Shown here one piece after another: positions 1-25,652 of a stretch of DNA of 25,652 nucleotides. A program made the translations under genes and the position numbers. Below the pieces are notes generated by a model. The model worked only from the letters and a program-made list of their open reading frames with translations, did not search any database and was not told the DNA's origin. Position 1 is the stretch's first letter, and every line of letters begins with the position of its first letter. Origin of the DNA: a virus; the IMG/VR virus record IMGVR_UViG_3300044621_000410, positions 1 to 25,652 of that record. One strand, 5' to 3'.

Positions 1-527
1 TGATCCTGATGATGGGTGACGGCAACCACGAAACAGCCGTGCTCAACAACCAAGAGATCGACCCGCTAGAGAACGTGGTCCGACTCATGCGCAATGATGG
101 TGCCGTCACTGAGCACATGGGTTATCAAGGATTTGTGCGGTTTGTGTTCTATCGTGGCGAGAATGAAGCCGTCAGGCGGTGTACGTTGTTCTTCCATCAC
201 GGCGCATGGGGCGGCATCATCACCAAAGGCACCATGGGTGGAGGCCGGTATGCAAGCATCGCACCAGATGCGGATGTGATTGTCAATGGCCACAACCATG
301 AGCGCAGCATTGTCGCGCATCCGTGCTACAGGATTGCTGACAGCGGCAAGGCATGGATTGAGCAGCGCTGGCACCTGCAAACCGGCACCTACAAGCAGGA
401 ATTTGGCGGCACTGGCGGCTGGGCCATTGAGCGTATCGTGATGCCTAAGTCACTTGGTGGGATCTGGCTTACGCTGAAGCCACGCAAACGCGGTGGCGTT
501 GACATCACCTGCCGGCCAACCGTATGA
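1..527 (+). CDS. calcineurin-like metallophosphoesterase, 5' partial
   Basis: This is the C-terminal part of a metallophosphoesterase; the frame is open to the window edge, so the true start lies upstream. Visible metal-binding motifs are GDGNHE (GNHE-type motif) near the start, FFHHG in the middle and VNGHNHE, the family's GHxH motif. Members bind two metal ions and hydrolyse phosphomono- or phosphodiesters; phage versions are often suspected nucleases or phosphatases, but the substrate cannot be read from this fragment. The first GDxH and GDxxD motifs must lie outside the window. The stop overlaps the next gene by four bases (ATGA), and an HNH nuclease follows, so the three genes form one short rightward unit. 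Confidence 0.85.
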   Translation, partial: ILMMGDGNHETAVLNNQEIDPLENVVRLMRNDGAVTEHMGYQGFVRFVFYRGENEAVRRCTLFFHHGAWGGIITKGTMGGGRYASIAPDADVIVNGHNHERSIVAHPCYRIADSGKAWIEQRWHLQTGTYKQEFGGTGGWAIERIVMPKSLGGIWLTLKPRKRGGVDITCRPTV

Positions 528-706
528 AGCAGTACGTCCTAGAGATCGAGTACACCATCGTCGTTGAGAGTGACAACGATGATCCGGGAGAGGTATCGGA
601 CGACTTTGCAGCGCGACTCACTGAGTTAGCGCCGTCCAACGATCACATCCTGGGGTTAAGTCTTCAGGTGCTACCAATTCCCGAATTGCGTGGATCACTC
701 GATTGA
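524..706 (+). CDS. small acidic hypothetical protein
   Basis: A 60-residue protein that starts in a four-base ATGA overlap with the phosphoesterase stop and overlaps the next GTG start by 17 bases, so it is probably translationally coupled on both sides. It begins with a beta-strand-like stretch (QYVLEIEYTIVVES) followed by an acidic segment with DNDDPGE, and has no cysteines or recognisable motif. I do not recognise the family. Position and coupling are the main support for it being real. Confidence 0.7.
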   Translation: MKQYVLEIEYTIVVESDNDDPGEVSDDFAARLTELAPSNDHILGLSLQVLPIPELRGSLD

Positions 707-1010
707 TGGCTCGAATCTCGTTTCTAAGCGCAGTGCAAAGCATCAATTCAGGCAGCAGATCTTTGAGGCATGGGGTCATCAGTGCGCATACTGCAGTGCG
801 CTAGCCGACACACTGGACCACGTCAAGCCACGCCATAAAGGCGGCGCTACAGTTACAACCAATCTGGTGCCAGCGTGCCGCAATTGCAACCGCAGAAAAG
901 GCAGCGAGGAATGGCGCGAGTGGTTTAGCCGTCAGGACTCATGGACTGTTGATCGCGTATTAAAGATTCAGGATTGGTTGATTGATTCAACATCTGATGA
1001 TAGAAGATAA
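690..1010 (+). CDS. HNH endonuclease
   Basis: A 106-residue HNH nuclease that starts at a GTG inside the preceding gene. The core is compact: a CAYC pair, then LDHVKPRHKGG with the HNH histidine, NLVPACRNCNRRKGS carrying the central Asn and the second CxxC pair, and a short helical tail. Two CxxC pairs would bind a structural zinc while His and Asn hold the catalytic metal, as in McrA-like HNH proteins. Such phage proteins nick or cut DNA and may act in packaging, recombination or homing. Here it lies far from the terminase genes, so a packaging role is less obvious. It is the last gene before the convergent sigma factor gene. Confidence 0.92.
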   Translation: MDHSIDGSNLVSKRSAKHQFRQQIFEAWGHQCAYCSALADTLDHVKPRHKGGATVTTNLVPACRNCNRRKGSEEWREWFSRQDSWTVDRVLKIQDWLIDSTSDDRR

Positions 1011-1035
1011 GCGCCTGCCAATCTTGCGCATGATC

Positions 1036-1049
1036 ACGGCACATGCCGT
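1036..1049. repeat. inverted repeat between convergent genes
   Basis: A perfect six-base inverted repeat, ACGGCA-CA-TGCCGT, sits in the 59-base gap between the ends of the HNH gene and the sigma factor gene. A second short palindrome (GTCAC-C-GTGAC) covers the sigma stop codon at about 1069-1079. The position suits a bidirectional transcription stop, but there is no T-tract, so this is only suggestive. Confidence 0.3.
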
Positions 1050-1069
1050 TGATACAGACGCGCCACATG

Positions 1070-1966
1070 TCACCGTGACGCTTGATCGTTGGTTCCAAGG
1101 GGCGTGTCCGTCAGGGGGTTGCTCATCAGCATACGGATGCGACCGACGCCGCGCTTATAGATGTCGTACAGGGCAGTCTTTGAGATGCCATACTCGCGTT
1201 CAAGCTGCGTCCATGTGACGGCTGGATAACACGACCGCGCTTCAATAACTGCTTTGGTTCTATCGTCTAGGTACTGGTCAACGTAACGCAGCATGATCTG
1301 CACATCTTGGCTGATGTCATTGTCAACTACATTGGGGTCAGCAATGGTGTCGACAATGCTATGGCCTTCTGAGTTGTTGATTTGCTGGTCGATGCTGGTA
1401 ACGGTATAGGTTTGCCGGAGCAAATTGGACAACTCGCCGGGGTCCATGTCAATCTCTTCTGCCACTCTGGTGATGGTCGGTTGGTAGCCGAGCTGATGGC
1501 TGAGAGCCTGGATCGTGCGGTTGATCTTGTACATCGTCTCGTGCACGCCGATTGGCAGCCGGATGATGGCATCGCTGCTGATCAATGCGCGCGTGATGCC
1601 TTGGCGGATCCACCAGTAGGCGTAGGTCGAGAACTTGTAGCCGCGGCTCGGGTCGAACAGCTCAACAGCACGCGATAGGCCGATGTTGCCCTCTTGGATC
1701 AGGTCGAGTAGCTCCATGGTCTTGTTGTTGCGCTTGTCGTACCTGCGGGCGACATGCACGACCAGTTGCAGGTTGCACTGGATGAACCGCTGGCGGGCGC
1801 GTTCACCGCTGCGCCTCTCACGCTGTTCGGCATTGGTCAACGGGCGATCCAGTGATTGCAGCTCACGCAACCGCTGCACGCGCCTCCCAAGTTGTATCTC
1901 TTGCTGCGGTGTCAACAGTGGATACTTGGCGATACTGTTGAGATAGTTCTTGATGCTGTCAGACAT
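1070..1966 (-). CDS. RpoD-family sigma factor (group 2-like), divergent region 4
   Basis: A 298-residue sigma-70 family factor. Region 1.2 is at about residues 4-32 (SIKNYLNSIAKYPLLTPQQE). Region 2 is at about 57-130, with the core-binding LLDLIQEGNIGL and the -10 reading segment RGYKFSTYAYWWIRQGITRA well conserved. Region 3 is at about 136-215. Region 4 (about 225-282) is poorly conserved: where housekeeping factors carry a standard helix-turn-helix ending in RERVRQIE, this one reads TQLEREYGISKTALYDIYKR. The protein should bind host core RNA polymerase and open TAnnnT-like -10 elements, but may recognise an unusual -35 or none. It lacks the long acidic region 1.1 of RpoD. The first regions resemble cyanobacterial group 2 factors. 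It starts at an ATG with a small gene reading away on the other strand. Confidence 0.93.
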   Translation of the reverse strand: MSDSIKNYLNSIAKYPLLTPQQEIQLGRRVQRLRELQSLDRPLTNAEQRERRSGERARQRFIQCNLQLVVHVARRYDKRNNKTMELLDLIQEGNIGLSRAVELFDPSRGYKFSTYAYWWIRQGITRALISSDAIIRLPIGVHETMYKINRTIQALSHQLGYQPTITRVAEEIDMDPGELSNLLRQTYTVTSIDQQINNSEGHSIVDTIADPNVVDNDISQDVQIMLRYVDQYLDDRTKAVIEARSCYPAVTWTQLEREYGISKTALYDIYKRGVGRIRMLMSNPLTDTPLGTNDQASR

Positions 1967-1967
1967 G

Positions 1968-2210
1968 ATGAATCCGTTAGTTCACACAATGGAAGCACAA
2001 TTTCACGGCGCAGCCAATGCCCAAATGTTGCGTGAGCTACATGCAGCAAAGGACTACAACGCACTGCTGGAGTATGCGCTGTTGCTGGCTGAACAAGAGG
2101 CCAGCCAGCGATCACAGATCAAGTGGTTAATCGCTGAAGCGATGCGCTCATGCAGCGTTGAACCGTGGCATCTGGCTGCGGCTGCTGAACTGCTTGGAGG
2201 CCGCGACTAG
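1968..2210 (+). CDS. small helical hypothetical protein
   Basis: A rightward gene of about 80 residues between two leftward genes. The start is uncertain: ATG at 1968 is used here; ATG at 1989 (MEAQF) is the alternative that avoids crowding the sigma factor start, and neither has a clear ribosome-binding site. The product looks like a genuine alpha-helical protein (LLEYALLLAEQEASQRSQIK) with no known motif. Its end overlaps the end of the dCTP deaminase gene on the other strand by 63 bases. I do not recognise the family. Confidence 0.55.
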   Translation: MNPLVHTMEAQFHGAANAQMLRELHAAKDYNALLEYALLLAEQEASQRSQIKWLIAEAMRSCSVEPWHLAAAAELLGGRD

Positions 2211-2699
2211 CTGGTCGTTGTTGTAGCTGCCAGTCAGCGCGTAGCTCAGTGCCGGGCGTTGGCTCATGCGGAAGAATACCATTTGCCCGATCTTCAGCCC
2301 TGGATAGATCGGCAGCGGCTGCAACTGCCGGGCATTCTTGAGTTCCAGCGTTAGTGCGCTGCCATGCCAGCCTGGGTCGGCATAGCCGGCGTGCAGGTTC
2401 TCATAACCCTCGCGTGCGCGGCTTGACTTTAGGAAGAACAACCCGGCGACATCCTCCGGCATGACGAACGTCTCGATGGTCTGCGCAAGGATGAACTGCC
2501 CTGGCACCAACTGATACGGATGCTCGGCGGTGTAGTCCTTGATCGACAGTGGAATCATCTGGTGCGACTCCACCGATTCAAGCATGATCAGATTGCCAAG
2601 TCGCAGGTCCAAGCTGGCAGGGTTGATCAGCTCTTGCTGGTGATGCTGCACCATGCCCTGTTCGATCAGGTCGTGGATCTCGGTGTCACAAAGGATCAT
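2148..2699 (-). CDS. dcd: dCTP deaminase (Dcd/DUT family)
   Basis: A 183-residue trimeric dCTP deaminase or bifunctional dCTP deaminase/dUTPase, converting dCTP to dUTP (or dUMP) for thymidylate synthesis. The frame is open further upstream but the family N-terminus is MILCDTEIHDLI, so the ATG at 2699 is chosen; it lies inside the end of the zinc-ribbon gene by 14 bases. Family signatures are INPASLDLRLG (about 26-35), FLKSSRAREG (about 89-98, the nucleotide-binding Arg/Ser loop), YADPGWHG (106-113) and LTLELKN with the expected catalytic Glu119. The length is normal for the family. Sequence alone does not separate the mono- from the bifunctional form. Confidence 0.93.
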   Translation of the reverse strand: MILCDTEIHDLIEQGMVQHHQQELINPASLDLRLGNLIMLESVESHQMIPLSIKDYTAEHPYQLVPGQFILAQTIETFVMPEDVAGLFFLKSSRAREGYENLHAGYADPGWHGSALTLELKNARQLQPLPIYPGLKIGQMVFFRMSQRPALSYALTGSYNNDQLVAASKQFSSRSQMPRFNAA

Positions 2700-2910
2700 T
2701 GTTGCGGATAGCGATGATGTACTTTTTATTGGACCACTGCAATAGGCAGCGCGGCACCTGCACTTCGGCTGATTGCTGCGTGTACCACCGATGATCGCAG
2801 GCCCTGCAGTGGCGACGTCTAACAATAGTGCCATCGTCAAGTTGATTGGTCATGACGATGTATGTCTGCCTAGATGTGCAGCTAGGGCATTGAACTTGAA
2901 TCGCGGGCAT
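2686..2910 (-). CDS. zinc-ribbon protein
   Basis: A 74-residue protein with two CxxC pairs, Cys8/Cys11 (CPSC) and Cys35/Cys38 (CRAC), separated by a basic stretch (VRRRHC). This is a zinc ribbon like the N-terminal domain of NrdR or of short phage transcription factors. The conserved sequence ends near residue 45, and the tail is basic and hydrophobic. It overlaps the ribbon-helix-helix gene upstream by 29 bases and dcd downstream by 14. A DNA- or RNA-binding regulatory role is likely from the fold; the target is unknown. The ATP-cone of NrdR is absent, so it is not an NrdR. Confidence 0.8.
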   Translation of the reverse strand: MPAIQVQCPSCTSRQTYIVMTNQLDDGTIVRRRHCRACDHRWYTQQSAEVQVPRCLLQWSNKKYIIAIRNNDPL

Positions 2911-3118
2911 CTTCTAGATCCTGTGCCATGACGGCCGCACTGCGCAGCATGGTGCTGAGCTTAATCGGGCGCATGTTCTTCCAGCAGGCATACCGGATGG
3001 CATGACGGAAGCCCATGCTAATGTTGCCGTCGCCTAGTTTGCGAGCAGCTTCGATCTCTTCACGGCTCATGCGGATGTTGACCGTAAAGTTGCGGCCTTT
3101 GTTTATTTGACCAGCCAT
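2882..3118 (-). CDS. ribbon-helix-helix-like DNA-binding protein
   Basis: A 78-residue protein with a short basic start followed by NFTVNIRMSREEIEAARKLG and SMGFRHAIRYA. This is the strand-helix-helix pattern of Arc/MetJ-type repressors, where the strand (TVNIRM) enters the DNA major groove and the second helix begins near the GNxSxGxRxA turn. A TTG at 3130 is possible, but the ATG at 3118 (MAGQINKGRN) fits the family better. It overlaps the DUF3310 gene upstream by 16 bases. Its target is unknown; autoregulation of this operon is a reasonable guess. Confidence 0.75.
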   Translation of the reverse strand: MAGQINKGRNFTVNIRMSREEIEAARKLGDGNISMGFRHAIRYACWKNMRPIKLSTMLRSAAVMAQDLEDARDSSSMP

Positions 3119-3306
3119 TGCATGTACCAATTGGCTTTGCGCAGTGACTCAGTGCCGCCTTTGTGTTGCTCACGCCAGACATATTTCAGCACGTTACCTT
3201 TGCAGTAGCCTTTGAACTCTTCTGGCGTCAGTGCTGCCTGGATAGCTTCGATGCACTCGATGCCGCCTTGCGTGTAATGCGATGGGTGGTTGACTGGGTC
3301 GTTCAT
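3103..3306 (-). CDS. DUF3310 (SaV-like) protein
   Basis: A 67-residue DUF3310 protein that matches the family almost from end to end: NHPSHYTQGGIECIEAI, then LTPEEFKGYCKGNVLKYVWR, then KGGTESLRKANWYMQWL. The family is common in phages of many hosts, where it is sometimes called nucleotide kinase-like, but no catalytic activity is established. It normally sits in early or replication operons, as here. It shares a four-base ATGA overlap with the upstream double-psi beta-barrel gene, indicating coupled translation. Confidence 0.95.
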   Translation of the reverse strand: MNDPVNHPSHYTQGGIECIEAIQAALTPEEFKGYCKGNVLKYVWREQHKGGTESLRKANWYMQWLVK

Positions 3307-3626
3307 TGGTGTGAGATGCGAACGGTTGCGATGCCGTCAAGCGGCACGCCTAAGCGGTGCGCAGCGCCAGCACTGAGGTCGATGCTGCTGCAGTCGCAGC
3401 GATCGGTCACCGGCACCACCAGCGTGCGGCCTTGATGGCTGACGCGAACACGGGTGCCGCAGCTCAGCCATGGGTGCGCGGCGCTGACGCCCCAGTGCTG
3501 GTACGTCTGGCCGCAATAGGTGACGCGGCCATGGAACCAGCCGTCGTAGACCGTGGCGGTAACGGATCTGCTGGGCTGCGCCATGGCGGGTGTTTGTAGC
3601 AACAGCAGCAATGCAAGGCGGATCAT
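3303..3626 (-). CDS. secreted RlpA-like double-psi beta-barrel protein
   Basis: A 107-residue protein with a cleavable-type signal peptide (MIRLALLLLLQTPAMAQ, probable cut after AMA) and an RlpA/expansin-like double-psi beta-barrel. Barrel signatures are TATVYDGWFHG, AAHPWLSCGTRVRV with His51, and VTDRCDCSSIDLS with Asp75 and Asp83. His51 and Asp75 lie where RlpA lytic transglycosylases keep their catalytic His/Asp, so a peptidoglycan role outside the cytoplasm is possible. Four cysteines (38, 56, 77, 79) could form two disulfides. There is no lipobox, unlike RlpA itself. The ATG at 3626 is chosen because it starts the signal peptide and makes an ATGA overlap with the gene before it. Confidence 0.85.
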   Translation of the reverse strand: MIRLALLLLLQTPAMAQPSRSVTATVYDGWFHGRVTYCGQTYQHWGVSAAHPWLSCGTRVRVSHQGRTLVVPVTDRCDCSSIDLSAGAAHRLGVPLDGIATVRISHQ

Positions 3627-3868
3627 TGGCCCTCCAGCTCGGCGGCGATGGCGTGCAGCGCGTCGCGGGTCCAGTTGATACCGAGACTGTGCGCTGCATC
3701 GGGATGTATTTGCCCTTCCCATTGGGCAGCTAATACCTGATCCGCAGCAGCTCGCAGGGCGGCAGCGATGCGCGGTTTGTGATGCACAGCAACTGGTTGA
3801 ATAAATCCTGCGTTGTACGCATCTAGCACTGCCTGCGCGGCGGGAGAGAGGTCAGTCATCGAGTTCAT
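3623..3868 (-). CDS. small helical hypothetical protein
   Basis: An 81-residue, alanine-rich helical protein (AAQAVLDAYN, IAAALRAAADQVL). Two starts compete: ATG at 3868 (MNSMTDLSP) and ATG at 3859 (MTDLSP); the second matches the start of the next upstream gene product. It overlaps the neighbouring genes by 17 bases upstream and four bases downstream. It has no catalytic motif or membrane segment, and I do not recognise a named family. Confidence 0.75.
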   Translation of the reverse strand: MNSMTDLSPAAQAVLDAYNAGFIQPVAVHHKPRIAAALRAAADQVLAAQWEGQIHPDAAHSLGINWTRDALHAIAAELEGQ

Positions 3869-4103
3869 CTGATTCTCCGCGCAAAATTGCTAAGTCCGAT
3901 TTTGTTGCAGCCCTAAGTTGAACTTCGATGCCCAACACAGGGCTACCGACTTCCATTTGATCCATGAGTTCTTCAAGCCAAGCAAGCGCAAAATCTCTTG
4001 CTGACATCCATCTAGCGTCGTCGTCATGTGGCAGTATGTACGAGTCGTGCTCGCGACATGGGCCACTGATTTCCCAAACGTATTCGGGGGAGAGGTCAGT
4101 CAC
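3852..4103 (-). CDS. hypothetical protein
   Basis: An 83-residue acidic protein starting at GTG (4103), which overlaps the stop of the preceding 51-aa gene by eight bases. The N-terminus MTDLSPEYVWEIS is followed by a probable helical middle (ARDFALAWLEELMDQ) and a strand-rich end (VLGIEVQLRAATKSD). No motif is recognised. The first six residues and about 13 bases around the start repeat those of the next gene downstream, suggesting a copied translation-start segment. Confidence 0.72.
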   Translation of the reverse strand: MTDLSPEYVWEISGPCREHDSYILPHDDDARWMSARDFALAWLEELMDQMEVGSPVLGIEVQLRAATKSDLAILRGESDELDD

Positions 4104-4251
4104 GGTCGGACTCCTCCTCCATCAGCTCCACCAGCTTGAGGATGTGCTCAGCAAAGGCGACGTGGGTCATGACGGCATGGGTGCCCGGAGGCACCCCATA
4201 GCTGTCACGCCACCATGCGTCAAAGGCTGCTTTGATTGATGTGCTGTTCAT
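4096..4251 (-). CDS. small hypothetical protein
   Basis: A 51-residue protein beginning MNSTSIKAAFDAWWRDSYGV and ending in an acidic helix (LVELMEEESD). The FDAWW start resembles short phage proteins in recombination operons, without a known function. The frame is open to 4323, but the upstream part is occupied by a different small coupled gene, so the ATG at 4251 is preferred. It overlaps that gene by 32 bases. Confidence 0.65.
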   Translation of the reverse strand: MNSTSIKAAFDAWWRDSYGVPPGTHAVMTHVAFAEHILKLVELMEEESDRD

Positions 4252-4363
4252 AAAGCCCCGTGTAGAGTGAGTGCATTGGATGGTCGGGATTATCCCGGCC
4301 GTCCTCGTGGTATAAGCGCTCAAGCAGCTCTTGGCGCTCGTTGTCCTGCTTAATGTCAGTCAT
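4220..4363 (-). CDS. small hypothetical protein coupled to SSB
   Basis: A 47-residue gene found by reading directly after SSB. Its ATG overlaps the SSB stop in a TGATG junction, and the stop is TGA at 4222-4220. The product begins MTDIKQDNERQELLERLYHE and continues with a short Asp/Pro/His-rich stretch (DGRDNPDHP). It is hydrophilic, has no cysteine and has no motif I recognise. Coupling to SSB and the absence of any other gene in 4252-4362 are the main evidence. Confidence 0.6.
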   Translation of the reverse strand: MTDIKQDNERQELLERLYHEDGRDNPDHPMHSLYTGLYEQHINQSSL

Positions 4364-4704
4364 CAGAACGCAGCCTCTTCTGATTTGGCACGCGGCAGGT
4401 ACTCGAACCGCTGCACGTTCAGCACATGCTTGCTGCGCTTGGTGCCGGTGTCCTTGTCGTTCCAGTCTTGGCGGCGGATGGCACCGGTCACCATGATGCT
4501 GTCGCCTTTCTTGCAGTTGTCGGCGATCATCTGGCCGCCTTTGCCCCAGACTTCTACGTCGATGGCGTTGTTGATGTAATTGCCGTCCTTATCTTTGCCT
4601 TCGCTGATGCCACCACCGAAGTTGCAAACACAAGTGCCAGAATCAAAAAACTTGATCTGCGGTTCGCTAATAATACGAACGACGCCGGAAGCATAAAGGC
4701 TCAT
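4363..4704 (-). CDS. ssb: single-stranded DNA-binding protein
   Basis: A 113-residue SSB with a single OB-fold. Family features are the opening strand (YASGVVRIISEPQIKFF), the CNFGGGIS segment, AIDVEVWGKGGQMIADNCKKGDSIMVTGAIRRQDW, and a final strand (HVLNVQRFEYLP). It coats ssDNA during replication and recombination. The tail is short (KSEEAAF) but keeps acidic residues before a terminal Phe, a reduced version of the SSB partner-binding tip. It lies just downstream of RecT and RecE-like genes and overlaps the HTH gene before it by four bases. Confidence 0.95.
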   Translation of the reverse strand: MSLYASGVVRIISEPQIKFFDSGTCVCNFGGGISEGKDKDGNYINNAIDVEVWGKGGQMIADNCKKGDSIMVTGAIRRQDWNDKDTGTKRSKHVLNVQRFEYLPRAKSEEAAF

Positions 4705-4904
4705 GGGTTGACAGGGGTAATGGAATTGGACTCTTCAAAGGCCAGGACGTCCGCTATGGGATACCTGACCCGCGACTCGCCTAACGGCAAGCCGAACCGC
4801 GGGACCGTGTAATAGGACGGCCCTTGGCCCCGCAGCCGTTGGGATTTGATGCTGCTTGGCTTCAGACCCCAACGCGCTGCTAGCTGTTCAGTCGTCAGAT
4901 ACAA
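4701..4904 (-). CDS. helix-turn-helix DNA-binding protein (excisionase/AlpA-like)
   Basis: A 67-residue protein with the MerR/AlpA-type start [20 protein letters not shown], followed by [14 protein letters not shown]. This is the winged-helix pattern of excisionases and short phage activators. The TTG at 4904 is the preferred start because an AGGAGG lies seven bases upstream and the domain starts immediately; the open frame further up runs inside RecT. The stop overlaps SSB by four bases. No integrase was seen in the window, so excision is not supported; local gene control is the likelier role. Confidence 0.82.
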
Positions 4905-5634
4905 GATCAGCCTCCTTCTCAAGCATCTGCTGCAGCAGCTTGTCATGCTGCTCTTGCGTCAGATCGCCATCTTCCAGCCGCTTTGCCATGCGCGGTTGCA
5001 GGTCCTCAAGGTCCTGCAGGCTCTTGGCCTTGGCGATGGCAGCAGCGCCGGCAGTGAAGAACTTACTGGTGTCTTTACGCGCAGGCAATGCAGGAGCGCT
5101 CTCGGTGGTAACGGTGACCGGCTCAGACTGGTCCATCTCATCGGTGGTGTAGACGCCGGACATGTCAGCAGGGAACGCCTTGCGCAGTGCCAGTGCCTCG
5201 GAGCACTTGGCGATCATCGCAGCAGGCATCTTGGACCACAGTCCCTGGCCAGCGTTGTAGTCCGCAAACCGGGCGACACCAACAAAGGCATGGTTGCTGC
5301 CCTTGCGGTGCACGATCGTCTTGGCCGCGGCAGGTGGCTTGGATGACAGCCACACATCACGCCAGTCGCCTTCCTCGCCACACCAGTAGGTCTCGGATCC
5401 ATCCAGTTGCCCAGTGCGCTCGGCAATGGCACGGAGGCCGTCAATGCCGGCCTGGATGGTCAGCTTGTTTGCGCGCTTGATGGCGTAGATCTGCTTGCTG
5501 AACGGATCCAGCCCAGTGCGCTGGCAGGCATACGCAAACAGGCGCAGCTCGTCATTGGTGCAGCCCGGTGCAATGGTGCTGCTGATCAGTTGCACCTGAT
5601 CAGGCGTCCAGGTGGTGATTGAAGCGCTGGTCAT
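4888..5634 (-). CDS. RecT/Bet-family ssDNA annealing protein
   Basis: A 248-residue RecT/Bet-type recombinase that anneals complementary single strands after 5' resection. The family core runs from about residue 12 to 165: [59 protein letters not shown] and the closing [24 protein letters not shown] low-complexity tail with an acidic end ([10 protein letters not shown]) follows. ATG at 5634 is chosen because it makes an ATGA overlap with the gene before it and matches the family start. It works with the RecE-like nuclease two genes upstream and the SSB two genes downstream. Confidence 0.95.
4911..4916 (-). promoter_or_regulatory. ribosome-binding site deciding a TTG start
   Basis: AGGAGG on the minus strand, inside the end of RecT, with six bases between it and the TTG at 4904. 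It supports that rare start over the longer frame beginning at 4946. Confidence 0.65.
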
Positions 5635-5879
5635 TGTGCTTGCAGTTCGTTGATGATTTGATTTGCGACTTGCTTGCGCATCATTCCTTGCTGATGCCAT
5701 AATTTTCTAATTTCATTTACATTCCATGTGATGGCCGCACTATGACTATTGCCTAGGCAGTAATGCACGCCACCGATTAATGGACCACCGTTTATGTCGC
5801 GGTTTCTTTTCAAGTGATTCTGTGAGCAGCAAAGATAAGTTGCTGCGTCAGGGGTTCGTAGCCATGTTTGAGTGGTCAT
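5631..5879 (-). CDS. putative small DNA-binding protein
   Basis: An 82-residue protein between the RecE-like nuclease and RecT. It starts at ATG in a TGATG junction and ends in an ATGA overlap, so it is coupled on both sides. The start [20 protein letters not shown] is laid out like the helix-turn-helix of excisionase-type proteins, followed by a loop ([13 protein letters not shown]), a strand (AAITWNV) and a C-terminal helix. I infer a DNA-binding or recombination accessory role from fold-like pattern and position only. Confidence 0.75.
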
Positions 5880-6664
5880 CAGAAGATCTCAGTTTGAATG
5901 GGATTTGTCGCCCACCGAGGCAGGCTGATGGTCTGGATGAACGTGTCGCCGTAGCCCGGCCACACATTGGCGGCATGGCATCCGGCGATCACGTCCATGC
6001 CATTGTCCCGCATGGTCCGCCCTAATGCAAGGGCTTCGCTGTCCAGCTCATACACCGCAACGGCGTGCGGGTAAGTCTTCTCGACTGCGACGAACACGAA
6101 CCGCTCGGCACCATGCAGGCCAGCGAGGTAGTGCGCAGCCTGGACGTGGTAACCGAACGTGGCCACGCTGCGGGCAAATGCCTGCGGGCTGGCGTCGGTG
6201 GTGGTCTTGATGTCCACCACAGTGCTGCCGTAGTACCAGTCAGGACGGCACTTGCATCGCATCCCGGTGGGCAGGTCATCCCACCAGAAGGACTGCTCGG
6301 CCTTGCCTTGCTTCAGCAGTGCTGCTGCTGCAGGGTGCGCCTGCACTGCAGCGCTCATGCCCATGGCCAGTGCCATGTCGCTACTGGTGACCACCTCGAT
6401 GCCTTCGGCTTCCATAGCCGCAGCCTGCTCCTTGCCGGCTTTGGTGTTGCGCGGTGCGCAGATGCCGTAGCGGTTCAGCAGCTCGTCTGGTTCAAGGATG
6501 GCGCAATGGGCCAAGCTGCCGAGCTTCATCGCAGCAGTCGGCTCAACCGGGCTGCGGCTGGGGTCAACGTACCGGCTCCAGTAGTGGTAAGGCGATTGCA
6601 TTACCGCCTTCAGGTGGCTGGCGCTGACGGCTGGATCGGAGTGGTAGTCAAAGTTGCTGATCAC
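5879..6664 (-). CDS. RecE-like/RecB-family exonuclease (PD-(D/E)xK)
   Basis: A 261-residue nuclease of the RecE C-terminal/DUF3799 type. Conserved points are SASHLKAVMQSPYHYWSRY, GSLAHCAILEP with His53, CRPDW with Asp142, and VVDIKTT with Asp151 and Lys153: the H-D-DxK signature of RecB-like exonucleases. GYHVQAAHYL follows with the usual Gln and Tyr. It should resect dsDNA 5' to 3' to give the overhangs used by RecT. The GTG at 6664 is the preferred start: it makes a GTGA overlap with the preceding gene and has GGGAGG a few bases upstream, although the frame continues up to 6697. Confidence 0.92.
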   Translation of the reverse strand: MISNFDYHSDPAVSASHLKAVMQSPYHYWSRYVDPSRSPVEPTAAMKLGSLAHCAILEPDELLNRYGICAPRNTKAGKEQAAAMEAEGIEVVTSSDMALAMGMSAAVQAHPAAAALLKQGKAEQSFWWDDLPTGMRCKCRPDWYYGSTVVDIKTTTDASPQAFARSVATFGYHVQAAHYLAGLHGAERFVFVAVEKTYPHAVAVYELDSEALALGRTMRDNGMDVIAGCHAANVWPGYGDTFIQTISLPRWATNPIQTEIF

Positions 6665-7047
6665 GCCTTTGCCTCCCATTCGCCGCACCAAGACCAACCA
6701 ACAACTTCAGGCCAAAATGCTGAGGAATGTTCCTTGTCGCCCGTTGTGGGTTTTGGCGCGTAACGCCTGCAAATGCCTTGGCGAGTGGCCATAAGAGAAT
6801 CAAAAAATCGGCAAGTTGAGCACCATTGGTCAGTGCTTGTAAAAAGAACATGCTGCGGATGCGTATCTTCTACTTTGCGTTTGCGTCTTTTTCGTTGTGT
6901 ATGGCGCCATGGAGTCCCTGGCTTGTAATTGGATTCATGAACGCGCACTGCACCATCGCCTGGAAGATCTTGAATGTGTACATGCCCGTGGATGTCAAAA
7001 TCAAACTCTTCAGGGTCTCGATCCGTAATCCATACATAAGTGCTCAT
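6661..7047 (-). CDS. cysteine-containing putative metal-binding protein
   Basis: A 128-residue protein with a hydrophilic first half (DPEEFDFDIHGHVHI, then the basic RKRRKRK) and a cysteine-rich second half: WCSTCRFFD, GICRRYAP and WSWCGEWE. The four cysteines suggest one zinc or iron-sulfur site. Similar short domains occur in many phages, with no established function. It is coupled at both ends, to the small gene upstream (four-base overlap) and to the RecE-like nuclease (GTGA), so it probably belongs to the recombination module. Confidence 0.82.
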   Translation of the reverse strand: MSTYVWITDRDPEEFDFDIHGHVHIQDLPGDGAVRVHESNYKPGTPWRHTQRKRRKRKVEDTHPQHVLFTSTDQWCSTCRFFDSLMATRQGICRRYAPKPTTGDKEHSSAFWPEVVGWSWCGEWEAKA

Positions 7048-7232
7048 TTCTGCCTCAGTTGGCGGTGGATCAGGGTTTGGGGTCCGAAGCAGTGCAACAG
7101 TTGCGGGAATGCCTCGAACAGCGTGTGCCGGTTGCTTGGATCAGCGACCAGCCCTGCATCGGCAAGGCGGGAGATGAACCCGCCGCCATGTTGCTTGGCG
7201 GTCTGGAGGGTCCAGAAGTCGTCAGATGTCAT
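7044..7232 (-). CDS. conserved small phage hypothetical protein
   Basis: A 62-residue protein (MTSDDFWTLQTAKQHGGGFI, then GLVADPSNRHTLFEAFPQLL) of a type I associate with phage recombination operons; the function is unknown. The frame is open to an ATG at 7289, which makes an ATGA overlap with the preceding gene, but the extra 19 residues are Pro/Gly-rich and encoded by a strong hairpin at 7259-7279. The ATG at 7232 is therefore preferred. The stop overlaps the next gene by four bases. Confidence 0.75.
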   Translation of the reverse strand: MTSDDFWTLQTAKQHGGGFISRLADAGLVADPSNRHTLFEAFPQLLHCFGPQTLIHRQLRQK

Positions 7233-7258
7233 AGGTAGAATGGTGTTGTGAGGATCGA

Positions 7259-7279
7259 AGGGCGGTGATGGGCCGCCCT
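7259..7279. terminator. GC-rich hairpin inside the early operon
   Basis: A seven-base perfect stem AGGGCGG/CCGCCCT with a seven-base loop lies between the TM/HTH gene and the next gene. On the plus strand it is followed by GTTTTC, which would suit a rightward terminator, although no rightward gene is present. In the leftward transcript it has no T-tract and could be a partial stop, an RNA stability element or a processing site. Confidence 0.4.
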
Positions 7280-7285
7280 GTTTTC

Positions 7286-7465
7286 TCATGCCAGTGCTAC
7301 GCGGACGCGATAGCGGGTGATGCCGAGATGCTCGGCAATGCGCCGCTGCGACCAGCCGTAGCCACGCAGCCGCTTAGCGCGCTGCTCGGTTGATTCCGTC
7401 GCCCACAGCAGCACCAGCAACGGCAGCAGCAACAGGGCAAGGATCAGGGTCAGTGTGGTTGTCAT
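7286..7465 (-). CDS. small protein: membrane segment plus helix-turn-helix
   Basis: A 59-residue gene found by direct reading from ATG at 7465 to TGA at 7286. Residues 4-22 are an almost pure Leu/Ile/Val stretch (LTLILALLLLPLLVLLW), a membrane anchor or uncleaved signal. Residues 28-57 are basic with a helix-turn-helix pattern (QRAKRLRGYGWSQRRIAEHL followed by GITRYRVR), as in Sigma-70 region 4 or Trp-repressor-like domains. A membrane-tethered DNA-binding protein is the plain reading. It begins five bases after the end of the 46-aa gene upstream, from which it is probably co-translated. Confidence 0.65.
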   Translation of the reverse strand: MTTTLTLILALLLLPLLVLLWATESTEQRAKRLRGYGWSQRRIAEHLGITRYRVRVALA

Positions 7466-7470
7466 TGGAT

Positions 7471-7611
7471 TCAGGCCTCGTACTTGACGGCGACAAGATC
7501 GTCGTCAGTTGCAGGTGCCTTAGGCTCAGCAAGCTGCTTCGGTGCAGGCATCTCGGCAGCTTGCCAGTTGATTTTGTAGTCGTTGTGCTGCTTGAAGGGA
7601 CAGGTAGTCAT
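7471..7611 (-). CDS. small hypothetical protein
   Basis: A 46-residue hydrophilic protein beginning MTTCPFKQHNDYKINWQ and continuing with an Ala/Pro/Lys-rich stretch and an acidic end (TDDDLVAVKYEA). No family is recognised. The frame is open to 7665, but the sequence from 7612 to 7662 carries a promoter-like element and the ATG at 7611 comes after it, so the short form is preferred. It is the first gene after that element. Confidence 0.6.
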   Translation of the reverse strand: MTTCPFKQHNDYKINWQAAEMPAPKQLAEPKAPATDDDLVAVKYEA

Positions 7612-7637
7612 GGGTGGAATCCGTTTGGGACCCCCAC

Positions 7638-7665
7638 ATCCTACACCATGTGCCGCCGTGGTCAA
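7638..7665 (-). promoter_or_regulatory. promoter within the leftward operon
   Basis: On the minus strand TTGACC (7665-7660) is followed after 16 bases by TAGGAT (7643-7638), a good sigma-70-type layout; the start of transcription would be near 7632, just ahead of the 46-aa gene at 7611. The 25 bases from 7662 to 7638 match 22 of 25 bases of a rightward element at 18292-18316, including an identical CATGGTGTAGGAT. The -35 overlaps the stop codon of the VRR-NUC gene. Confidence 0.65.
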
Positions 7666-8009
7666 GCGTGCTCAGTCACAATGCGTAACGCATCCTCGAC
7701 GCTGCGCGCCACGCCAGCAATGCCGCCGGCTGCCTGCACCACATCGAGCCACTGCTGCTGCTCGGGCCTCAGCCTGCCGGTTGGTGTCTTGACCTCGATG
7801 CTGAGGAACACAGCCACCTGAGTGCCGACCATGTCAGGCGTGACCGTGACAGTCCGCCAGCCGATCAGGTCAGCGCTGCCCTTGCACAGGCCGAACTGCA
7901 CCGGGCGGCCATGCTGGTCGCGCAGGGTGCCGGTGTTGTTGCGGAACAGCCTGGTGTCACCAGTGCTGCAGGCAATTCGGATCTGTTGCTGTATGCGCTG
8001 CTCGGTCAC
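7662..8009 (-). CDS. VRR-NUC domain nuclease
   Basis: A 115-residue single-domain VRR-NUC protein of the PD-(D/E)xK superfamily. Motifs run in order: FRNNTG (about 22-27), FGLCKGSADLIGW with Asp47, FLSIEVKTPTGRL with Glu72 and Lys74, and RPEQQQWLDVVQAAGG with the family Gln. Stand-alone phage versions are thought to cut branched or flap DNA, like Holliday junction resolvases. It starts at GTG directly after the helicase stop (TGA then GTG), giving a helicase-resolvase pair. Confidence 0.93.
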   Translation of the reverse strand: MTEQRIQQQIRIACSTGDTRLFRNNTGTLRDQHGRPVQFGLCKGSADLIGWRTVTVTPDMVGTQVAVFLSIEVKTPTGRLRPEQQQWLDVVQAAGGIAGVARSVEDALRIVTEHA

Positions 8010-9557
8010 TCACAACCCATGCCGTTTAGCCAACCTAGCCTGATAGACCCGCTCTGCCCAGCCGCGTTTGTAGCCACGTTGCTGCGCCAGTTGGCGGAGG
8101 TCCTCCAAGGACTGTGCACTGCCTTGCTCGCGTTTGCCAGCCTTGGAATCAAGCCGCAACCTTGAGATTTTTAACCAATGCCCGTCGCCACCTGGATCGC
8201 CGGTTTTGATTTTGGTGATAAATGCGTAGGAATCGACAATGTGATCAATCGCGTGAATGCGCCACGATCCTGGATACCTAGATGCAATCCGACGGTCGCT
8301 AACCGTCACATAGTCGCCAACCTTGATGCCGCCTGTTTGCATCTCTATAAGCTCACCCTCGACCACCTTTAGCTCCCTGGTCTCCTGCGGCGCGAACACA
8401 TGCCCGCAGTCAGGGCACACCTGCGTGGCGCTCATGCTGGTGGCAAAGCACACCGGGCACACCTTGACCGATGGCGCACGGTCGGCATCGCGCTTCTTGA
8501 TGCCGTCAAGGCTCCAGTCGCGGTCCTCGAGGTGATGGCCCAGTCTGAGCGTGTTGCCGACGTGGTCCAGCACCACAGCAGCAGGCTTGCCCGGTGACGG
8601 TCTCAGGCAACGACCGATCATCTGCAAGTGCAGGCCGACTGACTGCGTTGGCCTGAGCAGAATGCATCCCCCGACGCTTGGCACGTCTACGCCTTCACCA
8701 ATAAGTGAGCACGATGTAAGCACCTTGATGCGACCGGTTCCGAGTGCCTGCAGTAGGTCTCTGCGCTGGTCAGTGGTCATGGTGCCGTCAATACTGGCGG
8801 CAGGGATGCCTTGCGACATGAACAGGGCAGCCACCGCCTCGGCATGTGCCACGCTGCAGCAGAACGCAATCGCCGTCTGCTCTGCTAGGTGCTTACGGTA
8901 GTGACTGCAGCAGTCGCCCATGATGGTGCCGACGCGCTGCTCGGCGTCCTTGGTGTCGAAGTCACCCATGCGCTTGCGCAGCCCAGTGCTGTCAAACCCC
9001 GGAGGTGCCAACACACGGGCACTGGCGAGGTAGCCGTTGTCGGTCAGCCATGCAGCGCTCGGGCCGAGCACCATGGCCTGATAGTGGTCACCTAAGCCGC
9101 GGCCATCACCGCGGCATGGCGTGGCGGTCACGCCTAGGACATGCGCCTGTTGGAAGTGCTGCAGCACCGTTGCCCATTGCCCGGCATTGGTGTGGTGTGC
9201 CTCGTCCACCACCAAGAGCTGGAAGAACCCAGCCGGCAGTTTGTGAAGCCTGCGGGCCACGGTCTGGATCGAGGCAACCTGCACCGCATGGCTTAGGTCC
9301 ATGCTGCGGCCGGCTGCAATGCGGCCATGGGGCACGCCCATAGCCGTGAGACTGCGGCTGGCCTGGTCCAGCAGCTCGGCGCGGTGCACCAAGATGCAGA
9401 CCCGGTTGCCTTTGCGGGCGGCAGACTGGGCAATGTAGCTGAAGCACACCGTCTTGCCGCCACCAGTGGGCAGCACCGCTAGCACAGTGCGGTGCCCTAG
9501 CTGGTACTGCAAGCGGATGTCAGTGATGAGTTGTTGTTGGTAAGGGCGGAGGTTCAT
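8010..9557 (-). CDS. SF2 DEAD/DEAH-type helicase with zinc ribbon
   Basis: A 515-residue superfamily 2 helicase. The first RecA domain has LRPYQQQ (Q-motif-like), PTGGGKT (residues 30-36), VVDEAHH (about 116-122) and VTATP (143-147). The second has LIGEGVDVPSVG and the arginine-finger motif QMIGRCLRPSPGK. After these come a CPVC/CPDCGH zinc ribbon and an SH3-like segment (GGIKVGDYVTVSDRR through SWRIHAIDHI), then a basic tail. It should use ATP to unwind or remodel DNA (or R-loops or branches) in replication or recombination; RadD and phage UvsW are functional comparisons. It overlaps the gene before it by four bases. Confidence 0.95.
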   Translation of the reverse strand: MNLRPYQQQLITDIRLQYQLGHRTVLAVLPTGGGKTVCFSYIAQSAARKGNRVCILVHRAELLDQASRSLTAMGVPHGRIAAGRSMDLSHAVQVASIQTVARRLHKLPAGFFQLLVVDEAHHTNAGQWATVLQHFQQAHVLGVTATPCRGDGRGLGDHYQAMVLGPSAAWLTDNGYLASARVLAPPGFDSTGLRKRMGDFDTKDAEQRVGTIMGDCCSHYRKHLAEQTAIAFCCSVAHAEAVAALFMSQGIPAASIDGTMTTDQRRDLLQALGTGRIKVLTSCSLIGEGVDVPSVGGCILLRPTQSVGLHLQMIGRCLRPSPGKPAAVVLDHVGNTLRLGHHLEDRDWSLDGIKKRDADRAPSVKVCPVCFATSMSATQVCPDCGHVFAPQETRELKVVEGELIEMQTGGIKVGDYVTVSDRRIASRYPGSWRIHAIDHIVDSYAFITKIKTGDPGGDGHWLKISRLRLDSKAGKREQGSAQSLEDLRQLAQQRGYKRGWAERVYQARLAKRHGL

Positions 9558-9802
9558 AGTGGCAGTTCCAGTTGCGTACCTTCGGCTGGCGTTCCATGAA
9601 TAGCAATTTGCGCCATTGTCAAGGCACGTCGTTGTCGCTCGTATGCAGGACGCGAATAACCCAGTTGATAAAGGTGCAGGTCATTTTGCAGCAAAGCAAG
9701 TGCTACAGCTTTCCAAGATGGAGCACGGCCTGAGGCTGCAACCTTGGCCGGCACTTCATCGGGAATCTCGTGCGAATAACAGCGGGTTTTCCACGTCCGC
9801 AC
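9554..9802 (-). CDS. small protein similar to the C-terminal part of IbrA/DUF3440 proteins
   Basis: An 82-residue protein reading RTWKTRCYSHEIPDEVP, then APSWKAVALALLQNDLHLYQ and LGYSRP. The segment from SWK to LG aligns with residues 392-411 of the PAPS-reductase-like protein in this cassette (SWKRFAITVLKNDHTCKYLG), so it looks like a detached C-terminal module. The start is uncertain: GTG at 9802 leaves a 47-base overlap with the preceding gene and begins the conserved part; ATG at 9886 would double the overlap region. Its function is unknown; a shared fold or partner with the PP-loop enzyme is inferred. Confidence 0.78.
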   Translation of the reverse strand: MRTWKTRCYSHEIPDEVPAKVAASGRAPSWKAVALALLQNDLHLYQLGYSRPAYERQRRALTMAQIAIHGTPAEGTQLELPL

Positions 9803-10181
9803 GTATTCCGAGACTCTGGCGGTAGCGCATCTCCCAGGCGCGAATGGCTCGATTCGCTTGTCGGTTCGCCAATGTCCGTTGCTCATCGGTTAAAAGTCCC
9901 CATGCTTGTCTGGTGATGTCTTCAGGGCATCGAAGAGCCAGCGCGCAAGCTGCGTGCCCGATCCATGCTTTGCGATTGAGGTTGTAGTCAGTCAGCGCGT
10001 TGATGCAGCTGTTGGGCCACTCCACCGTGACCCGTTGCATATAGCGCCCGTAGAGGCGGTGATTGCCGGTAAAGATAACGGCCCTTTGCAGGTAGAGGCG
10101 GCGATTAGCTACCTCGCCCCACATGTTGCAGTGGATCTCCTCCCAGGCATCAATGGGTAACCAGATTCTCTTGAGCTTCAT
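9756..10181 (-). CDS. conserved hypothetical protein of the PP-loop/cupin cassette
   Basis: A 141-residue protein that starts MKLKRIWLPIDAWEEIHCNM and continues with EWPNSCINALTDYNLNRKAW and IGHAACALALRCPEDITRQA. The pattern of conserved-looking Trp, Asn, His and Cys suggests a real enzyme or binding fold, but I cannot name one. I associate similar proteins with phage cassettes containing PAPS-reductase-like genes. It overlaps the EctC-ParB fusion upstream by 32 bases, and its end overlaps the next gene, so it is read as part of the same unit. Confidence 0.85.
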   Translation of the reverse strand: MKLKRIWLPIDAWEEIHCNMWGEVANRRLYLQRAVIFTGNHRLYGRYMQRVTVEWPNSCINALTDYNLNRKAWIGHAACALALRCPEDITRQAWGLLTDEQRTLANRQANRAIRAWEMRYRQSLGIRADVENPLLFARDSR

Positions 10182-11091
10182 GTTCTAGATCCTCCGTCAA
10201 GTTGTCGATTTGTTCCACGTCCCACGCCTTGCTGAAATCTTTACCCAAAAACAGCGAGGCCAAGCCTGTAACTTGCTTAAGGCGCAAAAGTTCATCAGGG
10301 CTCATGCCAATGTGCTTGCAAATCCATGCGTCGCCTTTGCCCATCTCAATCAGCTCAGCAACAATTACGCTCATCAGTTCAATGTTGTGCGAACCACGAG
10401 CGCGATTGTGCCGGATGGTTGATGCCATCCTGTCATGCAATTCTTTGCGCAGTACTACTACAGGCAACCGGCCGCCTTCGCGTTCGCGGATGCGCTGACT
10501 GTTCCTTAGAGTTAAATAACGGTGAAAACCGTCAACGACCACATAAAGGTCACGCTCGGCATCATGCACGACAACGACAGGTTGCGTGTAACCATCTTCC
10601 CAGATGGATGTTTCGAGTAGTGCCATTTCAGGCGGCGCCACAGAGTTGGGGTTGTAATCATTGGCGGTAACTTTCTCGATAGGAATACTGCGTACGGAAT
10701 AAACCGGGGATCGCCAAGGGTAAGAGTCGTTCTCGTCATGTAGCTCATTGCCTTTAAGTGGCGGGTTAAAAACGCAAATAAGCGTGGTCGGTTCTAGAGC
10801 TTCAAAAATGTGAGGATCATGCTTGTCAAGCACATAAGTCACATCAGGCCCGATAACGTGAATCTCTTGTGTTGCTTCGTTAATGAGCAGACCTTTGCCG
10901 CTGACGCAGTAGCAAGTTTCGAGGTGGTGTTGATAGTGCCAACGGTGTGGTTTGCCGGGATGCACAATGGTCTTGGTCATGCTGTATCCCATGCCATCGT
11001 CTTCTGTTAACAAGCGATGGCTGGTAAAACCACCTTTGGGACAGTTAACGATGCGATCAGAAGAGAGCTGAGAAACGTTTAGGATTTTCAT
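10150..11091 (-). CDS. fusion of EctC-like cupin and ParB/IbrB-like domain
   Basis: A 313-residue two-domain protein. Residues 1-125 read like ectoine synthase: LLTEDDGMGYSMTKTIVHPG, HYQHHLETCYCVSGKG, YVLDKHDPH, LICVFNPPLKGNELHDENDS. Glu58, Tyr86 and His94 fall where the iron ligands of characterised EctC (Glu57, Tyr85, His93 as I recall) lie. Residues about 132-235 are a ParB/sulfiredoxin-like domain: IPIEKVTANDYNPN, TQPVVVV, YVVVDGFHRYLTL, then the RMASTIRHNRARGSH box. Residues 236-305 are helical, as in ParB HTH regions. Single-domain IbrB proteins pair with IbrA-like PP-loop proteins, and the gene before this one is such a protein, with a four-base overlap. No ectA or ectB is nearby, so ectoine synthesis is not supported. 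Confidence 0.9.
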   Translation of the reverse strand: MKILNVSQLSSDRIVNCPKGGFTSHRLLTEDDGMGYSMTKTIVHPGKPHRWHYQHHLETCYCVSGKGLLINEATQEIHVIGPDVTYVLDKHDPHIFEALEPTTLICVFNPPLKGNELHDENDSYPWRSPVYSVRSIPIEKVTANDYNPNSVAPPEMALLETSIWEDGYTQPVVVVHDAERDLYVVVDGFHRYLTLRNSQRIREREGGRLPVVVLRKELHDRMASTIRHNRARGSHNIELMSVIVAELIEMGKGDAWICKHIGMSPDELLRLKQVTGLASLFLGKDFSKAWDVEQIDNLTEDLEHEAQENLVTH

Positions 11092-12404
11092 TTGATGGAG
11101 CGATTAAGGACTTGGCTGTACTTGCGTTGGATTGACCTTTGGCGGCGCTGTTGTTCTTGGGTTGGCGCCAGTCCCAGGTATTTGCACGTGTGGTCGTTTT
11201 TTAAAACCGTGATAGCAAAGCGTTTCCATGAAGTGACCATGCTGTTATGGCATGGCAAATCATCAAGTTGATCAGGTGGCACCTTGATTACAACACGGCG
11301 TAGATTGTTGCCGCCGTGCCGTGTGGTGCCATTGATGTAGAAACGAATGCCAATACGACCAAGGGCATCAATAATAAACTCGGGTAGTCCGCGCCCCACT
11401 CGTCCCCAGTAACGGATTGACTGAATGAAGCGCTGCTTAAAATTTGCGCTTGACTGATCCGGTAACGTAGCAAGCAAGAACTTTACAAATGATTTCCAGG
11501 TATGACCAGCTGGGAGCTTAAAAGATTTATAATCAAGTTGTTTCCCATAAGTAGCCATAAAATTAGCGCCGCCAACCCTAGCGCATAACCTAGCCCATAC
11601 TTGCGGGTCAATCACCCGATACATTGCAAGGCTTGATTTTGACTCTGACATAAAAGGCGAAGCAACACGCATTTTTTTAATAGGAATGCCGGCCATATAG
11701 AACACGTCGTAAAGTTTGTTGTAATCCCATCCAAACTTTGCGTTGGCGGTCCAAATGTCTTCAGTCCGCCAATCGTAAATTGGATAACAGTTGTAAGTGT
11801 GATCTGTATTTTTCTTTGTCCACATCCGACCTAGCATGGTCTCTTTGTCCTGGTTAAGAATAGCTCGAAAACGATTAAGAGATTCAACAGTACGAATGCC
11901 GATCAAGTTGGCGCATGGCTGCCCCTGGCTATACCACTCTGCAAACATGTCCCAAAAAGTAGCGTAGTCCATGTTTTCAACGAACAAATCGCCAAAGGGG
12001 TGATTTTCAAGGTTTACAATGTAATCGTGTTTTGACATTGGGCGAATCCAGCGGTGTCGATCGTGTTCGCCCCAGCACTGCCAGTCGATTTCATATGACG
12101 AAACAGTGCATGGCAAAGTAATTGGCAGGCAGCACCAATAAATATCTAGGATGTCGCGATTAGCTTGGAGAATGCGGTGCATAAACTCCTCGCTATGAGT
12201 ATAGTTGGCTTCATTGTCCATTATTTGGACGCCAATCTTTATTGGCAGTTTTCGATTTCTGACATAATCGCAAACAAGATTCAAGAGAACGCCGCTGTCC
12301 TTGCCGCCAGAAAAAGAGACGTAAACGCGGCTGAAATGCTCAAAAATAAAATCCAAGCGCTCAATGGCGGCTTGGTAGACGTCTATTTCTAAATAGGTTT
12401 TCAT
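11088..12404 (-). CDS. PAPS reductase-like PP-loop protein (IbrA/DUF3440-like)
   Basis: A 438-residue protein of the phosphoadenosine phosphosulfate reductase superfamily. The PP-loop SGGKDSG is at 32-38, GIRTVES at 169-175, and YPIYDWRTEDIW at 207-218; the DUF3440-like C-terminal part ends with SWKRFAITVLKND and YLGLAP at 392-414. The PP-loop binds ATP and adenylates a substrate, or uses an adenylyl-sulfate; DndC of DNA phosphorothioation and IbrA of E. coli are relatives. The classic reductase Cys motif (ECGLH) is not evident, so sulfate reduction is unlikely. It is coupled by four bases to the 57-aa gene before it and to the EctC-ParB fusion after it. Codons look richer in A+T than in neighbours. 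Confidence 0.93.
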   Translation of the reverse strand: MKTYLEIDVYQAAIERLDFIFEHFSRVYVSFSGGKDSGVLLNLVCDYVRNRKLPIKIGVQIMDNEANYTHSEEFMHRILQANRDILDIYWCCLPITLPCTVSSYEIDWQCWGEHDRHRWIRPMSKHDYIVNLENHPFGDLFVENMDYATFWDMFAEWYSQGQPCANLIGIRTVESLNRFRAILNQDKETMLGRMWTKKNTDHTYNCYPIYDWRTEDIWTANAKFGWDYNKLYDVFYMAGIPIKKMRVASPFMSESKSSLAMYRVIDPQVWARLCARVGGANFMATYGKQLDYKSFKLPAGHTWKSFVKFLLATLPDQSSANFKQRFIQSIRYWGRVGRGLPEFIIDALGRIGIRFYINGTTRHGGNNLRRVVIKVPPDQLDDLPCHNSMVTSWKRFAITVLKNDHTCKYLGLAPTQEQQRRQRSIQRKYSQVLNRSIK

Positions 12405-12574
12405 ATTCCCTTGGGCAAAAACTCTAAGGTTACGTCTTCTATTTTTAGAATCTCACAATTTTTGTATGATTGATTGAATCTTGCTCTTAAATCGTTTTCA
12501 TTGGCAAATTGGGTTGTGTTGACAACGCAAGGGCCCCAAGGGCGTTGGTAGGTGATTCGATAGATAGGGTTCAT
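12401..12574 (-). CDS. small hypothetical protein leading the PP-loop cassette
   Basis: A 57-residue gene found by direct reading, from ATG at 12574 to a TGA that overlaps the start of the PP-loop gene (ATGA). The product begins MNPIYRITYQRPWGPCVVNT and ends VTLEFLPKGI, with alternating strands around a short helix (NENDLRARFNQ). It is the first gene of the long leftward unit. I do not recognise the family. A+T-rich composition like that of the following gene suggests it came in with the cassette. Confidence 0.7.
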   Translation of the reverse strand: MNPIYRITYQRPWGPCVVNTTQFANENDLRARFNQSYKNCEILKIEDVTLEFLPKGI

Positions 12575-12593
12575 CTGTGGTGCCGGAGTGGCC

Positions 12594-12621
12594 CTGCAAC
12601 CCTAGCGCAACCCGGTAGACT
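12594..12621 (+). promoter_or_regulatory. possible promoter for the replication genes
   Basis: CTGCAA (12594-12599) and TAGACT (12616-12621) are separated by 16 bases in the 69-base gap between the divergent transcripts, ahead of the GTG at 12644. The -35 is a weak match, so this is a candidate only. No convincing leftward promoter was found in the same gap. Confidence 0.3.
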
Positions 12622-12643
12622 GCGCAAGTATCCGCTAGGACTC

Positions 12644-12817
12644 GTGCCATTATCACACCCGCTTGCCGTGCAGCTCACGCCAGAGCAGATGGCATGGCTT
12701 GACGCCCGCCGCGTTGCCGGCCTGTCTCGTAGCGCTGTGCTCAGGCTTGTGGTCGAGCAGGCCATGCGCCTTGACAAGCAAGGCCTGCTGCCAGCTACCG
12801 GCCCGAGGGGTCTATGA
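12644..12817 (+). CDS. ribbon-helix-helix DNA-binding protein
   Basis: A 57-residue protein starting at GTG (12644), with a ribbon-helix-helix pattern: strand LAVQLTP, helix EQMAWLDARRVA, turn GLSRSA, helix VLRLVVEQAMR. The open frame goes back to 12509, but that part lies over the opposite-strand 57-aa gene and does not look like protein. The stop overlaps the PrimPol gene by four bases. Small proteins of this type repress promoters or bind origins as dimers. A related sequence is encoded just after the PrimPol gene. Confidence 0.8.
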   Translation: MPLSHPLAVQLTPEQMAWLDARRVAGLSRSAVLRLVVEQAMRLDKQGLLPATGPRGL

Positions 12818-14853
12818 CCAGCGACCTACTCGGGCAGCTAGCAGCACTGCCGCGCCATTGGTCCTATGTGGCAGTTGACGGCCAGAAGCGTCCGTACATG
12901 GACAACTGGCAGAAGAATTTCATCACCCGCATCCAGCTCGGCAAGGAACTGCAGTCCGGTCGTGCCAAGGCGATCGGCGTTTGCTGCGGCACGCCTAGTG
13001 GTGGATTGCTGTTCGTGGACCATGACGGCAAATCCGCATCGCGGTTGTTTGACGATTGGGGCATCCCGGTCAGCTCGTTGCCGCCGTCATGGACCGTAAC
13101 CTCCGGTCGTGACGGGCGGTTTCAGATCATCTACCAGGTGCCTGAGCACTATTGGGCAGACATCCGCACCCGCAAATACAAGACTGGCGTCACCGATGCC
13201 GAAGGCAAGCCTGAGCAGGTAGAACTGCGCTGGGATGGCTGCCAGTCCATCGTTGCCGGCGCACACCCGCTAACCAGTGGCTATAGCTGGGTGCCAGGGC
13301 GATCGCCAACAGATGTAGATATTGCCGAAGCACCGGCAGACCTGATAGCGCGGATGCTGCGGCAACCGGTACAGGCGCCGTTGCCGCTGGTCAGTGGCGG
13401 CACTGATGACACGGCGCGCGCTCGGTCGTTCCTCGAGGTGTTGCAGCCCAGTCGCGCTGATGACTATGACCAGTGGCTTGAGGTCGGCATGGCGCTCCAT
13501 AGCGTCGATGATGCCCTGCTGGCGGATTGGATCAATTGGTCGTCGCAGTCATCCAAATTTAAGCCAGGTGACTGCGAGCACAAGTGGCGCGGGTTCAAGT
13601 CCGGCGGTGGCATCACCCTCGGCACCCTTGGCCAACTAGCCAAGCAGGATGGTTGGCGTGGCCGGCAGCAGCAAGAGCCAGTCCGTCGAGAGCGCCCTGC
13701 AGGCAAGCAACCGCCGTCAGCAGTAAACCCGCAGCTCCAGCCGATGAATGCTGCAGAGCTGCTCAACCTGTTGCGCCATGGTGACAGCAGCTACAGGTAC
13801 AACACGTTCACCCAACGGATCGAGGTAGATGGCGCACCCATCGAAGGCGCAGAGCGCTTTTATCTCACGCTCGCTGAGATGGGATACAAGGTATCCAAAG
13901 AAGTAGCCCTGGACTGCATCGTGCAGGTAGCCAACGAGTCGCCCTATGACCCGGTCGTCGAATACCTCGATCGCGTCGCAGCCACTGTGGCACCTGCCTA
14001 CATCGAGGCCCTGTCAACCGGATACCTGCGACCCGGCGACACGCCTGGCACCATCTACGACGAGATGCTCAAGCGCACGTTGATCGGTGCTGTTGCCCGT
14101 GCCTACAACCCTGGCTGTAAGCACGACTCAGCCTGCGTGATCATGGGCGATCAGGGTGCCTACAAGTCATCGTTCTGGGCGTGCCTCGGCCATGACTTCT
14201 TCAGTGATGCCCTTGGTGACATCAGCACCAAAGACGATCTCATGGTGCTGCATCGGTCATGGATCATGGAGTGGGCAGAGCTGGACCATGTAACCAATCG
14301 CAAACACGCAGGGCAGGTCAAGGCGTTCCTATCGCAGGCAGTTGATATGTTCCGCGTGCCATATGGAAAGGCCACTGAGGCATTCCCAAGGCGCGGCATT
14401 ATCGTCGGCACCACTAACCGCACCACTGGGTTTTTGGTGGACGAAACTGGTAACCGCCGCTTCTGGGTGATCCCTACAACCAAGACGCAGTCGGATCAGA
14501 TTGACACCGCAACGCTATTGCTAGAACGCGATGCAATATGGTCTGCCGCTGTTGCTGCATACCGTGCAGGTGAGACCAGTCGGTTGCCTGCTGAGCATGA
14601 ACGGCAGCTTGCCGAAGAGAATGAATCATACGTCGTTGATAACCCTTGGCAGGCAGAGATTGAAGACTGGTTGCGTAGACACGGCGAGATTGATTTGACC
14701 ACTGAAAGGTTGCTCACTGAGGCCATCAAGAAGCCCGTAGAACGGCAGACCAAGGCGGACCAGATGCAGGTTGCGGACGTGCTCAAGCGGCTTGGGTTCA
14801 AGCGGTACCGCAGCGGCAAAGGGTCAACCAGGGCCTATGTGTACCGCCGCTAG
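12814..14853 (+). CDS. PrimPol-type primase fused to VapE-like helicase ATPase
   Basis: A 679-residue replication protein. Residues 1-185 form a bifunctional primase-polymerase domain, with FVDHDG (about 67-72) supplying metal-binding Asp residues and QSIVAGAHP near its end. Residues 205-285 resemble the PriCT-2 domain (WLEVGMALHS, HKWRGFKSGGGITLGTL). Residues about 380-600 are a virulence-associated-E-like ATPase with Walker A GDQGAYKSS (445-453), Walker B SWIMEWAEL (482-490), GTTNR as sensor, and RRFWVI. It should prime synthesis and open the duplex, as in phages and satellites that use one protein for both. It starts in an ATGA overlap and ends beside the repeat array. Confidence 0.95.
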   Translation: MTSDLLGQLAALPRHWSYVAVDGQKRPYMDNWQKNFITRIQLGKELQSGRAKAIGVCCGTPSGGLLFVDHDGKSASRLFDDWGIPVSSLPPSWTVTSGRDGRFQIIYQVPEHYWADIRTRKYKTGVTDAEGKPEQVELRWDGCQSIVAGAHPLTSGYSWVPGRSPTDVDIAEAPADLIARMLRQPVQAPLPLVSGGTDDTARARSFLEVLQPSRADDYDQWLEVGMALHSVDDALLADWINWSSQSSKFKPGDCEHKWRGFKSGGGITLGTLGQLAKQDGWRGRQQQEPVRRERPAGKQPPSAVNPQLQPMNAAELLNLLRHGDSSYRYNTFTQRIEVDGAPIEGAERFYLTLAEMGYKVSKEVALDCIVQVANESPYDPVVEYLDRVAATVAPAYIEALSTGYLRPGDTPGTIYDEMLKRTLIGAVARAYNPGCKHDSACVIMGDQGAYKSSFWACLGHDFFSDALGDISTKDDLMVLHRSWIMEWAELDHVTNRKHAGQVKAFLSQAVDMFRVPYGKATEAFPRRGIIVGTTNRTTGFLVDETGNRRFWVIPTTKTQSDQIDTATLLLERDAIWSAAVAAYRAGETSRLPAEHERQLAEENESYVVDNPWQAEIEDWLRRHGEIDLTTERLLTEAIKKPVERQTKADQMQVADVLKRLGFKRYRSGKGSTRAYVYRR

Positions 14854-15107
14854 TACCCCACCTAGGTAGGACGGGTACCCCACCTATGGATTGCTCAGAT
14901 CCACTGCGCTGCAACGGATCTGGAGCAGGTACCTCACCTGACTCGCGTCCCACCTAGGTCTGAGACTTCCCTACGTTCCCCTACGCGTCTCTCTATTCCT
15001 TTATTTGCTTTGATATAGGTGGGGTTAGGTAGGGTACGTGGGGAACCGCCAGTGCTGGACTGGGTTTTGCGGTACCCCACCCCGTCCCACCTTGCTTTTA
15101 GGTGGGG
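14853..15107. repeat. array of direct and inverted repeats; candidate replication origin
   Basis: The 263 non-coding bases after the PrimPol gene hold many copies of a motif close to GTACCCCACCTA. Forward copies are at 14853 (GTACCCCACCTAG), 14875 (GTACCCCACCTA), 14929 (GTACCTCACCTG), 14947 (GTCCCACCTAGG) and 15072 (GTACCCCACC then GTCCCACC). Reverse copies are at 15016 (TAGGTGGGG), 15025 (TTAGGTAGGGTAC) and 15099 (TAGGTGGGG). The middle, about 14991-15015, is A+T-rich (CTATTCCTTTATTTGCTTTG). Iteron-like repeats around an A+T-rich block next to the primase-helicase gene suit an origin; binding sites for the next gene product are an alternative that does not exclude it. Confidence 0.7.
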
Positions 15108-15116
15108 AACCCCCTT

Positions 15117-15401
15117 ATGGTGCCTGCCATGAAGGAAGTCAAAGTCCGGTTTGAGCCTGCGGATCTGGTGGCGCTCGACCAAGCAGCAGCGGCGGCAGGT
15201 GTCAGCCGGTCGCAGTTGATCCGCAGTCGGGCGCTTGTGTCGGATTGCAAAGGTGGCCTTACCGTTGCTGGTTATCACCGCCTAGTGTCAGATGCGCTTG
15301 CCAGTGTTCGTGGTGACATCCCACGGCGATTGGTTGAGCAGCTTGTTGCATTCACCCTCACATGGAACTCATCGACATCGCAGCCAAGCAGCAACCCGTG
15401 A
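15117..15401 (+). CDS. ribbon-helix-helix-like DNA-binding protein
   Basis: A protein of 94 residues starting at ATG 15117, with AGGTGGGG (the last repeat of the array) about nine bases upstream serving as ribosome-binding site; ATG at 15129 is an alternative. The start MKEVKVRFEPADLVALDQAA and turn AGVSRSQLIRSRAL follow the ribbon-helix-helix plan of MobC-like and CopG-like proteins. The rest is helical. Because it lies directly beside the repeats, it is the natural candidate to bind them, for origin control or autoregulation. Its end overlaps the next gene by 40 bases. Confidence 0.8.
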   Translation: MVPAMKEVKVRFEPADLVALDQAAAAAGVSRSQLIRSRALVSDCKGGLTVAGYHRLVSDALASVRGDIPRRLVEQLVAFTLTWNSSTSQPSSNP

Positions 15402-15562
15402 TCAACCGGCTCCATGACGCCATGGAGCACGCATTGGCGTATGCTGCTGCGATCCGCGACAATGCCCAAGACGATCAGCAACCCATCCCTGCTGAACTGG
15501 TCGCGTCATTCGCAGCCGACTACAACCGGCTGGTTTCAATCCTCACCGAAGCTGCATCATGA
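15362..15562 (+). CDS. small helical hypothetical protein
   Basis: A 66-residue, mostly helical protein (VINRLHDAMEHALAYAAAIR, then SFAADYNRLVSILTEAA) with no motif I can name. It starts inside the preceding gene and shares an ATGA with the start of the clamp gene, so its translation is probably tied to both. Position suggests a replication accessory protein, without direct evidence. Confidence 0.7.
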   Translation: MELIDIAAKQQPVINRLHDAMEHALAYAAAIRDNAQDDQQPIPAELVASFAADYNRLVSILTEAAS

Positions 15563-16599
15563 AACTCATCACCACACAGGCTGATCTCAGCCATGCACTG
15601 CGCACCATTGCGCCGGCCATCAGCACCAGCAACAGCCATCCGATCCTGTCCTGCTGCCTGGTAGCTGCCAGCGGCGGCACCATGACCGTCACCGGATTCA
15701 ACCTGGACCTCGGCATCACGGTCACCGTTCCCGCAGCCGTAGACACATCTGGCACCGTGGCGCTGCCGTATCGGCTGCTGGCTGGCCTTGTGAGCCGCAT
15801 GGACGACGGTGAGCCTGTGACCCTGTCAGACGGCGCTGTGACGGCCTCCAGCGGCTCCTACGGCCTTGCTGTGCAGGATGCGGCGGATTATCCGGCATTG
15901 CCCGCTGTGGAGGCTCCTGGTGCTGAGCTGGACCTCACCGCTGGCGTGCGTGCTTGCATGGCAGCCGTCAGCACCGATGCCAGTAAGCAGATCCTGCAGG
16001 GCATTCACCTCGCTGCTGGGTTCATGGAGTCCACAGACGGCCATCGGCTCATGCGCGTGCCTGTGGCGCTGCCCGATGGCATTGACCTGGTGCTGCCGGC
16101 AGCGACTATGAAGCTGCTGCAGGATCGGATGGTGACAGTAGCAGCAGCCAAGGGGCAGGCGGTCATTGACGCTGGTGATGGCATCGTCATGTACAGCCGC
16201 ATCCTCGATGGCACCTATCCCAACGTGGCAGCGCTAATCCCCGCCAGCTTCGAGCACGCCATGACCATGGACCGGCACCGGTTCACCCGATGCCTAGAGC
16301 GCGTCGCGTTGATCGCTGAGGCGCACAACAATGCCGTCAAGCTCACGGCCAAGGGTGGTGCGCTCACCATCACCGCTGAAGCCGATGCCAATAACGGCAA
16401 AGAGCTGATCACCTTCGAGGGCTCTGCCACTGGGTCGTGGGCGTTTAACGTGCACTACCTGCTCGATGGCCTGAAGGCTATGCGATCGGCGGAGACTGTT
16501 ACACTGTCAGCCAACAGCGCAACAACCCCAGTGGTGTTGACGCCGACTAGCATGACAGAGCAGACATATCTCATCATGCCAATTCAAATCCGGGAGTAA
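15559..16599 (+). CDS. dnaN: DNA polymerase III beta-type sliding clamp
   Basis: A 346-residue bacterial-type sliding clamp, close to the usual 366. The three-domain fold shows in repeated signatures: LSHALRTIAPAISTSNSHPI (domain 1), QILQGIHLAA and STDGHRLMRVPV (domain 2), then YPNVAALIP, FNVHYLLDGLKAM and the ending YLIMPIQIRE (domain 3, with the family M-P-hydrophobic-R end). It forms a dimeric ring that tethers polymerase to DNA. No polymerase gene is in the window, so this clamp could load onto host DNA polymerase III or serve late transcription or repair. It starts in an ATGA overlap. Confidence 0.95.
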   Translation: MKLITTQADLSHALRTIAPAISTSNSHPILSCCLVAASGGTMTVTGFNLDLGITVTVPAAVDTSGTVALPYRLLAGLVSRMDDGEPVTLSDGAVTASSGSYGLAVQDAADYPALPAVEAPGAELDLTAGVRACMAAVSTDASKQILQGIHLAAGFMESTDGHRLMRVPVALPDGIDLVLPAATMKLLQDRMVTVAAAKGQAVIDAGDGIVMYSRILDGTYPNVAALIPASFEHAMTMDRHRFTRCLERVALIAEAHNNAVKLTAKGGALTITAEADANNGKELITFEGSATGSWAFNVHYLLDGLKAMRSAETVTLSANSATTPVVLTPTSMTEQTYLIMPIQIRE

Positions 16600-16603
16600 T
16601 ACA

Positions 16604-16927
16604 ATGGCGCGCAAAAGCACCAAAGACGAGATCCAAAACCGGGTCAATGAGGTTTATGGTTTGCTTTTGCGCGCCTGGAATCATCATCAAATCGTTCAGT
16701 ACGGTTCCGAAAAGTGGGGGGTAAGTGATAGACAAGTGCGCGATTATTTGGCCGCAGCGCGTAAGCTGCTGGCGCTTGACGCTGAGTTGGCTCGCCCCCA
16801 GTGGCTAGAGGGAGCAATTGCACGAGCGATGGAGTACGAGCGCCGGGCATCCGAAAAGGATCAGCTCAACACTGCGTTGATCGCGCTTGAGAAGCAGGCT
16901 CGGCTTTTGCAGTTTGAGATGTCATGA
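16604..16927 (+). CDS. terminase small subunit-like protein
   Basis: A 107-residue protein directly before the large terminase, with which it shares an ATGA overlap. Residues 5-55 form a helix-turn-helix-like region (DEIQNRVNEVYGLLLRAWNH, then WGVSDRQVRDYLAAARKLL), and the rest is a long helix (EYERRASEKDQLNTALIALE) as in small terminase oligomerisation domains. It should bind the packaging start site on the phage genome and guide the motor. Assignment rests on position and layout. Confidence 0.85.
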   Translation: MARKSTKDEIQNRVNEVYGLLLRAWNHHQIVQYGSEKWGVSDRQVRDYLAAARKLLALDAELARPQWLEGAIARAMEYERRASEKDQLNTALIALEKQARLLQFEMS

Positions 16928-18273
16928 GCCTGTTGGCAGGCATTTGCGAGGACGTTCCGCTGTTGTCGTTCCTGCAGCAGCAGACGCCTGAGGACACCGC
17001 AGACCTGATCACCCGCATCCGCGACGACCTGCACCCTGGGCAGCTTGCGTTCGTGGATGACACCGCAACGCAGATTATTGGCATCAGTGCTGGCTATGGC
17101 GCTGGCAAGACCCGAGCGCTGTGCGCCAAAGCGGTAATGCTGGCCGCGGCCAATCAAGGCTTCATCGGCGCGGTGATGGAGCCCACTGGCCCGTTGATCC
17201 GGGACATCTGGCAGACGGACTTTGACGACTTCCTTGATGCCTATGGCATCCCGTACACGTTCAGGGCTAGCCCGCTGCCGGAGTACATGCTGCACCTGCC
17301 GGGCGGCGACACCAAGATCCTGTGCCGCAGCTTTGAGAACTGGAGCCGCATCATCGGCCTGAACCTTGCATGGGTGCTCGCTGATGAGATCGACACGGTG
17401 ACGCCCAGCATTGCCAACAAGGCATTCCCTAAGATCCTTGGCCGTTTGCGATCTGGCAATGTCCGGCAGTTTGGTGCGGCATCGACACCGGAGGGGTTCC
17501 GATGGATGTGGAACACATTCGGCAGCGACGAAGCCAAAGCCAGGCCAGACCGCCATCTAATCAAGATGCGCACGGCGGACAACCCGCACCTGCCGCCGGA
17601 CTTCATCGAGCGGTTGGAGGCCAACTACGACCCAAGCCTGCTGCGGGCGTACCTCGACGGCGAGTTTGTCAACCTGACCACTGGGCAGGTATATGACCGG
17701 TTCGATCGGGTGAAGCATGTCACCACCGCCATGCCTGACACCAGCAGGGAACCGCTGCGCATTGGCGTGGACTTCAATGTGGGCAACATGTCTGCGGTGA
17801 TCGCCGTACGGCTTGGCAACGGTCTGCTGGTGATCGACGAGATCGCCGGCGCGCATGACACCGACGCCCTAGCGCAGGAGATCCGCAGGCGGCATCCGCA
17901 GCAGCAGATCTACGTTTACCCAGACGCGAGCGGCGGCAGTCGCAGCACCAACGCGAGTCAGACCGACATCCAGATCCTTGAGTCCTACGGCATGTCAAAC
18001 CAGTCACCACGAAGCAACCCGCCAGTTCGTGACCGAGTGGCAGCCGTGCAGGCGCTGTTGGAGAACGGCAAGGGCCAGGTCCGATTGCAGGTGGCCGAGC
18101 ACTGCAAACGGGTGATCGAGTGCCTTGAGCTTCAGTGCTACAGCGATAAGGGTGAACCGGACAAGGACGCAGGGTTCGACCACATGAACGACGCGCTCGG
18201 GTATCTGGTCTGGCGTGAGTTCAACCCGTTGCACGCTGGCGCTGGCCGCGGCACTGGGGTGAGGCTGTATTGA
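16924..18273 (+). CDS. terL: terminase large subunit
   Basis: A 449-residue packaging motor. The ATPase domain has Walker A GYGAGKT (57-63) and Walker B WVLADEID (150-157). The RNase H-like nuclease domain shows its metal-binding acids in GVDFNVGN (Asp283), YPDASGG (Asp334) and HMNDALGY (Asp423). It would translocate DNA into the prohead through the portal and cut the concatemer. Both domains are complete. It begins the structural module and is followed by the promoter-like element at 18292. Confidence 0.97.
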   Translation: MSLLAGICEDVPLLSFLQQQTPEDTADLITRIRDDLHPGQLAFVDDTATQIIGISAGYGAGKTRALCAKAVMLAAANQGFIGAVMEPTGPLIRDIWQTDFDDFLDAYGIPYTFRASPLPEYMLHLPGGDTKILCRSFENWSRIIGLNLAWVLADEIDTVTPSIANKAFPKILGRLRSGNVRQFGAASTPEGFRWMWNTFGSDEAKARPDRHLIKMRTADNPHLPPDFIERLEANYDPSLLRAYLDGEFVNLTTGQVYDRFDRVKHVTTAMPDTSREPLRIGVDFNVGNMSAVIAVRLGNGLLVIDEIAGAHDTDALAQEIRRRHPQQQIYVYPDASGGSRSTNASQTDIQILESYGMSNQSPRSNPPVRDRVAAVQALLENGKGQVRLQVAEHCKRVIECLELQCYSDKGEPDKDAGFDHMNDALGYLVWREFNPLHAGAGRGTGVRLY

Positions 18274-18291
18274 GGTTTGCAACAAAGGCGC

Positions 18292-18316
18292 ACCACGGCT
18301 GACCATGGTGTAGGAT
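18292..18316 (+). promoter_or_regulatory. promoter-like element, second copy
   Basis: ACCACGGC, four variable positions and CATGGTGTAGGAT repeat the early leftward element at 7638-7662 with 22 of 25 bases the same. TAGGAT (18311-18316) would be the -10. Unlike the early copy, the aligned -35 is CGCACC rather than TTGACC, so here an activator or another sigma factor may be needed. A 6-bp hairpin lies in the transcript at 18348-18363. Confidence 0.55.
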
Positions 18317-18347
18317 CAGTGCATCGGGGGCAACGGTCCTCCACTCG

Positions 18348-18363
18348 GCAGCCCAGAGGCTGC
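18348..18363 (+). other. hairpin in a leader
   Basis: GCAGCC-CAGA-GGCTGC, a perfect six-base stem with four-base loop, lies eight bases before the ATG at 18371 and overlaps the likely ribosome-binding stretch AGAGG. It could tune translation of the next gene; there is no T-tract to make it a terminator. Confidence 0.35.
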
Positions 18364-18370
18364 GCTTCAG

Positions 18371-18553
18371 ATGCACACTTCAGTCCTTCAGCTCAAGCGC
18401 ATGGCCATCGAGACCGGCACCACCATGTGGCACGACGGCTTGACGGTTACGCCTGAAGGCATGTTGGTCATCTGTGGTCGCCGTTGCACCCTGAACGAGG
18501 CGATCATGTACCTCGGCAATCGGGCTGTCACCCGCGCCAAGAAACCCGCCTAA
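18371..18553 (+). CDS. small hypothetical protein
   Basis: A 60-residue protein starting at ATG 18371. It reads MAIETGTTMWHDGLTVTPEG, then MLVICGRRCTLNEAIMYLGN and a basic end. Two cysteines are present, but no known motif. It is the first gene after the promoter-like element at 18292 and its stop is followed by a hairpin, so it may be a single-gene transcript between terminase and portal. Its function is unknown. Confidence 0.65.
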   Translation: MHTSVLQLKRMAIETGTTMWHDGLTVTPEGMLVICGRRCTLNEAIMYLGNRAVTRAKKPA

Positions 18554-18566
18554 GCCCTTCGGGGCT
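18553..18566 (+). terminator. small hairpin after the 60-aa gene
   Basis: AGCCC-TTCG-GGGCT begins at the last base of the TAA stop. The stable TTCG loop suits a terminator, but the following bases (CCTACC) are not a T-tract, so this may be weak or only an RNA-end protector. Confidence 0.4.
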
Positions 18567-18581
18567 CCTACCATCCCAACC

Positions 18582-18725
18582 ATGACCACCAACACCATGA
18601 TCAACCGCATCGCATCTCTGGCCCTTCTGTTCATGATCTACGCCGTTGGCGTCAGCATGGGCCGTGATCAGGTCGTACAAGCTCATCACAACCATCCCGC
18701 CTGTCATCAGGGACTGAAGCCGTAA
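18582..18725 (+). CDS. small single-pass membrane protein
   Basis: A 47-residue gene read directly, from ATG 18582 to TAA 18725. It starts MTTNTMINRIASLALLFMIY, with a membrane segment at about residues 9-26 (RIASLALLFMIYAVGVSM), then a His-rich tail (HHNHPACHQG). The position between terminase and portal is unusual for lysis genes, though a holin-like or unknown membrane role cannot be excluded. No family is recognised. Confidence 0.55.
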   Translation: MTTNTMINRIASLALLFMIYAVGVSMGRDQVVQAHHNHPACHQGLKP

Positions 18726-18728
18726 ACT
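18723..18728 (+). promoter_or_regulatory. possible -10 element before the portal gene
   Basis: TAAACT overlaps the stop codon of the small membrane protein gene, with the portal GTG at 18755. The context GCCgTAAACTGACA resembles GCCTAAACTAGACA at 24796. No -35-like hexamer is seen 16-18 bases upstream. This is a candidate only. Confidence 0.3.
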
Positions 18729-18754
18729 GACACCATTGTCACTAGCTAGCGGTC

Positions 18755-20185
18755 GTGTACACAGGCTTCAACGCATACGACCGGCCGCTAGCACAGCGCA
18801 CCGTCACCAAGGTCAACGACCCGAACACGACTTGGTTTGCGCAAGAGCCGCATTGGATCCTGATCGAGGATCTGCTGCAAGGCACCTACGGGATGCGCAA
18901 GAAGCATCGTCGCTACCTGCCGCAAGAGCCACGCGAGCAAGATGAGTCCTACGACAACCGCCTAGCCCGTAGCGTCTGCCCGCCCTACTACATCCGCCTC
19001 GAGCGGATGCTGGCTGGCATGTTGACCCGTAAGCCCGTGCGGTTGGATGACACCGCTGACGTGATCCGTGAGCAACTATTCGATGTCGATCTACAAGGCA
19101 ATGACCTCAACGTCTGGACCTATGAAGCAGCCCGCAAGATGGTCCGTTATGGCCACGTTGGCACATTGGTGGATGCACCTGCTACTGGGGGTAGACCCTA
19201 CTGGGTGACCTACACGCCGCGGCAGATCCTTGGTTGGCGCACCGAGACGCAAGAAGGCAAGCAGGTGCTGACGCAGCTACGGCTGGCGGAAGTGGTCACC
19301 GTGCCCGATGGCGAGTTCGGCGAGAAGGCTGCCGAGCAGATCCGGGTGCTGACGCCTGGCGAGTACCGCATACACCGCAAACAAGACAACGGCGACTTCA
19401 TTGTCGTCGACGAGGGTCGCACCAGTCTGAGTGAGATCCCGTTCACGATCGCCTACGCCCAACGCCATGGGTTTATGGAGTCGCGGCCACCGCTGGAGGA
19501 CATCGCCGAGCTGAACCTGAAGACCTACCAGGTGCAGTCCGATCTGGACAACCAGCTTCACATCTCGGCAGTGCCGATGCTGGCGTTCTACGGGTTCCCG
19601 TCAAGCGCTGAAGAGGTATCAGCAGGACCCGGCGAGGCGATCGCGTTCCCGGCCGAAGGACGTGCCGAGTACATCGAGCCGGCAGGCAAGAGCTTTGAGT
19701 CGCAGTTCCGCAGGCTTGAGCAGCTTGCGATGCAGATCAACGAGTTGGGCCTGTCAGCAGTGCTGGGCCAGAAGCTGAGCGCTGAGACCGCTGAGGCAAA
19801 GCGCATCGACCGCAGCCAAGGCGACAGCACCATGATGGTGATCGCGCAGAACATGCAGGACATGATCGACAACTGCCTGCAGTGGCACGCCACCTACTTG
19901 GGCAATCCCGCAGCCGCAGGCAGCAGCTACGTCAACCGCGACTTCCTCGGCGCACGCCTTGAGCCCGCAGACATCAACAGCCTCCGGGATCTGTATGTCG
20001 CAGGCGTCATTAGCCAGGAGACCTTGCTGCGTGAGCTAGCCGAGGGCGACGTGCTGGGCGATAACTTTGATGTGGATGAAGAGCTGGAGGCGACCTCTAA
20101 TGCGGGCCTTGATCTACAGTCTGCTGGACCGGCTGACAGACTGGCTAGTGGATCTGATGATATGGATGGAGCCGAAGAAGCCTAG
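18755..20185 (+). CDS. portal protein (DUF4055-like)
   Basis: A 476-residue protein starting at GTG 18755, after terminase and before a MuF-type head protein, as expected of a portal. It resembles the DUF4055 group of portal-like proteins: YDNRLARSVCPPYYIRLERM, VWTYEAARKMVRYGHVGTLV, YWVTYTPRQILGWR, ELNLKTYQVQSDLDNQLHIS and a helical region rich in Gln/Glu (KLSAETAEAKRID). A ring of about 12 would form the DNA gate at one capsid vertex and bind the terminase. The last 30 residues are low-complexity and overlap the next gene. Confidence 0.9.
   Translation: MYTGFNAYDRPLAQRTVTKVNDPNTTWFAQEPHWILIEDLLQGTYGMRKKHRRYLPQEPREQDESYDNRLARSVCPPYYIRLERMLAGMLTRKPVRLDDTADVIREQLFDVDLQGNDLNVWTYEAARKMVRYGHVGTLVDAPATGGRPYWVTYTPRQILGWRTETQEGKQVLTQLRLAEVVTVPDGEFGEKAAEQIRVLTPGEYRIHRKQDNGDFIVVDEGRTSLSEIPFTIAYAQRHGFMESRPPLEDIAELNLKTYQVQSDLDNQLHISAVPMLAFYGFPSSAEEVSAGPGEAIAFPAEGRAEYIEPAGKSFESQFRRLEQLAMQINELGLSAVLGQKLSAETAEAKRIDRSQGDSTMMVIAQNMQDMIDNCLQWHATYLGNPAAAGSSYVNRDFLGARLEPADINSLRDLYVAGVISQETLLRELAEGDVLGDNFDVDEELEATSNAGLDLQSAGPADRLASGSDDMDGAEEA
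20086..20090 (+). promoter_or_regulatory. ribosome-binding site favouring an early start
   Basis: GGAGG followed by nine bases and the ATG at 20100. It supports starting the next gene inside the portal gene rather than at 20157 or 20166. Confidence 0.45.
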
Positions 20186-20420
20186 GAAACAGGAACTGGA
20201 CTATACGATATGCAACCTTCCTGATGAGATCCTGGCTGTCATCCGTCTGACCTGGTACAAGGACGGCAAGGCTGATGAGGTAGACGAACTGCGCATCATG
20301 GAAGACGGCCAGAACGGTTACGACGCCTTCGCTGCAGCGGTGCAGGGTGCATTAAACCGCGGCGCTAATGTCAGCATCAGGTCGCAGTACAGACCCGAGC
20401 ATCTTGGCATCATTTCATGA
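20100..20420 (+). CDS. hypothetical protein between portal and MuF genes
   Basis: A protein of 106 residues if it starts at ATG 20100, which has GGAGG upstream. The first 25 residues are amphipathic to hydrophobic (ALIYSLLDRLTDWLVDLMIW), then basic (PKKPRKQE), and the rest is a strand-rich domain (ICNLPDEILAVIRLTWYKDG, and ALNRGANVSIRSQYRP). Starting at ATG 20166 would drop the hydrophobic part and shorten the portal overlap from 86 to 20 bases. It ends in an ATGA overlap with the MuF-like gene. No family is recognised. Confidence 0.7.
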   Translation: MRALIYSLLDRLTDWLVDLMIWMEPKKPRKQELDYTICNLPDEILAVIRLTWYKDGKADEVDELRIMEDGQNGYDAFAAAVQGALNRGANVSIRSQYRPEHLGIIS

Positions 20421-21640
20421 GCACACCAGAAGCGCTATACCGCAACGCAATTGACCTGAACCGCTATAGCAACAGCGTTGCGCGGCGCATCATCAATGCC
20501 TACAACGACATCATCATTGACGCCGTCAACCAACTGCGCACCATTGATGAGTTAGCAGCACCGGTCAAGGCGGCACGGTTGCGGGCGATCTTGGCGCAAC
20601 TGAAGGACAGCCTCGGCACCTGGGCAGGTGATGCGACCGAACTAACGGCGACCGAGCTGCAAGGCATCGCGCAGTTGCAGTCTGAGTTTGTCACCGACCA
20701 GTTGCGCCGTGCGCTGCCTGCTGGCGCTCGGGATGCGGTGCGCACGGTTGAGATCAGCCCGCAGTTTGCGCAGAGCGTGGTCACGACCGACCCCACGCAG
20801 CTCAATGTGGTCGCGCTGTCGGATGACCTGTTCAAGTCGGTCTATGGCGCAGAGGCCCTAGCGCAGCAGGCTGGCACTGGCACCTTCAGCCTCACCGCGG
20901 CCAAGGGTGCAACGATCACGCTGCCCAATGGCGAGGTGATCAGCAAAGCGTTCAGGGGCATTGCGGTGGATCAGGCTGAGCGGTTCTCGCAGGTGGTCCG
21001 GCAGGGACTGCTGACCGGTGAGCCGACGCCTGCCATTGCTAAGCGGCTGATCGGCAGCCTGCAGTTCGGCGAGGAGGGCAAGACCGTCAGACAGCTAGTG
21101 GCCGCAGGCGGGCAAGCCACAGCAGTAGCGGACAACCAAGTGGTGGCCCTCGTTCGCACGAGCATCAACCAGGTGGCCAACACCGCCAGCCAACAGGTGT
21201 ATGAGGCCAACTCAGACATCACCAGCAAGTATCGCTACGTCGCCACGCTTGACACCAGGACCAGCGCGATCTGCCGGGCGCTTGATGGGAAAGAGTTCCC
21301 ATACGGCAAGGGACCGACACCACCGCAGCATTTCAACTGCCGCAGCACGACAGTGCCGGTGATCGACTACGAGGGCCTCGGGTTCACGCCACCACCAGAA
21401 GGCACCCGCGCAAGCGCTGGCGGGCAGGTACCGGCCGACACCACCTACGGCGAGTGGTTAGCTAAGCAGCCGTTGGCGGTCAAGGCAAAGGCCCTCGGCG
21501 CTGGCAAGGTGGCCTACTTTGACAAGCTGTCCGAGAAGTACGGCCCTAGCGCAGCGATCACGAAACTCGTCCGCGATGATGGGTCAGAGCTAACCTTAGA
21601 TCAGTTGCGCGCTAGGTACGGTGCCGTTAAAGAAAGGTAG
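20417..21640 (+). CDS. MuF-type minor head protein
   Basis: A 407-residue protein in the standard place after the portal. Residues about 190-320 form a phage Mu gpF/SPP1 gp7-like domain: [60 protein letters not shown], and [14 protein letters not shown] with the family Cys/His. The N-terminal half is helical. It is a minor capsid component found with the portal, probably entering the head or helping DNA ejection. It is coupled to the gene before by ATGA. Confidence 0.93.
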
Positions 21641-21764
21641 CTCCCAAAAGACCATCTCGGCCAACATCAAAACCGAGATGAAGGCCGGCAAGCCGCAAAA
21701 GCAAGCCGTCGCCATTGCCCTGTCCAAGGCCGGCAAAGCCCGTAAACCCAAAGGTAAAAAGTGA
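21621..21764 (+). CDS. small Lys-rich protein (DUF6496-like)
   Basis: A 47-residue gene read directly from GTG 21621 within the end of the MuF gene (different frame) to TGA 21764. The pattern [20 protein letters not shown] then [18 protein letters not shown] matches the short, basic DUF6496-type phage proteins I recall next to head genes. High lysine suggests nucleic-acid binding, perhaps packaged with DNA. It joins the next gene by TGATG. Confidence 0.8.
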
Positions 21765-21832
21765 TGCCTAAGTACACCGGACCAGCCAAGCCTCAAAAGC
21801 CCATGCCCAAGAAAGGCGGCAAGAAGAAATGA
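21764..21832 (+). CDS. 22-residue Lys-rich peptide
   Basis: A very short frame, [20 protein letters not shown] followed by KK, that is coupled to both neighbours: TGATG at its start and ATGA at its end. It is made up almost only of Lys, Pro and Gly. The two exact junctions and the lack of any gap argue that it is translated, but its size leaves doubt. Confidence 0.5.
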   Translation: MPKYTGPAKPQKPMPKKGGKKK

Positions 21833-22050
21833 AACGCGGCGACCGGGTTAGCTGGAACTACCAAGGCACGCGCACCTTTGGCGTGATCACCAGCATTGGC
21901 GGCGAGCGGGAGACCATACCAACGCAAGGCGGTGGCAGTGTCACCCGCGTCGGCAGCATGGACGATCCGATCGTGCGGATCAAATCCGAGTCAACCGGCA
22001 ACGCGGTCATCAAAAAGCGGTCAGAGCTGAAACCTGCACCACGGCGATGA
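21829..22050 (+). CDS. small TUDOR/SH3-like protein (DUF2945-like)
   Basis: A 73-residue basic protein, MKRGDRVSWNYQGTRTFGVI, then VTRVGSMDDPIVRIKSES and NAVIKKRSEL. This is the pattern of the hypervirulence-associated TUDOR-like (DUF2945) family: a small SH3-like barrel of unknown ligand. It is coupled on both sides by ATGA overlaps and lies in the run of small genes after the MuF protein. Confidence 0.88.
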   Translation: MKRGDRVSWNYQGTRTFGVITSIGGERETIPTQGGGSVTRVGSMDDPIVRIKSESTGNAVIKKRSELKPAPRR

Positions 22051-22319
22051 TCACCTACCGCGGCGAGCAGTTCGAGGGGTACAACAAACCCAAGCGGACG
22101 CCAGGGCACCCGACTAAGTCCCATGTGGTGCTCGCCAAGGAAGGTGAGACCGTCAAGCTGATCAGGTTCGGTCAGCAAGGCGTCAGCGGTAGCCCACCGC
22201 GTGAAGGCGAATCAGCCGCTGCCAAGGCTAGGCGAGAATCGTTCAAGGCAAGGCACGCCAGTAACATTGCCCGCGGGAAGATGTCCCCGGCTTACTGGGC
22301 GGACAAGGTGAAGTGGTAA
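22047..22319 (+). CDS. DUF6321-like conserved phage protein
   Basis: A 90-residue basic protein with the strongly conserved series YNKPKRTPGHPTKSHVVLAK, KLIRFGQQGVSGSPP, ESFKARHASNIARGKMSPAY and the ending WADKVKW. I recall this as the DUF6321 family, widespread in phages near head genes; its function is unknown. The many positive charges and conserved Trp suggest nucleic-acid or capsid contact. It begins in an ATGA overlap with the TUDOR-like gene. Confidence 0.9.
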   Translation: MITYRGEQFEGYNKPKRTPGHPTKSHVVLAKEGETVKLIRFGQQGVSGSPPREGESAAAKARRESFKARHASNIARGKMSPAYWADKVKW

Positions 22320-22506
22320 CTGATTCCTGTTGGTGAATCCAGTCCTTCAGCTCTGACACATACCGCCGCAGCTCATGTGCTTTGGCTGCGTGCCAGCCGT
22401 TGCCGGTGCTGCGGTACAGGTGCTCGTGGCGGTCGATGGCATTAAGGCACGCTTTGATCAACGGATTCCACGGTTCACGGATTGGTGTGTCCCATTCCCG
22501 TGCCAT
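22243..22506 (-). CDS. antisense-strand hypothetical protein
   Basis: An 87-residue leftward gene in the otherwise rightward structural module. It reads MAREWDTPIREPWNPLIKAC, then RHEHLYRSTGNGWHAAKAHE and LRRYVSELKDWIHQQ, which looks like real protein; the last 25 residues, overlapping the end of the DUF6321-like gene, are low-complexity. It fills the 230 bases that have no rightward gene. I do not recognise the family. Confidence 0.55.
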   Translation of the reverse strand: MAREWDTPIREPWNPLIKACLNAIDRHEHLYRSTGNGWHAAKAHELRRYVSELKDWIHQQESVTTSPCPPSKPGTSSRGQCYWRALP

Positions 22507-22520
22507 TGCCGTCTAGCTGA

Positions 22521-22551
22521 TACGATGGCAGCGTACTTAACCCTGCGGGTT
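22521..22551 (+). promoter_or_regulatory. possible -10 element and leader hairpin before scaffold
   Basis: TACGAT at 22521-22526 is followed by TTAACCC-TGC-GGGTTA (stem of six at 22537-22551, TAACCC/GGGTTA) and then the scaffold ATG at 22556. The sequence before the ATG lacks a clear ribosome-binding site apart from GCGGG in the hairpin, so folding could affect translation. Confidence 0.35.
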
Positions 22552-22555
22552 ATTC

Positions 22556-23218
22556 ATGTCGGATGAAACACAAACCCAGGAGCCTGCGGCGACTGAGGAT
22601 TTGCAACGAAGTGTTGAAGCATTAGAACGCAAGAATAAAGAACTGATTGCTGAACTACGCGCTGCAAAGAAAGGGCCTGCTGTTCCTGATGGCGTAGATG
22701 TCAATGAACTGCTGGAGTTCAAGCGCAACTATGAACAGCAGCAGCTTGAGTCGCAAGGCAAGTATCAAGAGGCGCGACAGGCTCTGGAGCAGCAGTTCCG
22801 TGAGGCGACGGCGGAGAAGGACCAGCGCATTGCATCACTTGAGGCCCGCGTGCGTGAGCTGGAGTTGGTCACGCCAGCCGTGACGGCATTGGCTGACATC
22901 GTGCACGATCCAGACATGGTGCTCAAGACCAAGCTGAGTGCCGATCAGATCGAACGCGATCCTGATGGCACTGTCGTCGTCGTTGATGGGTACCAGCGCA
23001 CACCAGTGCAGGAATGGGCCAAGACACTGCCGGCATGGATGCAAAAGCAACCCAAGCCGCAAGGCAGTGGCGCGCCATCTGGTGGTGTCAGCAGCAGCAT
23101 CCCGACTGGCATGTCAAATCCGTTCAGCCGTGAATCGTTCAACCTGACTGAGCAGGCCAGACTATTCCGCACCGATCGTGATTTATACGAGCGCATGAAG
23201 GCAACCGCTAACCGCTAA
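22556..23218 (+). CDS. capsid scaffolding protein
   Basis: A 220-residue acidic, coiled-coil protein directly before the major capsid gene, the normal scaffold position. Residues 15-105 are heptad-like (LQRSVEALERKNKELIAELR, then EARQALEQQFREATAEKD); a globular-looking middle and a Gly/Ser/Pro linker (PQGSGAPSGGVSSS) lead to a C-terminal helix (FNLTEQARLFRTDRDLYERM), the usual capsid-binding end of scaffolds. It would guide prohead assembly and then leave. No protease motif is seen. Confidence 0.9.
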   Translation: MSDETQTQEPAATEDLQRSVEALERKNKELIAELRAAKKGPAVPDGVDVNELLEFKRNYEQQQLESQGKYQEARQALEQQFREATAEKDQRIASLEARVRELELVTPAVTALADIVHDPDMVLKTKLSADQIERDPDGTVVVVDGYQRTPVQEWAKTLPAWMQKQPKPQGSGAPSGGVSSSIPTGMSNPFSRESFNLTEQARLFRTDRDLYERMKATANR

Positions 23219-23288
23219 GCTGCAACTAACCGGCTGCGCTGGTGATACGGGCTGCGCCCACACCGTAAACCATTTCTGGTGATTCATC
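23219..23288 (+). other. scaffold-capsid spacer with short repeats
   Basis: Seventy bases between scaffold and capsid contain two direct repeats: GGCTGCGC (two copies about 18 bases apart) and CTGGTGAT (two copies, the second just before the capsid ATG). The second copy may serve the capsid ribosome-binding site. No clear promoter or terminator is visible. Confidence 0.35.
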
Positions 23289-24287
23289 ATGGCGACTCTT
23301 CGCTCTGACATCATCATCCCTGAGGTTTTTACGCCTTACGTCATTGAGCAGACCACCCAACGCGATGCCTTCCTGGCTAGCGGTGTGGTGCAGCCGATGG
23401 CTGAGCTGAACGCTACTGAGGGTGGTGATTACATCAACGTTCCTTTCTTCAAGGCAAATCTGACTGGTGACTTTGAAGTGCTGTCTGACAGCACCTCGCT
23501 GACCCCTGGCAAAATTACCGCTGACAAACAAGTTGGCGTGATCCTGCACCGTGGTCGTGCTTTCGAAAGCCGCGACCTGGCAGCCCTGGCTGCTGGCGCT
23601 GATCCCATGGCTGCCATCGGCGCCAAGGTGGCCGACTATGTCGCCAACCAGCGGCAGAAGGACCTGATCAAGTGCCTCGAAGGTGTCTTCGGTAGCCTCA
23701 CTGGCTCCGATAGCCCTGCGTTCACTGATCTGCGTGTTGACACGGCCGGCATGGGCACCCTGAGCCCTCGCACTGTTGCGAAGGTTCGCGCCAAGCTGGG
23801 CGATCAAGGCGACAAGTTGACCGCCGTTGCCATGCACTCGGCGATCTACTACGACCTGGTTGAGCGCAAAGCGATCGACTATGTCGCCACCACTGATGCA
23901 CGCGGCACCACGTCCACCCAATCGGGCGGCTCGATTGCTGCTGCCTTCGGCGAGGTGAGCGTTCCGACCTACATGGGTCTGCGCGTGATCGTCTCGGACG
24001 ACCTGGCACCTACCAGCACCAATTATCCGGTGTACTTCTTCACTGCCGGCGCTATCGCCAGCGGTGAGCAGATGGCAATGCAGACCGAAACCGATCGTGA
24101 CATCCTCGCCAAGAGCGATGCCATGTCGATCGACCTGCACTACTGCTACCACCCGGTTGGTGCTAAGTGGACTGTCGGCACTGTCAACCCCACCCAGGCA
24201 CAACTGGCGACGATTGGCAACTGGACGAAGGTGTACGAGACCAAGAACATTGGTATCGTGCGTGCTACCTGTACTTCTAACTACTGA
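23289..24287 (+). CDS. major capsid protein
   Basis: A 332-residue protein of HK97-like major capsid type. The start TLRSDIIIPEVFTPYVIEQT is typical of phage coat proteins, followed by YINVPFF, LSDSTSLTPGKITADKQVGV (E-loop-like), RGRAFESRDLAALAAGADPM (spine helix) and VPTYMGLRVIVSDDL with FFTAGAI near the end. Codons look optimised (GCT, GGC, CTG rich), as in highly expressed genes. It follows scaffold and precedes a decoration-like gene. It has no N-terminal protease-cleaved domain, consistent with a separate scaffold. Confidence 0.95.
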   Translation: MATLRSDIIIPEVFTPYVIEQTTQRDAFLASGVVQPMAELNATEGGDYINVPFFKANLTGDFEVLSDSTSLTPGKITADKQVGVILHRGRAFESRDLAALAAGADPMAAIGAKVADYVANQRQKDLIKCLEGVFGSLTGSDSPAFTDLRVDTAGMGTLSPRTVAKVRAKLGDQGDKLTAVAMHSAIYYDLVERKAIDYVATTDARGTTSTQSGGSIAAAFGEVSVPTYMGLRVIVSDDLAPTSTNYPVYFFTAGAIASGEQMAMQTETDRDILAKSDAMSIDLHYCYHPVGAKWTVGTVNPTQAQLATIGNWTKVYETKNIGIVRATCTSNY

Positions 24288-24298
24288 GGTAACTAGCC

Positions 24299-24718
24299 AT
24301 GGCACAACCTTCCCAGTTTGAACTGTCCACTGAGCAGTACATCGTTGCTGACCACTACATCGCCTCTTCGGTGGCTGATGTGCAGTTCTTCACCGCTCCG
24401 GTGAAGTGTCAAGTGGTGACCATCCGCGAGGTGCATGCCACCGCCGGCAGTGACGGCTCTGCTGTTTCTGGCACGATCCGTCGTTGCCAAGGCACCGAGG
24501 CTGCCACCGCTGGTGATGACCTGCTCGGTTCCACCAAGATCGACTTCAAGGGCACTGCTCTGACTGAGCAAAAGTTCGATGCTGCCGATTCTGGTGAACT
24601 GACCAGCACCACCGCCAACCTGACCCTGGAGGCTGGCGACCGCCTGTCTCTGGACGTCACCGGCACCACCACCGCTCTGGCTGGTGTGATCATCAGCGTG
24701 CTGCTTGAGCGCATCTGA
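24299..24718 (+). CDS. putative head decoration protein
   Basis: A 139-residue beta-rich protein right after the capsid gene, with the same highly expressed codon style. It reads FFTAPVKCQVVTIREVHATA, then LTSTTANLTLEAGDRLSLDV and ends LAGVIISVLLERI. Size and position suit a capsid cement/decoration protein that stabilises the shell; a head fibre or other surface protein is the alternative. It ends in TGATG with a following small frame. Confidence 0.8.
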   Translation: MAQPSQFELSTEQYIVADHYIASSVADVQFFTAPVKCQVVTIREVHATAGSDGSAVSGTIRRCQGTEAATAGDDLLGSTKIDFKGTALTEQKFDAADSGELTSTTANLTLEAGDRLSLDVTGTTTALAGVIISVLLERI

Positions 24719-24906
24719 TGGGTCTGTTCGCTTTCCGGCGACTGCGTGAACGGGAGGCTGCCTCTACGGAGGTGGCCTCTTTCTCTATGGCGGAGCCTAA
24801 ACTAGACATACCGGAACCTGACGATGGCAATCGCAATCGTGGCCACGCCAGGCGCGGCCGACGCAAACAGCTACCTGACCCTGGCAGCAGCGCAGGCGAT
24901 CGTTGA
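24718..24906 (+). CDS. possible small basic protein overlapping a terminator
   Basis: A 62-residue frame coupled by TGATG to the decoration gene. It begins MGLFAFRRLREREAASTEVA and ends in a basic, Pro-containing stretch. It contains the strong hairpin at 24754-24779 and overlaps the next gene by 83 bases, both of which count against it. It is listed because of the coupling and protein-like start; it may be shorter or untranslated. Confidence 0.38.
   Translation: MGLFAFRRLREREAASTEVASFSMAEPKLDIPEPDDGNRNRGHARRGRRKQLPDPGSSAGDR
24754..24786 (+). terminator. rho-independent terminator after the capsid genes
   Basis: GAGGCTGCCTC-TACG-GAGGTGGCCTC pairs over 11 positions (two G-T pairs) with a four-base loop, followed by TTTCTCT. 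This is a good intrinsic terminator after the highly expressed capsid and decoration genes. A possible promoter element follows at 24798. Confidence 0.7.
24798..24803 (+). promoter_or_regulatory. possible -10 element before the connector gene
   Basis: TAAACT lies directly after the terminator and 20 bases before the ATG at 24824. Its context GCCTAAACTAGACA resembles that at 18720-18733. There is no consensus -35 at the normal distance. Confidence 0.35.
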
Positions 24907-25387
24907 CGGCTTCATCCAAGACGATGACGTCATCGCATGGGCATCTGCAACGACGGATCAGAAGAACCGGGCGCTGTTCACCGCAACGCAACGGCTCGAC
25001 CGTGAGCGGTTCCTAGGTGCACGCAGCACCGACACCCAGGCGCTGCAATGGCCTCGGACTGGCGTGAGGCGGCCTGACACCTACATCAATACCTACGCCG
25101 TTGGGTTCCCGTTCCGCATCACGACGGACTACTTCGACGACAACGAGATCCCGGTGCAGGTGCAATATGCCGAGGTCGTGCTGGCGGTGTACCTGAACAA
25201 CAACACCGATGCACTGGGGCTGAGCGGCCTGGAAGATTACAAGAATGTGAAGATCGGCAGCATTGACGTGACACCTAGCAACGGCTACGGCGCCGTGGGT
25301 GCTGATAAGGTGCCGCCGTTGATGGAGCGTTACCTGACAGGGCTTAGAATTAGTGGACCTGGCAACATCGCAATCCGACGGTCATGA
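24824..25387 (+). CDS. head-tail connector/adaptor-like protein (DnaT-like fold group)
   Basis: A 187-residue protein beginning MAIAIVATPGAADANSYLTL, a start typical of the phage group annotated as DnaT-like putative ssDNA-binding proteins. The helical middle (AQAIVDGF, TQRLDRERFLG, LQWPRTGVRRPD, VQVQYAEVVLAVYL) also matches the layout of neck adaptors such as gp6/gp15-like proteins: W-P-R-x-G before a helix bundle. Position after decoration and before tail-side genes favours a connector at the portal. The DnaT name probably reflects fold or annotation history, not a replication role. Confidence 0.8.
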   Translation: MAIAIVATPGAADANSYLTLAAAQAIVDGFIQDDDVIAWASATTDQKNRALFTATQRLDRERFLGARSTDTQALQWPRTGVRRPDTYINTYAVGFPFRITTDYFDDNEIPVQVQYAEVVLAVYLNNNTDALGLSGLEDYKNVKIGSIDVTPSNGYGAVGADKVPPLMERYLTGLRISGPGNIAIRRS

Positions 25388-25590
25388 GCTATTTCCTAGG
25401 CGGTGGTGATGCAGTGATGCGCGCAGGACTTGAGATCCCGACGCATGACTACATCAGCAACACCTACGACGGCAGCGGCAACCTGACCGAGGTCGAGTAC
25501 TACCGCGGCGGATCCGGCGGCAAGCTGGTTGCCACGCTGACCATGACCTACGACGCCAACGACAATCTGCTGACCGTTACCAGGAGCTGA
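25384..25590 (+). CDS. small YD-repeat-like hypothetical protein
   Basis: A 68-residue protein that starts in an ATGA overlap with the connector gene. After a short N-terminus it holds NTYDGSGNLTEVEYYRGGSG and LTMTYDANDNLLTVTR, two copies of the YD-type repeat (TYDxxGNLxxV) known from Rhs proteins, here as a hairpin-rich mini-domain. It may be a neck or capsid accessory. It ends in TGATG with the last gene. Confidence 0.8.
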   Translation: MSYFLGGGDAVMRAGLEIPTHDYISNTYDGSGNLTEVEYYRGGSGGKLVATLTMTYDANDNLLTVTRS

Positions 25591-25652
25591 TGATGACGCG
25601 CCTAGATGTTGCCACTGGTCAGATCCTGCAAGGCATCGACCTGTTGCAGATC
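25590..25652 (+). CDS. head-tail module gene, 3' partial
   Basis: The first 21 residues of a gene cut by the window end: TRLDVATGQILQGIDLLQI after one or two Met. ATG at 25590 shares a TGATG with the preceding stop; ATG at 25593 has AGGAG at a better distance. Too little remains to name it, but the position suggests a neck or tail-completion protein. Confidence 0.65.
   Translation, partial: MMTRLDVATGQILQGIDLLQI

Follow-up and report, generated by a model that had tools for sequence, protein, structure and literature searches.

The closest described systems are the IbrA/IbrB pair of phages and enterobacteria, in which a DUF3440 protein is commonly paired with a ParB-type protein (YbdN/YbdM in E. 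coli), the proteins of DNA phosphorothioation (Dnd) and the ectoine synthase EctC. In the literature, IbrA and IbrB are labelled as co-activators of prophage gene expression (PMC4490671), a link of IbrAB to virulence is hypothesised (PMC4541368), a gene network has IbrAB among its functional categories (PMC5874904) and the regulation of YbdN/YbdM is treated (PMC9068703). Neither a biochemical function of IbrAB nor a discussion of an EctC-IbrB fusion was found in the accessible parts of the literature searched, which held few subscription papers and no preprints. For the Dnd proteins it was described that DndC is PAPS-reductase-like and modifies DNA and that DndB, a member of the ParB superfamily, is encoded in 52% of the taxa with Dnd modification (PMC10853773, PMC12839542), acting as a regulator outside the chemistry (PMC10853773). 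In EctC, 13 residues are strictly conserved across 440 proteins (PMC4795551). Conservation of Trp-21 is described for 437 canonical EctC proteins, and 145 orphan ones also have it; this mobile residue and residue 38 make contact with the substrate at its carbon chain and carboxylate, and PlEctC with Trp-21 exchanged to Ala retains 9.7% activity (PMC6344544).

The combination of an EctC-type and a ParB-type domain is known by name. "Ectoine synthase/ParB multidomain protein" is the GenBank name of gp104 of Mycobacterium phage Gaia (KJ567043) and of two genes of Pseudoalteromonas phage XCL1123 (MN313256), and the fusion protein of phage Nebkiss is annotated as ParB-like protein. Gaia gp104 and the XCL1123 genes have the same domains in the same order after a PAPS reductase as the locus studied here, and they are named without a function being given. 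Gaia, which infects M. smegmatis, also encodes relatives of p141 and p110. The author of an earlier note on this DNA was not aware of a described function for the architecture; the combination had already been named in these two records.

The window, i.e., the whole stretch of DNA analysed, is a virus record of 25,652 bases. On its minus strand an uninterrupted 313-codon frame joins an EctC-type cupin to an IbrB/ParB domain, as had been noticed from the sequence before (Table 1). Profile searches assign the remainder of the window to a tailed phage encoding a sigma factor, dCTP deaminase, SSB, RecT, a PD-(D/E)XK nuclease, DnaN, terminase, DUF4055, Mu-F and a primase/VapE protein. Of 225 viral relatives, the 80 best span nearly the whole fusion protein with 65-100% identity, four relatives are identical to it, and full-length copies are present in the Mycobacterium phages Gaia and Nebkiss; the frame is thus not the product of a frameshift. 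The AlphaFold2 model of the fusion has a mean pLDDT of 78 and a pTM of 0.47, and the relative placing of the two domains is unsure.

Table 1. Position of the fusion gene, its domains, the neighbouring operon genes and the sliding clamp gene in the window.
Feature	Position	Strand	Evidence
p110, resembling the C-terminal DUF3440 tail of IbrA, ends QLELPL	9554..9886	-	phrog_15645 2e-4
p141, conserved all-helical protein	9756..10181	-	no known family; overlaps fusion gene by 32 bases
EctC cupin::IbrB fusion protein	10150..11091	-	313 aa; profile matches and structure model
IbrB/ParB domain, residues 127-313	10153..10713	-	phrog_2159 6.8e-77; KorB 8qa9 Z 14.0
EctC-type cupin domain, residues 1-126	10714..11091	-	PF06339 E 2.9e-37; Z 19.8 to 5bxx
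IbrA, PP-loop ATPase (SGGKDS) with DUF3440, 438 aa	11088..12404	-	PF11922 4.3e-53, PF01507 9.5e-9, phrog_2302 2.2e-108
DnaN, phage-encoded DNA polymerase sliding clamp	15559..16599	+	PF00712, PF02767, PF02768

The gene order ibrA-fusion-p141-p110 on one strand was found in 80 of the 86 loci first gathered, many of which are close relatives and one of which, XCL1123, is counted with its ParB half in place of the fusion; the window's own locus (L081) shows the same order on the other strand. A search with divergent cupins as queries, of which the best 80 of 98 relatives were used, added 73 loci, several of them overlapping the earlier sample. EctC and IbrB are split in 52 of these, fused in 18 and cut by the contig end in 3, and none is without IbrB. 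Among the best 80 of 98 relatives, IbrB lies within 2.6 kb of the divergent EctC-like cupin in all 70 uncut viral loci, which comprise 58 distinct cupin sequences. In the split loci IbrB starts up to 150 bases after the cupin (40 loci), 194-1006 bases after it (8 loci) or 1.9-2.5 kb before it (4 loci), and across 325 loci with IbrB the order ibrA-ectC-ibrB is found in 52 of 60 split forms. The tree of 52 non-redundant cupins needs six changes between fused and split state, at least three of which are forced by well-supported branches. The covalent link therefore comes and goes while IbrB stays in the locus, which points to a lasting functional tie between EctC and IbrB. The physical fusion stressed in the earlier note is not the key feature: its state switched several times and the domains are often separate genes. 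Moreover, the fusion was rejected as the essential novelty, as split forms are common and the combination carries a name in the two GenBank records. The unit is the IbrA/IbrB operon, to which p141, p110 and one accessory enzyme that can be exchanged belong; p141 and p110 had escaped the earlier note.

Clustering of IbrB at 85% identity resulted in 111 clusters, a count omitting L323-L361 and also L167-L238, mostly repeat contigs, of which seven were kept; these L167-L238 rows are likewise left out of the single-protein GNAT scan and the Zn-ribbon count given below. IbrA is encoded in the same locus in 108 of them; two of the others (L417, L433) begin at the cupin or the fusion, and the third (L402, positions 3953-4952) has cupin and IbrB and no ibrA match despite 3.9 kb of upstream sequence. 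In a phage collection of 50,697 records, the cupin was detected at E 0.001 in five records, four of which adjoin IbrAB (three phages, Gaia twice). The fifth, MT835761.1 (L323, labelled Bacteriophage sp.), has EctC downstream of an aminotransferase gene; as the pair looks like ectB-ectC by eye, the record is probably misfiled bacterial DNA and was discarded as a phage cupin locus. A ResIII-type helicase encoded just downstream in the window (8010-9557) was also dismissed as a core part of the module, its relatives occurring there in one of eight fused and none of 16 split clusters, the clusters with enough sequence for this comparison.

The cupin domain belongs to the EctC family. Residues 11-126 match the Pfam family Ectoine_synth with 128.2 bits (cut-off 27), the fusion matches the NCBIfam ectoine synthase PRK13290 with 135.7 bits (cut-off 128), and the cupin model superimposes on the S. 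alaskensis ectoine synthase with an rmsd of 1.0 over 112 residues. The iron ligands Glu-57, Tyr-85 and His-93 of EctC correspond to E58, Y86 and H94 in the window, and all three are kept in 52 of 52 non-redundant phage cupins, as are the equivalents of Ser-23, Arg-25, Thr-40, Tyr-52, Glu-115 and His-117. His-55 and Phe-107 are each found in 51 and Leu-87 in 49 of these 52 sequences, and the position of Cys-105 is occupied by C (30) or S (22). Trp-21 is present in none of them, being replaced by F (32), G (16), M (3) or C (1), with F22 in the window; position 38 is T (24), H (18), C (5), S (3) or M (2). Furthermore, C60 and C62 of the window (positions 59 and 61 in SaEctC) are invariant, position 59 being Cys in 52 of 52 phage cupins, whereas the reference EctC rows have Trp-21 in 35 of 35 and Val-59 in 34 of 35. 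These 35 rows are 37 minus L219 and L237, two viral contigs ending before IbrB, which are the only rows among the 37 that lack Trp-21. In the tree, the IbrAB cupins branch apart from 34 reference cellular EctC and two PDB sequences (support 96/88). A very divergent cellular EctC-like protein (L339), with Cys at position 59, adjoins the phage cupins on a long branch. The dN/dS ratio of the cupin is 0.02-0.07 in those five of nine pairs that gave a computable dS, a rough estimate as dS is near saturation (1.7-4.3).

Judged from these sequence data, the cupin is likely an enzyme. The invariance of the iron ligands and catalytic residues together with the loss of Trp-21 suggests that the same metal chemistry is probably kept and acts on another substrate. 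The earlier note had described the cupin as EctC-like, with the iron-holding residues in place at a one-residue shift, possibly active and probably directed to a substrate unlike that of ectoine synthesis; the ligands in all 52 cupins support the first points and the absence of Trp-21 the last.

The second domain is similar to proteins annotated as IbrB. Its residues 133-198 match ParB_N (PF02195) with 8.3e-5 and 23.0 bits, just below the Pfam cut-off of 26.3, and the assignment to an IbrB/ParB type made earlier is carried by the match to a phage ParB-like PHROG and by the fold. In the predicted structure, KorB is matched over residues 131-286 (rmsd 5.4), followed by Noc (Z 13.3) and ParB-CDP (6sdk, Z 12.7), and a KorB-like helical region comes after the ParB domain at about residues 237-281. 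The GERR motif of ParB CTPases is nucleotide-binding. Where Noc has AGERR, IbrB has DGFHRY (residues 187-192), of which D187, G188, H190 and R191 are kept in at least 97% of 112 IbrB rows and which resembles DGVHRY of the serine kinase SbnI. Of the CTP-handling ParB fold proposed earlier, the fold is thus retained, but the handling of CTP is not supported.

The PP-loop neighbour noticed earlier is IbrA, with PAPS_reduct and DUF3440 domains; its gene precedes the fusion and overlaps the start of the fusion by four bases. The SGGKDS loop and one cysteine (C92) are kept in at least 98% of 102 IbrA rows. Cupin-linked IbrA proteins are set apart from other IbrA proteins by 34 columns, including N64, N67, L97, P98, T100, C110, 252-255 and 257, whereas IbrB has two such columns under looser thresholds. 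This fits a changed substrate or product of IbrA in cupin operons, and shared descent could also explain it. IbrA reaches 20.2 bits with the DndC profile (cut-off 290.4), i.e., a remote similarity, and the set is not assigned to the Dnd/Ssp phosphorothioation systems. NCBIfam TtcA and TilS match IbrA weakly, far under their cut-offs.

In cupin-less IbrAB operons the place of the cupin, or the place just before ibrA, is often occupied by a GNAT-type protein. It was found in 57 of 253 loci: between ibrA and ibrB in 20, directly before ibrA in 34, after them in 1 and elsewhere in 2. Among the 111 IbrB clusters, 37 have the cupin (12 fused, 25 split), 21 the GNAT-type protein, none both and 53 neither (Fisher p 7.5e-5); among the 96 clusters of a previous sample, 14 had the cupin, 25 GNAT and none both (p 0.018). 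These p-values are guides only, because the clusters depend on one another and were sampled along the queries of the analysis itself. As 74 of the 111 clusters are without cupin, 53 of these also without GNAT, neither protein is needed by IbrAB as such. The GNAT grouping was obtained by iterated hmmsearch, which can drift, and an hhalign comparison, distorted by the helicase-GNAT fusion of L116, was left unused. Among ten slot proteins compared with Pfam GNAT, two pass (L094, 43.0 vs 23.6; L114, 30.9 vs 20.7), two match weakly below the cut-off and six do not match. A PHROGs scan of five slot proteins gave acetyltransferase matches for L121 and for L116 in its C-terminal part, and no match for L109, L270 and L259. 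A motif resembling the acetyl-CoA loop is present in 18 of the 57 GNAT-type proteins. With two of ten proteins passing the Pfam model and the motif in 18 of 57, the term acetyltransferase may be wrong for many slot proteins. A scan of viral contigs with the GNAT alignment found none; a scan with a single GNAT-type protein found four loci, all with IbrAB, which says little about an occurrence of the GNAT family outside such operons, as three of them were already in the sample chosen by IbrAB.

Several of these operons carry further proteins. In L116 (2879-4672) a helicase is fused to the GNAT-type domain upstream of ibrA, and in L100 a nuclease-like protein (YLSDYKSNAKN; judged by eye to resemble the PD-(D/E)XK type) is encoded at 5460-6011, in the slot flanked by ibrA and ibrB. 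Cupin-less IbrAB operons such as L096, L104, L109 and L121 often have as their first genes those for an SNF2-type helicase and for a Zn-ribbon-like protein about 400 aa long (in 17 loci). The helicase gene immediately precedes ibrA in 37 of the 69 cupin-less clusters that could be tested vs 1 of 28 with cupin.

Two small proteins accompany the cupin. p141 was found in 31 of the 37 cupin clusters vs 4 of the 74 others (3e-17) and p110 in 28 of 37 vs 4 of 74 (2e-14), with clusters that are not independent. For p141 of the window no Pfam family above cut-off and no match in PHROGs, NCBIfam or PADLOC was found, and its relatives likewise gave no Pfam or PHROGs family; its model (pLDDT 86) found nothing at E 0.001 in a PDB fold search, the best match having Z 3.3. 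A distant relative (25.8% identity, E 5.7e-6) is encoded between ibrB and ibrA in the Microcystis phage Mwe-JY13 (L085, 5560-5985), a locus with no cupin; its annotation as "ParB/sulfiredoxin" seems wrong. The p141 and p110 genes overlap in different frames by 131 bases (9756-9886), and relatives such as L067 likewise have a long overlap of the two.

p110 is similar to the C-terminus of IbrA in L085 (BLAST 1.2e-5) and reaches 14.6 bits with DUF3440, below the cut-off of 25. The bacterial sliding-clamp motif is QL(S/D)LF. In 46 of 63 distinct p110 tails a motif of the type Q-x-x-hydrophobic lies within the last 14 residues (QLELPL, QLELF, QMEMF), compared with a mean of 1.6 and a maximum of 5 in 500 rounds of shuffling; the motif was defined after viewing the alignment, it is missing from 17 of the 63 tails, and the majority of the 63 are closely related. 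Several distant p110 members keep the motif. By its sequence the p110 tail looks like the sliding-clamp motif, and the DnaN encoded by the phage itself is a possible partner.

Taken together, we tentatively propose, at somewhat less than an even chance, that the EctC-type protein is an iron-dependent cyclase which is tied to IbrB and carries out the finishing step in a phage IbrA/IbrB system modifying DNA. DNA as the target is a similarly tentative assumption, for which DndC, with DndB often encoded beside it, is a partial precedent. In the proposed mechanism, IbrB would hold the DNA with its ParB fold and helix-turn-helix-like region, and IbrA would spend ATP through its PP-loop on activating a carbonyl or phosphate and would add a group that carries an amine or sulfur. 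The iron of the cupin (E58/Y86/H94) would then activate an amide-like carbonyl, leading to loss of water and ring closure, parallel to the reaction of EctC on N-gamma-acetyl-diaminobutyrate and with a differently shaped substrate. In related operons the GNAT-type protein would replace the cupin, and p110, with its IbrA-like C-terminal motif and clamp-binding-like tail, might bring the set to newly replicated DNA. A more specific version, possible and on the whole somewhat unlikely, is a family of phage DNA hypermodification systems, in which an amine-bearing group is placed on base or backbone at the fork, p110 provides the tether to the clamp, and the cupin cyclises the group to an ectoine-like cyclic amidine or a GNAT-type protein treats it.

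Alternatively, the cupin might sense an amino-acid-like metabolite and tune a DNA-bound ParB-type protein, IbrAB acting as a transcription co-activator in (pro)phages. The co-activator label of IbrA/B (PMC4490671), the resemblance of IbrB to the repressor KorB and to ParB/Noc, and the occurrence of cupin domains in regulators (6b8w among the structural matches) agree with such a ligand-sensing regulator. However, a pure sensor need not keep three iron ligands plus Glu-115 and His-117 in 52 of 52 sequences, the cupin is often a separate protein, and the columns marking the cupin operons sit in IbrA and not in IbrB; we regard this alternative as unlikely. That RNA, e.g., tRNA, or protein is modified in place of DNA is less likely still: IbrA would act like TilS/TtcA and the cupin would finish the added side chain, which agrees with tRNA enzymes being among the PP-loop relatives, if by weak matches, and with the suitability of EctC chemistry for an amide and an amine, but the KorB-like helical region of the ParB-type IbrB and the clamp-binding-like tail of p110 point to DNA, and no RNA-binding domain was found in Pfam, PHROGs, NCBIfam and PADLOC scans.

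A role in free small-molecule metabolism is improbable. The intact iron site and most of the catalytic residues would allow the cupin to make ectoine or a relative as an auxiliary metabolic gene product, or to cyclise glutamine to ADPC, glutamine being a side substrate of EctC (PMC4795551), and a viral ectoine synthase has been read as an osmotic-stress or salinity gene (PMC13079714). However, profiles of ectA and ectB matched in none of 18 records each, window included, in agreement with the earlier note; many of these records are fragments, and the genome of the host, which could supply both enzymes, was outside the scope. The loss of Trp-21, costly for PlEctC, and the linkage to IbrB in all 70 uncut loci also argue against this role, and an osmolyte function in particular appears unlikely. 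The salinity reading in PMC13079714 deserves re-checking against the operon context. Finally, a role of IbrB as SerK/SbnI-type amino-acid kinase, in an operon building a diamino-acid derivative for cyclisation by the cupin, is very improbable, since its profile, though matching SerK (E 0.006) and SbnI (0.017) and sharing the DGFHRY-like motif, matches Noc (1.1e-5) and ParB (7.5e-5) better, its structure KorB, and the operon showed no other recognisable amino-acid enzyme.

As a summary, the phage module is real, widespread and unexplained, and the reading of the EctC-type protein as an exchangeable finishing enzyme was not found in the accessible parts of the literature searched. IbrAB genes came up in phages and plasmids as well as in genome contigs of bacteria from many phyla. 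That their operons may contain an EctC-type cyclase or, in its stead, a GNAT-type protein, with no case of both in the sample, offers a chemical handle on them. It also provides a context for one group of EctC proteins outside ect clusters, the role of which was called not yet clear (PMC6344544).

Compared with the plain IbrA/IbrB pair, the operon of the window type has in addition an EctC-type enzyme, p141, p110 and a distinct IbrA subclass. The phage cupins have the fold and iron ligands of EctC (PDB 5bxx, 5onm, 5onn, 5ono) and its orphan homologues, including the shared Thr-40, Tyr-52, Ser-23, Arg-25, Glu-115 and His-117, and differ from it in the exchange of Trp-21 for F, G, M or C, in the constant Cys at position 59, in the tie to IbrB and in that no ectAB was seen. 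Mom of phage Mu is a GNAT-fold phage DNA-modification enzyme, to which the GNAT-type slot protein is likened at the level of general description. As in DNA phosphorothioation, where a PAPS-reductase-like PP-loop enzyme (DndC) often has a ParB-superfamily protein (DndB) encoded nearby, IbrA is accompanied by IbrB; unlike Dnd, to which its sequence similarity is remote, the IbrAB system has a cupin or a GNAT-type protein as partner.
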